DNA from: Bacteroidaceae bacterium | GTDB taxonomy: Bacteria; Bacteroidota; Bacteroidia; Bacteroidales; Bacteroidaceae | NCBI GenBank assembly: GCA_017965425.1 | Contig: JAGCPY010000020.1 | Location: 1-64,000, forward strand | DNA length: 64,000 bases | Direction: 5' to 3' | In this document: one piece after another, positions 1 through 64,000 of the stretch | Numbering within the stretch: the first letter of the stretch is position 1 | Layout: each line of letters starts with the position of its first letter | Notes under the pieces: generated by a model | Seen by the model: the letters and a program-made list of their open reading frames with translations, nothing else | What the model was told of the DNA's origin: nothing | Database searches by the model: none | Translations under genes and position numbers: made by a program

Positions 1-153
1 ACTGAGAGAATCTGGGATATGATACTTGAGATCGTCCGCGAAATCGCAGAGTGCTTCAATATCGAGGATGAACAGATCCTTGATATGCTCGTGAACAGGT
101 CGGACAAACTCTCTCATTTTATTGAAATCTATCAATTAAAACTGGCAAGTTAG
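1..153 (+). CDS. C-terminal end of an unidentified protein, possibly a transposase (5' end outside window)
   Basis: Frame 1 is open from the left edge to a TAG at 151-153, giving 50 residues of a helical, charged C-terminus (for example IWDMILEIVREIAECF). No family can be named from this. The stop lies inside a 7-bp inverted repeat (GCAAGTT AGG AACTTGC, about 145-161), and about 15 bases further on a truncated surface-protein gene begins. That arrangement fits the right end of an insertion sequence whose transposase runs off the window, but neither a terminal inverted repeat nor a target duplication can be tested here. Confidence 0.4.
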   Translation, partial: TERIWDMILEIVREIAECFNIEDEQILDMLVNRSDKLSHFIEIYQLKLAS

Positions 154-170
154 GAACTTGCGAAACTTGA

Positions 171-581
171 ATTATTTATAATAAGATTAATCCAAGTATC
201 GTTTACAATTCGACTCTAAGAAATAATTATGTCTACGTGTTGGATAGTTTGGAATATAATCCTTTTCCAACATCCGTCTCTTTGTATAATAATGTGAGCA
301 ACGCAGATTCACTCTGCTTCAACGCTTCCAACACGACCAACAAGGTTGCTGCCGAAACGGCTTTCTTCAAAACATTCACGGGCAGCTACAACGACATGGA
401 AACCTTTGAACTGACCGAAGAAGCGAAGACGAAGTACTTAGGCAACGATGACACGCAGATTGGCATCTATGGCGGCACTGTTCCTTTCGACTCTACTCCC
501 TCGAATCCACAAATCAAATCGTTGCAAGTGGCATCGAAGCCCGTTGACGGAAAGCTGAAGGTGCAGGTGGAATTGAAATAA
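171..581 (+). pseudogene. 3' remnant of a beta-helix-type surface protein
   Basis: The frame is open from just after a TGA at 168-170 to the stop at 581, with no ATG before the protein-like text starts (VYNSTLRNNYVYVLDSLEYN). The only candidate start is a GTG at 237 (114 aa). The C-terminus (DDTQIGIYGGTVPFDS, then a short tail ending KVQVELK) resembles the end of right-handed parallel beta-helix surface proteins of Bacteroidales, which normally have several hundred residues upstream. The missing N-terminus beside a probable IS end suggests disruption by insertion. It sits 13 bp before the next gene, so it was probably the first gene of that operon. The family assignment is by recollection of the C-terminal pattern. 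Confidence 0.5.
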
Positions 582-594
582 GAACCAAAGGAAC

Positions 595-2523
595 ATGCGT
601 AAGTTTAGTATCCTATTTCTGTTCTGTCTCTTCTCGCTCCCTTCGGCGTGGGGACAGACGCCCTATACCTACCGCTATTGGTTCGACGGTGACACGGCAA
701 ACATCCAGGAGGACGTGCTGCCTGCGGATAGGATGGTCAACCTGCCTGTGGACAAGCTCAGGGGTTGGTATCATCTGTTACGCTTCCAAGTCCGTGAACA
801 AGGCGGCTTGTGGAGTTCCGTTTGCACACAAGCTTTTGTGCTTGTGCCGGAAGGCAACCGTTATGAAGGAGGGCAATACCGCTATTGGTTCGACGAAAAC
901 GCCGATACCGTCGTCACGGGTACGATGACCTCAGAGGTCTTGCCGATTGACATTCCTGTTAGCCAACTCACGGGTTGGCTCCATCTGCTGCACTTCCAAG
1001 TTCGCGATAACGAAGGCTTGTGGAGTTCGGTTGGTACACGTTCCTTTGCGATGGTACCTGAAGCTGACCGCTATGCCAGTGGACAGTATCGCTACTGGTT
1101 TGACGAAAACAAGGAAGATGCTGTCACAGGAAGTATGACCTCGAAGGTTTTGCCGCTGGACATCCCTGTGAATCAACTCACGGGCTGGTTCCATCTTTTG
1201 AACTTCCAGGTGGCGGACAGTCGTGGCGTGTGGATTTCGATCAATACCCGTTCCTTCGCCTTGATACCAGATGCAGACAGACGCTATACTGACGGCGGAA
1301 GGTACAGCTATTGGTTCGACGACAACATGACAGATGCTGTCAACGGCACGCTGACAGCTAAGGCTTTCGAACTGGAGTTCCCCGTCGACACCATGACAGA
1401 AGGCGACCATGTCCTGAAAATGCGCGTCTGGGATCATGATGAGAAGTATAGTTCCGTAGCAGCCTGTCCGTTCTATCTCTCTGCCAGCAGCCTGACCATT
1501 TTGTCAGCAGAAGGCGGTACGGTGGGTTTGCATGAAGACGTAATTCGCGAAGACACGGTTGACTATAATTTCCTCGACGGCACTTGGCAACATCTGACGA
1601 TTACGCCCGACGAAGGCTACGTGGTGGACAGCGTGGTGGTGAACGGTACGGAAAACGTGACGTCACAAATTACAGACGGACAGCTGACGGTGGTAATTGG
1701 CGAAGTGTCTGCCGTGGATGTCACCTACGCATTGGCCGACTTCATGAAGTTGGGCGACGTGAACAACGACAAGCGCGTGTCGGCAGCCGACATCGCCCTG
1801 ACGGTGGATTACCTCATTGGCGGCACGCCGTCGCCCTTCATACGTCGACAGGCTGACGCGAACAGCGACGGAGAAATCAACGTGGGTGACCTGACACGCA
1901 TCGTGGACTTCATCACAGGAGCAGTACCACGTGGGATAAAGAGAATTGAGAAAAGAGAAGAAGAGAAAAAGGAGATAAAAGATAGAAGTTATAATGACGT
2001 ACTCACGGGTTGTCTGACCGGAAAGGGAATGGAAATTGCCTTGCAAAACGAAGCCGAATACACGGCATTCCAGATGGCGCTGACATTACATGAAGGTGTG
2101 GAGGCCGAAGACGTGCGGATTTCTGCTGTACGTCGGCATGACCACGTGGTGGCCAGCGGACGTCTGGCCGACGGACGGCTGAATGTGGTCGTCTATTCAG
2201 GCAAGAACCGTCCGCTGCATGGCAACGAAGGCCCGCTCTTGGAGGTGAGCTTCGGCGACGGAGCTGCTGAGGTCGATAACGTGCAGGTGGATGACATCGT
2301 GTTCGTGACGAAGGCCGGAGAGGTGTGCAAGTTCGCCCCATTAACGATTAGCGGGTCTGACGGCATCGAAAGACTCTCCACCGACTCCTTCCGCGAAGGA
2401 AAGGGAGAGGCTGGCATGGTGTATGACCTTGGCGGTCGGAGAATGCCAGACGGAAAGGTTGTCAAGAACAAGTTGCCACACGGTGTGTATATTGTGAACG
2501 GCAAAAAGATTATCTTCAAATGA
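595..2523 (+). CDS. secreted repeat protein with dockerin and cohesin-like domains
   Basis: 642 aa with a clear signal peptide (cleavage near SAWGQ, residue 21). Four copies of a unit of about 72 residues follow, each opening with Y-R/S-YWFD (near residues 25, 95, 164 and 236) and containing a GWxHLLxFQVRD-like core. A dockerin-like region (about 385-440) has two calcium-loop motifs, DVNNDKRVSAADI and DANSDGEINVGDL. After a lysine/glutamate-rich linker comes a beta-rich segment (about 475-590) like the cohesin/carbohydrate-binding fold. The end (VYDLGGRRM...GVYIVNGKKIIF) matches the short C-terminal beta domain of many Bacteroidales secreted proteins, possibly a sorting signal. Its stop overlaps the next start (ATGA), so the two are probably translationally coupled. 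The substrate or partner is unknown. Confidence 0.75.
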   Translation: MRKFSILFLFCLFSLPSAWGQTPYTYRYWFDGDTANIQEDVLPADRMVNLPVDKLRGWYHLLRFQVREQGGLWSSVCTQAFVLVPEGNRYEGGQYRYWFDENADTVVTGTMTSEVLPIDIPVSQLTGWLHLLHFQVRDNEGLWSSVGTRSFAMVPEADRYASGQYRYWFDENKEDAVTGSMTSKVLPLDIPVNQLTGWFHLLNFQVADSRGVWISINTRSFALIPDADRRYTDGGRYSYWFDDNMTDAVNGTLTAKAFELEFPVDTMTEGDHVLKMRVWDHDEKYSSVAACPFYLSASSLTILSAEGGTVGLHEDVIREDTVDYNFLDGTWQHLTITPDEGYVVDSVVVNGTENVTSQITDGQLTVVIGEVSAVDVTYALADFMKLGDVNNDKRVSAADIALTVDYLIGGTPSPFIRRQADANSDGEINVGDLTRIVDFITGAVPRGIKRIEKREEEKKEIKDRSYNDVLTGCLTGKGMEIALQNEAEYTAFQMALTLHEGVEAEDVRISAVRRHDHVVASGRLADGRLNVVVYSGKNRPLHGNEGPLLEVSFGDGAAEVDNVQVDDIVFVTKAGEVCKFAPLTISGSDGIERLSTDSFREGKGEAGMVYDLGGRRMPDGKVVKNKLPHGVYIVNGKKIIFK

Positions 2524-5500
2524 AAGGTTTTGCTTCTATGAAACGAATATACCATATTATTATAGGACTTGTCGCACTCATGACTGCGACCGTTGTTCAT
2601 GCCGATAACCTGACGGCAGAGACGGTGAACTTCGGGCGAGAAGATACGGCTTTACTTACGCTGGGCTTAGAGAATGATGAGGATAAGGCATGGACAGTGT
2701 ATCAGTTCGTGCTTACGTTGCCAGAAGGCCTTGAACTGGCAACCGACAGTCTGGGCGAGTATGTCTGTGAGCTGTCAGACCGCAACGATATCAACAGTTC
2801 CCTGACCATTCATGCGCAGACGGCTACCCGCTATGCTATCGTCTGCTATTCACCAGAAGGTTTATCGCTGACAGGTACGTCTGGAACCCTGATGACACTC
2901 AGCATACAAGCCAATGACTCGTTGCGCGGACATCAACTGACGGCAGAGATAAGTGAAGTGCTGTTCTCCACGAAGGGCGGAGTAGAGACCACGCTGGACG
3001 ACATCACGGTGGACATCAACGTGGCTGCCCGGATTGTCTTGACCGCTACAAGCTACACTGTGGAATATGGTGAACCGCTGCCAACATACAGTTTTACGAC
3101 GACTGGAGCAGAACTCAACGGTACGCCGAACCTGCATTGCGAGGCTGTGCAAGGTTCGCCCGTAGGAATTTACCCCATTGTCATCGAGCGTGGCTCGGTT
3201 ACCAACTACAACGACAGCTATATCAATGGAACGCTTACCATTACACGTGCTCCACTCACCATCATTGCCGACAGCTATAGTCGTGAGTATGGTGAAGTGA
3301 ATCCGACGCTCACCGCTACATACACAGGTTTTAAACTTGAAGAAACGCCGGAAGTACTGAACGCGCAACCCGTCCTCTCCACAGCGTGCACGCCGCAGAC
3401 GACGGTGGGCGAATATCCCATCATAGCCTCTGATGCCGAGGCCACGAACTATGACATCACTTATATAGACGGTACGCTCACGATTACGCGTGCACCGCTG
3501 ACGATTACTGCCGACAACCAGACGCGTCGATATGGTGATGAAGAGCCATCATTCACTGTGACATATATAGGATTTAAGAACGGCGAGACGGCAGAGGCAC
3601 TCGACAAACAACCCACCGTGATGACGGCAACAACGGCCACATCTTCCGTGGGCAGTTACATACTCACAGTGGCTGGCGCAGAGAGTCCCGACTATGCTTT
3701 CACCTATCTGGAAGGCATGTTGACCATTACGAAAACACCACTCATCATCATCGCCAATGATCAGACACGGAGACAGGGCGAGATGAACCCAGAGCTGACG
3801 CTGACATACGAAGGTTTTAAGAACGGCGAGACGGCAGATATATTGTTGCGACAACCCACGGTGCTGACCCAGCGAGTGTCGTCTTCAGAGCCTGGCACCT
3901 ACCCCATCACCGTCAACGGAGCTGAAGCAGAAAACTATGAGATTACGCATGTCAATGGTTCATTCACCGTCGTGGAAGCCATTTCCGTAACGCTGACCGC
4001 AACTAGTTATTTCCGTGAATACGGTGACGAGAACCCAGTCTTGGAGTTTACTTACGAAGGAGCTCAGGTAGATGGACTACCAAAAATTACTTGCGAAGCC
4101 ACAGCCACCTCACCCATAGGCATCTATCCCATCGTTATTGAGAAAGGTGGTGTTGCCAACTACAACGATCATTACGTCAACGGTACACTGACCATCACAA
4201 AGGCACCGCTAGTCATCAGCGGCGGCAGCTATCAGGTGAAGCAAGGTGAGTCGATGCCAGAACTTGTTCCGGTGTATACAGGTTTCAAGAACGGTGAAAC
4301 AGCCGAGGTGCTGACCAAGCAACCGATTCTCACCTGTGAAGCCACTTCTACGAACAAGCAAGGTACTTATACCATCACGGTAGCAGGGGCAGAAGCTATG
4401 AACTATGAAATCAGCTACGAGGTTGGACAACTTATTGTGACAGCAGCCGAGACAATTGAATGCAACATTCAAGTGACGGGATCTGGCAGTGTACGCATCG
4501 GTGGTGAAACTGTCAGCGTTGAGGGTTCGGTAGCTATTGTCAAAGACCTCGGCTACACCGTAGAATTATTGCCCGGCGAAGGACAGCGTGTAGGACGATT
4601 GATTGTAGGTGGCGAAAATGTGACAGCCAAGGTGACAGATGACAACACTTATCAACTGCCACCGCAGACGACAGCTGTCAGCATCGAAGTCATCTTCGTT
4701 GAAGACTTGCCTGTCATCATGGTGGACGGTCTATGCTTCGGTGAAATCCACAATGAAATCGATAAGTTAAAACTGATGCCTCTGGACGAAGGTTATACGG
4801 GCGACATCGTCATTCCCACAAGCATCGAGTACGTTGGGCGGACGCTGACCGTGGTTGGTATTGACAAAACGGCTTTCTTGGATTGCGAGTGGCTACGAAG
4901 CGTGCATCTGCCGTCGTCATTGGAAAGTAGCTATACTGGTTCCAACCTGTTCTCGACATGCCCGAGGCTGGCGGCCATCATCTGGGATGCTTCGTTCGGC
5001 ATGACTCGCCAGCGTGTCGGCGTCCTGAGCAACCCGAATCTACTCGTTTATGTAGAGGATAACTCGCTTGCACCTACATTTGTAGAGAATGTCATTGTCA
5101 AAGGCCAAGCTAAGGAAATCATACTTTACGGAGAAGGAGATTACGATTTCTATTGCCCACGTGCATTCCAAGCCAAGAAGATAGTTTACGAACATTACTT
5201 CTCCATGGAAACTCATAAAGATGAATGCAGGGGGTGGGAAGCTATCGTCTTGCCGTTTAACGTGGACAGAATACATCACAGGAATGGAGAGCTCACTCCT
5301 TTTGCCGTCTATGATTACGATAAGGGACTGAACGACCGTCCCTTCTGGCTCTATGAGTACGGTGAGGATGATCAGTTCAAGGCTGTCTCTGTCTTTAAAG
5401 CCAACACTCCTTACATCATTTCCATGCCCAACGATCCTGCTTACATTGAGGATTATCGTCTTGGTGGTAGCGTATCGTTCTCTGGAACAGAAGTGGAGGT

Positions 5501-5894
5501 GAAAGCATCGGATGAGAAAAATCTCATCGTCAGCAGAGGCCAGAAGCGGTCATTCCATCCTGTGTATCAGCAGCTGCAAAGAGGTGAAATCAGCAACAGT
5601 CTTGCATTGAACACAGAGCCATGGCGTGATTATCCCGTAGGTAGTGTGTTTGTCAGAAACCTTCGTGCCCTGCACCCCTTTGAAGCCTATTTTATCAACG
5701 AAAGCAATGCAGTCAGAGAAGATGAGTGGTTCAGCGTCTTCGACGCAACGACGGAAATCGCTTCCATAGAAATGCCAAAGAAAAAGAACGAGAACGGAAC
5801 CTGCATGATGTATGACATGGCAGGACGGAAGATGAACAAAGCGATGAAGCCAGGTCTCTACATCATGGGTGGACGAAAAGTCGTGATACGATAA
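2520..5894 (+). CDS. secreted MBG-repeat/BspA-like protein with N-terminal cohesin-like domain
   Basis: 1124 aa. The ATG at 2520 overlaps the previous stop; an alternative ATG at 2538 gives an equally good signal peptide (MKRIYHIIIGLVALMTATVVHA). Residues about 28-168 look like a cohesin/CBM-type beta sandwich. Six MBG-type repeats of about 78 residues follow (about 172-640), each with a pattern like LTITADxxTRxYGDExP...YxGFKNGET and ending NGTLTITKAPL. A bacterial beta-repeat segment (about 645-735) precedes a BspA/LRR_5-like stretch (about 740-850: VIPTSIEYVGRTLTVVGIDKTAFLDC). The last 25 residues (MYDMAGRKM...GLYIMGGRKVV) match the sorting-like tail of the upstream gene. It is probably a long surface-exposed adhesin or glycan-contact protein made together with the dockerin protein. 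Confidence 0.75.
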   Translation: MKGFASMKRIYHIIIGLVALMTATVVHADNLTAETVNFGREDTALLTLGLENDEDKAWTVYQFVLTLPEGLELATDSLGEYVCELSDRNDINSSLTIHAQTATRYAIVCYSPEGLSLTGTSGTLMTLSIQANDSLRGHQLTAEISEVLFSTKGGVETTLDDITVDINVAARIVLTATSYTVEYGEPLPTYSFTTTGAELNGTPNLHCEAVQGSPVGIYPIVIERGSVTNYNDSYINGTLTITRAPLTIIADSYSREYGEVNPTLTATYTGFKLEETPEVLNAQPVLSTACTPQTTVGEYPIIASDAEATNYDITYIDGTLTITRAPLTITADNQTRRYGDEEPSFTVTYIGFKNGETAEALDKQPTVMTATTATSSVGSYILTVAGAESPDYAFTYLEGMLTITKTPLIIIANDQTRRQGEMNPELTLTYEGFKNGETADILLRQPTVLTQRVSSSEPGTYPITVNGAEAENYEITHVNGSFTVVEAISVTLTATSYFREYGDENPVLEFTYEGAQVDGLPKITCEATATSPIGIYPIVIEKGGVANYNDHYVNGTLTITKAPLVISGGSYQVKQGESMPELVPVYTGFKNGETAEVLTKQPILTCEATSTNKQGTYTITVAGAEAMNYEISYEVGQLIVTAAETIECNIQVTGSGSVRIGGETVSVEGSVAIVKDLGYTVELLPGEGQRVGRLIVGGENVTAKVTDDNTYQLPPQTTAVSIEVIFVEDLPVIMVDGLCFGEIHNEIDKLKLMPLDEGYTGDIVIPTSIEYVGRTLTVVGIDKTAFLDCEWLRSVHLPSSLESSYTGSNLFSTCPRLAAIIWDASFGMTRQRVGVLSNPNLLVYVEDNSLAPTFVENVIVKGQAKEIILYGEGDYDFYCPRAFQAKKIVYEHYFSMETHKDECRGWEAIVLPFNVDRIHHRNGELTPFAVYDYDKGLNDRPFWLYEYGEDDQFKAVSVFKANTPYIISMPNDPAYIEDYRLGGSVSFSGTEVEVKASDEKNLIVSRGQKRSFHPVYQQLQRGEISNSLALNTEPWRDYPVGSVFVRNLRALHPFEAYFINESNAVREDEWFSVFDATTEIASIEMPKKKNENGTCMMYDMAGRKMNKAMKPGLYIMGGRKVVIR

Positions 5895-5930
5895 TTGTGG
5901 AAGCTAAAGAAGTCAGAGAAGATAAGGAAG

Positions 5931-5972
5931 TAAACGCTAATCGTTAAACGCTAAACGTTAAACGATAATCGC
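5931..5972 (+). repeat. six tandem heptanucleotides, TAA(A/T)CGN type
   Basis: The units read TAAACGC, TAATCGT, TAAACGC, TAAACGT, TAAACGA, TAATCGC without gaps. They fill the space between the stop of the MBG protein and the stop of the convergent ABC-F gene at 5975. Variation is confined to unit positions 4 and 7. Confidence 0.8.
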
Positions 5973-5974
5973 TT

Positions 5975-7816
<1,842 letters not shown>

Positions 7817-7883
7817 CTATGATTTAAGCCTCTCTGCTTCTGCCTGTAACGTTCTTTGTCTTATTTCAAAATTGTTGCAGAGT

Positions 7884-8387
7884 ATGAAAGGAAAAACTAT
7901 TCACTTGCACCGCCGCCGCAAGGTCAACAGCCTCTGCCGCTGCACCCCACGGCAGGGAATCGTAGCCCTCCATCCCGCCGACGTACGCCGTCTGTACGAT
8001 GAAGTATTAAGCCAGATTCTCCACTCCAACAACCCGGGTGCCATTGCCGGTGCCGCGATTCAGGCGGGAGAAACACTCGTGCAGTGCTCCCATCCCCTGC
8101 TCGCCTTGAAGTTGATGCAGGTGGCACTGAAACACCTTCTAAATGTGGATGAGGAGTTGCAGCGCGACTACGCCTTGAACCACTACATGCCTAACCGCCA
8201 TGACTTCCGACAGTGGTATCTGCCTTGGCCGTCCCGAGTGAGCGAAGCGGACGCCAGAGAGCTGGCAGCAAAGGTAGATGCGCTGAGGGATGACATCAAC
8301 AAGCATCTGGGATGGACGGAGCGCTCCCACCAGCGCTACCGCATTCACCGCCTCTACGAACGCCTTTTCGAAGAGATTTATGAGTAG
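7884..8387 (+). CDS. conserved hypothetical protein
   Basis: 167 aa from the ATG at 7884. The frame is open further upstream, but the extra text overlaps the divergent ABC-F promoter and looks non-coding. The protein is basic at the N-terminus (MKGKTIHLHRRRKVNSLCR), has no signal peptide or membrane segment, and is mostly helical with conserved-looking runs (NNPGAIAGAAIQAGE, HPLLALKLMQVALKHLL, RQWYLPWPSRVSEADA). No known family was recognised. The codon usage and amino-acid make-up are those of a real gene. Its 3' end overlaps the convergent yigZ-like gene by 10 bp. Confidence 0.6.
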   Translation: MKGKTIHLHRRRKVNSLCRCTPRQGIVALHPADVRRLYDEVLSQILHSNNPGAIAGAAIQAGETLVQCSHPLLALKLMQVALKHLLNVDEELQRDYALNHYMPNRHDFRQWYLPWPSRVSEADARELAAKVDALRDDINKHLGWTERSHQRYRIHRLYERLFEEIYE

Positions 8388-8977
8388 TAGAAGCGTAGCC
8401 CTTCGATTTTCTCCAGTCGCTGGCGCAGGCGCGGCATCAGGGAAGCACGTATGGAGAGCGTCATCAGGCAGTCGTTCTCGAAGGTTTGGGAAAGGATGGA
8501 GGGTTCCTCCTCCTTGACAATGCGCATCACTGAGTTCATCAGTGGATATTCGAAGGCGATGGAGACTTGCTCGTCCACCGTCTTCTCGATGACAGTAGCA
8601 GCTGAGATGGCCTCGGCTGCTGCTGCCTTATACGCCTGTATGAGCCCGCTGGTACCCAGCTTGACGCCCCCAAAATAGCGGACGACGATGATGAGGATGT
8701 CTGTCAGCTCGTTCGAGTTGATTTGTCCGAGGATGGGTTTTCCTGCTGTACCGCTGGGTTCCCCATTGTCGTTGGCACGGAAGACGAGGCGCTCGTGACC
8801 GAGCATATAGGCATAGCAGACGTGGCGGGCATCGTAGAACTTTTTTTGATGGACGTCCAAGAGTTCTTTAATTTCTTCGACCGTAGTGACAGGAAAAGCG
8901 AAGGCAAGAAACTTGCTTCGTTTCTCCGTGTATTGTCCTTCCGAAGGAGAGGCTATGGTCTTGAAAAAGTCTTCCAT
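8378..8977 (-). CDS. YigZ/IMPACT family protein (UPF0029)
   Basis: 199 aa, the usual length for bacterial YigZ. The diagnostic N-terminal domain is present: KRSKFLAFAFPV (20-30), DARHVCYAYMLG (49-60), NDNGEPSGTAGKPIL (69-83) and VVRYFGGVKLGTSGLIQAY (about 97-115). The C-terminal half is the DUF1949-like ferredoxin fold. The family is related to eukaryotic IMPACT; its bacterial role is unsettled. It begins 5 bp after the stop of the restriction enzyme gene and is probably the last gene of the long minus-strand string. Confidence 0.9.
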   Translation of the reverse strand: MEDFFKTIASPSEGQYTEKRSKFLAFAFPVTTVEEIKELLDVHQKKFYDARHVCYAYMLGHERLVFRANDNGEPSGTAGKPILGQINSNELTDILIIVVRYFGGVKLGTSGLIQAYKAAAAEAISAATVIEKTVDEQVSIAFEYPLMNSVMRIVKEEEPSILSQTFENDCLMTLSIRASLMPRLRQRLEKIEGLRFYYS

Positions 8978-8982
8978 GTATT

Positions 8983-11907
8983 CTATTTTGTCATTTCCTC
9001 ATATAATCTGAACAACTCTGCCACGCACTGACTTTCTGTGAAGGAGGATTTGACGGGGAATCCGTAGGCTTGCATCACGGCGCGGTCATTCTCCTGATGC
9101 GCCTTGCGAAGTTCAACGGGCATCGTGACGTCGTCATATAGATCTGCCAATGATGAGTCAGGGTAGAGTGCGCGGGCATTCAGGATGGCTTGCGCAGTTC
9201 GCTCTATCTTCGCATGCTGCTCTTCCGTAGGATTCGGCCAAGGAAAGTTATTGTAAACTAATTTATTGGAATACCTGTAATCGCTCTTTAGCCGACCACC
9301 TACTGCGCGTACCCAAGCCATGTGAACATTGCTTTCCATTACCCCAAAATGATATAAACTGGCATGAGCCACTATCAATGCCGCATTGCTGGTAATCGTT
9401 TTCTCGTCCATATACCCCATCGGTATGTAACGTCTTCGTTCGGAAGACGTACTTGGAACCAACAGGTATGAACTATCGGGATGTGAGATGTAAAAGAACA
9501 GGTGAGGCACATCTGCTTTTTCACGAGTTGGGGCAGCTGTGCTTGCAAGACGAAGCTGACGTACATTCTCCACTCGTTCCCTAAGAATCCGGCTATGATG
9601 AATGGTAGCGGGGCTTACACCTTTTAACCAGAAACAATAACGCATTTTGCGGTTTATAAACTCAGCGGCTCCAAGGAATGGACGGATATATGGAGCAAGC
9701 TCCGGCTCTTTTTGCAATACAATCTCGCGTTCTTCTGGACTTAGCAACAGATTCCCCCCATCGTTCGGCATATTACCGAAGTCCATAAGGGGAACATCAG
9801 ATATTGGTGTAGAGCGGTTGTTAATGATGATATTCTTTGAATCCACCAAGAAGCCATTGATATTCTTGGCTTCAACAGGTTTATCCGCTGTGTATAGATA
9901 CTTTTGCCTTCTTTCTTTCCAACCAAACCCGATGACCACACAGTGTACGTGGGCTTTCAGCGAAGCCTCACTATCCCATTGGAATGTACGGTGGGCAAAG
10001 TTGATGTGGAACCCATCTTCTAACAATATTCCAAGAAGGCTCGCAACTGCTTGTCCCTGAGTAATGGAGTTGGTTGACACAAGTGCGGCTTCAATGTCGG
10101 TTCCCCTCATCATGTCTGCTGCTTTCTTATACCAACAGCACACATAGTCCATATTGCCAAGGTTCCTCCATTTCTTCCCAAAGATGGCCAACATGTCTTC
10201 TTTCTGCGATGCCGACATCATCTTTCCACCCACAAACGGCGGGTTGCCCATAATGTAGTCAAAATCCACATGGCGCGTCTTAGGAGCCTTGGGCTTAGTA
10301 CGAATTTCTATCTCGTCGCTATAGAGATTGATGTCGTCGTATTCTACTACAGGCTCGCCAGCAATCGGCAGCTTCTCTTCCTCTTCCACGGGAAAGATGT
10401 TCGTATGCTTGGCGATGATGGTCGGAAGTTTCTCGTTGACTTCCCATTCATCCCAAGGCAAACGCAACGCATTGCCTTCCTTGATATTCGTATAGCTCTT
10501 CAGCGGCAGGAAGTCGATGTCGTGCTTGACGATGCGTTCTGTCTCTGCCAGCATCTGCGCCTCACTAATCCAAAGGGCTGTTGTGGCGACGGTGACGGCG
10601 AAGTCATTGATTTCTATGCCGTAGAACTGCCGGATGCTGACCTTGACGGGATTCAGAAACTCGCCCATCAGCACTTGACCATGATAACGTTCGCGGATGG
10701 CTTCGTTCTCCAGGCGGCGCAGGGAGAGGTAGGTCTCTGTCAGGAAATTGCCGCTGCCACAGGCAGGATCGAGGAAGGTGAGGCTGGCGAGTTTATCCTG
10801 ATAGGCATCTAGCTTGCGCACACGTTGCTTCTCCACCTTTTCCTCCAAAATCTTATCAAGTTCGTGGCGCAAAGCATTGAGAAACAGCGGGTCGATGACC
10901 TTGTGTATGTTCTCTATGGACGTGTAATGCATTCCTCCGCTACGACGCGTCTCCGGATTCAGCGTGCTCTCGAATACAGCGCCGAAGATGGTAGGAGAGA
11001 TATCCGACCAGTCGAAGTCGAGGCTGGCGTTCTGGAGCAGCGTCAGCTTCAGTTCTTCCGTGAACTGAGGAATCTCTATGTCCTCCTCAAACAAGCCGCC
11101 ATTGGTATAGGGAAAAGCCTTCAGGTCGTCTTTCAGGTACTTGCTGCGTTTGTCCAGAGGTGTGTTCAGGACCTCGAAGAGACGAATCAGCGCATTGCGC
11201 AAGTCCTCGGCCTCATAGTGTGCCAGATAGTCATGGAACTGGTCGTGCGTGAACACATTGGCATCCTCGGCGTAGAGGCAGAACACGATGCGGACACAAA
11301 GAATGTTGAGCCAACGCAGAGCTTCGGGCGAGTTGTCGTCGTATTGCTTCAGGAGAGCATCATAGATTTTGCCGACAATCTCGCCGGCCTGCATCGAGAC
11401 TTCCATCTCCTTGGAGAGGTGTTCGTTCTTGGCATCGACCAGGAACATGAGACGGTAGTATTCTTTCCCTAAATTCTCCAAAAGAATCTGCTCAGGTTCG
11501 CCGTTCGGCTGCTCCATGTCGTAGACGAGGAACTCCGAGAAGTTGCACGTCACGATCCATCGGGGATGCTCCGACACGGGCAAGCTTACCACATAGCGGC
11601 GCGCCTGCTGGAAGGGATTAAGCAGGGAGCCATCACTCTGCATAATGCCCTTTCGCAAGTCTTTTCCCAAGGACTTCTGCTCGATGAGCACACGCGTCGA
11701 GAATATGCGTCCGTCTATGAAGCTGGAAGCATCCACCTTGCGATGGTCCTCAAAGGCGATGAAGCCGTCGGACGGAGTCTCTATGCCAAAGACATTCGTC
11801 AGCAAGTCAATCCAGAAGGGTTGTGCCTCGCCACGCTCATAGCCTCTGTTCTTCCAGCGTACAGCAAACGCAGCAGCAGCCTCAGCTATCTGCTTCTCTG
11901 ACTTCAT
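8983..11907 (-). CDS. MmeI-like single-chain restriction endonuclease/DNA methyltransferase (type IIL/IIG)
   Basis: 974 aa. The N-terminus carries a PD-(D/E)XK-like nuclease motif, D65 then E76-x-K78 (IDGRIFSTRVLIEQK); in MmeI the spacing is nine residues, here ten. A helical connector follows. The gamma-class N6-adenine methyltransferase core has motif I DPACGSGNFL (about residue 380) and motif IV NPPF (about 554). The rest, with MDEKTITSNAALIVA and SNKLVYNNFPWP, resembles MmeI-type target recognition and C-terminal regions. Such enzymes need no separate specificity subunit, so this gene alone could form a restriction-modification system. It starts 2 bp after the DUF1015 stop, so it is co-transcribed with serine-biosynthesis genes. 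The recognition sequence cannot be predicted. No frameshift is seen. Confidence 0.85.
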   Translation of the reverse strand: MKSEKQIAEAAAAFAVRWKNRGYERGEAQPFWIDLLTNVFGIETPSDGFIAFEDHRKVDASSFIDGRIFSTRVLIEQKSLGKDLRKGIMQSDGSLLNPFQQARRYVVSLPVSEHPRWIVTCNFSEFLVYDMEQPNGEPEQILLENLGKEYYRLMFLVDAKNEHLSKEMEVSMQAGEIVGKIYDALLKQYDDNSPEALRWLNILCVRIVFCLYAEDANVFTHDQFHDYLAHYEAEDLRNALIRLFEVLNTPLDKRSKYLKDDLKAFPYTNGGLFEEDIEIPQFTEELKLTLLQNASLDFDWSDISPTIFGAVFESTLNPETRRSGGMHYTSIENIHKVIDPLFLNALRHELDKILEEKVEKQRVRKLDAYQDKLASLTFLDPACGSGNFLTETYLSLRRLENEAIRERYHGQVLMGEFLNPVKVSIRQFYGIEINDFAVTVATTALWISEAQMLAETERIVKHDIDFLPLKSYTNIKEGNALRLPWDEWEVNEKLPTIIAKHTNIFPVEEEEKLPIAGEPVVEYDDINLYSDEIEIRTKPKAPKTRHVDFDYIMGNPPFVGGKMMSASQKEDMLAIFGKKWRNLGNMDYVCCWYKKAADMMRGTDIEAALVSTNSITQGQAVASLLGILLEDGFHINFAHRTFQWDSEASLKAHVHCVVIGFGWKERRQKYLYTADKPVEAKNINGFLVDSKNIIINNRSTPISDVPLMDFGNMPNDGGNLLLSPEEREIVLQKEPELAPYIRPFLGAAEFINRKMRYCFWLKGVSPATIHHSRILRERVENVRQLRLASTAAPTREKADVPHLFFYISHPDSSYLLVPSTSSERRRYIPMGYMDEKTITSNAALIVAHASLYHFGVMESNVHMAWVRAVGGRLKSDYRYSNKLVYNNFPWPNPTEEQHAKIERTAQAILNARALYPDSSLADLYDDVTMPVELRKAHQENDRAVMQAYGFPVKSSFTESQCVAELFRLYEEMTK

Positions 11908-11909
11908 GC

Positions 11910-13157
11910 TTAACTCAATTTATGCACCACGAGCCCGCTTCTCAGCTTCGGCTCAAACCATGTGGCCTTAGGCGGCATGATTTTCCCGCTGTCAGCGATG
12001 TCCATAATCTGCTGCATCGTAACGGGATAGAGAGCCAGTGCGGCACGCATCTCGCCGCTGTCCACGCGGCGCTTCAGCTCGGCCAGGCCGCGCAGTCCGC
12101 CCACGAAGTCGATGCGCTTGCTGCTGCGCAGGTCGCCCAATTGCAGGATGTCTTCGAGGATGAGGCGCGAGGAGATGTCCACGTCGAGCACGCCGATGGG
12201 GTCGCTCTCGTCGTAGGTGCCGGGCTTGGCGTTGAGGGCAAACCAGTGGCTGTCTAAGTAGAGCGAGAACTCATGGAGCCGTGCAGGCTTGTAGATGTCC
12301 GTACCTTTGTCCTCCACTGTGAAGTTCTTACGGATGGCATCGAGGAACTGCTCGGAGGTGAGGCCGTTCAAGTCCTTGAGGACGCGGTTGTAGTCGAGGA
12401 TGGTGAGCTGCGAAGCCTGGAAGGCCACGGCCATGAAATAGTTGTACTCTTCGTCGCCACGGTGAGAGGGATTCATCTTCGCCTTTTCTGCCCCCACCAG
12501 TGCAGCGGCTGCGGAGCGGTGGTGGCCGTCAGCGATGTAGAGAGAAGGCATCTTGCGGAACTCCTCGGTGATGGTGGCGATGTCATCCTTGTCGCTGATG
12601 ACCCAGAACTGATGGCGGAAGCCGTCGATGGGAGCGATGAAGTCGTACTCAGGCTCGGTGGCGGCATAGCGCATGATGAGCTTGTCGAGCACGGCATTGT
12701 CGGGGTAGGCGAAGAAGACGGGTTCCATGTTGGCGTCGTTCACGCGGACATGCTTCATGCGATCCTCCTCCTTGTCGCGGCGTGTCAGCTCATGCTTCTT
12801 GATGACACCGTTCATGTAGTCTTCCACGTAGGCACCGATGACGAGACCGTACTGCGTCCGACCGTTCATTGTCTGGGCGTAGATGTAGTAGTGCTCGTCC
12901 TCGTCCTGCACCAGCCATCCGTTGTCCTGAAACTTCTGGAACTGCCGCGCAGCCTCTTCATAGACGCGCGGGTCGTACTCGCTGGTGCCTGCCGGGAAAT
13001 TAATCTCAGGCTTAATAATATGGTAAAGGCTCTTCTCGTTGTCGCCCGCCTCAGCGCGCGCCTCCTCGCTCTCGAGGACGTCGTAGGGGCGACTCTCCAC
13101 TTGTTCTACAAGGTCTTTTGGTGGACGCAAGCCACGGAAAGGTTTAATCGTTGCCAT
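11910..13157 (-). CDS. DUF1015 family protein, possible small-molecule kinase
   Basis: 415 aa, typical for DUF1015 (starts IKPFRGLRPP, then ESRPYDVLESEEARAEA). The hallmark YIADGHHRSAAA lies near residues 208-218. DUF1015 genes commonly accompany serA and serC in Bacteroidales, as here. The DGHHR motif recalls the DGHxR of ParB/sulfiredoxin-fold free-serine kinases (SerK, SbnI), so a link to serine phosphorylation is a reasonable inference, not shown. The 5' end overlaps the tail of the broken HEPN frame by 14 bp. Confidence 0.85.
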   Translation of the reverse strand: MATIKPFRGLRPPKDLVEQVESRPYDVLESEEARAEAGDNEKSLYHIIKPEINFPAGTSEYDPRVYEEAARQFQKFQDNGWLVQDEDEHYYIYAQTMNGRTQYGLVIGAYVEDYMNGVIKKHELTRRDKEEDRMKHVRVNDANMEPVFFAYPDNAVLDKLIMRYAATEPEYDFIAPIDGFRHQFWVISDKDDIATITEEFRKMPSLYIADGHHRSAAAALVGAEKAKMNPSHRGDEEYNYFMAVAFQASQLTILDYNRVLKDLNGLTSEQFLDAIRKNFTVEDKGTDIYKPARLHEFSLYLDSHWFALNAKPGTYDESDPIGVLDVDISSRLILEDILQLGDLRSSKRIDFVGGLRGLAELKRRVDSGEMRAALALYPVTMQQIMDIADSGKIMPPKATWFEPKLRSGLVVHKLS

Positions 13158-13560
13158 AACTTTTATGATTGATATTTTCTTTAATCTTAGAAATCAGCAG
13201 CCGTGTGGGTTCGATGTAACGTTCTATATCCTCTTGTGAAACATCTATCGCACAGTTGTAGTCGCCCTCTTCACGCAAGGATTGCAAACGGGCATACAGA
13301 TGTCCTTATTCTTTCGTGTAGAGGCCAGTTTTCACATAAAGTAGTCCGAACCTCCCAACGGCTCCACGATGTGTTCCCACTTCATGCTTGTCGCTGATGA
13401 GCAGAGCACGGACAGCATGAAAAAGGGCATAATAGAGGCGGTTGGCCGCCAATCCCCATAGCAGGGCATGAAGTAAGACTTTCAACTCACTGAGCTTCTT
13501 GTCCACTTTCCCCAAATGCAAGATGACCATGACCTGCCTGTCTTGTTCCTTAAGACTCAT
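13144..13560 (-). pseudogene. HEPN-domain toxin interrupted by an in-frame stop codon
   Basis: Reading from the ATG at 13560, the frame gives 84 residues (EQDRQVMVILHLGKVDKKL, then LWGLAANRLYYALFHAVRALL), stops at TAA (13306-13308), then continues in the same frame for 53 residues with the expected HEPN tail (GHLYARLQSLREEGDYNC, then IERYIEPTRLLISKI) to TAA at 13144-13146. The full frame would be about 138 aa, the usual size for HepT-like HEPN proteins. A single CAA-to-TAA change would explain it. The lost half holds the conserved R...GDY region. The gene overlaps the MNT gene by 11 bp, as in intact pairs. A sequencing error is possible. Confidence 0.75.
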
Positions 13561-13891
13561 ATAGCACTTTCTTGTCTTCCTCTACATTATAATAATAAAA
13601 AGAATGGGGACCATCGAACCAGTCATTTTTCGTATAGACGAACGCACTGATGATTTCACCCATATCCCATCCCATTAGTTGGAAAGGCCAGGCGTAGTTG
13701 TCCCAGTCGCTTGTCTCTCTCTTAGGCTTGTCAATCAGCACCAACAGATCCCAGTCGCTGGCCTCGTTCGAAGCAGAGGCTTCATGCCAGTCATCGCGCG
13801 CACGCGAGCCATAGAGGTAGAGGGTACTCCCTTTCGGGAGCACCTCTGCCGCTTTTTGTTGAATGCTCTCTATGACTTGCGCTCGTTCCAT
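13550..13891 (-). CDS. MNT-type minimal nucleotidyltransferase antitoxin
   Basis: 113 aa. The nucleotidyltransferase signature is present: YGSRAR (about residues 28-33) followed after a short insert by SDWDLLVLID, giving the GS...DxD metal site. Members paired with HEPN genes neutralise the toxin by adding AMP groups to it (MntA-HepT type). The start is the only good ATG and follows the serA stop by 4 bp. The antitoxin appears intact while the toxin is broken, the state expected after inactivation of a pair. It is likely transcribed with serC-serA. Confidence 0.85.
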   Translation of the reverse strand: MERAQVIESIQQKAAEVLPKGSTLYLYGSRARDDWHEASASNEASDWDLLVLIDKPKRETSDWDNYAWPFQLMGWDMGEIISAFVYTKNDWFDGPHSFYYYNVEEDKKVLYES

Positions 13892-13895
13892 GTGC

Positions 13896-14813
13896 TTACT
13901 TGTTTACCTGGAACTTCGTGATGCCTTTCTCCAGGAAGTCCACGATTTGGTGGGCGGCGGCGATGCCAGCGTTGACGTTGGCTTCAGCCGTCTGTGCGCC
14001 CATCTTCTTCGGGGTGGAGAAGTAGCGTCCCTCGAACTTGGCGAAGTCCGCGTCGGCATCGGGCTTGATGTCGGTGACGTACTTCAGGTCCTCACGTTCG
14101 GCCATCAGTTCCAGCAATTCGGGTTCGTTGACGACCTCCTTGCGGGCGGTGTTCACGAGAATGCCCCCCTTGGGCAGTTTGCCTACCAATGCCTTGTTGA
14201 TACTTTGCTTCGTCTCGGCGGTGGCGGGGATGTGCAGGCTGACAATGTCGCTTTGCTCAAAGAGTTCGTTCTGCGAAGCCACAGCCTTCACGCCGGCAGC
14301 CTCGATGACATCAGCAGGGCAGTAGGCATCGTAGGCCAGCACTTCCATATCGAAGCCCTTGGCGATGCGTGCCACGTTGCGACCCACGTTGCCAAAGGCC
14401 AAAATGCCGAGGCGCTTGCCTTTCAGCTCTGTGCCGCTGGTGCCGTTGAAGAAATTGCGCTTGGCATAGACGAGGAGGCCGAAGACCAGCTCAGCCACGC
14501 TGTTGGCGTTCTGTCCCGGCGTGTTCATCGCAACGACCTTGTGCGCCGTGGCTGCTTCAAGGTCGATGTTGTCATAACCCGCGCCTGCGCGAACCACTAT
14601 CTTAAGTTGTTTGGCAGCATCGAGGACTTCGGCATCCACCTTGTCAGAGCGGATGATAAGGGCTTCCACGTCCTTCACGGCTTCCAACAGTTGTGACTTC
14701 TCGGTGTATTTCTCTAACAGGACCGTCTCGTAGCCAGCGGCATCGAAGACCTCCTTAATGCCCTTCACGGCAACGCCGCTGAAAGGCTTCTCTGTTGCTA
14801 TAAGAACTTTCAT
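13896..14813 (-). CDS. serA: D-3-phosphoglycerate dehydrogenase
   Basis: 305 aa, short form without the C-terminal ACT domain. It oxidises 3-phosphoglycerate with NAD to start serine synthesis. Visible features are RAGAGYDNID, a Rossmann loop LAFGNVGRNVARIAKGF (about residue 140) and VNTARKEVVNE holding the catalytic Arg. The position where most relatives have TPHxG reads TPKKMGAQT (about residue 268), so the usual catalytic His is a Lys; I recall the same text in Bacteroides homologues, so this is probably a lineage variant. The start at 14813 (MKVLIATEKPF) is preferred to an upstream ATG because it gives the family N-terminus. It lies 32 bp after serC. Confidence 0.9.
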   Translation of the reverse strand: MKVLIATEKPFSGVAVKGIKEVFDAAGYETVLLEKYTEKSQLLEAVKDVEALIIRSDKVDAEVLDAAKQLKIVVRAGAGYDNIDLEAATAHKVVAMNTPGQNANSVAELVFGLLVYAKRNFFNGTSGTELKGKRLGILAFGNVGRNVARIAKGFDMEVLAYDAYCPADVIEAAGVKAVASQNELFEQSDIVSLHIPATAETKQSINKALVGKLPKGGILVNTARKEVVNEPELLELMAEREDLKYVTDIKPDADADFAKFEGRYFSTPKKMGAQTAEANVNAGIAAAHQIVDFLEKGITKFQVNK

Positions 14814-14845
14814 ATATGTAGAAAAAAAAGAAGAAAAAAGCCTTA

Positions 14846-15913
14846 TTAATGCATCTTCTCGAATTCCTTCATGCACTCCACGAGCGCGTTCACGCCCTCG
14901 ATGTCCATTGCATTGTAGCAGCTAGCACGGAATCCTCCGACGTCGCGGTGTCCCTTCACGCCAACCATGCCCTTGCTGGTGGCGAAAGCCATGAACTCGT
15001 CCTGCAGCTCCTGATACTCGGGTTTGAGAACGAAGGTGATGTTCATGCGTGAACGGCTGTCCTCCTCGGCGGTGCCGACGAAGAGCTTGTTGCGATCGAT
15101 CTCGCCATAGACAATCTCGGCACGCTGGATGGCCAGCTTCTCCATCGCTGTCACGCCGCCCTGCTTCTTGATCCACTTGAGGTTCTGCAGCGCGCAGTAG
15201 ATAGGCACGGTAGGTGGTGTATTGAACATCGAGCCCTTGCTAATGTGAGTCTGGTAGTTGAGCATCGTCGGGATGGCACGGCTCACCTTGCCCACCAAGT
15301 CTTCCTTAATGATGCAGAAGGTAACACCTGCCATGGAGAGGTTCTTCTGTGCACCGCCGTAAATCATGCCGTACTTGCTCACGTCGAGGGGACGGGAGAA
15401 GATATCCGAACTCATGTCGGCAATCATAGGCACAGGGCTGTCGTAGTCCTTCAGGATTTCCGTACCGTAGATGGTGTTGTTCGTCGTGATGTGGAAGTAG
15501 TCCGCATCCGTCGGGATGGTGAATTCCTTGGGGATGTAGGTGAAGTTCTTGTCCTTGCTGGAGGCAACCTCTACGACTTCACCGAAGAGCTTGGCCTCCT
15601 TCTCGGCCTTGGTGGCCCAGACGCCAGTGTTCAAGTAGGCAGCCTTCTTCTCGAGGAAGTTGTAGGGTACCATGCAGAACTGCAGGCTGGCACCGCCTCC
15701 GAGGAAGATGACGCTATAGCCTTCGGGTATGTCGAGCAACTCCTTGAACAAAGCTACCGTCTCGTCCACGACAGGCTGGAAGTTCTTGGCACGATGACTC
15801 ATTTCCATGAGAGAGAGGCCGCTGCCCTCAAACTCCAGGCAGGCGGCAGCCGTGGCCTCCATCACCTCGCGGGGAAGCTTCGAAGGACCGGCGTTGAAAT
15901 TGTACTTCTTCAT
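14846..15913 (-). CDS. serC: phosphoserine aminotransferase
   Basis: 355 aa, full length. It converts 3-phosphohydroxypyruvate and glutamate to phosphoserine and 2-oxoglutarate, the second step of serine synthesis, using PLP. Diagnostic stretches are [13 protein letters not shown] at the N-terminus, [30 protein letters not shown], the PLP-lysine region [12 protein letters not shown] (about residue 190) and [12 protein letters not shown] near the end. It is the first gene of the minus-strand string serC-serA-MNT-HEPN-DUF1015-restriction enzyme-yigZ and has its own promoter 40 bases upstream. Confidence 0.95.
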
Positions 15914-15952
15914 AAGTTGTTGATTATTTGGGTTGATGGTGAATACATGGCG

Positions 15953-15984
15953 CGAAGTTACTCTTTTTCTTGCACACGACCAAA
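15953..15984 (-). promoter_or_regulatory. promoter of the serC string
   Basis: On the minus strand TTTG (15981-15984), a 20-base spacer and TAACTTCG (15953-15960), one base off the TAnnTTTG consensus. The serC ATG is 39 bases downstream. Confidence 0.5.
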
Positions 15985-16135
15985 TAAAATGCTCAAAAAA
16001 ACTTATCTTGACGCAGATTCATTTACGGTAACGGATGTGGCGAGTCTTTCTCATACCAACATTCCATACTTTCTACGTCCTGGGCTTCTCTTTTGAATCT
16101 CATATCAATAGAGCGAATTGACGGAACGCACGGCA

Positions 16136-16221
16136 CGTATATTCATAAATGCATGAACGTATATACATAAATGCGTGGACGTATATACATAAGTGCTGGT
16201 GCGTATATACGTGTATGTAGG
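16136..16221 (+). repeat. 22-bp tandem repeat, four units (last divergent)
   Basis: Units start at 16136, 16158, 16180 and 16202, each beginning CGTATAT followed by A/T, C and A/G (core CGTATATACATAAATG). The fourth drifts after CGTATATACGTGTATG. The 382-bp stretch 15914-16295 holds no gene, only the serC promoter, these repeats and the hairpin that follows. The same core with the same 22-bp spacing is found inside folC. Confidence 0.8.
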
Positions 16222-16259
16222 AAGGTGTGTACATTCAGGGGTGAATGTGTACACCTTCC
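16219..16259. repeat. hairpin of the GGAAGGTGT family
   Basis: Arms of about 18 bp (GGAAGGTGTGTACATTCA and TGAATGTGTACACCTTCC) pair with two mismatches around a short loop. It lies downstream of the minus-strand acetylesterase stop, so it could serve as its terminator, though there is no T-run. Confidence 0.65.
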
Positions 16260-16295
16260 GAGACTCATGTTTGCACGTGCAGCTTGATGCGTCTG

Positions 16296-17552
16296 TCAGT
16301 TCCCGTCGGGTTTGGTGGTGTCGGTAATGATGGCGGACGGCCATTGGAAGGAGTCGGGGTCGTCGGGATGGGCGGGATCATAGCCCATGAAGTCCTCACT
16401 GACAGCCCGTTGAAGGACATCGGCAAAGGAGGCATCGAGCTGTTGGATGCCCGCAACGACCATCTTGGCGACTTCGTAGGCTCCGTAGGGATTGAAGTGG
16501 GTGTTGTCGGCCAGAGGCTTGTCTTGTCCTGGGTAAGTGCCTGCTGGATAATGCACCAAGGAACGCTTGCTGCCCTCGAAGCCCAAGGTCTCGAAGAAGG
16601 TTCGCGTCATGTCGTGAAGCTCTATGACGGGAACGCCCTCGCGTTTGGCCACGGCTCGCATGGCATCTGGATAGTCGAGGTGTGTCTCCTTGATGTGCTG
16701 GCGACTGTCGTCGAAACTTCGGCGTTGGGTGGGCGTGAGGAAGAGGATTCGCCCGCCAGCCTCACGCACGCGGTCTATGAATATTTTAAGGTTGTGGGCA
16801 AAATGATACCATGCTCCGTCTCCTGCGCGGTGTTCTTTCTGGTCGTTGTGTCCGAACTCGCAGAACACATAGTCGCCTGGTTTCAGCTCTGCCAGCACCT
16901 TGTCGAGTCTGCGCTGACCGAGGAATGTGCCTGCCGTCAGGCCACTTTCGCCGTAGTTGGCGATGCAGACACGGTCGCCGAACCAGCGCGGCACCATCTG
17001 TCCCCAGCTGGCATAGGGCTCGCTCTCCTGATCGACGACGGTGGAGTTGCCACAGAGGAAGACCGTCGGTGCCACGGTGTCACGTTCAACCGTGATGTGC
17101 TGTACGGCTGGGGCCGAGCCGTTGAACTCCAATGTCAGACGGTCGTCCCAATTGAGGTAAGTGTGTTCACGGGGCTTGAGGGCGACGCTTTGCCCATCGT
17201 TGATGCGAGGTGAACGTTTGTTCACGAGGAATGTGATGGTTGCCGTGGCTCCTTTCTTCAACTTCACTTCTTCGACCATGAGCCTACGTGATTCTGCTCG
17301 CACCATTGTCTGCGAGGCTCTCCGGCGACTGCCAAGGGTGACGCGGACACGATAGTTGCCGTCGGGTACGCGGACAGAGAAGTAGAATGGCGTCTGGCTG
17401 TTCTTCTGAGGAGCGGCACAGATGTCGTAGCCGTAGCCTTGGCCTTCAGAGTAGAGGGGCTGGGGCTGAGTGAGGTCGAAGCTTTGGCTTCGCAAGCAGG
17501 GCGAACATGTCAGGAGGCATGTGGCCAGCAGAAGGCGTGAGAGAGAAACCAT
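16296..17552 (-). CDS. exported SGNH hydrolase, rhamnogalacturonan acetylesterase-like (CE12)
   Basis: 418 aa with a signal peptide (MVSLSRLLLATCLLTCSPCLRSQS). An N-terminal beta domain (about 25-150, like those preceding CE12 domains) leads into the SGNH fold: block I FLCGNSTVVDQ (nucleophile Ser), block II Gly in NYGESGLTAGTFL, block III FGHNDQK and the catalytic pair in DNTHFNPYGA. Such enzymes remove acetyl groups from pectin backbones. Its neighbours are not pectin genes, so the substrate is inferred from family only. It is divergent from recR. Confidence 0.85.
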   Translation of the reverse strand: MVSLSRLLLATCLLTCSPCLRSQSFDLTQPQPLYSEGQGYGYDICAAPQKNSQTPFYFSVRVPDGNYRVRVTLGSRRRASQTMVRAESRRLMVEEVKLKKGATATITFLVNKRSPRINDGQSVALKPREHTYLNWDDRLTLEFNGSAPAVQHITVERDTVAPTVFLCGNSTVVDQESEPYASWGQMVPRWFGDRVCIANYGESGLTAGTFLGQRRLDKVLAELKPGDYVFCEFGHNDQKEHRAGDGAWYHFAHNLKIFIDRVREAGGRILFLTPTQRRSFDDSRQHIKETHLDYPDAMRAVAKREGVPVIELHDMTRTFFETLGFEGSKRSLVHYPAGTYPGQDKPLADNTHFNPYGAYEVAKMVVAGIQQLDASFADVLQRAVSEDFMGYDPAHPDDPDSFQWPSAIITDTTKPDGN

Positions 17553-17583
17553 GTGAATTGATGTGTTTTTGGTTATTCGCGGG

Positions 17584-17591
17584 CAAAGATA
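17584..17591 (-). promoter_or_regulatory. -7 element of the acetylesterase gene
   Basis: TATCTTTG on the minus strand, 31 bases before the start codon. No convincing TTG at the usual distance. Confidence 0.4.
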
Positions 17592-17635
17592 TGAAGAAAA
17601 ATGAGAAGAAAGGTTATCGAATGACTTTTTTTTTG

Positions 17636-17643
17636 TATTTTTG
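17636..17643 (+). promoter_or_regulatory. -7 element of recR
   Basis: TATTTTTG ends only 9 bases before the recR ATG at 17653, so the transcript would have a very short leader or none. Confidence 0.5.
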
Positions 17644-17652
17644 CGCCCGCGT

Positions 17653-18258
17653 ATGGAAATACCTTCCGTTTATCTCGAACGCGCTGTCGGTCAGTTCTCT
17701 CAATTGCCGGGCATCGGCAGGAAGACAGCAATGCGTCTCGTGTTGCACTTGTTGCGGCGCGAACGTTCTGACATTGAGGCTTTTGCTGAAAGCCTAAACG
17801 AGCTGGCGCACAATGTCCGCTACTGTAAGGTTTGCCACAATATCTCGGACGAAGACACGTGTGCCATCTGTTCCACGCCCAGCCGTGACCACGCCACCAT
17901 CTGTGTCGTCGAGAGCGTTCAGGACGTGATGGCCATCGAGAGCACGCAACAATACTCAGGAACATACCATGTGCTCGGAGGCATTATCTCTCCGATGGAC
18001 GGCATCGGCCCTCAGGACCTGGAGATTCAGTCCTTGGTGGAGCGTGTGCAGGCGGGCGGCATCCGTGAGGTCATACTTGCCCTGAGTCCCACGATGGAAG
18101 GTGACACGACAAGTTTTTACATCTATCGCAAACTTGAAGGTGTCGGCGTGACCATCACCACGCTGGCTCGCGGTGTGGCACAGAACGACCAGCTGCAATA
18201 TACAGACGAGCTCACGCTCGGGCGCAGCATTGTCGATCGGAGGCCCTTTTCGGTGTAA
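17653..18258 (+). CDS. recR: recombination mediator protein RecR
   Basis: 201 aa, normal length. RecR works with RecO and RecF to load RecA at single-strand gaps. The helix-hairpin-helix ([17 protein letters not shown], about 19-35), the four-Cys zinc finger ([16 protein letters not shown], about 58-73), the Toprim domain ([16 protein letters not shown], then [13 protein letters not shown]) and the C-terminal ARG-V ([10 protein letters not shown]) are all present. The ATG at 17653 gives the conserved [12 protein letters not shown]; an upstream TTG lies inside the promoter. Confidence 0.95.
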
Positions 18259-18304
18259 TAATGTGGAAAAGACGATAAACGACCTAACTCAAGAAGATTC
18301 TGTT

Positions 18305-18745
18305 ATGACATACAATCTTAAAGCAACGAGAATCCTTTTCATCCTGTCCTTGCTGGTGCCGAGCCTCATCGCTTTGGCTTTTGAAGAGGGCTGGCTTGAC
18401 AGTGGAATGCTGGCCGGAGAGACCGTGTCGGCCTACACACTGGAAATACTTGGCGTGGCGCTGGGTATTATCTGCATCCCTTTGGCCTTGAAATTGATGC
18501 ATTTCACCTACATCCGTAAGGATGTGCAGGGTAACCCACAGAAGTATCTCGTTTGGAGCTTTGTGCGTATAGGTTTGCTCGAAACATCGTTGTTGTATAA
18601 TCTTTTGATGTATTACCTTTTAGAGTTCGACGTCACCTGTGGGTACCTCGCCCTGATGTCGGCTGTGGCCTTCCTTTTCGTCTGGCCTTCGCGCGGACGG
18701 ATGGACAACGAGTGCCAGCTCAGTTATGAACAAGATGAAGCATGA
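18305..18745 (+). CDS. small integral membrane protein of unknown function
   Basis: 146 aa. Four hydrophobic segments are visible (about 9-25, 43-66, 83-103 and 108-126), with short charged loops (YIRKDVQGNPQKYL). No enzyme motif and no recognised family. It lies 46 bp after recR on the same strand and overlaps the glycosyltransferase start (ATGA at 18742), so the two are probably translated together, which suggests a membrane role linked to that enzyme. The frame extends upstream into recR, but the ATG at 18305 starts directly before the first membrane helix. Confidence 0.65.
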   Translation: MTYNLKATRILFILSLLVPSLIALAFEEGWLDSGMLAGETVSAYTLEILGVALGIICIPLALKLMHFTYIRKDVQGNPQKYLVWSFVRIGLLETSLLYNLLMYYLLEFDVTCGYLALMSAVAFLFVWPSRGRMDNECQLSYEQDEA

Positions 18746-19932
18746 AGCTCTCCGTCGTCCTTGTCAGCTATAACGTCCGCCACTATCTGGCGCAATGCCT
18801 TGACAGCGTGTTCCGTGCTGTCGAAGGGCTGGAGGCTGACGTGTGGGTGGTCGATAACGCGTCCACAGACGGTACCATCGACTATCTGCGCCCGCTGTTT
18901 CCGCAGGCGAACTATATTCAGAATATAGATAACAGGGGGTTCGCGCGTGCCAACAATCAGGCCATCCGGCAATCCACTGGCGAATACGTTCTGTTGCTAA
19001 ACCCCGACACCATCGTCGGCGAAGAGACCCTCAAACGCTGCATCGCCTTCATGGATGAACACCCTGAAGCCGGAGCAACAGGCACGAAGATGATCAACCG
19101 CGACGGCAGCTTCGCTTTCGAATCGCGACGTGGCATCCCCACGCCTGCCACGGCCTTCTACAAAATTATAGGACTCTGTTCGCTCTATCCCACCCACAGG
19201 AAGTTCGGCAAATACTACATGCGTTACCTCGACGTTGGAGAAGCCAACCAGATAGAGGTCGTATCGGGTGCCTTCATGATGCTGAGGCGCACAGCGCTTG
19301 AACAAATAGGGTTGCTCGACGAAGACTACTTTATGTATGGCGAAGACATCGACCTGAGTTACTGTCTGCTGCAAGGTGGGTGGCAGAACTGGTATCAACC
19401 CTACCCTATTCTCCACTACAAAGGCGAGAGCACACAGAAGACCAGCTTCCGCTATGTACACAGCTTCTACAATGCAATGCTTATCTTCTTCAATAAACAC
19501 TTTGCCCGTCGCTACCGTGTCCTTTCTGTCATCATCGAGCTGGCAGTCATCCTTCGAGGGATGTTGGAGATGGCTGTTCAGAACGTAGGAAGTCTTTACT
19601 ATAAATACTTGCATCGCCATGAGGCGGAGCCCGAAACACTTCTGTTCTTCGGCACCGATGAGGGGTGGCATTTGATGGAAACGCTCTGTAGGAAAGCTAA
19701 CTTGGTGGCCTTGTGTTCTCCTGAGCCTGTCTTTGATGGCCAACAACTGGCCAAACGGATGGATGCCAATCCTTTCAACTATGTCGTTTTCCAAACCGAT
19801 GCTCCCGGAACCACCTACGCAGGCATTCTCGAAATGATGAACAAGGCCAGTGAAGCTGGTAAGAAAGCCCATCTGGGAACGCTTAACCTGAAAACCCAAA
19901 CTTTGATTCTTCCAAATGATGTCATCTGCTGA
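18742..19932 (+). CDS. family 2 glycosyltransferase, rhamnosyltransferase-like
   Basis: 396 aa. The GT-A fold is plain: LSVVLVSYNVRHYLAQCLDS at the N-terminus, DVWVVDNASTDGT, NRGFARANNQAI, the donor-site LLLNPDT (about residue 92) and FMYGEDIDLSYCLLQ typical of the wcaE/rhamnosyltransferase branch. A hydrophobic stretch near residues 255-275 (VLSVIIELAVILRGMLEM) suggests peripheral membrane contact. The last 90 residues (PETLLFFGTDEGWHLMETL onward) form a separate domain of unknown use. The acceptor is likely a cell-envelope glycan. It overlaps the following GNAT gene by 17 bp. Confidence 0.85.
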   Translation: MKLSVVLVSYNVRHYLAQCLDSVFRAVEGLEADVWVVDNASTDGTIDYLRPLFPQANYIQNIDNRGFARANNQAIRQSTGEYVLLLNPDTIVGEETLKRCIAFMDEHPEAGATGTKMINRDGSFAFESRRGIPTPATAFYKIIGLCSLYPTHRKFGKYYMRYLDVGEANQIEVVSGAFMMLRRTALEQIGLLDEDYFMYGEDIDLSYCLLQGGWQNWYQPYPILHYKGESTQKTSFRYVHSFYNAMLIFFNKHFARRYRVLSVIIELAVILRGMLEMAVQNVGSLYYKYLHRHEAEPETLLFFGTDEGWHLMETLCRKANLVALCSPEPVFDGQQLAKRMDANPFNYVVFQTDAPGTTYAGILEMMNKASEAGKKAHLGTLNLKTQTLILPNDVIC

Positions 19933-20446
19933 CATTCATCTTCGAGCCGTTGAGCCAGAAGATCTCGAGTTGCTCTACCGCATCGAAAACGACCCTTCTT
20001 TTTGGCGGTACGGTTCCACGACTGTCCCCTACTCTCGCTATGCGTTGCGCCAATACCTGACGCAGACAAAGAACGACCTCTTTGCGGACAGGCAAATCCG
20101 TTTCGTGATAGAACATTCCGACGGTCAGGCTTTGGGGTTGGCCGACTTATGTAATTTCGACCCTCAGCATCTCCGCGCCGAAATCAGCCTTGCCGTCCTA
20201 CCCGAACACCAAGGGCAGCAAGTGGGACAAATGGCCGTGGAAAGACTATGGGACTTTGCCGTCAACCAGCACCTGCGACAGCTCTATGCCATCATTGCCA
20301 TCAGCAACAAACCAGCCACCCGATTGTTCGAGCGGCTGGGATTTCGCCCTGCGTCCGTCTTGAAAGACTGGATTAGGGACGGAGAATGTTTCGTTGATGC
20401 TTGTCTTTGGCAGCGGCTTAACGTCCGCGACGACTGCCACCGCTGA
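19916..20446 (+). CDS. GNAT family N-acetyltransferase, RimJ/RimL-like
   Basis: 176 aa. The pattern of the RimJ/RimL branch is present: IHLRAVEPEDLELLYRIENDPSFWRYG, GLADLCNFDPQHLRAEISLAVLPEHQGQQVG with the acetyl-CoA pyrophosphate loop (slightly off the usual Q/RxxGxG/A), and ISNKPATRLFERLGFRP. The substrate may be a protein N-terminus or a small molecule. The start is inside the end of the glycosyltransferase gene, so the two are coupled. Its 3' end overlaps the convergent exported protein by 29 bp. Confidence 0.85.
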   Translation: MMSSADIHLRAVEPEDLELLYRIENDPSFWRYGSTTVPYSRYALRQYLTQTKNDLFADRQIRFVIEHSDGQALGLADLCNFDPQHLRAEISLAVLPEHQGQQVGQMAVERLWDFAVNQHLRQLYAIIAISNKPATRLFERLGFRPASVLKDWIRDGECFVDACLWQRLNVRDDCHR

Positions 20447-21278
20447 CACCACTTCTTGTCTGGCCCCCGCCACGGCTTGCGCCAATGGAATGGCCTCCAC
20501 GGGATGCTCCTCCGAAACTTCCGGCATAAACGGAAGGACGTCCATGAGTGCCAGCGTGGACCGTTGTGCGTGTGGAACTGGGGTGGTTGTAGTTTGACGA
20601 GGAGTGACTTCTGTCTGCATGTCCAAAGCGACTGCTGCTAATCTGTCCTCCCATGCGCCCTTCAGAATGATGGCTGGCGACATGTCCCCTGTCAATGCGA
20701 CCGCTATGCTCTGAGCGTCCGCCTCCAATACGTCCACCTTCGATTCGACCGCCTTGGTGACCGCCACGTTGATGCACGATGGCCCCACGGTCCATTCCAC
20801 GAAGCCCTCCACTCCAGTGATGAGGACGACGGCTGCCATAGAATCCGCCTGAATAATAATACCTTCCGTGTCCGCCACGATAGCTTAAATAGACATGGGG
20901 ATGGCTATAATAGAAGTAACCACGGGCGTAGTGACGATAAACGGTAAAATACCAGGCTCCACGGTGCCAGCGCAGAGGGTTCAGGAAATAGTCGGCAGCG
21001 GCGAAGAGCGTGTACTGCCAGTCGTAGAGGATATGACGCAAGTCGGCATTCCGATAGGCAAGGTAGCTGCCATAGACGTCGCTTGCGGTTTCCACACTCA
21101 GAAGATAATCGAGATTGATTTCATAGCAGTCGTTATACTGCTGTTCGTTCAGATTCAGTTCGTAGGCCATCTTGTCGGTCAGAAACAAAGCTTGTTGGCG
21201 AGCCTCTTCATAGCTCATGGCCGATGTGAAGAGGATGGAGCCGAAGCTCAATGCGAGAGAGAGGATGTACTTTTTCAT
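20418..21278 (-). CDS. exported low-complexity Gly/His/Arg/Ser-rich protein
   Basis: 286 aa with a signal peptide (MKKYILSLALSFGSILFTSA). Residues about 22-105 form a regular helical domain (EEARQQALFLTDKMAYELNLNEQQY, YLLSVETASDVYGSYLAYRN), followed by a Tyr/His-rich patch and then about 130 residues of Gly, Arg, His and Ser (GGRIEGGRIGGGRSEHSG). Similar exported proteins occur in Bacteroidales without a known role. The tail would be disordered and positively charged at low pH; binding to metals or polyanions is conceivable but unsupported. It has its own promoter. Confidence 0.7.
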   Translation of the reverse strand: MKKYILSLALSFGSILFTSAMSYEEARQQALFLTDKMAYELNLNEQQYNDCYEINLDYLLSVETASDVYGSYLAYRNADLRHILYDWQYTLFAAADYFLNPLRWHRGAWYFTVYRHYARGYFYYSHPHVYLSYRGGHGRYYYSGGFYGSRRPHHWSGGLRGMDRGAIVHQRGGHQGGRIEGGRIGGGRSEHSGRIDRGHVASHHSEGRMGGQISSSRFGHADRSHSSSNYNHPSSTRTTVHAGTHGRPSVYAGSFGGASRGGHSIGASRGGGQTRSGVSGGSRRGR

Positions 21279-21330
21279 AATGGCTTGCGTTTTTTAGGGT
21301 GAATAATCTTTTTTCTTTGTTTTGATGGTG

Positions 21331-21338
21331 CAAAGATA
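21331..21338 (-). promoter_or_regulatory. -7 element of the Gly/His-rich protein gene
   Basis: TATCTTTG on the minus strand, 53 bases before the start codon. It directly follows the glgB terminator hairpin. Confidence 0.45.
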
Positions 21339-21382
21339 AAGCCTTTAGGTTTCTCCAGAAGGAGGAAAAAACCTAAAGGCTT
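21339..21382 (-). terminator. glgB terminator hairpin
   Basis: A perfect 14-bp inverted repeat, AAGCCTTTAGGTTT (21339-21352) and AAACCTAAAGGCTT (21369-21382), lies 33 bp after the glgB stop. There is no long T-run. Confidence 0.7.
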
Positions 21383-21414
21383 ATGGGAGTTTCCCTAAAC
21401 GTAAGCGGGAATGG

Positions 21415-23577
21415 TCAATCTTCCTTTGTCCGCGTCAGTACAACGGCAGAGCGTGCAGGCAGATAAAGCCTGAGCCAACCCTTGTTTTCGCGAGAAAGTG
21501 CGGCATCGAACATGGTCACGTGCTTAATGCTGTCGTCGTTCAATCCGTGTCCGCCGAACGCCGTGTCGTCTGTGTTGAGCAAGACGCTGTAGGTTCCTTG
21601 GCGCACCATGAAGCCATAACCTGTGTAGCTTCTGTTGTAGGAGAAGTTGAAGACGAAAAGGAGTTCTCCACGTTGATAGGCCAGCACTTGATCGCCGTCG
21701 TTGGTCCATATTTCCGTGACGGGCGTCTTCTGAAAATCTTTCTGCAACTTCAGCGTCTTGAGCATGGCTTGGTCGAAGTCCCCGAGGAAATGGAAGCAAA
21801 GTTCGTGGTTGTCCACGAGGTTCCACTGGCGGCGGGCATATTTGTAGCTCCATCCGTTGCCCTCTCTTGGGAAGTCGATCCACTCGGGATGGCCGAACTC
21901 GTTGCCCATGAAGTTGAGGTAGCCACCGTTAATGGTCGAAGCCGTCAACAAGCGTATCATTTTGTGGAGGGCGATGCCGCGTTCGACGTTGTAGTTTTCA
22001 TCTCCTTTCTTGAAGTGCCAGTACATATCGGCATCTATCAAGCGGAAGATGATGGTTTTGTCGCCCACGAGAGCCTGGTCGTGACTCTCGCAGTAGCTGA
22101 TGGTCTTTTCGTCGGCACGACGGTTCTTTACCTCCCAGAACATCGAGCTTGGTTTCCAGTCCTCATCTCTGAGTTCCTTGATGATCTTGATCCAATAGTC
22201 GGGGATGTTCATGGCCATACGGTAGTCGAAACCGTAGCCTCCGTCCTTGAAGGGAGCTGCAAGGCCTGGCATTCCGGATACTTCCTCGGCGATGGTGATG
22301 GCTTTGGGATTGACCTCATGGATGAGAACGTTAGCTAATGTGAGATAGGCGATAGCGTTGTCATCTTCGTTGCCGTTGTAGTAGTCGCCATATCCCATGA
22401 AGTTGTCGCCAAGGCCATGGCTGTAGTAGAGCATGGACGTGACACCGTCGAAGCGGAAACCGTCGAAGTGGTACTCTTCGAGCCAATACTTGCAATTTGA
22501 AAGCAGGAAGTGCAGCACCTCATTCTTTCCATAGTCGAAGCAAAGGCTGTCCCATGCCGGATGTTCATGCCGAGCGCCGGGATAGAAGTATTGGTTGGGG
22601 TCACCCGCGAAGTTGCCAAGGCCTTCATTCTCGTTCTTGACAGCGTGGCTGTGAACAATATCCATGATAACGGCAATGCCTTCGGCGTGCGCGGCATCGA
22701 TGAGCTGTTTCAGCTCTTCAGGGGTGCCGAATCTGGAGGATGCCGCAAAGAAGCTGCTCACGTGGTAGCCGAAGCTTCCATAGTAAGGATGTTCCTGAAT
22801 AGCCATCACCTGTATGCAGTTGTAGCCATCTTGCTTGATGCGGGGAAGGACGTTCTCGCGGAACTCGGTGTATGTTCCCACGCCTTCCTTGTCTTGTGCC
22901 ATGCCTACGTGGCATTCATAGATGAGCAGCGGAGAAGTTTCGGGCTTGAACTTGTTGACCTTCCATTCGTAGGGTTGAGCAGGTGACCACACCTGAGCAG
23001 AGAAGAGCTTGGTTTGGTCGTCTTGCACCACACGTGTTGCCCACGCGGGAATGCGCAGGCCTTGTCCGCCGTTCCAATGGATGGAAAGTTTGAACAATTG
23101 GCCGTGCTGCATGGCCTTCTGGGGCAACTTGATTTCCCAATCGCCGCTGGTCTTGGGCAAGCGTCGCATGGCGTATGCCTTGTCTTCCTGCCAGTTGTTA
23201 AAGTCTCCGACGACGTAGATTTCCGTGGCATTGGGTGCCCACTCACGCAGGATCCACTTTTTTTCTTCACGATGGAGACCATAGTAGAGGTAGCCGGTGG
23301 CGAAATCCGTGAGCTTCATTTTGCCAGCATTCGTGAGCTCGGCCATTTTGTCGAGTACGTGCTGGTGGCGTCCTTCAATCGCCGGAGCGAAAGGTGTAAG
23401 CCATTCGTCGCCGCGTACGAGCTTCAGCTGTTTGGGGACTGAGGGTGTTTCGTTTTTCTTTTCGGCGGCTTTCCTGGAAGGAGCGGCCTTGGTGGTCTTC
23501 TTGGTGGTGGCCTGGGCCGTGGCCTTCTTGGCCGTTGTTGCGTTGCCCGAAGATGTTGTAGTTTCTTTCTTTGCCAT
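21415..23577 (-). CDS. glgB: 1,4-alpha-glucan branching enzyme with a basic N-terminal tail
   Basis: 720 aa. The enzyme makes alpha-1,6 branches in glycogen. After a CBM48 domain (about 95-200) comes a GH13 barrel of the eukaryote-like GH13_8 type (LIYECHVGMAQDKEGVGTYTEF, QVMAIQEHPYYGSFGYHVSSFFA). Catalytic text: nucleophile Asp in GFRFDGVTS (about 377), acid/base Glu in TIAEEVSGMPG (about 430) and the third Asp in YCESHDQAL. Residues 1-48 are an unusual Ala/Lys/Thr tail (KKATAQATTKKTTKAA) like histone H1 or HupA tails, not part of known branching enzymes as far as I recall. It appears monocistronic. Confidence 0.93.
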   Translation of the reverse strand: MAKKETTTSSGNATTAKKATAQATTKKTTKAAPSRKAAEKKNETPSVPKQLKLVRGDEWLTPFAPAIEGRHQHVLDKMAELTNAGKMKLTDFATGYLYYGLHREEKKWILREWAPNATEIYVVGDFNNWQEDKAYAMRRLPKTSGDWEIKLPQKAMQHGQLFKLSIHWNGGQGLRIPAWATRVVQDDQTKLFSAQVWSPAQPYEWKVNKFKPETSPLLIYECHVGMAQDKEGVGTYTEFRENVLPRIKQDGYNCIQVMAIQEHPYYGSFGYHVSSFFAASSRFGTPEELKQLIDAAHAEGIAVIMDIVHSHAVKNENEGLGNFAGDPNQYFYPGARHEHPAWDSLCFDYGKNEVLHFLLSNCKYWLEEYHFDGFRFDGVTSMLYYSHGLGDNFMGYGDYYNGNEDDNAIAYLTLANVLIHEVNPKAITIAEEVSGMPGLAAPFKDGGYGFDYRMAMNIPDYWIKIIKELRDEDWKPSSMFWEVKNRRADEKTISYCESHDQALVGDKTIIFRLIDADMYWHFKKGDENYNVERGIALHKMIRLLTASTINGGYLNFMGNEFGHPEWIDFPREGNGWSYKYARRQWNLVDNHELCFHFLGDFDQAMLKTLKLQKDFQKTPVTEIWTNDGDQVLAYQRGELLFVFNFSYNRSYTGYGFMVRQGTYSVLLNTDDTAFGGHGLNDDSIKHVTMFDAALSRENKGWLRLYLPARSAVVLTRTKED

Positions 23578-23625
23578 TATAATTGTTATTATATTTATAC
23601 CTTATTATAATAGTGAAGCCCCGCA

Positions 23626-24090
23626 TCAGGCTTTCACTTTGAAAATAGCCTTGCGGAGCGGGACTTGTGTAATGGCGGGTGCGTGACCGTCTTTTGGAAA
23701 GTAAATGGCGAACTGACCTGGGTGCAGCATGAAATAGGTGCTGGCGACTGAGTCGGGTGTTGCGGGAGGCAGCGGATCATGAAGGCTCATGTCTGCTGCC
23801 TCGTCATAGTCTGCGTGGGGCAAGTCGGTCATGGGGGTCCATCCGTGTTCTTCCTTTCCTGTAACGGGGATTTGTATGTCAATCATTCTTCGATGGCTCT
23901 CAAACCGTGCCTGCTGGCGGGTCTTGACGGGGGCGTCCTGAATATTGACAAAAAGGTCGTCGCCCTGAATCTTGTGAATGCCTGCTGGCATGGCTGCAAG
24001 GTCATGGCAACTGATAAACTCTGCCACTTTTGCAAAGAGCGGGTTCAGTGCGGCATAATGCTGTAGGTTTTCGATACGGTCAATAATCAT
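23626..24090 (-). CDS. YhcH/YjgK/YiaL family protein
   Basis: 154 aa, normal length for this cupin-like family, whose members handle sialic acid or other sugars (YhcH is a proposed N-glycolylneuraminate-processing enzyme). Typical text: FESHRRMIDIQIPVTGKE (about 62-79), SLHDPLPP, and FAIYFPKDGHAPAI with the metal-binding His near the end. No sugar-catabolic genes flank it, so the substrate is open. It lies 48 bp upstream of glgB on the same strand and has its own promoter. Confidence 0.88.
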   Translation of the reverse strand: MIIDRIENLQHYAALNPLFAKVAEFISCHDLAAMPAGIHKIQGDDLFVNIQDAPVKTRQQARFESHRRMIDIQIPVTGKEEHGWTPMTDLPHADYDEAADMSLHDPLPPATPDSVASTYFMLHPGQFAIYFPKDGHAPAITQVPLRKAIFKVKA

Positions 24091-24112
24091 AACCTTTTTT
24101 TATTTAGCGCGG

Positions 24113-24120
24113 CAAAGGTA
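24113..24120 (-). promoter_or_regulatory. -7 element of the YhcH-like gene
   Basis: TACCTTTG on the minus strand, 22 bases before the start codon at 24090. Confidence 0.45.
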
Positions 24121-24226
24121 CGCAAAATTTCCGAATAGTGAAAATATTGGAAAGAAAAAGTTTTCCGATGCAATGCCGTTATGGGGTTTACGGAAGAAAA
24201 ACCATGTCTAACAGCTCACTATCCAT

Positions 24227-25357
24227 CTATTTGTCGAGGACACCACGAGTATAATGCCCTCGGCGTATGACGGCTCCATTTGCGTTTTTCTCCACGAAGT
24301 TGCCATCGCGCTCATTATCTTTGTAGGTGCCCTCGAAGCGAATACCGTCGGGCGTTTCCATCACGCATTTGCCATTTTTCTCGCCTTGGCGGAACTGCCC
24401 ACGGAACTTCGTGCCGTCTTTTTGGCGAAGAATTCCCTCGCCGTCCATCATGCCATTCTTCCATTCGCCGTCATAGACATCGCCGTTTCGCCACGTATAT
24501 TTCCCCTTCCCTTCTTTACGGTCGTTGCGCCATGAACCTGTGTAGCTGGTTCCGTCTGTGCTGGTGAAGGTGCCCTGGCCATGCTTTAGGCCATTCTTGA
24601 ACTGTCCGACATACTTGTTGCCTCCGGCGTAAACGAAGATGCCGTCTCCGTCTCGCTGGCTATTGTTGTAGGAACCTTCGTAGCGGTCGCCATTGTTGAA
24701 GATATAGATGCCTTTCCCTTGAAGCGAATCGTTTCTGAAACCGCCCTTATAGACATCGCCATTGGCGTAGTTATAGGTGCCCTGTCCATTCATCTTGCCA
24801 TTGCGCCACGAGCCGGAGTAGTATGCCCCATTGGACCAGACAAAAAGCCCTTCACCATCCTTGAGGTCATTCTTCCATTGTCCCTTGTAGTAGTCGCCGC
24901 TGGCGTAGGTGTAGGTGCCAAAGCCCACACGTTTGTCTTCCTCCCAAGTGCCTACATACACATCGCCGTTGAAATAATACATGGTTCCCTCTCCCTGTTG
25001 GTAGTCTCGGAACCAGAGACCTTCATAGCGGTTGTTGTTCATGAAGTAGAATGTGCCGGTGCCATGTTGTTGGTCCTGGAACCACTCGCCCTCATAGCGT
25101 TCGCCGTCGGAGAAGTTGTAGGATCCGTAACCTTGTCGCTTGCCTTTGACATACTCTCCTTCATAGACATCGCCATTGGGGTAGGTCGTCGTGCCTTTTC
25201 CATAGGGTTTCCCCTTGAAGAGCTCGCCTTGGTATTCGCCGCCGTCCTTGAAGGTGAAGTTTCCGATGGTAATCTCCTGTGCCTGAACCGTCAGCGGCAA
25301 GGCTGAAAACAGGCAAAAGGGCATGGAAAGAAGTATCTTATATATAGCTTTGTGCAT
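24227..25357 (-). CDS. exported MORN-repeat protein
   Basis: 376 aa. The start at 25357 gives a signal peptide (MHKAIYKILLSMPFCLFSALPLTVQAQ). The rest is about thirteen tandem MORN repeats of 23 residues (GDVYEGEYVKGKRQGYGSYNF style), including GSWRNGKMNGQGTYNYANGD and similar. MORN repeats form an extended beta sheet that binds lipids or proteins; here the protein is periplasmic or on the outer surface. Its partner is unknown. A TATATTTG promoter lies 21 bases upstream, so the leader is very short. Confidence 0.88.
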   Translation of the reverse strand: MHKAIYKILLSMPFCLFSALPLTVQAQEITIGNFTFKDGGEYQGELFKGKPYGKGTTTYPNGDVYEGEYVKGKRQGYGSYNFSDGERYEGEWFQDQQHGTGTFYFMNNNRYEGLWFRDYQQGEGTMYYFNGDVYVGTWEEDKRVGFGTYTYASGDYYKGQWKNDLKDGEGLFVWSNGAYYSGSWRNGKMNGQGTYNYANGDVYKGGFRNDSLQGKGIYIFNNGDRYEGSYNNSQRDGDGIFVYAGGNKYVGQFKNGLKHGQGTFTSTDGTSYTGSWRNDRKEGKGKYTWRNGDVYDGEWKNGMMDGEGILRQKDGTKFRGQFRQGEKNGKCVMETPDGIRFEGTYKDNERDGNFVEKNANGAVIRRGHYTRGVLDK

Positions 25358-25378
25358 GTAATTCGCTTTAAGTTCGGG

Positions 25379-25386
25379 CAAATATA
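25379..25386 (-). promoter_or_regulatory. -7 element of the MORN gene
   Basis: TATATTTG on the minus strand, 21 bases before the start codon. Confidence 0.45.
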
Positions 25387-25461
25387 AGTTTATTTTGCGA
25401 CGTGACGAAATTCATTAAGACCTTTTAACGCACACGCTTCCGCTTTAAAATTCATTCATAC

Positions 25462-25554
25462 GTGCGAAGGCATGGGAACGTGTGTGCCTTCGGCTTGAAA
25501 GGTGTGCAACTTTCGCATGGAACGTGTGCACTTTCCTGGCAGAAGGTGCACACG
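25462..25554. repeat. cluster of hairpins of the GAAGGTG(C/T)ACAC family
   Basis: Between the MORN promoter and the rel stop lie an 8-bp inverted repeat CGAAGGCA/TGCCTTCG and a 13-bp one, CGTGTGCACTTTC (25523-25535) with GAAGGTGCACACG (25542-25554), one mismatch. They follow the rel stop (25569) and may terminate it. The TGGCAGAAGG core recurs near 58.1 kb. Confidence 0.65.
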
Positions 25555-25568
25555 TCGAAGCGTTCTCG

Positions 25569-27779
25569 TCAAATGCGGGTAACGCCCTTGACTCCGCGCA
25601 CGCCTTCGAGCTTTTGGATGAGCTGGCGCAGACGTGTGGTGTCGTCGAGCATGATGGTCAGAGTGCCTGAGAAGAGGCCATCGTGGGAATCGATGGAAAT
25701 GCTGCGCAAGAGGAGCTTCTCGTCTTTGGAGATGATGCTGGTGATGTTGTTGACGATGCCGAGGTCGTCTTGCCCCACGACACGCAGGGTTACACCATAC
25801 TGGCTTGCTCCCTTGCCGGCCCAACGGGCATCCATGATGCGGTAGCCGTAGCGTTCATGCAAGGCAGGCGCATTGGGACAATCGCGGCGATGGATTTTGA
25901 TGCCCCCACCGGCGGTGAGGAAGCCGAAGATCTCGTCGCCATAAACGGGATGGCAGCAGCGGGCCAAGGAGTAGTCGATGCCACTCAGGTTCTTGTCGAT
26001 GACCAGCACATCACCTTTCTTCGAGGTCGCTTGTTCGGCATCGAGGTGAGCCTGATAGGCTTCGGCACTCATTGTCTGCGAGACCAGCTCGCCACGGTCG
26101 TGACGTTGCTGTGTGAGGTAAGCATCCATGACCTGTGACGGCTCCAGCACACCTTCGGCAAGGGCTTTGTAGAACTCTGTCACGACTTTGTAACCCAACC
26201 TGTGCATGGTGTGCATGAGGGTGGCCTCGTCAATGTCAATCTTGCGGTTCTTGAACTTGCGCTCCAGCTCTTCCTTGGCGAAGGCCGCCTGTGTGGCTGC
26301 CATCTCCTTCAGCGCCTGCCGTATCTTGGAACGGGCACGGCTGGTCTTTGCGACGGAAAGCCAATCCTGCTTGGGGTATTGGTTTGCATGGGTCATGATT
26401 TCCACCTGGTCTCCGCTCTGCAACACTTGGCGCAGAGTGACCATCTTGCCGCCGATGCGGCCTCCCGTGCATTTATTGCCCACCTTGGTGTGAATGGCGT
26501 AGGCAAAGTCGAGGACGGTGGCTCCCTGTGGCAACTTAAAGAGATCGCCTTTCGGCGTAAAGACAAAGACCTCGTCTTCGTAAAGGTCCATCTTGAACTG
26601 GTCCATCAGCTGGAGGTCATCGCCTGCTTCCAAGGCGCTTCGGATATTCTGGAGCCACGATTCCACGCCAGCCTCGCCGCCTTTCACGCCTTTATAGCGC
26701 CAGTGGGCAGCCAATCCGCGCTCTGCCACTTCGTCCATGCGTTCGGTGCGAATCTGCACTTCCACCCACTTTCCCTCGGGTCCCATGACTGTGATATGCA
26801 AGCTCTCGTAGCCGTTCGACTTGGGGATGGAGAGCCAATCGCGCATACGCTTGGGGTTGGGCTGATACATGTCGGTGATGATGCTGAATACCTGCCAGCA
26901 GTCTTGTTTTTCCCTTTCGAGCGGCGAGTCAAGAATGATGCGGATGGCAAAGAGGTCATAGACACCCTCGAACGGACACCGTTGCTTCTTCATCTTTTGC
27001 CAGATGCTGTGGATGCTTTTCGTCCGGCCTTTCATGTGGAAATGCAGGCCTGCCGCTTTCAATTTTTCTTCGATTGGCAAGATGAACCGCTCGATGTAGG
27101 CATCACGGCTCTTCTTGGTTGCATTGAGTTTCTCCTTGATGTGATAGTATGCATCGTGCTCCAGGTACTTCAACGAGAGGTCTTCGAGTTCGCTTTTCAA
27201 CTTATAGAGTCCGAGTTTATGTGCCAGCGGAGCGTACAGATAAGCAGCCTCGGAGGCCACTCGCCGTCGGGCATTGTCGTCCTCGGCATCCTTGATCTGG
27301 CGCATGAGGCAGACGCGGGAGGCGATGACGATGAGGATGACACGCATGTCCTCGGCAAACGACAGCAACAGTTGTCGGAAGTTCTCGCTCTCGACGATGG
27401 GGTTCTTCTCATAAAGCTCGTGGATGCGCAAGAGGCCGTGGACGATGCGTGCGACGTCGTCCCCGAAATCCTTACGGATTTCATCGATGGTCGTCTGTCC
27501 GTTGATGACCAGGCCGTCGAGCATGACCCCGAGGATGGCGCCGCGTGTAATCCCAATCTCCGTCGCCACGATGTAGGCTGTCTGAAGGTCGTTCAACAGC
27601 GGGTGAAGTCCAAACACGTCGCGTTGCATGGCTGGCGTCTGGGCAGCTGCGGTCAGGTAGTATTTCACCTTATTATAATCATCGGCCTGCAACTCGGCAG
27701 ACGTCAGACGCAAAAGGTCTGCCGTCAGCGTTGTCATCTGCTGGCGTTCGGAGCTTGTGAGGATGGTCTTTTCGTCCAT
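25569..27779 (-). CDS. RelA/SpoT-family (p)ppGpp synthetase with degenerate hydrolase domain
   Basis: 736 aa with the full RSH layout: HD-like region (about 45-190), synthetase (about 245-360, YDLFAIRIILDS and RMRDWLSIPKSNGYESLH near 300-318), TGS (about 395-455, VFVFTPKGDLFKLPQGATVLDFAYAIHT), a helical/Cys region (LARCCHPVYGDEIFGFLT) and C-terminal ACT (about 660-736). The hydrolase site is damaged: where active enzymes have LLHDVVEDT this has MLDGLVING (about 87-95), and the RLHNMR motif reads RVCLMR (about 156). It is therefore probably synthetase-only, as in RelA, and a separate hydrolase is expected elsewhere in the genome. The synthetase keeps the R-x-R/K-D form seen in bifunctional enzymes. 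Confidence 0.88.
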   Translation of the reverse strand: MDEKTILTSSERQQMTTLTADLLRLTSAELQADDYNKVKYYLTAAAQTPAMQRDVFGLHPLLNDLQTAYIVATEIGITRGAILGVMLDGLVINGQTTIDEIRKDFGDDVARIVHGLLRIHELYEKNPIVESENFRQLLLSFAEDMRVILIVIASRVCLMRQIKDAEDDNARRRVASEAAYLYAPLAHKLGLYKLKSELEDLSLKYLEHDAYYHIKEKLNATKKSRDAYIERFILPIEEKLKAAGLHFHMKGRTKSIHSIWQKMKKQRCPFEGVYDLFAIRIILDSPLEREKQDCWQVFSIITDMYQPNPKRMRDWLSIPKSNGYESLHITVMGPEGKWVEVQIRTERMDEVAERGLAAHWRYKGVKGGEAGVESWLQNIRSALEAGDDLQLMDQFKMDLYEDEVFVFTPKGDLFKLPQGATVLDFAYAIHTKVGNKCTGGRIGGKMVTLRQVLQSGDQVEIMTHANQYPKQDWLSVAKTSRARSKIRQALKEMAATQAAFAKEELERKFKNRKIDIDEATLMHTMHRLGYKVVTEFYKALAEGVLEPSQVMDAYLTQQRHDRGELVSQTMSAEAYQAHLDAEQATSKKGDVLVIDKNLSGIDYSLARCCHPVYGDEIFGFLTAGGGIKIHRRDCPNAPALHERYGYRIMDARWAGKGASQYGVTLRVVGQDDLGIVNNITSIISKDEKLLLRSISIDSHDGLFSGTLTIMLDDTTRLRQLIQKLEGVRGVKGVTRI

Positions 27780-27831
27780 TGAGGATTGCTATTTTCGAGT
27801 GTACGACAAAGGATAATCACTTTTTCACCCG

Positions 27832-27839
27832 CGAAGGTA
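27832..27839 (-). promoter_or_regulatory. -7-like element of the rel gene
   Basis: TACCTTCG on the minus strand, one mismatch to consensus, 52 bases before the start at 27779. Confidence 0.35.
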
Positions 27840-27858
27840 CACTTTTTCCTCCAAACAT

Positions 27859-27890
27859 TTGTTACGTTTCATGCTTTTTTAGTACTTTTG
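27859..27890 (+). promoter_or_regulatory. promoter of the DUF4301 gene
   Basis: TTG (27859-27861), a 21-base spacer and TACTTTTG (27883-27890). The start codon is 39 bases downstream. Confidence 0.5.
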
Positions 27891-27929
27891 GGCAGAAAAT
27901 TGAACTTTAATAACATAAACGAGCTACAC

Positions 27930-29447
27930 ATGTTATCCACAGAAGACAGAAAGCAACTGGCCGCAAAAGGCATCAGTGAGCAACAAATCGAGAGTCAGCT
28001 ACAACAATTCCGGGAAGGCTTCCCCTATTTGCGACTCCGCGCAGCGGCTGGCGTCGGGAACGGCATCTTCTCACCCTCAGACACCGAATGCCAAGCCCTT
28101 GTCGAAGCCTGGGATGCCTACAAGTCAGAAGGCCACCACATCACCAAGTTCGTGCCCGCAAGCGGTGCAGCCTCACGCATGTTCAAGAACATGTTTGAGT
28201 TCCGCGACGGCGATGCCGACGAGCCCACGACAGACTTCGAGAAGACATACTTTGACAGCATCCATCAATTCGCTTTCTTCCCGGCGCTCGACGATGCCTG
28301 CCAAGTCCTGTATGGCGAAACGGCTGACGAGTTGATGGAAGAAAGACGATACAAAGATATTGTAGGTGCCATGCTTGATGAAGAAGGACTGAACTACGGC
28401 CAATTGCCGAAAGGGCTCCTTCAGTTCCACGCCTATGAGGACACCGCCCGCACTCCTCTTGAAGAGCACCTCGTGGAAGCAGCTCTTTACGCAGCGTCCG
28501 ACGGGCGTGCCGACGTCCATTTCACCGTCAGCGCCGAACACCGCGAGCTCTTCGAAGAATTGGTGCAACGGGTAAAAGCAGACTATGAGAAGAAGTTCGG
28601 CATCCAATATACGGTTTCGTTCAGCGAACAGAAGCCGTCAACAGATACCCTTGCGGCTACGTTGGACAACGAGCCGTTCCGTACAGACGACGGACGCCTG
28701 CTGTTCCGACCAGGTGGCCACGGCGCTCTCATCCAGAATCTTTCAGATTTGGAAAGCGAGGTCGTCTTCATCAAGAACATCGACAATGTGGTGCCCGACC
28801 GTCTGAAGCCAGCTACGACCCTGTGGAAGCAGGTCATCGCTGGTGTGCTGGTGAACGCACAGCGCCAAGCATTCGATTATCTGCGCCGTCTCGACGAGGG
28901 CAACTGCGGCAGGGCCGAGTTGGAAGAGATGTGCCACTTCCTGCTTCATGACCTTTGTACGGAAGTGCCAGGCATCTCCGACCTGCCGGAAAAGGAACTC
29001 ATCGCCACCCTGAAAGCGAAATTCAACCGTCCAATGCGCGTCTGTGGCATGGTGAAGAATGTGGGCGAACCCGGCGGGGGGCCGTTCCTCGCATTCAATG
29101 CAGACGGAAGCGTCAGCCCGCAAATTCTTGAAAGTTCACAGATCGACACCCACAATCCGGCATATATGGCCATGTTCCAGGGAGGTACACACTTCAACCC
29201 GGTGGATCTCGTCTGTGCCATCCGTGACTATAAGGGCAACCGTTTCGATTTGCCACGCTATGTGGATCCTGCCACTGGCTTCATCTCCTTCAAGAGCAAG
29301 AGCGGCAAGGAACTGAAGGCACTCGAATTGCCAGGCCTCTGGAATGGTGCCATGAGCGATTGGTGCACCATCTTCGTCGAAGTGCCGCTCGAGACCTTCA
29401 ATCCAGTCAAGACCGTCAACGACCTCCTGCGTCCGCAACATCAGTAA
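27930..29447 (+). CDS. DUF4301 family protein
   Basis: 505 aa, cytoplasmic, with no signal or membrane segment. The text KFVPASGAASRMFKNMFEF, LLFRPGGHGALIQNLSDLESEVVFIKNIDNVVP and VKNVGEPGGGPFLAFNADG is that of DUF4301, a family of Bacteroidetes. The GGHGALI and KNIDNV patterns recall nucleotide-sugar pyrophosphorylase-like folds (UTP-glucose-1-phosphate uridylyltransferase relatives), so a nucleotidyltransferase activity is a fair guess but unproven. The start at 27930 is preferred to earlier in-frame ATGs because the promoter lies between them. A long hairpin follows the stop. Confidence 0.85.
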   Translation: MLSTEDRKQLAAKGISEQQIESQLQQFREGFPYLRLRAAAGVGNGIFSPSDTECQALVEAWDAYKSEGHHITKFVPASGAASRMFKNMFEFRDGDADEPTTDFEKTYFDSIHQFAFFPALDDACQVLYGETADELMEERRYKDIVGAMLDEEGLNYGQLPKGLLQFHAYEDTARTPLEEHLVEAALYAASDGRADVHFTVSAEHRELFEELVQRVKADYEKKFGIQYTVSFSEQKPSTDTLAATLDNEPFRTDDGRLLFRPGGHGALIQNLSDLESEVVFIKNIDNVVPDRLKPATTLWKQVIAGVLVNAQRQAFDYLRRLDEGNCGRAELEEMCHFLLHDLCTEVPGISDLPEKELIATLKAKFNRPMRVCGMVKNVGEPGGGPFLAFNADGSVSPQILESSQIDTHNPAYMAMFQGGTHFNPVDLVCAIRDYKGNRFDLPRYVDPATGFISFKSKSGKELKALELPGLWNGAMSDWCTIFVEVPLETFNPVKTVNDLLRPQHQ

Positions 29448-29458
29448 GGTGAACTCCA

Positions 29459-29520
29459 TGAAAGGTTGAAACGTTGATGTAAATGCCCAAGTGGGAAACC
29501 TTCAACGTTTCAACTTTTCA
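29459..29520 (+). terminator. hairpin after the DUF4301 gene
   Basis: Arms of 19 bp with one mismatch: TGAAAGGTTGAAACGTTGA (29459-29477) and TCAACGTTTCAACTTTTCA (29502-29520), loop 24. No T-run follows. Confidence 0.6.
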
Positions 29521-29548
29521 ACGTTTCAAGAAATAGGGCAGTAAAAAT

Positions 29549-29579
29549 TTGCGTATTCGCACAAATCGCCGTATCTTTG
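29549..29579 (+). promoter_or_regulatory. promoter of the tRNA gene
   Basis: TTG (29549-29551), a 20-base spacer and TATCTTTG (29572-29579), a very good match to the Bacteroidetes consensus, 22 bases before the tRNA. Confidence 0.65.
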
Positions 29580-29601
29580 CAGCCGCAAATCACAAAAGGA
29601 T

Positions 29602-29675
29602 GGTTCCGTAGCTCAGCTGGATAGAGCAACAGCCTTCTAAGCTGTGGGTCTTGGGTTCGAATCCCAACGGAATCA
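29602..29675 (+). tRNA. tRNA-Arg (anticodon TCT)
   Basis: The cloverleaf can be drawn in full: acceptor GGTTCCG with CGGAATC plus discriminator A, D arm GCTC/GAGC, anticodon arm ACAGC with loop CTTCTAA and GCTGT (anticodon TCT at 29636-29638), and T arm TTGGG-TTCGAAT-CCCAA. The CCA end is not encoded. It reads AGA codons. Confidence 0.95.
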
Positions 29676-29681
29676 CTGGAA

Positions 29682-29712
29682 GGAAAGAGTCTTTTTAGAT
29701 TCTTCCTTTTTT
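29682..29712 (+). terminator. terminator after tRNA-Arg
   Basis: GGAAAGAGTC and GATTCTTCC pair with one bulge and one G-T pair around a TTTTTA loop, followed by TTTTTT. Confidence 0.7.
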
Positions 29713-30001
29713 ATTTTCAGCTACTTACAGAAATAATAATACCCCTACAGGTTGTCAAATAATCATGATGTAACCTTTAGGATATGAAGATTCATGCCTA
29801 TTTTTGCCTATTTTTGTACTGCCGTGAAACTAAAACACCCTGCAAAATGACCCTAGACCTTTATTCTAACAGAAACGTCTCGAGGTTTTCCTTGCCAAGC
29901 AGTTGCAGTCAATTTATCGACAACTACAGAAAAAGTTCAAGAACAATCAAAAAAGTTCGGGAACTCATTACAAAGTCACCACAAGTGAACGCCGAAGAGT
30001 A
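29713..30001. other. gene-poor stretch after the tRNA
   Basis: I see no supported gene. A 79-codon frame (29784-30023) has Ser/Arg-rich, non-protein-like text and overlaps the next gene's end. A 10-base direct repeat, GCCTATTTTT, stands near 29796-29815. No attachment-site duplication of the tRNA 3' end was found. Confidence 0.5.
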
Positions 30002-30373
30002 TTATTTTCCCTCATCTAAGTAGTCTAAAAGCTCTATGCTGCCAGCTTCCGTTTCAAGGCCAGGCATCGGCGCTTTCTCAACAATCCGTGTGTGACCACC
30101 TCTCTTCTCAACATAGAAATGCACGGTTGCTCCTGTATAACTGCGGAAAACCACTTCATACGCCGAGTCATTTTCTTCTCCCATCTCCAAATACATCAAG
30201 GATGGGTTTTCTGACGCAAAGCTCCAGTCGTACGTGCTATGGCAATAGTTGTTTACTCCTTCATACGCCATTTCTGACGTTATCTCTTCTGGTTCTGACG
30301 AATCTGCCTGGCTATGACGGCACGCACACAAAAGCAAAACCATCGATAAGATTGAAAAGACAATTTGTTTCAT
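30002..30373 (-). CDS. putative lipoprotein of unknown function
   Basis: 123 aa. A lipoprotein signal is present (MKQIVFSILSMVLLLCAC, acylated Cys probably C18). The mature part is acidic and probably a small beta fold (MAYEGVNNYCHSTYDWSF, EVVFRSYTGATVHFYVEKRGGHTRIVE). The family is not recognised. It stands alone, with no clear promoter consensus directly upstream. Confidence 0.6.
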   Translation of the reverse strand: MKQIVFSILSMVLLLCACRHSQADSSEPEEITSEMAYEGVNNYCHSTYDWSFASENPSLMYLEMGEENDSAYEVVFRSYTGATVHFYVEKRGGHTRIVEKAPMPGLETEAGSIELLDYLDEGK

Positions 30374-30415
30374 ACGATATGTCTATTGGTTCGAGCGTGA
30401 TTGTATTATTGAAAG

Positions 30416-30610
30416 TTACAAATTCCTGTCGAGTACTTCACTTACATCGGCCGTTTCCACTTGTGGCCACCAACGGCTGATGAGTTCGCACACGACTATG
30501 CCCGCAGAAGTCGTCAGACTGTGCAGGTAACTACCGTCAACTGTAGAGTACGTATGACAGGTAAGGAGAAGCTGTTGATGTGTAGGAATGTCTGTATTTT
30601 CCGTTTGTAA
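30416..30610 (-). pseudogene. possible C-terminal gene remnant
   Basis: On the minus strand an open stretch of 64 codons, without ATG and bounded by stops, ends at TAA 30416-30418. The text is protein-like (HTYSTVDGSYLHSLTTSAGI, CELISRWWPQVETADVSEVL) but no family was recognised. It lies in the 268-bp gap between the lipoprotein and the carbonic anhydrase gene. Chance openness cannot be excluded. Confidence 0.25.
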
Positions 30611-30641
30611 TCATGTGTATTATCTTTTATTATACAATTGA

Positions 30642-31193
30642 TTACTCCTGAAGAATCTCTTCCAATTCTCCCGTTTCCGAATCAATAATAAAGCCACGGA
30701 CAACGATGTCCTTTGGAACGAGGGGGTGGCTCTTGATGGTCTCTACCGTCTTGCGCACAGACGTTGGTGTGTCCTTGAATCCTTCTAACCAGTGGTGCAG
30801 GTCTATTCCGCATTTTTGTATCGTGTCAAGCGTTTCATCCGTCACTCCACGGGCAATCATCTCGTGACGGAAATGGTCGAAGCTCATGTGGCAGGCTCCG
30901 CAATGGGAGTGAGCCACCACCATGATCTCTTCCACTCCCAGCTCGTAGATGGCCACAATTAGGCTGCGCATCGCTGAGTCGAAAGCCGAGATAACCAAGC
31001 CGCCTGCGTTCTTGATAATCTTGGCATCACCGTTCTTCAGCCCCAACGCTGCTGGCAACAACTCTGTCAGTCGCGTGTCCATACAAGACAATACTGCCAG
31101 CTTCTTGTCGGGGTACTTATCCGTGATGTATTTCTCGTAGCCTTTCTGAGCTACGAACGTCCTGTTGTACTCAATAATTTGGTCAATCATCAT
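30642..31193 (-). CDS. beta-carbonic anhydrase
   Basis: 183 aa. It hydrates CO2 to bicarbonate using zinc. The ligands are visible: C37 in SCMDTR (with D39 and R41 forming the Asp-Arg dyad), H95 and C98 in HSHCGAC. The length and the early CxDxR motif place it in the short clade of beta enzymes (YtiB-like). The C-terminal part has VPKDIVVRGFIIDSETGEL. The start MMIDQIIEYN is well placed. It lies 15 bp after the DUF1294 fusion gene on the same strand. Confidence 0.92.
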   Translation of the reverse strand: MMIDQIIEYNRTFVAQKGYEKYITDKYPDKKLAVLSCMDTRLTELLPAALGLKNGDAKIIKNAGGLVISAFDSAMRSLIVAIYELGVEEIMVVAHSHCGACHMSFDHFRHEMIARGVTDETLDTIQKCGIDLHHWLEGFKDTPTSVRKTVETIKSHPLVPKDIVVRGFIIDSETGELEEILQE

Positions 31194-31208
31194 TGTTTTT
31201 ATATTGGT

Positions 31209-31805
31209 TCATTTTGTCTTTAATCTTGGCTTTACCGGGTCTGTGAGCCTGGTGATACGGTCATATTCTACTGTCAGAACTCCCTTAACGTTTTTGAAAT
31301 ACTGCATCGTCTCCTCAAGCGACTTTGCTTCAGGCTTCTTCAGAGCCATTCCATTGATGAATTTGTAGTCATAGACAACCTCGCAATTGTATTCCTTGAC
31401 AGCCTTCAGCAATGGGTTTTTACCCACTTTCTCTTCATACAACACAAGGAATACGTTTGGGGAATGTTCTGGCTCATACAAATGTTCATGAATGGGAGCA
31501 GATAAGGTTCCCGCCTGCTTGGTCTTGCATGAAGTCAACAAGAGTACTGCTATCTGAGCAAACAGTATCAGAGGAATGCCGTACTTGAACTTTTTGTGCA
31601 TAGTCTTATGATGCCATACTCTCATGCCTAACCAAGCCCCTATACTGCCTCCAAGCACAGCCAGCCCTAATAGAGCCGCCTCTCTTATTCGCCATTTAGC
31701 CTTTTTTGCCTTCCATTTGTCTATTCCATACGTAAAGAACGTAGCCACATTGATCACTGCAAGATAGATGAGTATGTGTTGAGTTAATTCCATAGATTCT
31801 TTCAT
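31209..31805 (-). CDS. DUF1294 membrane domain fused to a C-terminal inhibitor-I9-like domain
   Basis: 198 aa; ATG at 31805 or 31793. Residues about 6-95 are a DUF1294 unit: helix, YGIDKWKAKKAKWRIREAALLGLAVLGGSIGAWLGM, HHKTMHKKFKYGIP, helix. Normal DUF1294 proteins end there (about 90 aa). Here the last helix runs into TSCKTKQ and a separate 95-residue domain (NVFLVLYEEKVGKNPLLKAVKEY, VVYDYKFINGMALKKPE, VKGVLTVEYDRI) whose beta-alpha-beta pattern resembles subtilisin propeptide/inhibitor I9 domains. The LLLTSC text also resembles a lipobox, so the C-terminal part may derive from a lipoprotein. The function is unknown. Confidence 0.65.
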   Translation of the reverse strand: MKESMELTQHILIYLAVINVATFFTYGIDKWKAKKAKWRIREAALLGLAVLGGSIGAWLGMRVWHHKTMHKKFKYGIPLILFAQIAVLLLTSCKTKQAGTLSAPIHEHLYEPEHSPNVFLVLYEEKVGKNPLLKAVKEYNCEVVYDYKFINGMALKKPEAKSLEETMQYFKNVKGVLTVEYDRITRLTDPVKPRLKTK

Positions 31806-32012
31806 TCCTTCATTTTTTACTAACTAATTGGACTTTACAATCTATCACATGCGGTTGGACGTCTGCGTCATGGATTTGCAAAACAAAAGCAAACAAAGAA
31901 TATGAACCTCGATTAGAGTATATCCCCAATAACTACGCGATTCCCAAGGCCCCATCATCATGGCCGATAATGAACGAAATAATAAAAGAAACGACTTTCG
32001 CGGTTCGACGAT
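31806..32012. other. short gap without a supported gene
   Basis: A plus-strand open stretch reads IPNNYAIPKAPSSWPIMNEI but has no start and no recognised family. Nothing else is supported. Confidence 0.35.
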
Positions 32013-32402
32013 TCATGTCAGCCGCTCTCTGTCCTGCCTGTAACCCGCTACGCTCCTACTTTGTTCAGTTGCAGTAAGTGCTTTGCGCCCAGCTTCCGTC
32101 ATCAGCCCACGTGCTTCGAGGTCTCGACATCTTTGTCTATTCAGTTCTGTCCAATGGCTCCCTTTCCGTCGGGGTGACAGGCGTTGTGCCAGGCGCCCGT
32201 CGGGCAGTTTCTTCAAAATGGAGTCAATCCACCCGAAGCAGAGCGCCTCTTCCACGATTTCGAGGTATGGGAGCGTGTCGGGCCTGGGCACCTTGGACCT
32301 GTTGCAAGCAACCCAACACGACTGCGCTGAGCAATGGTTCTGCATGAGCCACTCCCTCAGTTGCTTCCGATTTATGAAGGTCAGGAGATTCGTCACTTCC
32401 AT
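32013..32402 (-). CDS. YdeI/OmdA-like protein, C-terminally shortened
   Basis: 129 aa. The N-terminal domain of the YdeI/OmdA family is clear (REWLMQNHCSAQSCWVAC, YLEIVEEALCFGWIDSILKKL, RRKGSHWTELNRQRC, LEARGLMTEAGRKAL). Relatives are about 190-200 aa and continue with a second helical domain that is absent; the last residues (EQSRSVAGYRQDRERLT) are unlike it. The gene is probably a truncated remnant, though the remaining part could fold. It lies 7 bp after the CAT-like gene. Confidence 0.65.
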   Translation of the reverse strand: MEVTNLLTFINRKQLREWLMQNHCSAQSCWVACNRSKVPRPDTLPYLEIVEEALCFGWIDSILKKLPDGRLAQRLSPRRKGSHWTELNRQRCRDLEARGLMTEAGRKALTATEQSRSVAGYRQDRERLT

Positions 32403-32409
32403 ATTGTCA

Positions 32410-33036
32410 TTATTTGGGACTTATGGTGTTCAGTGTCTGCTGCAGTCGTTCGAGGAAGAGGGCGGCTTGCTGGCCATCGAACTGGACATGATGGAATTGC
32501 AGGGAAATCGTTAGCGTGATTCTGAACCAACGCCGTTTGAATCTGCCCCATACGAGGAAGGGGTTGTTGTAGATGCCCGTATATTGGTTGACGATGCAGT
32601 CCAGCTCCGTGCCCACAACGGCCGATGTCCCGACGATCATGGCATCATCGTCATTGACATCCCGGCAACTTGTAGCCGACTCCTTCGTAAGCTTGTCATA
32701 ATCAAGCCCAAATTGCTGTAGATTGTCGCAATAAGGGACATCGCAGTTGCTGATGCCTCCTTGCACGTTGTCCACAATCACATTGATGCCCAGCCGGTCG
32801 AAGCGGAACAGCTTTCCATCCTTTGGCAGCAAGTAGAATTCCGGGACCTGGCTGGCAGCTTTGCCAATGCACCAGCACAGGAGCATGTTGAACTTCAGCC
32901 CTTGTCGCTGGCTCACCCGACGAAGATGCGTCACATCAAAAGTCTTCACGAGCGTCACCATCGGCATCGGTGACTTCATCCACAGTTCAAATGCCTGTGC
33001 CCTGGAGGTTTCTTTAGGGTCTATTTCCTGTTTCAT
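32410..33036 (-). CDS. chloramphenicol acetyltransferase-like protein
   Basis: 208 aa, typical CAT trimer subunit length. The family features are an early FELWMKSPMPMVTLVKTFDVT, FNMLLCWCIGKAASQVPEF and the catalytic HHVQFDGQQAALFLERLQ (HHxxxDG, His near residue 183). Several substrate-pocket positions are unlike classical type A enzymes, so resistance to chloramphenicol is uncertain; many genomes carry CAT-like enzymes with other acyl acceptors. It lies 52 bp after the XRE regulator gene on the same strand. Confidence 0.85.
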   Translation of the reverse strand: MKQEIDPKETSRAQAFELWMKSPMPMVTLVKTFDVTHLRRVSQRQGLKFNMLLCWCIGKAASQVPEFYLLPKDGKLFRFDRLGINVIVDNVQGGISNCDVPYCDNLQQFGLDYDKLTKESATSCRDVNDDDAMIVGTSAVVGTELDCIVNQYTGIYNNPFLVWGRFKRRWFRITLTISLQFHHVQFDGQQAALFLERLQQTLNTISPK

Positions 33037-33088
33037 GACGTTTCTCCTATATCAGTCTCAAATATTTTTAATCTCTACTAACCTTATT

Positions 33089-33430
33089 CTAACTCTGAAA
33101 AGTCTTGAGCCATTCTGCGCATTCATCGGCAAGTAAAGCGATTAGTTTCATGTAGTAGGTGTTCAGTTCAGCAGTAGTTCTCCTGTTCAATCCTGCCATC
33201 TTGTGTTGAAGTGAGAGCAGAATACGAAGCATTCGACGAGTAAATTGCTCATCGTCAAAATAACTGATAAGAGCAACGATATGCTTGTAAGGACAAAGTC
33301 GGTGCCCACATTCCCATGCATTATAGGTTGCCTGAGATATGTCTAGGGAAAAGGCTATCTGTTCTTGAGTTACGCCTTTTCGCTGCCGAGCTTGCAAAAG
33401 GGCAGATGAGAAATCATGGAGCATGTTCAT
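33089..33430 (-). CDS. XRE-family DNA-binding protein
   Basis: 113 aa. The N-terminal helix-turn-helix is standard (LLQARQRKGVTQEQIAFSLDISQATYNAWECG, about 11-42). The C-terminal 55 residues are helical with no ligand domain recognised. Its start overlaps the stop of the PH-domain gene (ATGA), so the pair is co-translated. It could regulate that gene or the CAT-like gene downstream. Confidence 0.8.
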   Translation of the reverse strand: MNMLHDFSSALLQARQRKGVTQEQIAFSLDISQATYNAWECGHRLCPYKHIVALISYFDDEQFTRRMLRILLSLQHKMAGLNRRTTAELNTYYMKLIALLADECAEWLKTFQS

Positions 33431-34002
33431 TGATCACCTCCTTTCAGATAAAAGGGCATAAACTCGTCTGGTTCGCTTACACTTATTGCAATCGGTAAGC
33501 CTTTATTGCGGTATATCAAGAACACTTTCTTAGGATCGGTAACATACGAAAGGAAAGTCCCGATTCCTTTTGTGCGGAACCATCCAATATATCCGAACAC
33601 ACCACCTACACCCAGCAGTCGGATTGATGTCGACGCACCAAACAAGCCTGCTTTATATTTGAATCCACTACTCAACACCTGAACAGAGCCTTTGCCGTAT
33701 AACCGCGTTTGTTCATCTATTCTCTCTATATGATCAATGTTTTCGTAAGGAATCCGTATCGTTCGTAAAAGTGTCCGAATGCCTATGCCCTCATCATCGG
33801 CGATGATATACATGGGGAAAAAGAAGAAACATGAAATTGCTGTGATAAACAGAATCGCAGTAACGATGATAGCCCATGTCACGTTCATCCCCTTGGAAAC
33901 ATAATAAATCTCTAACGAGATAGCAATCATAATCGCCACGAAAAAAAAGGTGGTAATCCACTTTGTTCCTTTACTTTGCGAACATTCATAAATAGTTTTC
34001 AT
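33427..34002 (-). CDS. membrane-anchored bacterial PH-domain protein
   Basis: 191 aa. Two transmembrane helices (about 15-34 and 42-62: AIIVTAILFITAISCFFFFPM) precede a beta-rich domain (IIADDEGIGIRTLLRTIRIPYENIDHIERID, KVFLIYRNKGLPIAIS) of the bacterial PH type. A glycine-rich insert (GVGGVFGYIGWFRTKG) lies between strands. The role is unknown; such proteins often act in envelope stress or cytoplasmic sensing. A TACCTTTG promoter lies 34 bases upstream. Confidence 0.7.
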   Translation of the reverse strand: MKTIYECSQSKGTKWITTFFFVAIMIAISLEIYYVSKGMNVTWAIIVTAILFITAISCFFFFPMYIIADDEGIGIRTLLRTIRIPYENIDHIERIDEQTRLYGKGSVQVLSSGFKYKAGLFGASTSIRLLGVGGVFGYIGWFRTKGIGTFLSYVTDPKKVFLIYRNKGLPIAISVSEPDEFMPFYLKGGDQ

Positions 34003-34036
34003 AATGATTCACTTTTTGTTATTTTGAATGATGATG

Positions 34037-34044
34037 CAAAGGTA
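34037..34044 (-). promoter_or_regulatory. -7 element of the PH-domain/XRE pair
   Basis: TACCTTTG on the minus strand, 34 bases before the start codon at 34002; no clear TTG upstream. Confidence 0.45.
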
Positions 34045-34230
34045 ATGTCTTTCTCATATAATGCTTTATCAGTTTTGCTGATAAAATGGCATCTTGACTC
34101 GCAAATTCGATTTATCGTACTTTTGTGAATTTATAAACAGCCCATGTAGGTATAATGTAGGAATGCCAGGAGAGCAAACCAGCAGAGGAAAAAGATGGTT
34201 GCATATTTGATTTTACAAATTGCATAATCG

Positions 34231-34524
34231 TTAAATTAAGTCGTTATTCAACTTTCGGAAATAGTTAAGGAGGATGCGGCCGAGCATGACTCTGGCATCA
34301 TTGATGGAATATAACCGACAGGTGGCTATTGGCAGGTATTCGTCAACCGCCACAATGTATTTTGTCTCAGGCGTGTCGTGCTCGTCAAACTCTACCTCGA
34401 GTGTTGTCCATTGTCCATTTTCCATTGTCCATTGTCCATTTTCCATTGTCCATTGTCCAGCGGATGCGCTCCGAACATCTTCACCAGCCCGTCCTGCCGT
34501 CGTTGTTGCTCTGATGATCTCCAT
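34231..34524 (-). pseudogene. decayed GNAT acetyltransferase carrying an in-frame heptanucleotide repeat
   Basis: 97 codons. MEIIRATT at the start and LEVEFDEHDTPETKYIVAVDEYLPIATCRLYSI in the middle match a Bacteroidales GNAT family. Between them, where relatives have a helix of about 20 residues, stands repeat-encoded GQWTMENGQWTMENGQW. The text fails again just after LGRILL, where the acetyl-CoA loop should be, and ends 12 residues later, so the catalytic half is missing. It is almost certainly inactive. Confidence 0.65.
34404..34459 (-). repeat. heptanucleotide repeat TGGACAA/TGGAAAA, eight units
   Basis: On the minus strand the units run TGGACAA twice then TGGAAAA, twice over, followed by TGGACAA twice. 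The 21-bp super-period equals seven codons, so the frame stays open and encodes GQWTMEN. Confidence 0.9.
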
Positions 34525-34557
34525 AGTTGGTATGTTAATCTACTGCTAACTTGGTTT

Positions 34558-35295
34558 TTACTTCAGCAGATTATCTTTCGCCTGAGGGCTGTTCTGCCAA
34601 ATCGCGTTGACTTTCGGACAGACCTCGCTCTCTGAACAATCGCCACAAGTCTCTATACTCTTGGCCACTGCACACTTACGGATCTCGCACAACGAGCTGC
34701 AGAAAAGGGTCTTGACGCCGTCCATGCGGCAACCCTCGCAGTTGATATGTTCTGGGAGGATGGATGCATGATTCAACTCAGACCAGAGCTTAGCGGTTCT
34801 TTCCCGAAGCAACTGATCATCGTTCTTTGTGGCAATAAACGCGTCGCACTTCTCGCAGTCAAGCCCACAGGAGCCTATCAATCTTTTGATTTTGGCTGCC
34901 CTCGATATCCGGAAACTACAACGATCCCCCCCTCTGAGAATCGTTTTAACGATCTGAACATCAAATTTGCTATCCGGCTCAAGCTGTGATAATATATATA
35001 AGATGCTCTGGCGCGAGCACTCGCATTGCTCTCGGCAGCTTCTTATCCCGCATTTCACCTTAGGGCACGAGCATTGTCCATTGTCCATTGTCCATTGTCC
35101 ATTGTCCAGATAGCTCAGTTCATAGACCTTCCCAGGGACAATAACTTCACCTGTATAGGAGTTGTTATTATACGCTTCAGTATAAATTCTGTCAAAATCC
35201 CCGTTATACTTGTCATATATTCGTTGATGCATCGGGAGAACAGAATCTTTAACGCATTCTATCGCCTCTTCTCGGTAATCAACCTCTTTCTTCAT
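34558..35295 (-). CDS. Cys-rich DUF6144-like plus DUF3795 fusion protein with repeat insert
   Basis: 245 aa. The N-terminal half (MHQRIYDKYNGDFDRIY, CECSRQSILYILSQLEPDSKFDVQIVKTILRGGDRC) resembles a family annotated DUF6144; the C-terminal half (IGSCGLDCEKCDAFIATKN, INCEGCRMDG, CEIRKCAVAKSIETCGDC) is DUF3795, a Cys-rich possible metal-binding domain. Between PGKVYELSYL and CSCPKVKCG sit about 11 residues encoded by the heptanucleotide repeat (DNGQWTMDNGQ). The frame is intact, so the protein may still be made. No signal peptide. Family names are by recollection of motifs. Confidence 0.65.
   Translation of the reverse strand: MKKEVDYREEAIECVKDSVLPMHQRIYDKYNGDFDRIYTEAYNNNSYTGEVIVPGKVYELSYLDNGQWTMDNGQCSCPKVKCGIRSCREQCECSRQSILYILSQLEPDSKFDVQIVKTILRGGDRCSFRISRAAKIKRLIGSCGLDCEKCDAFIATKNDDQLLRERTAKLWSELNHASILPEHINCEGCRMDGVKTLFCSSLCEIRKCAVAKSIETCGDCSESEVCPKVNAIWQNSPQAKDNLLK
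35074..35108 (-). repeat. heptanucleotide repeat TGGACAA, five units
   Basis: Five identical units on the minus strand inside the DUF6144-DUF3795 gene. 35 bp is not a multiple of three, so flanking bases must have changed for the frame to stay open. Confidence 0.9.
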
Positions 35296-35305
35296 GATTC
35301 TTTCT

Positions 35306-35767
35306 TTACCATCTAGTGCTAAATCCGATTTTTGTACGCGAATTTAGATATAAATACCGATTGATCTGTTTTTTTTTCGTCCAAGTCATTCTAATATGAG
35401 GGATGCCATCGAGCATGAAGGTGTCGGACGACTGCTGGAATCCTACGCTTTCGTAGAACCCACGGGCGTACTCCTGCGCTTCAATATCAATGCGCTTTGC
35501 ATCGAAACGCTCCATAGCTGTAGCAATGGCATGACACATGATCTGCTTGCCATAGCCTTTACCACGTTCGGCGGTGACGACGCGTCCGATGGAAATCTCC
35601 TGCATGTGAGTTCCTGCCGGGCAAACACGAGCCAAGGCCACTACCCTACCGTTCACAGTAAGCCACTCAACCACAAACACCTCGCTCCGCACTCGCAGGA
35701 GTTCATACAACTCGTCGGTGGTCAACTCATCAAACGTTTTCTTATGCAAGCGTGGTTCGTCGTTCAT
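35306..35767 (-). CDS. ElaA-like GNAT acetyltransferase with internal deletion
   Basis: 153 aa from the ATG at 35767 (NDEPRLHKKTFDELTTDELYELLRVRSEVFVVE style start); a longer frame overlaps the next gene. ElaA relatives have about 22 residues (around QNCxYQDxDGxD) between VVE and the next strand; here VVE joins straight to WLTVNGRVVALAR, an in-frame loss. The acetyl-CoA loop is present (IGRVVTAERGKGYGKQI), as are the YARGFYESVGF and GIPHIRM ends. The deleted piece is the most conserved ElaA signature, so activity is doubtful. About 20 extra residues at the C-terminus (QINRYLYLNSRTKIGFSTRW) look non-native. Confidence 0.65.
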   Translation of the reverse strand: MNDEPRLHKKTFDELTTDELYELLRVRSEVFVVEWLTVNGRVVALARVCPAGTHMQEISIGRVVTAERGKGYGKQIMCHAIATAMERFDAKRIDIEAQEYARGFYESVGFQQSSDTFMLDGIPHIRMTWTKKKQINRYLYLNSRTKIGFSTRW

Positions 35768-35777
35768 ACTTCGGCCA

Positions 35778-36275
35778 TCAAAGTTTTTCCATTTCGCTTG
35801 CCACATCCGACTCACAAGCCCTCATTGCGTCGAGCGTCTTTTGCAGCACATCGTCCAATGGCCATCCCAGCATCGCGGCTCCCTGTTCAATCACCTCGCG
35901 AGAGCAACCGGCGGCAAAGCCTTTTGACTTGTACTTCTTCTTGAGCGACTTCAGTTCCATGTCCTGAACACACTTCGACGGACGCATCCACGCAGCCGCC
36001 CCTATCAGTCCGCCCCACACCAACACATCTGCCTCTACGGCCTTTTGGAGAATCGGTTGAAGGTCGTCCTTGAAAGAGCAGACACCTTTTTTGCCGCCTT
36101 TCAGCTTGCAGGCAAAACAGCTCATACAACCCTTGTAATTCAGGCTGCGGTCATAGAGGTTCACCAGTTCCACTTCGGCACCAGCCTCCCTGGCACCGTC
36201 CATGGCACGCTTCAGCAGCTGTGCCGTATTGCCGTTCTTACGCGGACTTCCGTTTATAAATAATGCTTTTATCAT
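35778..36275 (-). CDS. flavodoxin-fold NAD(P)H-dependent oxidoreductase, possibly rearranged
   Basis: 165 aa from the ATG at 36275 (MIKALFINGSPRKNGNTAQL), which gives the FMN phosphate loop SPRKNGNT at the N-terminus. The CMSCFACK motif (about residues 50-57) is typical of iron-sulfur flavoprotein-like reductases. After ADVLVWGG the usual second FMN loop (SPIYFG, then a lid) is not seen; the text jumps to SKCVQDMELKSLKKKYKSKG and a helical end. Either a divergent subfamily or an internal deletion. Confidence 0.6.
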   Translation of the reverse strand: MIKALFINGSPRKNGNTAQLLKRAMDGAREAGAEVELVNLYDRSLNYKGCMSCFACKLKGGKKGVCSFKDDLQPILQKAVEADVLVWGGLIGAAAWMRPSKCVQDMELKSLKKKYKSKGFAAGCSREVIEQGAAMLGWPLDDVLQKTLDAMRACESDVASEMEKL

Positions 36276-36301
36276 ATCATCTGAATTAGCCAAATAATAA
36301 T

Positions 36302-36435
36302 TGAGTCCACTTGAAAAAAGTCCTGAAAGGACTGTAAGCACTCAGCCCAGGGCAGCGCCCTGGGTCATAATCAACCGGTTACATTACGCCCTGCAAGGGC
36401 AAAAGCATTCATTTTGTCTTTTTCAAGTGGACTCA
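36302..36435. mobile_element. MITE-like element with 17-bp terminal inverted repeats
   Basis: TGAGTCCACTTGAAAAA (36302-36318) is repeated inverted at 36419-36435. Inside are three smaller palindromes (GTCCTGAAAGGAC, CCCAGGGC-AGC-GCCCTGGG and GCCCTGCAAGGGC). The right part is translated as the last 20 residues of the nitroreductase gene. Positions 36335-36360 recur as a 26-bp exact inverse copy at 44679-44704. Confidence 0.6.
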
Positions 36436-37138
36436 TCCAATCGAAAATAGCTTTCCCAGCACCAATCTCAAAATTGCATTTTGCGATGCCTAAATCTATC
36501 TGCGTATAGCCAATCAGCGAAAAGCCTTTCTTGGCGTGCACTTGATGCCGGTCGTCTTTCATGCCGAGGTACTCGAACGAGAATTTCTGCTGGTTCACCG
36601 CTGTAGGAGCAAGCAAAGCTGCTTCAACGCCCTTGCGGAACCACGAAGGAGTGATGTCACTGGCATTACTGACTTGCTCAACAGTCTTGATCTTATGGAC
36701 TAAACCCTGAGTTTCACCATAACCGATGGCGATGTAACAGACAATCTTCTCATCTTCGCCAAGAACATACGATCCAGGCACTTTTGAGTAGCTCAGACCT
36801 ACCCAACAAGTGTTCAAACCGATGGTCTGGGCGAGTAAGACCAGATGCTCACCGTAGTAGCCCACGCGCTCATCAAGGTCGTCGGCTTTTCGTCCAGCCA
36901 TGACCAGATAGTTGTTGACATTACGGAACTTTCCGTATTTGGCCATCGTACCTTGGAATGCCTTTGGCTCGTTGAGGATGAGCTGAATATGCAGCATTCC
37001 TTCGCCGTTGACTTCTTCAATCTGTTCCTCCAGCACCTTGACGATTTCCTCGCTCAACGGCTGCTCCTTGTACGCCCTTACGCTATGCCGGGCTTCCATT
37101 GCTTCCTCTATTGTCATGATTCTATACATATACTTCAT
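36371..37138 (-). CDS. nitroreductase-family protein with element-derived C-terminus
   Basis: 255 aa; starts at 37138, 37129 or 37117 are possible, and TIEEAMEARHSVRAYKEQPL is the family N-terminus (FMN phosphate-binding Arg and Ser). Further features are NYLVMAGRK, GYYGEHLVLLAQTIGLNTCWVG and the double nitroreductase half with ALLAPTAVNQQKF. Relatives end near FEIGAGKxxFDW; here a further 20 residues (SPLEKDKMNAFALAGRNVTG) come from the inverted-repeat element. The substrate is unknown; the flavoprotein gene next to it is also a reductase. Confidence 0.85.
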   Translation of the reverse strand: MKYMYRIMTIEEAMEARHSVRAYKEQPLSEEIVKVLEEQIEEVNGEGMLHIQLILNEPKAFQGTMAKYGKFRNVNNYLVMAGRKADDLDERVGYYGEHLVLLAQTIGLNTCWVGLSYSKVPGSYVLGEDEKIVCYIAIGYGETQGLVHKIKTVEQVSNASDITPSWFRKGVEAALLAPTAVNQQKFSFEYLGMKDDRHQVHAKKGFSLIGYTQIDLGIAKCNFEIGAGKAIFDWMSPLEKDKMNAFALAGRNVTG

Positions 37139-37153
37139 TCTTTTTCACGTCCG

Positions 37154-37161
37154 CAAAGTTA
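37154..37161 (-). promoter_or_regulatory. -7 element of the nitroreductase gene
   Basis: TAACTTTG on the minus strand, 15 bases before the first possible start. Confidence 0.45.
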
Positions 37162-37260
37162 TAGTTTTTTCCCCGGTTCATCATCAGTTAAAGCCCCCTT
37201 TTTTATCCCATTTTAACTTTTTTTCTCGCGCTCAATGATAGACTCATCATGATTTATATC

Positions 37261-37268
37261 TATTTTTG
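37261..37268 (+). promoter_or_regulatory. -7 element of the truncated Tat-signal gene
   Basis: TATTTTTG, 57 bases before the ATG at 37326. The promoter survives although the gene does not. Confidence 0.4.
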
Positions 37269-37325
37269 CATCAATAAACGTAAAGAACTGCCTCAGAACC
37301 CATCAAAAACAAACCTATCAACAGT

Positions 37326-37538
37326 ATGAACAGACCACAATTCATTCAGAGATCATCCCTCCTGGCTGGCCTTGCTTGTCTCGACGCACCCTCCTTCGCA
37401 AAAGCCCTCCAGACACTCGGCACATGGACAATGGACAATGGACAATGGAAAATGGAAAATGGACAATGGAAAATGGAAAATGGACAATGGAACGGGGAAT
37501 CATTTTGTTTGGATGCAGATGCGTTTGGCACGCTTTAA
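37326..37538 (+). pseudogene. 5' remnant of an exported protein, cut by a heptanucleotide repeat
   Basis: 70 codons. The first 32 residues (MNRPQFIQRSSLLAGLACL, then APSFAKALQTLG) look like a Tat-type or Sec signal of a larger exported protein. They run directly into repeat-encoded text (TWTMDNGQWKMENGQWKMEN) and then stop within the antisense of the GH92 end. The body of the gene is missing. No function can be assigned. Confidence 0.55.
37425..37487 (+). repeat. heptanucleotide repeat TGGACAA/TGGAAAA, nine units
   Basis: Order: TGGACAA three times, TGGAAAA twice, TGGACAA, TGGAAAA twice, TGGACAA, then a broken unit TGGAACG. It ends 13 bp before the GH92 stop codon. Confidence 0.9.
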
Positions 37539-39650
37539 GTCTTTGTCTTGCAGGAACCAGCCCTTTAGTTGTCGTCCATCAACGCTGATGCGGGTGATTT
37601 TGTGCCGTGCGGCACCTTGGTGGACGATTTCAGTAGTGTGACCATCGGGGAAGGTGAAGAGAATACGTGGGAAGAGGGGTACGGTGACGATGTACTGAGG
37701 GTCAGCTGGAGAGTAGGTGTAGAGTCCAATGGCATTAAAGACGTACCAGGAGGACATCTCTCCTGCATCATCCATTCCTGCGTATGCGAGGTGGTGGCGT
37801 CCCATGTCATAGAAGCGGTTCATGATGCTGTCAAGGATCAACTGTGACTTCTCCTGACGATCGATGAAGTAATACATGTAGGGAATGCTGTGACCAGGTT
37901 GGTTGCCGTGGCAGTAGTTGCCGATGAATCCAGTCATGTTATGGACTTCATAGCCGCGCCAAGGTTGAGAGAAGAGCGAGTCTAACTTTAACTCGACGGC
38001 GCGCTTGCTGGGATAGAGTTTGACGACGCCTTGTGGGTCGTGCGGGGCAAAGAAGAGGGAGTTCCAGGCGTTCGCCTCGCGGTATTGGTAGGCGAAGTAG
38101 GGATAGTAGGGGCGGAAATCCTGTATCCAGGAGCCATCGTCAATGCGACCTCGCCAGAAGCCTGTTGATGGGTCGAAAAGCTTCTTGTAGTTCATCGAAC
38201 GAAGCCGTAGCTCTCGTTCAGCATCCTTCTCTCGAAGTTCACGTGCGATGAGTGCTGTGGCATAATCATCGTATGCATATTCCACGGTCTTAGTGACGGC
38301 AGCTTTGTACTCGTCTTGCGTAGGCACGTTCGTGGTGTCTTTCTCTGCAATCCATCCACGACGGAGGTATTCATCGAGGAAGGGTCGACCGCCAGGACCA
38401 GGCTTGAAGGCATTGTTATATAATAAGGTGTAGGCACGACGCATGTCGAATCGCCGCACACCGCGGAGCCAGTTACCAGCCACGACGGCTGCACCGTGAT
38501 CGCCGTGGAAGAAGGTTGGGAAATAGCCGCCTCGCTTTTCGCCTCGGTCAATGCAGGACATGATAACATCTGCCATGACATCGGGTCTCAAGAGACCGAG
38601 GAGGATATCCTTGTTGCGGTAGTCATCCCAGAAAGACGGGTCTGTATAGTAGTTGAAGTCTGCGCTCACGACGTGGTCACGGGCGTCGCGGTACTGTCCA
38701 TTGACATCGCTGCGGAGGGATGGCCAAAGCAGGGAACGGTAGAGCGTTGAATAAAAGAGGCGACGTTGGCGTTCTGTGCCTCCCTGCACCTGGATGCGTC
38801 TGAGAAGAGCTTCCCACTGTTGGTCTGCCTCTGTGCGAACCTGATTGAAGGATTTGTTGAGCATCTCGGCCTCAAGATTCATTCGGGCATTGTCGATGCT
38901 GACAAACGAGAAGCCGACCCGAACTTCCAGCGGCAGCTCTCGGCGGCTGTCGTCAAAGCAGACTACAGAAAGGATGTCTCCACGGTTCTGGAGGTTAAGG
39001 ATGTTGCGAATGGCATAGTTTGTGGTCGCGTAGAAAAAGATGCGGCCCTCGCCGTTTTGAGAGCCGGAAAAGGCGTGTTCGCCCTCCCGCTGGATGCTCC
39101 AGTCACGCACATCGTTGTTGCTGTGCGTCATGTCTGCCAGCAAGAACTTCTCATCATCAGGTCGAAAGGTGTAGCGGTGGAAAGCACAACGCAATGTGGT
39201 GGTTAGTTCTGCATTCACATGATAACGTTCCAGATATACCTGGTAATATCCTGGTTGAGCACTCTCGTTCGCATGGCTATATGCGGAAGCATAATCGTTT
39301 GCACCGAAGCGTCCTGTGGCAGGCAAGAAGGGCACATGCAATCCTCCCCAATGCCCCTTCGCGGTGTGGCCGAAGCCCAAGATTGTCTGGTCTTCGTACT
39401 GATAGCCCGCACCAGAGTGATACATCGTCACTGGCGTGCACTGCACCATCGCATTAGGTAGCGAACTGCCAGGAAAGACCTCTGCCCCCCAGGTTCGCTG
39501 TTTCCATGTGCGGACGTAACCTAAATCCTCTGGTTCCCACAACGTAGCGGTTCCCAGCAATGGATTGACGTAACCGGTCAGCTGTTGACCTGAAGATAAG
39601 CCTGCCAAGCACGCCAAAAAAAGTGAAAAGAATACGCGCTTCATGTTCAT
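37500..39650 (-). CDS. GH92 alpha-mannosidase, exported
   Basis: 716 aa from the ATG at 39650 (MNMKRVFFSLFLACLAGLSSGQ, signal peptide); an alternative ATG is at 39644. GH92 enzymes are calcium-dependent exo-alpha-mannosidases acting on N-glycans or yeast mannan in the periplasm. The N-terminal sandwich has YVNPLLGTATLW, RTWGAEVFPGSSLPNAMVQ and GAGYQYEDQTILGFGHTAKGHWG; the barrel has SFWDDYRNKDILLGLLRP, FHGDHGAA, PGHSIPYMYYFI and DDAGEMSSWYVFNAIGLY with the catalytic acids. No SusCD pair is nearby. The 3' end abuts the heptanucleotide repeat but appears complete. Confidence 0.93.
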   Translation of the reverse strand: MNMKRVFFSLFLACLAGLSSGQQLTGYVNPLLGTATLWEPEDLGYVRTWKQRTWGAEVFPGSSLPNAMVQCTPVTMYHSGAGYQYEDQTILGFGHTAKGHWGGLHVPFLPATGRFGANDYASAYSHANESAQPGYYQVYLERYHVNAELTTTLRCAFHRYTFRPDDEKFLLADMTHSNNDVRDWSIQREGEHAFSGSQNGEGRIFFYATTNYAIRNILNLQNRGDILSVVCFDDSRRELPLEVRVGFSFVSIDNARMNLEAEMLNKSFNQVRTEADQQWEALLRRIQVQGGTERQRRLFYSTLYRSLLWPSLRSDVNGQYRDARDHVVSADFNYYTDPSFWDDYRNKDILLGLLRPDVMADVIMSCIDRGEKRGGYFPTFFHGDHGAAVVAGNWLRGVRRFDMRRAYTLLYNNAFKPGPGGRPFLDEYLRRGWIAEKDTTNVPTQDEYKAAVTKTVEYAYDDYATALIARELREKDAERELRLRSMNYKKLFDPSTGFWRGRIDDGSWIQDFRPYYPYFAYQYREANAWNSLFFAPHDPQGVVKLYPSKRAVELKLDSLFSQPWRGYEVHNMTGFIGNYCHGNQPGHSIPYMYYFIDRQEKSQLILDSIMNRFYDMGRHHLAYAGMDDAGEMSSWYVFNAIGLYTYSPADPQYIVTVPLFPRILFTFPDGHTTEIVHQGAARHKITRISVDGRQLKGWFLQDKDLKRAKRICIQTK

Positions 39651-39691
39651 TTTGCGTAAGATTCTATAAAGGTTCTCGCTCAAAAACGGTA

Positions 39692-39699
39692 CAAATATA
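39692..39699 (-). promoter_or_regulatory. -7 element of the GH92 gene
   Basis: TATATTTG on the minus strand, 41 bases before the start at 39650. Confidence 0.4.
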
Positions 39700-39805
39700 G
39701 CTTATTGATCCCTCTCTGCATTACATTTCACGATAAAAAACACGCTCCACTCCTTCTTTTTAGTCTTTTTTAGAAATAAATCCAGTCCGTTTCAATAATT
39801 TTCTC

Positions 39806-39813
39806 TATTTTTG
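39806..39813 (+). promoter_or_regulatory. -7 element upstream of dinB
   Basis: TATTTTTG about 108 bases before the dinB start; the leader contains a hairpin. Confidence 0.4.
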
Positions 39814-39842
39814 CGACCGATTAGAGGGCACTGTGTCCTATA

Positions 39843-39882
39843 CTTTTTGACCACTTAAAAAAAGTCCCTCGTGGACAAAAAG
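39843..39882 (+). repeat. hairpin in the dinB leader, related to the MITE-like element
   Basis: CTTTTTGACCAC (39843-39854) and GTGGACAAAAAG (39871-39882) pair with one mismatch. CCACTTAAAAAAAGTCC inside it differs by one base from the end of the element at 36302. Confidence 0.55.
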
Positions 39883-39920
39883 AGCCTAAGGAGGGGGGAC
39901 GTTCAAAACTATTTACACCA

Positions 39921-40994
39921 TTGACCACTCGCAAAATCATACATATCGACATGGACGCGTTCTTCGTTTCGGTCGAAGAGCTAGATCATCCTGAGCTCAA
40001 AGGACATCCCGTCGTCGTTGGCCATGACGGTCCACGAGGCGTGGTGGCCACCGCAAATTACGAAGCTCGCAAATATGGCGTGCATTCTGCAATGGCGATG
40101 TCAACGGCTCATCGGCTATGTCACAACTTAATTGTCGTCGAAGGACACTACAGCCGCTACAAAGAAGTATCCGCACATATTCATGCCATCTTCCGCGACT
40201 ATACCGACCTCATCGAACCGCTCAGCCTCGACGAGGCATATCTGGACGTGACGACGAACAAGAAATCAATCCCGCTGGCGATGGAAATTGCCAAGGAAAT
40301 CAAGCAACGCATTCTAGATAGCACAGGGTTGACCGCATCGGCTGGCGTCAGCTATTGCAAGTTCCTGGCAAAAGTGGCCAGCGACTACCGCAAACCCAAC
40401 GGACTGTGCATCGTCCATCCAGACAGGGCTATCGCTTTCATCGACGGTCTGAACATAGAGCGCTTCTGGGGAGTCGGTGAGAAAACGTCAGAACGGATGC
40501 ACGCCATGGGAATCTTCAATGGAAGCCAGCTGCGCGAAGTACCTCTCGTCAAGCTCACACGCGAATTCGGCAAGATGGGTCGTGTGTTCTATGACTTTGC
40601 CCGAGGCATCGACCAACGGCCTGTTGTCACGGAATGGGTGCGAAAGTCCGTGGGATGTGAGCGAACGTTTGCCGAAGACCTCTCAACCTACGAGGAGATA
40701 GCCCAACAACTCATACCCCTCAGCACCGAGCTGATTCGCCGTTTAGAGAAGAACAACTTCCAAGGACGTTCGCTCGTGCTCAAAGTCAAGTACAACGATT
40801 TTCACCAGACGACGCACAGCCATACCGACACCTCGCCAATCGAAGGCATAGACAAAATTCTGGAGATAGCCAACCGATTGCTTGCAGAAGTGAACCTCAG
40901 CGGGCACGCCGTACGCTTGCTGGGCTTGACCTTATGCCACCCCATCGTTCAGGGAAATACTCAGCGTGAACAGCAATTAACTTTTGATTGGTAA
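39921..40994 (+). CDS. dinB: DNA polymerase IV (Y family)
   Basis: 357 aa, full length. It performs error-prone lesion bypass. Catalytic residues are visible: HIDMDAFF (D10 and D12) and SLDEAYLDV (Asp-Glu pair near 105). The steric region NYEARKYGVHSAMAMSTAHRLC, thumb helix-hairpin-helix (FWGVGEKTSERMHAMGI) and little-finger domain are complete. The start must be the TTG at 39921, because the next ATG lies inside the catalytic DMD motif and no upstream ATG is in frame. A purine run AAGGAGGGGGG lies 22 bases before it, too far for a normal ribosome site. Confidence 0.92.
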   Translation: MTTRKIIHIDMDAFFVSVEELDHPELKGHPVVVGHDGPRGVVATANYEARKYGVHSAMAMSTAHRLCHNLIVVEGHYSRYKEVSAHIHAIFRDYTDLIEPLSLDEAYLDVTTNKKSIPLAMEIAKEIKQRILDSTGLTASAGVSYCKFLAKVASDYRKPNGLCIVHPDRAIAFIDGLNIERFWGVGEKTSERMHAMGIFNGSQLREVPLVKLTREFGKMGRVFYDFARGIDQRPVVTEWVRKSVGCERTFAEDLSTYEEIAQQLIPLSTELIRRLEKNNFQGRSLVLKVKYNDFHQTTHSHTDTSPIEGIDKILEIANRLLAEVNLSGHAVRLLGLTLCHPIVQGNTQREQQLTFDW

Positions 40995-41012
40995 TAAGAT
41001 GAATCAAGCATT

Positions 41013-41903
41013 ATGACAAAGGATGTTGCATTAGTTTTGTCAAGCGGTGGTGCAAGAGGACTTGCACATATTGGTGCCATTGAGGAACTGGAGTCGCACG
41101 ACTACAGGATAGCTTCCATAGCCGGCTGTTCAATGGGCGCACTTGTCGGTGGCATCTACGCGGCAGGCAAGTTGTCAGCGTTTCGCGAGTGGATGAAAAC
41201 GATTGACAGGAAGCGGATGCTGGAACTGACCGATTTCTCATTCAGCATCGATCATCTGGCCAAGGGTACCCGCATCATCGAAGCCATTATGGAATTTGTG
41301 CCCGACGTCTCCATTGAGGAGCTGCCCATCCCCTTTTGCGCTGTGGCGACCGACTGGATGACAGGTCATGAGGTTCTTTTCCGTGAAGGCAGTCTTTTCC
41401 AGGCCATCAGGGCTTCTATCTCTTTGCCTTCCTTTTATGAGCCAGTGCGCCGTGACGGCATGGTACTCATTGATGGCGGGGTGATCAATCCGATTCCTAT
41501 GAATCGTGTCGTTCGGCATGAGGGTGATATCCTCGTTGGCATTGACGTAAGCGGTCACGACTATGAGGCTCAGTCGGTGATGCAGCACAAACTCGAAGAA
41601 AAACGCAAGCATAGCGGATCACTTTCCCGACAGATTCTACATCGGCTCCTTCCCGAACACATTGAGTTCAATCACTACACGATGCTTTCCAGAGTTAATT
41701 CGATTATGATTCGTCAGAACTCCCTCCTCATGACGATGTTGATGAAGCCTGATATGCTTGTTGACATTCAAATGAGGCGTTACACAACCTTCGATTTTGA
41801 CAAATCAGAGAAGCTCATCGCCATCGGACGAAAAAAGGCACAACAGGCCATCCGGAACTACGAGCAAAAAAACAAAGAAAATAACAAAGAAAAAAACACA
41901 TAA
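41013..41903 (+). CDS. patatin-like phospholipase
   Basis: 296 aa, cytoplasmic, no signal peptide. The Ser-Asp dyad is clear: oxyanion text LSSGGARGLAHIGAIE (10-25), nucleophile S41 in GCSMGAL (GxSxG) and catalytic Asp near 154 in LIDGGVINPIP. The last 20 residues are Lys/Asn-rich. Substrate lipids are unknown. It is the second gene of the cluster dinB-patatin-TIM barrel-nitroreductase-alcohol dehydrogenase with gaps of 10-21 bp rich in A. Confidence 0.9.
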   Translation: MTKDVALVLSSGGARGLAHIGAIEELESHDYRIASIAGCSMGALVGGIYAAGKLSAFREWMKTIDRKRMLELTDFSFSIDHLAKGTRIIEAIMEFVPDVSIEELPIPFCAVATDWMTGHEVLFREGSLFQAIRASISLPSFYEPVRRDGMVLIDGGVINPIPMNRVVRHEGDILVGIDVSGHDYEAQSVMQHKLEEKRKHSGSLSRQILHRLLPEHIEFNHYTMLSRVNSIMIRQNSLLMTMLMKPDMLVDIQMRRYTTFDFDKSEKLIAIGRKKAQQAIRNYEQKNKENNKEKNT

Positions 41904-41924
41904 AAAAAACACAGAAAGACAATT

Positions 41925-42785
41925 ATGATGAAAAGAGACATTTTGACACAACTTCAAAGGTCTTTAGCCTTTGCTACACTGCTGTGCCTCGTTTTGCAAA
42001 CGGGAGCACAACCACGTATTTCCATCTTCTTCGACCACGTGGGAGATATTTCACGTCAGGAAAAGTTATCCCTAACCCAAGCGGCACAACGTGTCAAGCA
42101 ATTGGGCATTGAAGGCATCGACGTCCGGGTGTCCATGCCAGAGGAGCAGTTGCAGATGCTGGATTCGCTTGGGTTCGAACACGCTTGTGCCATTGCAGAC
42201 ATCGACTTCGTCAACGGCCATCAGCCACAGGCCGTGCGCCAAGCTCTCGACTTCATGCATCGCCACCATTACACAAGACTGCTTGTCATCCCAGGCCTTC
42301 TGCCTCAAAATGCTTCTCCTGAACTTGTCGAAAAGGTCTGCCAGCGTGTTGCTGGTTTTGTGAAAGAGGCCGCCAAGGAAAATATAGACGTCATGGTCGA
42401 GGACTATGACAATCCACGCTCCCCCTGTTACAACACAGCCACACTCGACCATCTGTTTGCCGCCTCGCCTCCACTATGCCATGTGTTCGACACAGGTAAT
42501 TATCTCTTCTGCGGTGAAGATGTCATGACTGCCCTGCACCACTTCCGCGAGCGCATCCACCACGTCCACCTCAAGGACCGAAAAGCCAAACACGACTATG
42601 CCTCGCTACCCGTCGGCACAGGCATCGTCCCACTCCAAGACGTTATCAGTGAACTCATACGCAGTGGCTACGATGGCTGGTTCTGCGTAGAACATTTTGG
42701 CGCACCATCCATGCTGCAATATGTCACCCAATCTGTTGCCAACATCAAAGCGGCATGGAAAGCAAACATTATCCTATCAAAGTAA
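41925..42785 (+). CDS. exported sugar phosphate isomerase/epimerase-like TIM barrel
   Basis: 286 aa with a signal peptide (MMKRDILTQLQRSLAFATLLCLVLQTGAQ). The xylose-isomerase-like barrel is recognisable: LGIEGIDVRVSMPEE, EDYDNPRSP, CHVFDTGNYLFCGED, HHVHLKDRK and YDGWFCVEHFGA, with the metal-binding Glu, Asp, His and Glu in the usual order. Export is common for this family in Bacteroidales. The reaction is probably sugar isomerisation, but the substrate is unknown. Confidence 0.85.
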   Translation: MMKRDILTQLQRSLAFATLLCLVLQTGAQPRISIFFDHVGDISRQEKLSLTQAAQRVKQLGIEGIDVRVSMPEEQLQMLDSLGFEHACAIADIDFVNGHQPQAVRQALDFMHRHHYTRLLVIPGLLPQNASPELVEKVCQRVAGFVKEAAKENIDVMVEDYDNPRSPCYNTATLDHLFAASPPLCHVFDTGNYLFCGEDVMTALHHFRERIHHVHLKDRKAKHDYASLPVGTGIVPLQDVISELIRSGYDGWFCVEHFGAPSMLQYVTQSVANIKAAWKANIILSK

Positions 42786-42795
42786 AAAAAACACT

Positions 42796-43488
42796 ATGAA
42801 AAAAAGCTTTTTTAACATCGCCCTATCCACCCTCGCGATGACAAGTTGTGGGAACGTATTCACCCATCAAACCGAAGTGGTAACCGAGAAGGTTCAAACC
42901 GAAATCGTTGCCGACACCACCATCCAGCTTACAAAGCCAGACAAGACGCTCAACGCATCCTTGATGCAGGCACTCACTGACCGGCAATCTCGGCGGGAAT
43001 TCTCAGAGAAACAACTCTCGCTTGAAGATCTTTCATCCCTCCTGTGGGCTGCCAACGGCATCAATCGCGAAGACGGCAGACGCACGGCTCCCTCGGCTGT
43101 CAATGCGCAGGACATCGACATCTATGTCTGCTTGGCCGCTGGTACCTATCTCTATGATGCCAAGCTCAACCAGCTGAAACTCGTCACTTCAGAAGACCTG
43201 AGACCTGCAGTGGCTGGACATCAAGCCATCTCTGCTCCAGTGTTCCTCTTATTGGTAGCCGACCTGTCTCGCTATCCCGAAGGCATTGCTTCACGACGTT
43301 TGCACGCGGAATCGCTGGCGTGCATGGATGCGGGCTACGTATCGGGCAACATCGGTCTCTATTGCTCTGCAGCTCATCTGGCCACCGTGCCACGTGCCAT
43401 GATGGACAAAGAAACGCTGACGAAAGCTCTGAACTTGAAAGAGACTCAGATAGCCTTGCTTAATAACCCAATTGGATATATCAAGTAA
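42796..43488 (+). CDS. nitroreductase/SagB-family lipoprotein
   Basis: 230 aa. The start at 42796 gives a lipoprotein signal (MKKSFFNIALSTLAMTSC, acylated Cys at 18). The nitroreductase domain follows (ALTDRQSRREFSEKQLSLEDLSSLLWAANGINR, RTAPSAVNAQDIDIYVC, HAESLACMDAGYVSGNIGLYCSAAHLATVPR), of the ThcOx/SagB-like single-chain type that binds FMN. A periplasmic flavoenzyme anchored in a membrane is unusual but common in Bacteroidales. Its partner may be the adjacent alcohol dehydrogenase or the exported barrel. Confidence 0.87.
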   Translation: MKKSFFNIALSTLAMTSCGNVFTHQTEVVTEKVQTEIVADTTIQLTKPDKTLNASLMQALTDRQSRREFSEKQLSLEDLSSLLWAANGINREDGRRTAPSAVNAQDIDIYVCLAAGTYLYDAKLNQLKLVTSEDLRPAVAGHQAISAPVFLLLVADLSRYPEGIASRRLHAESLACMDAGYVSGNIGLYCSAAHLATVPRAMMDKETLTKALNLKETQIALLNNPIGYIK

Positions 43489-43509
43489 AACAAAAAAAAC
43501 AGACTCATT

Positions 43510-44697
43510 ATGTTAGGCAACTTTTCTTATTACAATCCCACCAAACTGTATTTTGGTGACGAGTCCTTGAACTTCCTGAAGGACGAACTGAAATACTATG
43601 GTCCCGTCGTGATGTTGAACTATGGCGGAGGCAGCGTGAAGCGCAATGGTATCTACGATCAAGTGGTGGGCATCCTGCACGAGGCAGGCAAGACCATCGT
43701 GGAGAATGGGGGTGTGATGAGCAACCCTACGCTGGAGAAGCTGAACGAGGGCGTGAAGATTGCCCGTGCGAACGCTATCGACCTGATTCTTGCTTTGGGC
43801 GGAGGCAGCGTCTGCGACTACTCAAAAGCCGTGGCGGCCTCGGTCTATTACGACGGTAATTACTGGGATCAGTTCTGGCTCAAACAGCAACAGCCCGCTG
43901 CCGACCAACGATTGCTGCCTGTCGCCTGCATCCTGACCATGGCCGGCACAGGATCGGAGATGAATGCCGGCACGGTGATCACCGATGCAGAGCACACCTT
44001 CAAGGTGGGTCACGTGTTCGACAGCCGTCTGATGCCGAAATTCTCGATCTTGAACCCGCGCTTCACGATGACTGTTCCCGCAGAACAGATGAAGGCGGGC
44101 ATCTATGACATCATGAACCACATTATGGAACAGTATTTCAGCGACTTCGACGACAACACGAGCGACTATCTGGCGGAAGGCTTAATGCGCAGCCTAATCA
44201 CATCTTCTCGCATCGCTGTTAAGAATCCAGAGGATTATGAAGCCCGTTCGAACATCATGTGGACAGCGACCTGGGCACTGAACACGCTGATCGGCCTGGG
44301 GAAGCGTGAAGACTGGATGGTGCACATGATCGGTCACTCCATTGGTGCTTGGACGCACGCCCCTCATGGTTTCTGCCTGGCTTCTGTGTCGATGGCCTAC
44401 TACCGTCGTGCCCTGCGCCCTGGTCTGCCTAAGTTCGTGCGTTTTGCGAAGACGGTGTGGGATATTAGGGGCGACGGCATGACAGACGAGCAGATAGCCG
44501 AAGCTGGGCTGGAAGCGCTGGAGGCGTGGATGGAGGAGATTGGCCTTCCGCTGACCATCAGCGAACTTGGTGCGACGTCGGAGATGGTTCCGGGCATCAC
44601 TGAGGGCACGATCTGCCACCCGGCAGGCTACATGAACCTGAAGCCAGAAGACATCACAGAGATACTGAGAGATAGTTTGGGCGCTGCCCTGGGCTGA
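43510..44697 (+). CDS. iron-containing alcohol dehydrogenase, butanol dehydrogenase-like
   Basis: 395 aa, complete. The N-terminal Rossmann part carries YYNPTKLYFGDESL, LNYGGGSVKRNGIYD and the NAD(P) loop LALGGGSVCDYSKAVA; TMAGTGSEMNAGTVI follows. The metal ligands fall in GIYDIMNHIMEQYF (Asp and His) and HMIGHSIGAWTHAPHG (two His). This is the YqhD/BdhA branch, which reduces aldehydes with NADPH. The last residues (LGAALG and the TGA) are encoded by a 26-bp repeat shared with 36.3 kb. Confidence 0.92.
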   Translation: MLGNFSYYNPTKLYFGDESLNFLKDELKYYGPVVMLNYGGGSVKRNGIYDQVVGILHEAGKTIVENGGVMSNPTLEKLNEGVKIARANAIDLILALGGGSVCDYSKAVAASVYYDGNYWDQFWLKQQQPAADQRLLPVACILTMAGTGSEMNAGTVITDAEHTFKVGHVFDSRLMPKFSILNPRFTMTVPAEQMKAGIYDIMNHIMEQYFSDFDDNTSDYLAEGLMRSLITSSRIAVKNPEDYEARSNIMWTATWALNTLIGLGKREDWMVHMIGHSIGAWTHAPHGFCLASVSMAYYRRALRPGLPKFVRFAKTVWDIRGDGMTDEQIAEAGLEALEAWMEEIGLPLTISELGATSEMVPGITEGTICHPAGYMNLKPEDITEILRDSLGAALG

Positions 44698-44704
44698 GTG
44701 CTTA
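44679..44704. repeat. 26-bp inverse copy of the 36335-36360 repeat at a convergent gene junction
   Basis: An exact inverse match to 36335-36360. Its TGA (44695-44697) ends the alcohol dehydrogenase and its TAA on the other strand (44702-44704) ends the AddB-like gene. Confidence 0.85.
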
Positions 44705-47566
44705 GATGCCGCATAGATGGCTGTAATGGCAGTGTGTGCAGTTGTCGGTGCGTTCAGTCTGGGTGAAAGGTGTCTTGGGGTCGAAGATAGTGGAGATGAG
44801 GCTATGTAGGTGGCTTTGAAATTCGTCGGCAATGGTGCGTACATCGGTGATGGTCTGCCGGGCGAGACGAAGTTGTGGCGAATAGTCGGCAGACCGTGCA
44901 TGATGGACAAAGAAGAGGCATGGTGTGACGGGTTGTTGCTCTTGATGTGCGACGATGGAAGCGTAGAGGATGGTCTGAAAAAAGTATTCCTCTTTCTGGC
45001 TGGATTGGGTAAAGAGTTTTTCGAGAGTGGCGACAGAGGCTGGAAAGCCTCCGGTTTTGTAGTCGATGACGCGGATGACGTTTCCTCCCGGGAGAGCGGG
45101 ATCGGCGACTCGGTCTAAACGGTCGATGATGCCTCCGGTGTCCAATTCGAGGCCATCGATGTGGAGGGTGGTTGTTCGAGGGACTTCGAGTCCGAGGATG
45201 TGTATTGGGGCGTGGCGATGGTCGTAGCGAAGAAGTTGAAGAAGGTAGGTCTGTATGACACGCAGTGCAATGATGAGGATGCCGTTGTAGATTTCAGGAC
45301 GTTCTCGGAAGAACTGTTCGCGAAAGGCTTTCCGGACGAACGGCTGCAAGCGTTGTGCTCCGCTGTCGAGGAGAGGTTCGATGTCGTGGGCATGGATGAT
45401 GTTTCCAGCGGAAGTCAACTGACGATAGACCAATTCGGCAGCACGATGGAAGATGTTGCCGAAGAGGATGGCATCGAGACCGTCCTGGGGGTCGGGGTCG
45501 ATGCGCAATCCCTGGACATATCTATAGTAGAAACGAAGGGGACAAGCGGTGTATGTGTTCAAGGCAGAAGGCGAGAGGAGGCGGCGGTGTTCGGTGAGCC
45601 CTGTGTTGTCGAAGAGGGAGCGTAGGCGCTGCATGACTTCCGGTGTCTTTTCCTTGATGATGGGAAGGTGGAGGGGTGCTTGGCTGGCGGCCTGAAGCTG
45701 AAGGTGGTTGATAGGGAATGAGGTTTCGGCCTGCAACTGACGCAGGAAACGCGACATTTCGTTTTGTCGTGTGCCTGCATTGCTCTCGTTGTAGATGAAT
45801 GTCACGTGCTGAGCGCGCTGTATGAGGCGATAGAAATAGTAGGCATAGACGGCGATCTTGTCAGGGAGTGTGGTCAATCCGAAGGCTTCTCGTAGGTGGT
45901 ATGGAATGAAACTGGTTTCGGAGACGGCTTTAGGCAAGAATCCCTCGCCGACACTGAGGAGAAGGAGGTGTTCGAAGTCGAGCGCACGTGTTTCGAGGAG
46001 GCCCATGACTTGCAAACCTATTGCGGGCTCTCCATGAAAGGGGATGGTGATTGATTGCAGTACGGAGCGCAGCAGACGGCGCAGCGTCTGGTCGCTGACG
46101 ATGAGCAAGGGATGGTCTCCTCCCATGAGGTCGAGCAGGCGTGTGATGGCTGTGAAGGCTTGAAAGGTGGCCTCGGCATATAGCTGTTGGTAAATTGAAT
46201 TGTCAGCGAAGTGAGGAGCCAAGCGGGCAAGGATGTCGAGCAGATAGGCTATCAGGTTTGCACCATTGCCTGCTTGGCGCTTCCATGCTTCTTCGCCGAC
46301 GAGCGGTGCGAAGGGGTGGCGTTCGACGGCTTTGAGCAGCGCGGGACGGAAGCGATGGTGTGCGGAATCGTAGCCGTCGGTCTGCAAGAGGAGGAGGGCA
46401 TTGAGGAAGCTATAGAGAGGGGTGTCGGTGAGGCTGAAGCCCATCGTGATGTTCACGGCATGAGGTGTGCGTTGGCAACTCGACGGGGAAACCGTCGAGC
46501 ACGAAACAGAGGGCTGTTTTTTTTCGGGATTGGTGTTGGAGGGGATGCTGTGAAGGACGGGTTGCAAGAGCTGTTCGTTGCAGAGCACGATGGCCGTCTG
46601 GTTCTCTTGTGGAGTCAGGTTCTCAGACAGCCAATGAGGGATATCGCGAGCCTGGGCGTTCTCGCTGGAAGCTGTGACAAAAGTGAGCTGTTTCTCGTGT
46701 CCGAAATTGTCGAAGCAATCTTCTGACAACTCGTTGCCATAGCGGCTGAGGTTTCGACGAATGAAGAGGCCTGCTTCGTGGTTTTGGCGGATATAGGCTT
46801 TGTCATAATCCCAATAGAAAAGAGCCTGGTGGCGTTTCTGCAACTCGTCGAAGAGAGCTTGCTCCACCCCATTGAGGACATTGAATCCGACGAAAGCGAA
46901 GGTGGTTTCAGCCTCGAAAGCGTATGGACGCAAGCCGACAGGTTCCGTGCCTTTCTTGCAGGCTTGTGTCAATCGGTCAACGACGTCGCGTTGCAAAGCA
47001 CCTTCATAGAGCAATCCATCGGCACGCAAGCGTTGAAGATAGTCGTTGTAGATGTTTCCCATCTGGTTCCACAAACGCAGGAAACGTTGTTTCAGTTCGG
47101 TATTACCTTCGAGGGAGAAGTTGCTGAAAAAAGAGCTTAAGGCGTGTTCCTGTTCCTTGGTAATATAAGAATTATCGTCCAAAGCCTTGATGTCATGGAT
47201 ATTTGCAAACAGACGTTTGGCATCGACAAGGTGCTTATCGACATCATCAAAGTCTGCCAAAAGGACCTCCCCCCATGAGTAAAACTTGTCGAGCGGTTGC
47301 GGGTCTTCGACATAGCGTTTGTATGAAAGGTGGAGACGACAGACGGCTTCAACAGCATCGCAAAGCGTATAGGAAGAAGCTTGCTGGAAGAGCTCGCTGA
47401 TAGTGCGATAACGAGGAGTCCAGACAGGTGTGGTTGAGCACGAAGCCAAAGCCTGATCTAAAAAAAGGCTCGCTCGCTTGCCTGGAAAGACAACGGTGAC
47501 ATGGCTGAGATCGGTTCCGAACTTCTGGAGCAGCGAAGCAGCCACATGTTGGAGAAAGGTTTTCAT
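44702..47566 (-). CDS. AddB-like PD-(D/E)XK nuclease subunit
   Basis: 954 aa from the ATG at 47566 (KTFLQHVAASLLQKF), chosen because it gives the family start and follows the AddA stop by 13 bp; a longer frame overlaps AddA. The N-terminus has a degenerate helicase P-loop (VFPGKRASLFLDQAL). The C-terminal nuclease (from LLSPSALNTYTACPLRFYYRYV) has FGNIFHRAAELV and VIDYKTGGFPAS. Four Cys, one in CPLRFYY and three in CTHCHYSHLC at the end, form the iron-sulfur clamp known from AddB. With AddA it processes double-strand breaks for recombination. Confidence 0.88.
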   Translation of the reverse strand: MKTFLQHVAASLLQKFGTDLSHVTVVFPGKRASLFLDQALASCSTTPVWTPRYRTISELFQQASSYTLCDAVEAVCRLHLSYKRYVEDPQPLDKFYSWGEVLLADFDDVDKHLVDAKRLFANIHDIKALDDNSYITKEQEHALSSFFSNFSLEGNTELKQRFLRLWNQMGNIYNDYLQRLRADGLLYEGALQRDVVDRLTQACKKGTEPVGLRPYAFEAETTFAFVGFNVLNGVEQALFDELQKRHQALFYWDYDKAYIRQNHEAGLFIRRNLSRYGNELSEDCFDNFGHEKQLTFVTASSENAQARDIPHWLSENLTPQENQTAIVLCNEQLLQPVLHSIPSNTNPEKKQPSVSCSTVSPSSCQRTPHAVNITMGFSLTDTPLYSFLNALLLLQTDGYDSAHHRFRPALLKAVERHPFAPLVGEEAWKRQAGNGANLIAYLLDILARLAPHFADNSIYQQLYAEATFQAFTAITRLLDLMGGDHPLLIVSDQTLRRLLRSVLQSITIPFHGEPAIGLQVMGLLETRALDFEHLLLLSVGEGFLPKAVSETSFIPYHLREAFGLTTLPDKIAVYAYYFYRLIQRAQHVTFIYNESNAGTRQNEMSRFLRQLQAETSFPINHLQLQAASQAPLHLPIIKEKTPEVMQRLRSLFDNTGLTEHRRLLSPSALNTYTACPLRFYYRYVQGLRIDPDPQDGLDAILFGNIFHRAAELVYRQLTSAGNIIHAHDIEPLLDSGAQRLQPFVRKAFREQFFRERPEIYNGILIIALRVIQTYLLQLLRYDHRHAPIHILGLEVPRTTTLHIDGLELDTGGIIDRLDRVADPALPGGNVIRVIDYKTGGFPASVATLEKLFTQSSQKEEYFFQTILYASIVAHQEQQPVTPCLFFVHHARSADYSPQLRLARQTITDVRTIADEFQSHLHSLISTIFDPKTPFTQTERTDNCTHCHYSHLCGI

Positions 47567-47579
47567 CGAACTGGAAAAG

Positions 47580-50500
47580 TTAGAAATCCATAGTGAGTTG
47601 CGGCGTTGGGTCAACAGGGCAAACACGCCCTGCATAGACAAACCACAAGTATCCTTCCACTTTCGCATCAGGATACATGTGGCAAAGAAGGTTCATGTAG
47701 CCGAGAACCTGTGCATCGTATAGAGGCGACGGGTGTCCGAACTTAAAATCAACGACGGTGATGTGTTGATTGTCTGGACTAACCATCACTCGGTCAGGAC
47801 GATGGGTGACGTATGCTCCATTGGCATCCATGCTGACGATAGAGCATTCGTTAAAGAGCTGCCAATCAGAGGAGAACCACCTGGAAACAAGCGGATTACG
47901 GAATCCACGAGAAAGCCACCGCTCGATGTCGGATCGTCTAACTGTCACCTGCACACCATCTGAAAGTGTTCGTGAGACGAGGCCTTCGTGTTCAAAACTA
48001 TCAAGAACGTGGGGCACATCATCTACAGTATGAATGCTCTGAAGAACCTTGTGTAAGAGACGTCCCGTTTCAAGATAAAGACGTTGCTGGCCATCTTCTC
48101 CCCCACCCTCACTTGAAGGCTTGTCGGAGTATTGGCGAAGGAACTGCTGTGAACGGTTACTCTGGCGGAAAGCAACACTGAGGTCATAGCTTTGCATTGA
48201 CACCGGAAAAGGAGTGCGACGGGGCATCATTCTGTTCTCTTCGCCCAAACTTGTTTCTTCCTTGGAGGTGACGGGCACGCCCATGGAAAAGATGCCATCC
48301 TTACCCGACATCACTTCACCCACGCAACAGGACAAGAGATCACCCACCGTGCGGCTGTCACGCTGCAAGTCGTCACCCACAGACCATACGAACAGATTGC
48401 TGCGTGCACGTGTGAATCCTACATAGAGCGTATTCAACTCGTCCAAACGTGAGAACAGATGCTCCTCGGCATAATCGCGCGAGAAGACACTGTTCGGAGC
48501 CATTTTGGACGAAGGCGTAATGGGCAACAGTTGGAAATCGGAGAACGGTGCTTCGGAAGGACTACACCAAAGCAAGTCGGATGAACGGTCACGTTCGAAT
48601 GCCCAAGTGCAAAAAGGCATCAACACGGTATGAAATTCGAGCCCTTTGGCCTTGTGAATGGTGATGACGCGGATGCCGCGCACCTGCCCTGCAGGAATGG
48701 CTTGTCTGGACAGCTTCTCGTCCCAGTATGTGAGAAAAGCATGAATGTCTGTCACATCCGTGTGCAAGAAGTCCGTGACAGCATCGAAGAAGCCAAACAA
48801 ATAGGCATCTTGTCCTGGTATGCGTTGAAGGTCGAGTACACGATAGAGGTGTTCCAGTAGCTCGTAAAGCGGCATCATGCAAAGCTGTTCGCGTTGTCCA
48901 ACCAGCACTTCGGGGTCGAAGCCGTGTGCCTTAATATAATAAGGTGAGACCCTATTGTCCTTGTCTGTCAGCAAGCGAAGGGCTTCTATCAACAGCGTCA
49001 CAGCCAAACTTGAAGACAACAGGAAAGCCTCATCACTGATGATAGGCGGCATTTCAGGGTCTGCAGCGAAGGCGGCTATGATGGGGGCACAGTCAGAGTT
49101 ATAGCGCACAAGGATGGTCATCTCTTCATAAGGAAGACCAGCATTGTGCAAAGTGCGTATTTGCTGTTTGAGGTCATCGAGGATGACTGGTTCCCAATCT
49201 TCGCGACGTCGATAAGTTTCAGGTGAAAGAACGGTCACACGGACGTACCCCTCCTCGCCCTTCCACGCAGGCACTTGTTGCTCCACGTCTGCATAGGCTT
49301 GTCGGAAGAAATCAGGTGAATCCAAAGCCGTCTCCTCCGCTTGCGACACTGCATCCATGGCTTGGAAAGCCGCTGTGAAGAAATCGTTGTTGAAGTGGAC
49401 GACGTTTCTCATGCTGCGGAAGTTCGTGTTCAGGTCGTAAACGTCGGGAGTCGGCACCATCTCTTTCTGAATGTTCGCCAACATGCGCCAGTCCCCACCT
49501 CGCCAGCGGTAGATGCTTTGCTTGACATCGCCAACAAGCAGGTTCCGGCCTCCACGCGAAAAACTTTCGAGCAACAGGACTCGGAAATTGTGCCATTGCA
49601 GGCGAGACGTGTCTTGGAACTCGTCTATCATCACGTGATGAATCAATGCACCCATCTTCTCGAAGATAAATGGAGCATCGCTCTCACCAACCATCCTACT
49701 GAGCAGAATGGGTGTTTTGGCAAGGTTGAATCGAAACGTTTCGGCGTTGATGTCTGTTACCTCACGATCAATGAAGTCAAGGAGAAAGAGGGGCTTGATG
49801 TGTGCCGAAGCCAGCCGCACGCTGTTGACTGTGTAGAGTAGTTTTGGCAACTGAGCCACCACCTCGGCCAAGATGCTACTGACCTCGTCGGCCACATCCA
49901 CCAATTCCGGGCGAGAGCGCTGGTCGGCCTTCTTGACCATTGTCAATGGATCATCTGCCCATGTCTGGATACGTGTAGATAACTCAATATCTGCAAACTG
50001 ACCAGCCTTCAACCGCTCTACGAAAGAGGCCAACTGACCGCCGTATGAAAAATCACCGTAGTCAACGCCTCCTGCTTGGACGGCCTTCTCTATGCGGACA
50101 CCAAGCTGGTGCACCAATTCCAAAGCATCTTGTTCCTGCTGGCGCAGTCCTTGCAGAAGACTTCGGACACGGGCTCCATCGGACAGCACGCTCCGCAACT
50201 GGTCGCCTCGCATGAGATAATCCTCATTGAAAATGGTTCTGCCAAACTCTTTGACACGGCGTGTCACATCCCATCGTTGGTTGTTTTCAATCTGGTCTCT
50301 GACAAGACTCAACAGCCAATCCAGCACTACGGGTTCGTCCTGCAAGCGGTCTATAATACGATCCACGGCTTCGGACAAAACTTCTGTATCGCTGATTTCA
50401 ACCTGAAGATTGGCTGTCAAACTCAGCTCATGTGCCAATCCGCGAAGAATGGTCTGGAAAAACGCATCGATGGTTTGTACACGGAACCGGCTGTAATCGT

Positions 50501-50822
50501 GAAGTATCTGGTGAAGTGCACGACGGCAACGACGACGGATTTCCTCATCGCTGGTCGGCGCATCGGGTTCATCCTGAAGAGCTTTCCTCAAAGCATTCAA
50601 ATAGTTATCGCTATCGGGAAGACCCTTGCCAATGCCATAGAGCTGGCTGATGATACGGTCTTTCATCTCCGTCGTGGCTTTGTTCGTGAACGTCACGCCA
50701 AGGATGTGAGCATATTCGGCTTCACTTTGCGCCAATACCAACAGCTTCATATACTGCACAGCCAGAGTAAAAGTCTTTCCCGAGCCGGCAGATGCTTTAT
50801 AAACAGTAAGTGGATGGGACAT
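47580..50822 (-). CDS. AddA-like UvrD-family helicase-nuclease
   Basis: 1080 aa from the ATG at 50822 (MSHPLTVYKASAGSGKTFTLA), which starts just before Walker A (residues 10-17); upstream in-frame text is not family-like. SF1A motifs are present: GVTFTNKATTEMKDR, VQTIDAFFQTILR, MIDEFQDTSRLQW (DEFQ), LVGDVKQSIYRWRGGD, VRVITIHKAKGLEFHTVLMPF and YVGFTRARSNLFVW. The C-terminus is a RecB-type nuclease (TVVDFKFGHPS, AQVLGYMNLL). It forms the repair complex with the following gene and is divergent from the SPOR protein. Confidence 0.9.
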   Translation of the reverse strand: MSHPLTVYKASAGSGKTFTLAVQYMKLLVLAQSEAEYAHILGVTFTNKATTEMKDRIISQLYGIGKGLPDSDNYLNALRKALQDEPDAPTSDEEIRRRCRRALHQILHDYSRFRVQTIDAFFQTILRGLAHELSLTANLQVEISDTEVLSEAVDRIIDRLQDEPVVLDWLLSLVRDQIENNQRWDVTRRVKEFGRTIFNEDYLMRGDQLRSVLSDGARVRSLLQGLRQQEQDALELVHQLGVRIEKAVQAGGVDYGDFSYGGQLASFVERLKAGQFADIELSTRIQTWADDPLTMVKKADQRSRPELVDVADEVSSILAEVVAQLPKLLYTVNSVRLASAHIKPLFLLDFIDREVTDINAETFRFNLAKTPILLSRMVGESDAPFIFEKMGALIHHVMIDEFQDTSRLQWHNFRVLLLESFSRGGRNLLVGDVKQSIYRWRGGDWRMLANIQKEMVPTPDVYDLNTNFRSMRNVVHFNNDFFTAAFQAMDAVSQAEETALDSPDFFRQAYADVEQQVPAWKGEEGYVRVTVLSPETYRRREDWEPVILDDLKQQIRTLHNAGLPYEEMTILVRYNSDCAPIIAAFAADPEMPPIISDEAFLLSSSLAVTLLIEALRLLTDKDNRVSPYYIKAHGFDPEVLVGQREQLCMMPLYELLEHLYRVLDLQRIPGQDAYLFGFFDAVTDFLHTDVTDIHAFLTYWDEKLSRQAIPAGQVRGIRVITIHKAKGLEFHTVLMPFCTWAFERDRSSDLLWCSPSEAPFSDFQLLPITPSSKMAPNSVFSRDYAEEHLFSRLDELNTLYVGFTRARSNLFVWSVGDDLQRDSRTVGDLLSCCVGEVMSGKDGIFSMGVPVTSKEETSLGEENRMMPRRTPFPVSMQSYDLSVAFRQSNRSQQFLRQYSDKPSSEGGGEDGQQRLYLETGRLLHKVLQSIHTVDDVPHVLDSFEHEGLVSRTLSDGVQVTVRRSDIERWLSRGFRNPLVSRWFSSDWQLFNECSIVSMDANGAYVTHRPDRVMVSPDNQHITVVDFKFGHPSPLYDAQVLGYMNLLCHMYPDAKVEGYLWFVYAGRVCPVDPTPQLTMDF

Positions 50823-50888
50823 ATATAAAACAGAGTATAGCAGGATGAAGGAAACGGTGTAGCCAGACGGCATCAACGCATCGGGTTG

Positions 50889-50918
50889 CAAAGATACACA
50901 CTTCGTCTGACATGACAA
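50889..50918 (-). promoter_or_regulatory. promoter of the AddAB-like pair
   Basis: On the minus strand TTG (50916-50918), a 19-base spacer and TATCTTTG (50889-50896). The leader is about 60 bases. Confidence 0.6.
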
Positions 50919-50957
50919 GGAGAAAATGGAATACTTGCTAAATTTTCTTCCTTTTCT

Positions 50958-50988
50958 TTGGTTTTAAGTAATAAAATCCATACCTTTG
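50958..50988 (+). promoter_or_regulatory. promoter of the SPOR/HU-like gene
   Basis: TTG (50958-50960), a 20-base spacer and TACCTTTG (50981-50988). The ATG at 50994 is only 5 bases further, so the mRNA would be leaderless or nearly so. Confidence 0.6.
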
Positions 50989-50993
50989 CCGCG

Positions 50994-52007
50994 ATGAATT
51001 CACTTTCCCACCATATTGAATGCTTGCTTTTGGATCATGAGTGCGTGGTAGTACCCCACTTTGGAGCCTTTGTTACAATGGATTGCGCATCCACTCGTGT
51101 CGAAGCAGAAGAGTTATTTTTCCCACCTCTTCGTGTCGTTCGTTTCAATCCCGATTTGATAGAAGACGACGGACTCCTCGTGGAGTCGGTACGCGCTACG
51201 TTGCATCTGGGTGAAACGGAAGCCAAACGCGAGATTCAGAAGATGGTTCTTGAACTGCGCCAACAGTTGTTGTCCGACGGTCAGGTGGATTTTGGCAGCT
51301 TGGGCAACTTCACCCAAGACGATGATGGTCATGTGGGCTTCTCGGCTTGTCAAGCTGGTGCCGTGACGCCGTGTCTTTTTGGCCTCGACGCATTCTCGAT
51401 GCCACGTCTTTCCACCATTCAACGGACGACAAAGAAACCATCCTTGAAGGTGAAGGAAACCGACTCTGATGATGCCGAGACGATTCGTATAACGCTCCGC
51501 TTCAGTCGCCGTGCCATTCGATATGTCACGGCCACTGCTGCTGTTTTGCTCATGGGCATTCTCTTTGCCACATCAACAGGTGATTTGGGTCAGAGGAGCA
51601 ATCAGGCTTCACTCCTGCCGCCAACGACAGAACAAACTGCTCCTGTGGTAGCAAAACCCATTACTGAAAAGGTGGGAGCTATTGTCAAGGAAGAAGTGCC
51701 TAAGGCTGAAGCTCAAACGCCCGAACAGACAGAGGAAATCCCGGCCCCAGTTCAGGAAGAGCCAGAAAAGGTGCAGTCTTCCAGCTTTGTCGTTGTCTTA
51801 GCCAGCAATATCAGCCAGAAGAATGCTGAACGCTATGCCAATGACCTTCAAATGCGTGGTTTTTCCAACGCTCGTATTCTTGACAACGGAAAGATGCTAC
51901 GAGTCGTACTCGATGGTTACCAGACCGAAAGCGAGGCTTATCAGCAGAAAGTGCGGCTCAACCAGCAGGGACGTGAATTTGCGGATGTTTGGGTGATGAA
52001 GCTATGA
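50994..52007 (+). CDS. inner-membrane protein with HU-like N-terminal and SPOR C-terminal domain
   Basis: 337 aa. The cytoplasmic part (1-150; HHIECLLLDHECVVVPHFGAFVT, EAKREIQKMVLELRQQLLSDGQVDFGSLGNF) matches the tandem HU-CCDC81-type DNA-binding-like domains of Bacteroidetes. One transmembrane helix (about 172-193) leads to a Pro/Glu-rich periplasmic linker and a SPOR domain (about 260-337; FVVVLASNISQKNAERYANDLQMRG), which binds denuded septal peptidoglycan. The protein could link the nucleoid or other cytoplasmic partners to division sites. Its stop overlaps the start of the FHA gene (ATGA). Confidence 0.85.
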   Translation: MNSLSHHIECLLLDHECVVVPHFGAFVTMDCASTRVEAEELFFPPLRVVRFNPDLIEDDGLLVESVRATLHLGETEAKREIQKMVLELRQQLLSDGQVDFGSLGNFTQDDDGHVGFSACQAGAVTPCLFGLDAFSMPRLSTIQRTTKKPSLKVKETDSDDAETIRITLRFSRRAIRYVTATAAVLLMGILFATSTGDLGQRSNQASLLPPTTEQTAPVVAKPITEKVGAIVKEEVPKAEAQTPEQTEEIPAPVQEEPEKVQSSSFVVVLASNISQKNAERYANDLQMRGFSNARILDNGKMLRVVLDGYQTESEAYQQKVRLNQQGREFADVWVMKL

Positions 52008-52582
52008 AAAGAGTTCGTTGCCCCAAGTGTGATCATTACATCACTTTTGACGAAACCCGATACGTGGAAGGCCAGACGCTCGTCTTCGAGTGCCCCGAAT
52101 GCCATCGCCAATTTGGTGTGCGCATCGGATCTTCACACCTGATGGGTACACGCAGTCAAGAACGCCAACAAGCCGAAAGCCAACGCCATGAAGAAATCGC
52201 TCCGACTGACTGCGGAACCATCATTGTCGTCGAAAACGTCTTCCACTTCCAACAGACATTGCATTTGGAAATGGGCGACAACGTGATTGGCCGATATGTA
52301 CGCGGGACCAACATCAACAAGCCTATAGAGACCGTCGATCCCAGTGTCGATACAACCCATTGCATCATCAATGTCCGCCAGAACCGTCAAGGCGAGTTCA
52401 TTTATACCCTTCGTGATGCACCGTCTGGCACGGGTACGTTTGTCGGGAACACCATACTCCATGACAACGACCGCCTTCGCATCGAAAACGGTACCATCAT
52501 CACGATAGGTGCGACGACGCTGATCCTGCGTGCTGCAGGCTGTGACGACGAAGAGACAACGGCACAAAGCCGCCGCCCCTAA
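52004..52582 (+). CDS. zinc-ribbon plus FHA domain protein
   Basis: 192 aa. A zinc ribbon at the N-terminus (CPKCDHYITFD, then CPECHRQFG; about 5-40) is followed by a linker and an FHA domain (about 75-180; NVIGRYVRGTNINKPIETVDPSVDTTHCIINV, GTFVGNTILHDNDRLRIENGTIITIG), which binds phosphothreonine peptides. No kinase is adjacent. It is co-translated with the SPOR protein, so the pair may work together at the membrane or division site. Its end overlaps the convergent ABC gene by 4 bp. Confidence 0.85.
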   Translation: MKRVRCPKCDHYITFDETRYVEGQTLVFECPECHRQFGVRIGSSHLMGTRSQERQQAESQRHEEIAPTDCGTIIVVENVFHFQQTLHLEMGDNVIGRYVRGTNINKPIETVDPSVDTTHCIINVRQNRQGEFIYTLRDAPSGTGTFVGNTILHDNDRLRIENGTIITIGATTLILRAAGCDDEETTAQSRRP

Positions 52583-53307
52583 GCTTCTGCATTGAAATAA
52601 TTGTTCAGTTCCTGTGCGGCACTTCCCTCGTTATTGGGAAGGTCCTTGATGAGACGTCCCTTTTCGAGAAGCAGAATACGTGAACTGATATCTGACACGA
52701 AAGAAAGGTTGTGGCTTGAAATGAGTACCGTCGTTCCCAATTCACGATTCATCTTCTGAATGAGCCGAGCCACGACAATCTGGCTGGATGGATCCAGATA
52801 ATTGAACGGCTCGTCCAGCAAAAGCACTTTGGGATTGATGAACATGGCACCAATGATTCCTATCTTTTGGCGGTTTCCCTCCGAGAAGTCGCGTAAATAC
52901 TTGTGCGTACCGAGAATTTCATCGTGCATCAGTTGTTCGTAGTCTTTTAGGCGAGTATCCACGGTGTCCTGTGGAATGCCATAAAGACGACCGATGAGCG
53001 TAAAATACTCCTCTGGCGTATAGAAGTCTATCAAGAAGCGGCCATCGACAAAAGAACCGGTATAGGATTTCCATGTCTCACTCTCTCGTCCGCTGGCGGC
53101 TGTGGCAGAAACATCAACACCACCCGAGAGCACACGGCCTTCATCGGCTTTAATCAGATCAAGAATCAAACGCAAAAGCGTAGTCTTGCCAGCACCGTTG
53201 TTGCCTACAAGCCCCACCAATTCGCCACTGCCGATGGTCAATTCGGGCAAATCAAGTGCCACCTTCTCGCCATAGCATTTCTTGAGATTTTGTATTTGCA
53301 GTTCCAT
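52579..53307 (-). CDS. ABC transporter ATP-binding protein
   Basis: 242 aa, one complete cassette: Walker A GNNGAGKTT (about 36-44), signature FSEGNRQKIGIIGAM, Walker B VLLLDEPFNYLDPSS and H-loop SSHNLSF. This is the CcmA-like/export type. It lies 26 bp after the DUF5687-type permease gene on the same strand, and the two probably form one exporter whose substrate is unknown. Confidence 0.9.
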   Translation of the reverse strand: MELQIQNLKKCYGEKVALDLPELTIGSGELVGLVGNNGAGKTTLLRLILDLIKADEGRVLSGGVDVSATAASGRESETWKSYTGSFVDGRFLIDFYTPEEYFTLIGRLYGIPQDTVDTRLKDYEQLMHDEILGTHKYLRDFSEGNRQKIGIIGAMFINPKVLLLDEPFNYLDPSSQIVVARLIQKMNRELGTTVLISSHNLSFVSDISSRILLLEKGRLIKDLPNNEGSAAQELNNYFNAEA

Positions 53308-53333
53308 GAGTATGAATGATTTTTCGATTATTC

Positions 53334-54752
53334 TTATTCAGCCAGCCAACGTTCCATGATACCATAGCGACGTCGATGCCAGATGCTGGCAACCCAATGG
53401 ATATACCATCGATGGAGCAAGAGACCGACGACACCCAATCCACCAACAAGCAGATGTGCCCACATTGACGGCAACATGATGTAGGCGGCATAGTAGATAA
53501 TCATAGGAAGGAACATGACGAAGGAGAAAATATTCAGCTGTTTGTTGCCGCCCTGGTAGTTGAAGAAAGCGCTGGAGAACAAGTCCATGCGGCTACTGTA
53601 AAGACAGGTCGCCATCATCGGCAAGACAAAGATGCCACAAGAGAACAGCAGGGCAGCTAACCAGGAAAGCACCGACAGGTGCATCCACAACACGGCTGGC
53701 ATGATCAGCAATGCCATCAACGCGCATAGTACACAGAAAAAGTAGTATTTACGTAACAAGATGCCTTCCAACGGCCAGGGCTTCGTCCAGATACCTGAAA
53801 AATAATTGGCTTCGACACCCAGCACCCATTGAGCTAAGATGATGCAGGGGAAGCCGATGCCGAGAAGAAGCATTGGATTGACATGCAACGACAAATCCTC
53901 CTGCATCTGGGGAGTGATTTGTTGCAGATAGACGTTCAGAAGGAAAACGATTACAATCGCCAGAAAACTGGTACGCAGGCGTTTAGAACGAAGTAATTGC
54001 ACGTATTCAATGCTCCACAACGAGACTTGTCCTAACGAATGGGCGGTCGTATGAACTGGTGAATGCGCCTCCTCGTTATGGTTTTTCATGCGACAGAAGT
54101 ACCAATGAAGGATTCCGCCAGCCACAAGGTTCAACAACAGGAGAACGGCTGACGTCAACAGCATGAAATCACCATAGGCTGCCAGCAAAAAGCCTGCTAT
54201 TACCACAGCAAAGGCAAGAACCATCCACACGAGATAGCCGAACACCAATGGCAATGTCCATTCATTCCCGGGTGCTCGACGCCAGCAATTCTGGAACAAG
54301 GCATTGATCATGGTCACGGAAAAGGCAAGCAAAAGTGCCAAAAGAGCATGGCCAACGGACAGGAAAAGAGCTACGACAAAGGCCACCATCAGCGGCAACA
54401 TCCATTGGAGAAAAGCCAAAGAGGTCTGGAAAAGGACAAAGCAACCCCAATCTCGCGCCGAAACAGGACGCGTGCGAAGATAGTCGTCCATTTCCACGGG
54501 TGAACGTCTCCAAAAGAGCTTTATCAGTAAATCGCCTTGCATGATTGATACCGCTATCAGCGGAACGGCCATCGTCAGGCTAACGGGAAGTGGCTTGTCA
54601 CCCCAAAACTCTTGGAATTGGAAGTAAAAAGCGACGACCATGACGACGAACAAGACAGTAAAGTAGAGGCTTATGAACACGTCTTTCCATGTGAAGTCAC
54701 GGCGTTTCTGGGTGTACCACAAGCGGATAAGCTCTTTCAGGGTTAAATTCAT
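53334..54752 (-). CDS. DUF5687-type ABC permease
   Basis: 472 aa with about ten to twelve transmembrane helices (for example FISLYFTVLFVVMVVAFYF, LPLMVAFVVALFLSVGHALL, WMVLAFAVVIAGFLLAAYG and YYFFCVLCALMALLIMPAVL). The N-terminus (LTLKELIRLWYTQKRRDF) and the text GVEANYFSGIWTKPWPLEGILLRKYY match the Bacteroidetes permease family I know as DUF5687. It pairs with the ATPase downstream. Its promoter is 22 bases upstream. Confidence 0.82.
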   Translation of the reverse strand: MNLTLKELIRLWYTQKRRDFTWKDVFISLYFTVLFVVMVVAFYFQFQEFWGDKPLPVSLTMAVPLIAVSIMQGDLLIKLFWRRSPVEMDDYLRTRPVSARDWGCFVLFQTSLAFLQWMLPLMVAFVVALFLSVGHALLALLLAFSVTMINALFQNCWRRAPGNEWTLPLVFGYLVWMVLAFAVVIAGFLLAAYGDFMLLTSAVLLLLNLVAGGILHWYFCRMKNHNEEAHSPVHTTAHSLGQVSLWSIEYVQLLRSKRLRTSFLAIVIVFLLNVYLQQITPQMQEDLSLHVNPMLLLGIGFPCIILAQWVLGVEANYFSGIWTKPWPLEGILLRKYYFFCVLCALMALLIMPAVLWMHLSVLSWLAALLFSCGIFVLPMMATCLYSSRMDLFSSAFFNYQGGNKQLNIFSFVMFLPMIIYYAAYIMLPSMWAHLLVGGLGVVGLLLHRWYIHWVASIWHRRRYGIMERWLAE

Positions 54753-54773
54753 AGTTCTTTATATTTTGCGACA

Positions 54774-54803
54774 CAAAAGTACAGCATTATCCTGAAATCA
54801 CAA
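54774..54803 (-). promoter_or_regulatory. promoter of the ABC exporter pair
   Basis: On the minus strand TTG (54801-54803), a 19-base spacer and TACTTTTG (54774-54781). Confidence 0.6.
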
Positions 54804-54853
54804 AACAATTGTGCTGATAATTATTCTTCTCCTCACAAAAAAAGGATTTCTCA

Positions 54854-56122
54854 CTATCGCGAGATATCGTCCCAGGCTTCCAACAGATCCGCAACGATAT
54901 AACAGGAACCGCCAACGAAAATGAAGTCATCTTCCGAAGCATTGGCCATTGCAGTTTGAACGGCTATACGAACAGACGGATACGTATATACGTGCAAGCC
55001 TTTACGTATATACGTTTCTGCCAACACGTCAACAGGCAAAGCACGCTGACAGGAAGGCTGCGTGAAGTAGAAGGTTGCTCGGTCTTTCAGTTGCTCCAGC
55101 AAGCGCAGGGCTTCGGTGTAATCCTTGTCGTTAACCATGCCAAAGACGACGTGAAGATGGTTGCAGCGCTGCTCCAACAACTGTGATACAACATATTGGA
55201 TTCCTGCTATGTTATGACCTGCATCACATACCAGCGAGGGATGCCGGTGAAGCTGTTGCCACCGACCACGGAAACCAGTCAGTTCCATGACATGCGCAAA
55301 ACCATTCTGCACCGCTTCATCTGTCAAGCGTTGAGCGTAGAAAGGTTGCCGGCAAAGCTCGGAAAGGGCACATTGAACCGTATTCATATTGGCTCGCTGA
55401 TAAGCACCTTTCAGCTCGCTTTCAACGACTGGCAGGCTTTCTTCGTCTGCAAACCGAATGCCACAACCCTCGCCCATTGCCGTTCGCTCAAATACCTCAC
55501 GCACCTCGGGGTGACCATTGGTCTCGCCAATGACCACAGGCACACCCGCCTTGATGATACCGGCTTTCTCTGCAGCGATTTTCGGGAGGGAGTCTCCGAG
55601 GAACTGCTGGTGGTCGAAACTGATGTTGGTGATGATGCAGAGGTCTGGCGAGATGATGTTGGTGCAATCCAGGCGACCTCCAAGCCCCACCTCAACGACC
55701 GCCACATCAACCTGTTGCTCAGCAAAATAAAGGAAGGCAAGTGCTGTGGTCAGTTCAAAGAAAGACGGATGTAGGGGTTCAAAGAAGAAGCGTTCCTGCT
55801 CAACAAAATCGATGACTCGCTGTTCCGGAATCATCTCACCGTTCACACGGATTCGTTCACGGAAATCGACAAGATGGGGCGAGGTATATAACCCGACACG
55901 CAAGCCTGCCGACTGAAGCACGGCGGCGAGGGTCGAAGAGACACTACCCTTGCCGTTGGTGCCAGCCACATGCAGGGTACGGTACTTCGTGTGAGGGTGT
56001 CCAAAGTGCTCGTCAAGAGCATGGGTATTCGACAAGCCCTCCTTATAGGCACCAGCCCCGATGTTCTGGAACAACGGGGCTGCGTGATAGAGATAGTCGA
56101 TGGTTTGCTGATAGTCCATCAT
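54854..56122 (-). CDS. folC: folylpolyglutamate synthase/dihydrofolate synthase
   Basis: 422 aa. It adds glutamate to dihydropteroate and folates. The Mur-ligase-like features are the P-loop [17 protein letters not shown] (about 50-66), [61 protein letters not shown] and [13 protein letters not shown]. The start overlaps the dnaJ stop (ATGA), so it closes the operon grpE-dnaJ-folC. Near the C-terminus the coding DNA contains two copies of ACGTATATACGT 22 bp apart (54982-55015), encoding [12 protein letters not shown]; this region looks like a repeat insertion tolerated in frame. Confidence 0.92.
54982..55015. repeat. 22-bp-period repeat with ACGTATATACGT core, inside folC
   Basis: Copies at 54982-54993 and 55004-55015, each a perfect 12-bp palindrome, 22 bp apart. 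The core and spacing match the array at 16136-16221. Confidence 0.75.
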
Positions 56123-57318
56123 TCAAACATTTGCTTGAAGCGGTTGAATATCTTGGATTTCACACTTTGGTTGGGGCGGAAATTGTCGCTTTGCCTCATC
56201 CTTTCAAAGGCTTCCTTTTCATCGCGTGAAAGTGTTTCGGGTATATAGACCGAGATGTTGACAATCTCGTCGCCGTTGCCATAGCCATAACCTTGCAGGA
56301 AGGGAAGTCCTTTGCCGCGCAAGCGAAGCACCTTGCCTGGTTGCGTGCCTGGATCAATCTTCAGTTTCACCTTGCCGTCGAGCGTAGGCACTTCAACCGA
56401 ACCGCCCAGGATAGCCGTGGGCACGTCGATGAGCAGGTTGTAGATGATGTCGTTGTCCTGACGGATGAAGTCCTTGTCCTGTTCCACTTCAATGAACACC
56501 TGTATGTCTCCAGCCGTGCCATTGTGCATTCCTGCGTCGCCCTTTCCCGGAACGTTGAGCACCATGCCATCCTGCACTCCAGCGGGAATCTTCACCTCCA
56601 CGACTTCATCGCCACTGACGACACCCGTGCCGCCACATTGATGACACTTGTTCTTGATGATGGTTCCCTCACCGCCGCAGTCGGGACAGACGCTCTGTGT
56701 CTGCATCATGCCGAAGACGGAACGTTGCTGGCGGATAACGTATCCACTGCCGTGACAGGTCTGACATGTCTGCTTGTCGCCACCGCCGTTCTCGGAACCG
56801 CTGCCATGACAATGGCTGCATGTGACCTTCTTGCGCACCTTGAACTTCTTGGTGACGCCCGTGGCACATTCTTTCAGCGTCAAGCGCACTTTCAACCGAA
56901 GGTCGCCGCCACGGTGTTGCTGTCTGCGCGCACCGCCACGTCCGCCACCGAAACCGCCGAAACCGAAGCCGCCGCCAAACGATGCTCCACCTCCGAAGAG
57001 GTCGCTGAAGATGTCGCCGAACTGCGAGAAGATGTCGTCCATAGACATGTTCTGATAGTTGCCGCCAGCACCGCCAACGCCCGCAAAACCAAACTGGTCA
57101 TAGCGCTGACGCTTCTGCGGGTCATGCAGTACGTCGTAAGCCTCTGCCGCCTCCTTGAACTTGGCTTCGGCCTCCTTCTTCTCGGCCTCGGACTTGTCGC
57201 CCTGACGGTCGGGATGGTATTTGATGGCCATCTTCTTGTAGGCCGCCTTTATTTCCTGTTCTGTAGCGGTCTTCGAGACACCCAGAACTTCATAGTAATC
57301 ACGTTTCTGCTCTGCCAT
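56119..57318 (-). CDS. dnaJ: chaperone protein DnaJ
   Basis: 399 aa, full type-I DnaJ: J domain with the HPD motif (KYHPDRQGD, about 33-41), a Gly/Phe region ([21 protein letters not shown]), four CxxCxGxG zinc repeats ([32 protein letters not shown]) and the substrate-binding C-terminal domains ([17 protein letters not shown]). It stimulates DnaK ATPase. The gene follows grpE by 15 bp and overlaps folC. Confidence 0.96.
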
Positions 57319-57333
57319 AATGACCTCCTTTCT

Positions 57334-57924
57334 TTACATCCCTACTGCCACTTTGGCATGACGAATGACAGCATCGTTCAGCGTATAGCCCTTTTCGATA
57401 CAGTCGATGACACGCCCCTTCTGTTCGTCGGGAACGCCCGGCACCTGTGCCACGGCTTCGTGCAAATCGACGTCGAAATCCTTGCCTTCGGTTTCAATCT
57501 GCTTGACACCAAGACCTGCCAATGCCTTCAGGAACTTCTGGTAGATGAGTTCCACACCTTCTGCCACCGCAGCCACGTCCTCGGCCTTCTTCATCGACGG
57601 CAGAGCACGCTCCAAGTCATCAACGATGGGCAGCAGAGCGGTGACGGCTGACTTAGAACCGTTTAGGATGAGGTCGGCCTTCTCCTTGAAGGTGCGTTTG
57701 CGATAGTTTTCAAACTCGGCCTGCTTGTACAGGGCCTGCGTCTTCAGTTCATCAATCTCGGCACGGGCAAGGGCGAGAAGTTCCTCAGGTGTCTTCTCTG
57801 CCTCAGTGGCTTCATCGTTTGTTTCTTCTTCTGTGGCGGTTCCATCGGAAACGCCCTCCACGACGACCTTCTCGGTGTCTTCTGAGTTCAGAATCTCTTC
57901 TTTATCTTTCTGTTTGTCTGTCAT
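57334..57924 (-). CDS. grpE: nucleotide exchange factor GrpE
   Basis: 196 aa. An acidic N-terminus (about 1-50) and long coiled coil (ALARAEIDELKTQALYKQAEFENYRKRTFKEKADLI) lead to the beta domain with the signature GVKQIETEGKDFDVDLHEAVAQVPGV and a C-terminal VLNDAVIRHAKVAV-like end (YTLNDAVIRHAKVAVGM). It releases ADP from DnaK. It is the first gene of grpE-dnaJ-folC; no clear promoter consensus or CIRCE-like element was seen upstream. Confidence 0.95.
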   Translation of the reverse strand: MTDKQKDKEEILNSEDTEKVVVEGVSDGTATEEETNDEATEAEKTPEELLALARAEIDELKTQALYKQAEFENYRKRTFKEKADLILNGSKSAVTALLPIVDDLERALPSMKKAEDVAAVAEGVELIYQKFLKALAGLGVKQIETEGKDFDVDLHEAVAQVPGVPDEQKGRVIDCIEKGYTLNDAVIRHAKVAVGM

Positions 57925-58116
57925 AATTGCAGTTTTTTAATGTTTGATATTTAATCTGCAAACATTGTGCCACGCCGTCACTCCCCTACCCTTTTTATAT
58001 TCACTCTGTCTTAACAGGTCTGAAACGGACCTCACAACACGCGATTAACATCGATTCCTCACGTAAAACTTCCGACAGAAACACATGAAAAACGAACACG
58101 CAAACACCATTTGTTT

Positions 58117-58156
58117 GGAAGGTATAGACCTTCATGGCAGAAGGCGTACACCTTCC
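58117..58156. repeat. pair of GAAGGT...ACCTTC palindromes
   Basis: GGAAGGTATAGACCTTC (58117-58133) and GAAGGCGTACACCTTCC (58140-58156), joined by ATGGCA. The TGGCAGAAGG core is shared with 25538-25547. Confidence 0.7.
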
Positions 58157-58212
58157 GAGTGTTATGCCAAAACATGCCTCTTCACACCTCTTATACATGT
58201 CTTTTTGGTCAA

Positions 58213-58442
58213 AAATCCCTCAATCCCTCACCTCTTACGACATCAGATTGACATACAGGTGTGTACGGGTGAGAGATTGGTGAGGGAATGGTGAGGGATG
58301 GTGAGGGATTGAGTTTTTCTGTGTTTTCAACCTTATCTGCGAGAAATCCCTCACCATCCCTCACCATTCCCTCACCATCCCCTCACCCACAAGCTGCTTT
58401 TATTCAGACGATTACCTAAAATGGTGAGGGATTGAGGGATTT
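58213..58442. repeat. nested inverted repeat built from GGTGAGGGAT units
   Basis: Inner arms: a perfect 32-bp inverted repeat, 58279-58310 with 58345-58376, loop 34 bases, each arm made of about three units of 10-11 bases. Outer arms: a perfect 20-bp inverted repeat, 58213-58232 with 58423-58442. One strand could form a double stem-loop of about 230 bases. Confidence 0.9.
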
Positions 58443-58539
58443 ACGACTAAAAACAATGGTAAAAGACTTTTGCAAAAAAACATTAAATAGTAGGCTATAA
58501 GGCGTGACATTTTATCTTTTTGCGTCTATATATAATAGA

Positions 58540-59094
58540 ATGACGAACGACGACCTTATCATACAACGCCTGCGCTACGGCGATACCAAGGAGTTTGGCC
58601 AGCTGATAAACCGCTACGGCCCTGGGCTCATGACCTTTGTCGGGCGGCTCGTCGAGCAACAGGAGGATGCCGAGGATGTAGTGCAGAACACGTTCGTTGC
58701 CGCATACGAACACTTGAAGGACTATGACCCTCAGAAGGCTTCCCTTGCGACTTGGCTACAACGCATTGCCTACCACGAAGCCTTGTATCATCTGCGAAGG
58801 CGAAAACGACAGGTTCTGCTGCCCCTGAATGTTGGCAAGGACGTTCCTGACGAACTGCCAGAATCCACAACAGCAGAACAACTGGACGAAGCCATCCAAA
58901 AACTACCGCCTGAAGACCAAATGCTCTTGCAACTCTACTATTTCGACGGAAGGTCTTTGAAGGAGATTGCATACATCACAGGTACGGCGGTCAACGCTCT
59001 CGACCGTGAAATATCACGGCTTAGCAGCCAGCTTCACAGAATACGTCAACGACTCAGAATCATCTTAACACGCGTGAACAATGAAAAACGATAA
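58540..59094 (+). CDS. ECF-type RNA polymerase sigma factor
   Basis: 184 aa from the ATG at 58540 (TNDDLIIQRLRYGDTKEFGQLI). Region 2 (INRYGPGLMTFVGRLVEQQEDAEDVVQNTFVAAYEHL, WLQRIAYHEALYHLRRRKR) and region 4 (LPPEDQMLLQLYYFDGRSLKEIAYITGTAVNALDREISR) are both complete. There is no N-terminal extension. It overlaps the next gene by 14 bp, the usual layout for a sigma/anti-sigma pair, and probably controls its own operon. Confidence 0.92.
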   Translation: MTNDDLIIQRLRYGDTKEFGQLINRYGPGLMTFVGRLVEQQEDAEDVVQNTFVAAYEHLKDYDPQKASLATWLQRIAYHEALYHLRRRKRQVLLPLNVGKDVPDELPESTTAEQLDEAIQKLPPEDQMLLQLYYFDGRSLKEIAYITGTAVNALDREISRLSSQLHRIRQRLRIILTRVNNEKR

Positions 59095-59686
59095 CGATCT
59101 TTTCCGCCAAGCCTTGCAACGACAAAACGAACGGGCTGCAGGAATGAGAATGCCTGCTGACATGGAACAGCGGGTGATGAAACACATCAGACCTAAAAGT
59201 GGTATTCGCCGATGGCTATACCCACTTCCGGCCATCGCCGTTGCAGCCAGCCTCCTCCTGCTGTTGGTGTTCAACAGCAAACAGAAGACTAAGCAGCAAT
59301 CGGTTATAGCAGAAGAAATGACGGTTCCTGAAAGAAGCATACCGGAAACGCCGCGAGCGATTATCCCGAAAGAGAAGATTGAACAGACCTGCTTAGCTCA
59401 AGCACAAGTGCAATCATCTGTGAAGAGAAAAGAACCTCGGAAACAGATGATAGAGGAAACACAACCAGACATGGCTCCTGTTGAGAACGTGCAGATAAAG
59501 CGCGAGCCGCCATCTGAAGAGGAAGAGCCGTTCATCTCCGCTGACAAGCAAGCACTTGTTGACCTCTATTTGGCAGAAGAAATCTTACAGGTTGCCTACG
59601 AACTACAGGCTCAGCGGGAAGCCATCCGCGCCTATGCCACCAGCCTCACGGGCGAAGAAATGCCAAAACAACTCATTGCATTTTAA
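59081..59686 (+). CDS. putative anti-sigma factor, single-pass membrane protein
   Basis: 201 aa. A cytoplasmic N-terminus (FRQALQRQNERAAGMRMPADMEQRVMKHIRP, about 1-45) precedes one transmembrane helix (AIAVAASLLLLLVF, about 50-64) and a Glu/Pro/Lys-rich periplasmic region ending in a short helix (EILQVAYELQAQREAIRAYA). No zinc-binding anti-sigma motif is seen. The role is inferred from its overlap with the sigma gene and its topology. Confidence 0.65.
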   Translation: MKNDNDLFRQALQRQNERAAGMRMPADMEQRVMKHIRPKSGIRRWLYPLPAIAVAASLLLLLVFNSKQKTKQQSVIAEEMTVPERSIPETPRAIIPKEKIEQTCLAQAQVQSSVKRKEPRKQMIEETQPDMAPVENVQIKREPPSEEEEPFISADKQALVDLYLAEEILQVAYELQAQREAIRAYATSLTGEEMPKQLIAF

Positions 59687-59708
59687 CAAATTAACAATAA
59701 AACCTTAT

Positions 59709-60881
59709 ATGATTATGAAAACGATAGTGAAAAGCTTAATGACGGCAGGCCTGCTGCTCGCAACCACCGCCGCGTCCGCACAAAAAGTCATGGTCCAGGA
59801 CTTGGAGACCTGGATGGGTAGCCTCATATCCAAGGCCATAGACAACAAAGTGGAAGTCACCAAAAGTCTCGGCCAGGAGCGTGATATCTTGCAAGAGGGA
59901 ACTCCCCTGAAATGGCGATGCGATATCATGACCTTCACCCTTCCAAAGAAGCAACGTCCTCTGCTGGATGAGATGATTAAGGCTTTCGAGGTCAATGGGC
60001 GCGAAAACAGGAACTGCTACGGTATCAATACCTTGACAATGGGCAATCCGCAGCGAGAAGGAAAGCGAAACCTAATGATTGGAGAGGACATGAACCGCTA
60101 CGTCACCATCGGCGAGCAGTACGGCAACTACATCAACGTGAACATCCTCGATACCGCCGACACCACCAAGACTCACCGCTATGCCTATGCCCTCGAATGG
60201 AAAGAAGACCACAAAGGAAAGGTCTTTGCCCGCTACATCGTCACCTACGCCAAGATTCCCTCTGCCACCTCCAGCATCATCCGGCAAGACTGGCCATATC
60301 TCGAGATAGGCCCTTCGCGCATACCCAAGGAAGGACCTGTCCAGGCGCCGAATAAGGCGCGGGTGTTCTTCCTCGGCAAGGAATACCCCGTGCAGGCGCT
60401 CGACAGCGTCCTTGACGAAGCCCGTAAACGCGAAGCGGAGACCTATAAGAAGGTGAAGGAAGCTATACAGCGCGAAGCGGAAGGCGCTAAGCACATGAAA
60501 TCATTTGTCGTCTGGGCAGACTCACTCCACCACGACACAGACCCCGTGACAGCTGTCGTACTCGACCTGCAACAGGGCAAGAACATCACGGCCGACGACC
60601 TCCTCTGCAACGACAACATCCTGCTCATCTTCGCTCAGCTGAAGAAGCAGTATCTGGCTGGGCAGAACACGGAATTCAACGCCATCTCCATCTACAACCT
60701 CTGCAAGCGAGCCCACGAGTACGGCTTCTTCACCGATAAAAACTCAAAAGAGGAGTTAAAGCAACTGAAGCGGGAAATAGCCGATCTGATAGACAAGACC
60801 CCAGAAATCGACGAAGGCACTAACGTTGATCAGCGCATCTATCTCGGTCTGGCGCTGTCGCACCTCAAAAAGATTGAATGA
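59709..60881 (+). CDS. exported protein of unknown function downstream of an ECF sigma factor
   Basis: 390 aa; ATG at 59709 or 59715. Signal peptide MKTIVKSLMTAGLLLATTAASAQ. The mature protein is mixed alpha/beta (VQDLETWMGSLISKAIDNKVEV, MTFTLPKKQRPLLDEMIKAFEVN, RYAYALEWKED) with a helical C-terminal half (ALDSVLDEARKREAETYKK, LIFAQLKKQYLAG). No family was recognised. It lies 22 bp after the anti-sigma gene and is likely part of the regulon controlled by that pair. Confidence 0.75.
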   Translation: MIMKTIVKSLMTAGLLLATTAASAQKVMVQDLETWMGSLISKAIDNKVEVTKSLGQERDILQEGTPLKWRCDIMTFTLPKKQRPLLDEMIKAFEVNGRENRNCYGINTLTMGNPQREGKRNLMIGEDMNRYVTIGEQYGNYINVNILDTADTTKTHRYAYALEWKEDHKGKVFARYIVTYAKIPSATSSIIRQDWPYLEIGPSRIPKEGPVQAPNKARVFFLGKEYPVQALDSVLDEARKREAETYKKVKEAIQREAEGAKHMKSFVVWADSLHHDTDPVTAVVLDLQQGKNITADDLLCNDNILLIFAQLKKQYLAGQNTEFNAISIYNLCKRAHEYGFFTDKNSKEELKQLKREIADLIDKTPEIDEGTNVDQRIYLGLALSHLKKIE

Positions 60882-60932
60882 TGATGGGTTATATCTTCAA
60901 ATGACTCACGTTATAAAAGAGAAGAAACTCAT

Positions 60933-61232
60933 TTATATCGTCCACTCATGTACCCGCATATCCACGCAACCATTGGCTTTGATGCGGATACCCTCGGACA
61001 TGAGGAGGATAGCCTGCTGATGCCATCCAGGCACGGTGCGTCCTACGCTGTTGACGACACGATGGCAAGGCAGGTTGAGCGCCTGCGGGGCATCGTGCAT
61101 CGCCTTTCCCACCAATCGGGAGTGGTTTGGCCAACCTATCAACTCGGCTATGCGCCCGTATGACAGCACACAGCCTGATGGTATTTGACGAACGACGTCA
61201 TACACCTCAGCGTAGAATGAATCTATGTCCAT
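60933..61232 (-). CDS. MGMT-family DNA-binding domain protein
   Basis: 99 aa, only the C-terminal DNA-binding half of O6-methylguanine methyltransferases. The helix-turn-helix (SGCVLSYGRIAELIGWPNHSRLVGKAM, with the Arg finger near R39) and the active-site text NLPCHRVVNSVGR (C56) are present. Alkyltransferase-like proteins replace the Cys by Trp; here Cys remains, so methyl transfer is possible, but the usual N-terminal domain is missing. It converges with the exported-protein gene. Confidence 0.87.
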   Translation of the reverse strand: MDIDSFYAEVYDVVRQIPSGCVLSYGRIAELIGWPNHSRLVGKAMHDAPQALNLPCHRVVNSVGRTVPGWHQQAILLMSEGIRIKANGCVDMRVHEWTI

Positions 61233-61357
61233 TGTCTTTGTTTCTGGCGGCAGTCGCCGTCATCTTCGGATTAAGTCTGTCCATCGGAACTACTGCTTGC
61301 ACTGACGCTTATCTGGGAGAAAGCGATGGTGGCAACGAAACCGAGCATCCTCGGTAA
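61217..61357 (+). CDS. possible small exported peptide
   Basis: 46 aa (NLCPLSLFLAAVAVIFGLSL, then TTACTDAYLGESDGGNETEHP) from an ATG at 61217. It looks like a signal peptide followed by a short acidic tail; a weak lipobox (TTAC) is possible. It overlaps the MGMT start by 16 bp on the other strand and lies antisense to that gene's presumed leader, so it may be spurious. Confidence 0.25.
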   Translation: MNLCPLSLFLAAVAVIFGLSLSIGTTACTDAYLGESDGGNETEHPR

Positions 61358-61652
61358 TAGGAACCTTTTCGTATAATTATGGCCTTAAAAAGAAAGCTTC
61401 TTCTCGACTGCTTATTCACAGAAAGCTTATCACTTGTCCGCAAAAGTACACATTATCATCTAAAGCACAAAAGATTTTCTCGATTATTTGATTTAATCAA
61501 GATGAATAAACGAGAGTTTTATGATAAAAAACAGAGAGGATTGATGTTACTTGCGTAACAATTGACGGCACTTCAGGCCCAAGAGAATCGGAATGTAGGA
61601 GAAAGGCAGCGTCGGCACAAAGGCCGACGACTGCCCATCAAAGAGAGAGTAT
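61358..61652. other. AT-rich gap with a minus-strand promoter and a hairpin
   Basis: No gene is supported. Besides the promoter at 61441-61470 there is an imperfect hairpin, CTCGATTATTTGAT near 61479 with ATGAATAAACGAG near 61502, which could end the receptor transcript arriving from the right. Confidence 0.5.
61441..61470 (-). promoter_or_regulatory. promoter reading towards the MGMT-like gene
   Basis: On the minus strand TTG (61468-61470), a 19-base spacer and TACTTTTG (61441-61448). The leader to the MGMT start would be about 200 bases. Confidence 0.45.
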
Positions 61653-64000
61653 TTATAGTCGGTTCTTTTCGTCATTACCAGCACCGGTTCCCTTGTACTT
61701 GCTACGGGTGGTGTTAAATTTGTAACGGATGGTTGCAACGAAGCGGCGTCGGGCGTAATAATTGCCTTGCTGTAGATGCACGTGATGGGTGTAGCAGGTG
61801 ATGGCCTCGCGGTTGCGATCCAGCAGGTCTTCGCCCGCCAGCTTGATGCTGAGGTGGTCGTTGAAGAACGTCTTGACAAGGCTGATGCCGAGGTCGGTTC
61901 GGTGGTAACCGAGATAGGCATTTTCGTAGTGCCCAAGACCTTGATAGCTGAAATTGAGCTCACCCGTGAAAGTCTTGCTAAAGGCAAATGTGTTGTTGAC
62001 TTGTGCCACTGGAAGCGGCTTGTTCAGCTTGATGTCTCCTTCCGTCGTGTCCAGTGTGAGCCACTGTTTGCGTATTCCTATTGAGAGCTGCGGGTGCCAG
62101 ATGCCCCACGCTGGCGCAAGCGTCACGTATGGCATGAGCCATTTCAGACTATGAATGTTTTTGTAGGTCATCAGCGTGACGTTAGAATGGCCCGTCTGCT
62201 CCATCCAGTTGATGATGTGTCCGCGCTCGTCGGCATAACTGATGGAAAACTGCAGGAACTTCCACATTGCTTGGAGCGATAGGTTGTGGATGGTGGTGTT
62301 GTCGAGCAGTGGATTGCCGCGCTGCAGGGAATAGCGGTTGGCATAGAACACGTCGTTGCTGAGCTCGCGGTAGGTCGGGCGTCGGGTCTTTACAGAGTAG
62401 GTCAACTGCGCTTGCACTTTGCCGATTTGTGTGCTGAGGGAGAGCGAGGGATAGAAATTGTCGTATCGGCGACTCTGTTCGTCCACGAGCTGCCCGCAGT
62501 CGTAGTAGCGGAAGCGTACGTGCTCATAGCGCAGCCCTGCCCGCAGTTGGCCGACACGAGGTATCATGCGAGTGAATTCCAAATACGGACTGATGCTCTG
62601 CTCCTTGAGGGTGCTGTAGGTGGTAGGAACATAGTTCTGCGGATTCACATAGTCGTCCTGTCGGTTGGTGTTGACGTACTCTGCTCCGAAGTCGAGCGAG
62701 CCGCCTAACAGAGGATAGGTCAGCGTCAGTTTTGAGGCCAACATACGGTTTCTGACCTTGTTTTCTGCATTGACCAGACGGTCGTCTTGCATCTGGCATA
62801 TTTCTTCACTTCTGCTTTGGTCGTCGTAGCTGCTGTGTAGGAAGTCAAAGTTCCAGTCGATGTCGAGTTTTCCGACTTGGCCGACATAATAGGCATTGAG
62901 TTTGTGGCCTAAATTCCCGTTCATCTGTTTGTTGCTCAGGTTTTGCCATTTGTCATAGAACTGGCCGTTGGCGGTCACGTTGCTTGTCAGTGTTGTCACA
63001 TCGTCGCCTGTTTTCGGCAGCGTGAGTTCGTATTTGGTGCCAAATGTGTGATGCTCATCTAACAAGTAGTTGAAGCCGCCCTCAACGGTGTAGGCATGGT
63101 TGACAAGGTCATGCCGCATTTCATTATCCTGTCGCCACAACGTGTCGCCTTGGACTTCCTGACGGATTTCAGCCTGTTGCATATATTCCACTCTGTCAAG
63201 CCTTACGGAGGCGAATATGTCCAGCCCGTTGCGCCGGTAGTTCATGTCAAGCGAGGCGGTCTCCTGCCCCTTACGCCCTTGGCGCCAGCGCCCCCAGGTA
63301 TCGATGCTGAAGCCGTCGCCAGCCTTGCGTACGGTCTGTATCTTGACGATGGCACCTACCGTCGCGTCATACTTTGCTCCTGGATTGGTGATGAGTTCTA
63401 TGCTCTTGATATCGGTGGATTTCAGTTGCTCCAGCTCTTTCGGATTACGCATCAATCGCCCGTTGATGTAGATGAGTGGTTTGCCTTTTCCAAAGACTTC
63501 GTAACTGTCATTCTTCTGGATAATGCCTGGCACATGCTTCAGCACGTCGTCGGCAGTGCCTAATTGGCTGAGTGGCGTATTATCAACATTGGTCACCAAG
63601 CCCTCACTGCCCATCTTGTATTGTGGTACGTGTCCCTTCACGGTGACATCTTTCAACGTATAGTTATCCGACTGCAACGTGATGGTTCCCAATGCTGGCT
63701 GATTACATATCTTGTAGATGGTCTGATAGCCAACGTATGAGATACGGGCGAGGACGATGAGTTGCTCGTATGGAATAGCAAAGTAACCGCTCTCATTGGA
63801 GACACCTCCACATAGCAGTGTTGAGTCGGAGGGATTGAGAATAGCAACATTAGCGTAGGCCACGGACTGGCCTTGTTCGTCGATAATCGTACCCGTCAAG
63901 CGGCGGGCAGTCTTGTGGGTGCACTCCACATAGATTTCGTGGTCGTTGGTTTTGACGGTCATACGGACAGGATAGAAGCCTATCATCTGCTGGATGGCAT
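61653..64000 (-). CDS. TonB-receptor-like outer membrane protein (5' end outside window)
   Basis: About 780 residues visible. The frame stays open to the window edge (AIQQMIGFYPVRM...), so the true start and signal peptide lie beyond 64000. A carboxypeptidase-like regulatory domain (RLTGTIIDEQGQSVAYANVAIL, about 60 residues) is followed by a plug domain (LGTADDVLKHVPGIIQKNDSYEVFGKGKPLIYINGRLM, IKSIELITNPGAKYDA) and a long beta-barrel of the OMP_b-brl_3 type ending RRRFVATIRYKFN. A non-barrel tail of about 15 residues ends it. It is likely an outer-membrane transport or secretion-related protein; the substrate is unknown and no SusD partner is in view. Confidence 0.88.
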   Translation of the reverse strand, partial: AIQQMIGFYPVRMTVKTNDHEIYVECTHKTARRLTGTIIDEQGQSVAYANVAILNPSDSTLLCGGVSNESGYFAIPYEQLIVLARISYVGYQTIYKICNQPALGTITLQSDNYTLKDVTVKGHVPQYKMGSEGLVTNVDNTPLSQLGTADDVLKHVPGIIQKNDSYEVFGKGKPLIYINGRLMRNPKELEQLKSTDIKSIELITNPGAKYDATVGAIVKIQTVRKAGDGFSIDTWGRWRQGRKGQETASLDMNYRRNGLDIFASVRLDRVEYMQQAEIRQEVQGDTLWRQDNEMRHDLVNHAYTVEGGFNYLLDEHHTFGTKYELTLPKTGDDVTTLTSNVTANGQFYDKWQNLSNKQMNGNLGHKLNAYYVGQVGKLDIDWNFDFLHSSYDDQSRSEEICQMQDDRLVNAENKVRNRMLASKLTLTYPLLGGSLDFGAEYVNTNRQDDYVNPQNYVPTTYSTLKEQSISPYLEFTRMIPRVGQLRAGLRYEHVRFRYYDCGQLVDEQSRRYDNFYPSLSLSTQIGKVQAQLTYSVKTRRPTYRELSNDVFYANRYSLQRGNPLLDNTTIHNLSLQAMWKFLQFSISYADERGHIINWMEQTGHSNVTLMTYKNIHSLKWLMPYVTLAPAWGIWHPQLSIGIRKQWLTLDTTEGDIKLNKPLPVAQVNNTFAFSKTFTGELNFSYQGLGHYENAYLGYHRTDLGISLVKTFFNDHLSIKLAGEDLLDRNREAITCYTHHVHLQQGNYYARRRFVATIRYKFNTTRSKYKGTGAGNDEKNRL

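Follow-up and report, generated by a model that had tools for sequence, protein, structure and literature searches.

Why the period of bacterial heptamer repeats is seven, and why a small set of units keeps recurring in them, is the question raised by three arrays of one heptamer that lie within 3.1 kb of a Bacteroidaceae genome (G000; other G numbers denote compared genomes). Heptamers of this kind in Calothrix carry the label STRR. Heptamer repeats as such are already known: in the parts of these sources available, TAACTGA repeats are described in Beggiatoaceae, Cyanobacteria and five Bacteroidetes (PMC4679880), and GGGAATC and GGGGA(C/T)T repeats in Xanthomonas and Nostoc, besides three heptamers in Calothrix (PMC4692102), the latter source adding that a detailed literature on bacterial heptamer repeats is lacking. 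The original prediction compared the arrays with those of cyanobacteria, with which they do share the seven-base period, but regarded them as unexpected in Bacteroidales, where the available part of PMC4679880 had already placed heptamer arrays of Bacteroidetes in print.

The three arrays and their sites

The window, i.e. the whole stretch of 64,000 nucleotides that was analyzed, contains the following features:

5931..5973, unstranded: further heptamer array, TAAACGC/TAATCGT, 6 copies (TRF)
34231..34524, minus: apparently shortened acetyltransferase gene, an open frame of 97 aa that contains array 1 (ORF, alignment, Pfam)
34404..34459, minus: array 1, (TGGAMAA)8, inside the 97-aa frame (sequence, TRF, relatives' alignment)
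34558..35295, minus: DUF3795-domain gene, 245 aa, holding array 2 (PF12675, E 7.5e-17)
35072..35108, minus: array 2, (TGGACAA)5, a 30-bp in-frame insert (TRF, empty sites in relatives)
37326..37421, plus: N-terminal coding fragment, 32 codons, 5' of array 3 (ORF)
37424..37491, plus: array 3, TGGAMAA, 9.7 copies, flanked by the N-terminal fragment and the GH92 3' end (sequence, TRF)
37500..39683, minus: GH92 family gene (PF07971, PF17678)

The predicted arrays of eight, five and nine units in both orientations were seen in the sequence and by TRF, as TTGTCCA x8 at 34404-34459, TTGTCCA x5 (5.3 copies) at 35072-35108 and TGGAMAA x9 at 37424-37491; their common unit is TGGAMAA, with arrays 1 and 2 on the minus strand and array 3 on the plus strand. 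A 21-bp higher order is present in array 1 (M letters CCA CCA CC) and in array 3 (C C CAA CAA C). The array at 5931..5973 is of a different class within the same heptamer population.

As predicted, arrays 1 and 2 lie in coding frames, and array 3 joins the 32-codon fragment, which has no relative among the fetched loci, to the end of the GH92 gene, whose stop codon on the opposite strand is 8 bases past the array. The 97-aa frame around array 1 has no Pfam match; it aligns to the initial part of genes in relatives, one of which (G036) encodes a 143-aa GNAT acetyltransferase, and diverges at its 3' end. Aligned at this site with six sequences that come from five relatives, the window is 33 bp longer, and the native segment cannot be recognised in this alignment.

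Array 2 gave the only clean empty site found inside a gene. In relatives G016, G075 and G034, which read TTGG-AATG or TTGG-AGTG where the window has the array, the site is empty; the 30 extra bp of the window are in frame and precede a single AATG (AGTG in G034). This length is a multiple of 3 and not of 7, and by eye no 7-nt-spaced seed was seen at the site in the relatives. Since the nearest relatives at this site are other species, about 16% divergent, several steps may pass for one.

In the threonine-synthase (thrC) loop, at the position of a 16-residue gap in E. coli 1VB3, inserts differ by species, and all 28 of the 28 loops extracted are open and in frame; the loop of G000 exceeds the G072 loop by 42 nt, a comparison that does not discriminate, since 42 nt divides by both 7 and 3. 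Three genomes have an ilvE-trmB spacer of 20 nt, and in several others this spacer is occupied by 7-mer, 9-mer or other repeats. None of the in-gene inserts examined disrupts the reading frame, and orthologous sites hold different arrays in different species, supporting the view that array sites probably turn over rapidly between species. The impression that the family looks active stands only as such turnover, at the thrC loop and the ilvE-trmB spacer.

A heptamer population across the genus

TGGAMAA arrays of three or more units occur seven times on five contigs of the 3.73-Mb genome of the window, and not at these three places only; the reversed unit, used as a control, forms none in this genome. 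That three of the seven fall within 3.1 kb is unlikely by chance (below about 1e-4, by rough post hoc arithmetic). The unit also forms arrays in 5 of 37 genus genomes, G000 counted, and is absent from all 24 of the 24 genomes of other families, so that the predicted recurrence in the genome and its relatives holds, and the check proposed for refuting the prediction does not overturn it. In a phylum sample, TGGAMAA was found in 8/296 genomes, G000 included, and the reversed unit in 5/296, one of which carries it 30 times. Because the reversed unit is about as frequent there, TGGAMAA stands out only in its own lineage, its special spread across phyla was rejected, and the stretches found in a GTDB scan, at least 119, do not show transfer. 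Carriage by phages was also rejected (six stretches in a viral collection).

In 1.37 Mb from 15 genus genomes, seven was the commonest short tandem period, with 132 of 340 arrays, against 9, 36, 29, 15 and 33 at periods 6, 8, 9, 10 and 11 and 34 at period 22. Third-order Markov copies of the same sequence gave three arrays at all periods together, which, with the absence of the reversed unit from G000, excludes chance or artefact. Four genomes of other families had three period-7 arrays in 337 kb. Although selection for arrays was not intended, many contigs of the pooled sample came from earlier hit lists, some of them for the thrC or trmB sites, and at least nine of the 132 period-7 arrays were known beforehand (the three of the window, G000:C25, one in G017, three in G018 and one in G072). 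Stretches of G033, G029 and G003 chosen at arrays were excluded from this count and included in a set of 209 period-7 arrays used for gene position, grammar, folding, S23 proximity, flank pairing and all-class ends.

The sampled genus stretches hold 61 heptamer classes, of which TGGAMAA is one and TAACTGA, in any rotation or complement, is none of those listed. The single family of the original prediction is thus recurrent, but it is one class among 61, and its reversed control is about as frequent in the phylum. Pairs of arrays of the same class made up 48/660 within genomes and 136/6600 between genomes; permuting genome labels gave a mean of 16.7 and a maximum of 32 within-genome pairs, none of 500 permutations reaching 48, and letter-shuffled units gave 26.4 between-genome pairs. 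Unit repertoires are therefore particular to each genome, which re-uses its own units at unlinked sites, in statistics that ignore kinship.

According to a crude ORF model calling 89% of bases coding, 135 of the 209 arrays are intergenic and 62 lie inside ORFs, so that "always in or at genes" is no rule for such arrays. Among 119 arrays in co-directional, divergent and convergent spacers (82, 21 and 16, with 70.9, 26.0 and 21.3 kb available) there is no clear bias. The arrays of the window belong to a large, fast-changing heptamer population of a ruminant-gut bacterial group, located in spacers and enzyme loops.

As far as the available parts of the sources describe the known heptameric repeats, this population resembles them in its seven-base period, here in excess, its partly variable units, its mostly intergenic location, its lineage-specific units, the several families per genome and the relatives without an array at the same place. 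It differs from them in its units, TGGAMAA (in place of TAACTGA) and dozens of others across one genus, and in the grammar, the register, the species-wise in-frame replacement of enzyme loops and the inverted arrays at S23 genes. The portions of the literature searched yielded no description of site turnover, of such a grammar or register, or of stems at S23 genes. Rickettsia palindromic elements are palindromic and sit inside protein-coding genes. The arrays share with them the tolerance of repeat DNA in frame at protein-compatible places, as in array 2 and the thrC loops, but are tandem heptamers of many sequences with no palindromic hairpin unit and no excess self-folding.

Unit grammar and array ends

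The units share a grammar, N-R-W-K-K-A-N, with an information of 5.31, against 4.16 +/- 0.12 for letter-shuffled units (40 search restarts for the real set and 10 for the controls). The population is best written (NRWK-KAN)n-NRWK, which here becomes (AATG-GAM)n-AATG.

Arrays tend to start and stop at the four-base core. Among the matches listed, clean-flanked TGGAMAA arrays have their left end at AATGG or MAATGG in 59/90 cases and their right end at AAT or AATG in 63/97, the GTDB scan contributing 49/73 and 50/72 and the genus loci 10/17 and 13/25; about one third of clean ends are outside the favored register. With scan bias allowed for, the listed matches gave 47/71 left ends against 24.4 expected and 49/70 right ends against 26.0. 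Counting one array per genome, they gave 34/46 against 16.0 and 34/52 against 19.4, and in the small sample outside Bacteroidota 8/10 against 3.7 and 7/12 against 4.7; these per-genome counts cover 80 of the at least 119 GTDB loci, take the phylum from record names and ignore kinship. The ends of all classes also depart from uniformity in the motif register (p 0.0003 left, 0.0002 right; 0.012 and 0.013 minus the two commonest classes), where the phases were chosen after the counts were seen, kinship is ignored and the p values denote departure from uniform only. Because the grammar is common to the units, the spread of arrays becomes testable, and together with species-specific heptamers at orthologous sites, the preferred ends and the empty site it makes the question of period and unit measurable.

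Three properties were rejected as causes or general features. The units fold no better than letter-shuffled ones, which speaks against hairpin formation. Openness in six frames is a property of TGGAMAA, yet across the classes taken together it is not enriched (0.15 vs 0.18). General inverted pairing between arrays was not seen, given that same-class neighbors are inverted in six pairs and direct in five, six of the 11 pairs coming from a single cluster.

S23 genes and the origin of the arrays

In contig G000:C43, an S23 gene (PF05635), with an arabinose isomerase gene on one side and an Aldolase_II gene on the other, is bracketed by inverted TGGACAA arrays. In the available part of PMC4990558, rRNA intervening sequences with an S23 ORF likewise have S23 between inverted repeats, and the pair in G000:C43 could form a similarly long stem; the S23 genes of the genus differ in sitting between protein genes (by eye for all 20 examined, with Pfam checks for the two neighbors in G000:C43) and in having arms made of tandem arrays of 7 to 9 bases. 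Such genes give this poorly understood family a new genomic setting.

The set comprises 20 of the best 22 S23 genes by E-value, two at contig starts being omitted and some flanks being short. Duplex energy proved confounded as a test of the arms (averages of -62.1 for S23 and -55.6 for control ORFs, with only 2/19 S23 genes below the 5th percentile of the control), and the longest exact inverted match was therefore used instead. An inverted flank match of at least 13 nt was found for 9/20 S23 genes and 4/257 control genes, one of these four being itself S23. At one operon site both arms change together between species, and an S23 gene is found no more than 400 bp from 9 of the 209 period-7 arrays, where 0.8 are expected, four of the nine being in stretches chosen at arrays. 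These observations favor the idea that the arrays are leftover stems of S23/IVP mini-elements, comparable to the rRNA intervening sequences excised by RNase III, with solitary arrays as their remnants. Against it, 200 of the 209 arrays are away from S23, of the 119 GTDB array loci listed, none longer than 8 kb, only 5 contain an S23 gene, the stems have by eye periods of 7 to 9 rather than 7 alone, and 11/20 S23 genes have no 13-nt match. The arrays of the window have no partner arm within 260 nt, and the best PF05635 profile match in the window (E 0.03 at 49.1 kb) is not credible. We consider this origin unlikely.

The reading that we prefer, evenly poised in our judgement between right and wrong, is that core words act as seeds for arrays, which lengthen 7 nt at a time and are also copied from one site to another, and that selection retains the ones lying in spacers or in loops that tolerate them. 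A new array would begin where a core word, for example AATG, already exists, its units being copied from an array elsewhere in the genome by template switching at short homologies or by gene conversion, and would then lengthen or shorten in steps of 7 nt through realignment on the core; selection would spare arrays located in spacers, in broken genes or in the loops of proteins. In the window, the three arrays would represent a single local burst, and the spread would be neutral or mildly harmful, no benefit to the cell being proposed. Copying between sites is what we infer; no copying event was seen, slippage from a core-spacer-core seed would also yield core-bounded ends, and repertoires common to several genomes could stem from a common constraint.

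Independent polymerase slippage at each array, with 7-nt steps favored (Mrazek's footprint idea, as presented in the available parts of PMC4679880 and PMC4692102), no copying between sites and selection merely as a filter, is possible but clearly less probable. It fits the dominance of period 7, reported for many bacteria, the cores at both ends, which suit an origin in short direct repeats spaced at 7 nt, and the similar frequency of another unit, the reversed control, in the phylum sample; however, within-genome recurrence of units at unlinked sites exceeds all 500 permutations, the 30-bp insert of array 2 has no visible seed in relatives, and the units obey a grammar that letter-shuffled units do not follow. 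Copying of a short RNA template onto core words by a reverse transcriptase or telomerase-like enzyme would account for the fixed register and the same core at both ends, as expected of a template with an overlapping alignment region, but we hold it very unlikely: RVT_1 (PF00078) is found in 20/61 genus genomes, G000 included, and not in the array-bearing G003, G029, G033, G016, G017, G066 and G077 (drafts 75 to 92% complete), so that dependence on reverse transcriptase is not supported, and 61 unit classes would require many templates. Least probable of all is a selected role of the arrays as signals in regulation or RNA structure (as terminators, binding sites or, as proposed for TAACTGA, translation signals). 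The intergenic majority of arrays would suit it, as would the 20/209 arrays whose pairing with their native flanks is better than with any of 25 random ones (8 would be expected; the 0/9 pairing near S23 says nothing, since flanks of 260 nt stop short of the distal arm in an S23 element), but it is at odds with the lack of a clear spacer preference, the unremarkable folding, the arrays within ORFs and a unit, or even an array, that varies between species at one site.

Beyond the preferred reading, a broader and rather doubtful one is that a single sequence-specific heptamer-making process, acting in many bacterial phyla with an NRWK core plus KAN, produces core-bounded arrays that seed at core words and overwrite DNA, including loops of core enzymes, and that S23 operon mini-elements use the same material, inverted, as an RNA-freeing stem. 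For annotation, it matters that Bacteroidales proteins can contain peptides, NGQWTMD for example, that are repeat DNA in translation.

The TGGAMAA arrays of the window and of related genomes

The three heptamer arrays that the original prediction had described were all found in the window, both in the sequence and by TRF, and the unit read on the arrays' own strand is TGGAMAA (M = A or C) in each of them.

34404..34459, minus strand: array 1, within a frame of 97 aa related to GNAT acetyltransferases (genome G036)
35072..35108, minus strand: array 2, within a 245-aa frame carrying a DUF3795 domain
37424..37491, plus strand: array 3, with an N-terminal fragment of 32 codons on one side and a GH92 stop codon on the other

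The site of array 2 is empty in three relatives (G016, G075 and G034), whose sequence is TTGG-AATG or TTGG-AGTG; the window carries 30 additional bases ahead of AATG, a length that is a multiple of 3 and not of 7, and no second copy of the core was seen by eye 7 nt away in these relatives. Six sequences of five relatives are 33 bp shorter than the window at array 1, and the native segment was unrecognisable in this alignment. All three arrays cluster within 3.1 kb.

An exact count in the own genome (G000, 3.73 Mb in 96 contigs) gave 26 overlapping three-unit matches, corresponding to 7 arrays of at least three units on 5 contigs, and no match for the reversed unit used as control. Besides the three arrays of the window, there are the following:

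C25: spacer ahead of a trmB-like gene (ilvE and trmB are gene names by our reading)
C38: inside threonine synthase (Pfam)
C43: beside a gene of the S23 family (PF05635)
C56: in an 892-aa frame, close to its C-terminus

The family also recurs in related genomes: among 61 genomes (37 of the genus, own included, and 24 from other families of the order), TGGAMAA arrays were counted in five, all of the genus, and the reversed unit in none. Exact counting overlooks looser arrays, given that G002, G015 and G019 have no exact match and yet were matched by similar DNA in a similarity search, as were G064, G066, G077 and G079, which lie outside the exact-count sample. In a phylum sample TGGAMAA occurred in 8 of 296 genomes and the reversed unit in 5 of 296; because the control is about as common, the presence of TGGAMAA in many phyla is no sign of transfer. 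One genome of this sample, G207, has 30 reversed-unit matches, which are its own abundant heptamer. Only six stretches with the unit were found in a viral collection.

A population of heptamers with a common register

TRF analysis of 1.37 Mb from 15 genus genomes, counting arrays of at least 2.5 copies, identified 340 arrays, 132 of them of period 7 (at least 9 of which were known before sampling), whereas Markov copies of the same sequence yielded three arrays of all periods together. Periods 6, 8, 9, 10, 11 and 22 contributed 9, 36, 29, 15, 33 and 34 arrays, respectively, G000 alone supplying 21 of the 33 of period 11. Four genomes of other families (337 kb) had three period-7 arrays. With chosen stretches included, 209 period-7 arrays of the genus fell into 61 unit classes, the commonest being AATGGAC (27, a count inflated by stretches chosen at arrays) and AATTATG (22). 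The arrays are a population of heptamers, more than a pair of words. When near neighbours in the pooled sample were merged (121 arrays), 48 of 660 pairs within genomes shared a class versus 136 of 6600 between genomes, and none of 500 permutations reached 48, indicating that each genome draws repeatedly on units of its own at sites that are not linked.

Rotation of the 61 classes gave N-R-W-K-K-A-N as the best common motif, with A at position 6 in 98% and an information of 5.31 bits versus 4.16 +/- 0.12 (maximum 4.46) in 30 letter-shuffled sets. When ends were located without this motif, TGGAMAA arrays flanked by non-repeat DNA, mostly in loci of a GTDB scan, began with AATGG or MAATGG in 59 of 90 cases and finished with AAT or AATG in 63 of 97. 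Given array length, the GTDB-scan loci listed had 47 of 71 such left ends (24.4 expected) and 49 of 70 right ends (26.0 expected). Among those listed, named genomes that we read as outside Bacteroidota had 17 of 25 (8.7 expected) and 16 of 24 (8.7 expected), or, with one array per genome, 8 of 10 (3.7 expected) and 7 of 12 (4.7 expected). For all classes in the motif register, phases 0-1 held 31 of 58 left ends, and letters 4-5 preceded 34 of 59 right ends. Both distributions depart from uniform (p 0.0003 and 0.0002), also when the two commonest classes are left out (p 0.012 and 0.013, 44 ends each). From these end positions, the arrays are best written as (NRWK-KAN)n-NRWK.

The register fits array growth by realignment on the NRWK core and cannot, taken alone, distinguish slippage from templated copying; a copying step is what we infer. 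Foldability and openness in six frames were both rejected as the cause, since the units exceed shuffled ones in neither. No reverse transcriptase was found in 41 of 61 genus drafts, some of them array-bearing, and the arrays had no clear bias towards any spacer orientation.

The repeat is real and of a known kind, in an unusually rich and informative setting. Heptamers of unit TAACTGA have been described from Beggiatoaceae, Cyanobacteria and five Bacteroidetes, together with relatives whose corresponding sites are without them; Mrazek's 7-nt polymerase idea is set out in the same paper (PMC4679880). Heptamers of Xanthomonas and Nostoc are described in another (PMC4692102). Among the open-licence papers listed for heptamer repeats in Bacteroidetes, Bacteroidales or Prevotella, and for S23, no title was recognised as a report of the turnover, grammar, register or S23 stems.

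Turnover at orthologous sites

Threonine synthase had a DNA match in 54 of 61 genomes, and the segment between the FWAYAQ and VPSGNFGN regions could be extracted from 28 of 30 loci cut out (G079 and G062 have no second anchor). All 28 segments are open, a multiple of three and 39 to 183 nt long. By eye, this loop carries heptamer arrays of different units in G000, G001, G003, G016, G017, G066, G073 and G082 (those of G003 and G066 being nearly identical), hairpin-like inserts in G018, G019 and G065, and other dispersed repeats in G067 and G013. The segments of G017 (45 nt) and G016 (48 nt) have about the common length and yet are almost all heptamer, indicating that native codons were replaced and not simply supplemented. 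A 16-residue gap occurs at the loop position in the E. coli enzyme (1VB3).

A 30-nt piece is common to loci L312 and L094 (G003), L328 (G067), L302, L259 and L200; in G003 and G067 it is part of the threonine-synthase loop, in L302 and L259 it lies outside that loop, and one heptamer-rich stretch of L200 contains it twice. In G003, two heptamer arrays (L041 and L044) sit within the same dispersed element, which has the flanks GCCCCGTAGGGG... and ...AGGCAGGGGTGAA; other repeats can thus also carry arrays along.

For the ilvE-trmB spacer, 16 of 30 loci had the downstream gene at a distance of up to 1.5 kb. The spacer measures 20 nt in G001, G072 and G079, and several other genomes have unrelated 7-mer, 9-mer or other repeats in it. 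Among the nine-base repeats after the ilvE-like gene there are TTCTAGAxC, GGACTTATA and CGAATTACA, at L336, L342, L351, L352 and L355 (genomes G066, G003, G077, G026 and G014). Of 14 linkers found ahead of a conserved WYTLDGR-type C-terminal tail, 3 were partly heptamer-coded, L098 (G000:C56) and L386 (G018) among them.

S23 genes and other repeats

At G000:C43:3150-3622 (L097:2151-2623), a 118-aa PF05635 frame between arabinose isomerase and Aldolase_II genes has inverted TGGACAA arrays on either side. PF05635 matches were present in 55 of 61 genus genomes versus 0 of 14 control genomes. Among 20 of the best 22 S23 genes by E-value, with flanks of up to 200 nt, the longest exact inverted match from one flank to the other reached 13 nt in nine and stayed below this length in 11; it reached 13 nt in 4 of 257 other genes, one of the four being itself S23. 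Five more S23 genes adjoining known arrays had inverted matches of 14 to 32 nt. In five species compared at one operon site, the S23 arms pair with their own partner or with that of one near species (in G027, 27 with the own partner and at most 10 across species), whereas at a second site own arms match by only 10, 10, 15, 15 and 6. The two arms were seen to change together between species at one operon site. Judged by eye, the S23 genes at L405-L424, L245, L275 and L277 lie between protein genes, and many have inverted tandem arrays of 7 to 9 bases on their flanks.

Similar in layout are the rRNA intervening sequences (PMC4990558): their inverted ends pair into a stem, which RNase III cuts. 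S23 lies no more than 400 bp from nine of the 209 period-7 arrays (0.8 expected), four of the nine in stretches chosen at arrays, and S23 is present in 5 of the 119 GTDB array loci listed; with so few arrays near it, the S23 association does not explain those of the window.

Other repeats were also observed. Window positions 36297-36436, between FMN-reductase-like and nitroreductase genes, are a dispersed repeat with inverted ends (GAGTCCACTTG...CAAGTGGACTC), inside which the nitroreductase frame terminates; it has a copy at G000:C59 (89% identity) and two of its right part at G000:C70 (95 and 97%). Period-11 arrays, 21 per 307 kb in G000, are inverted at window positions 58268-58311 and 58347-58387 (GGTGAGGGATT and TCCCTCACCAT) and were also noted at L095:3360-3490. 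Behind the threonine-synthase gene they surround a short centre, and this stretch, roughly 100 bp long, is found again at G000:C38, C43, C52, C74 and C78 and thus has the look of a dispersed element. Window positions 16135-16210 hold a period-22 array with 3.5 copies of its unit.
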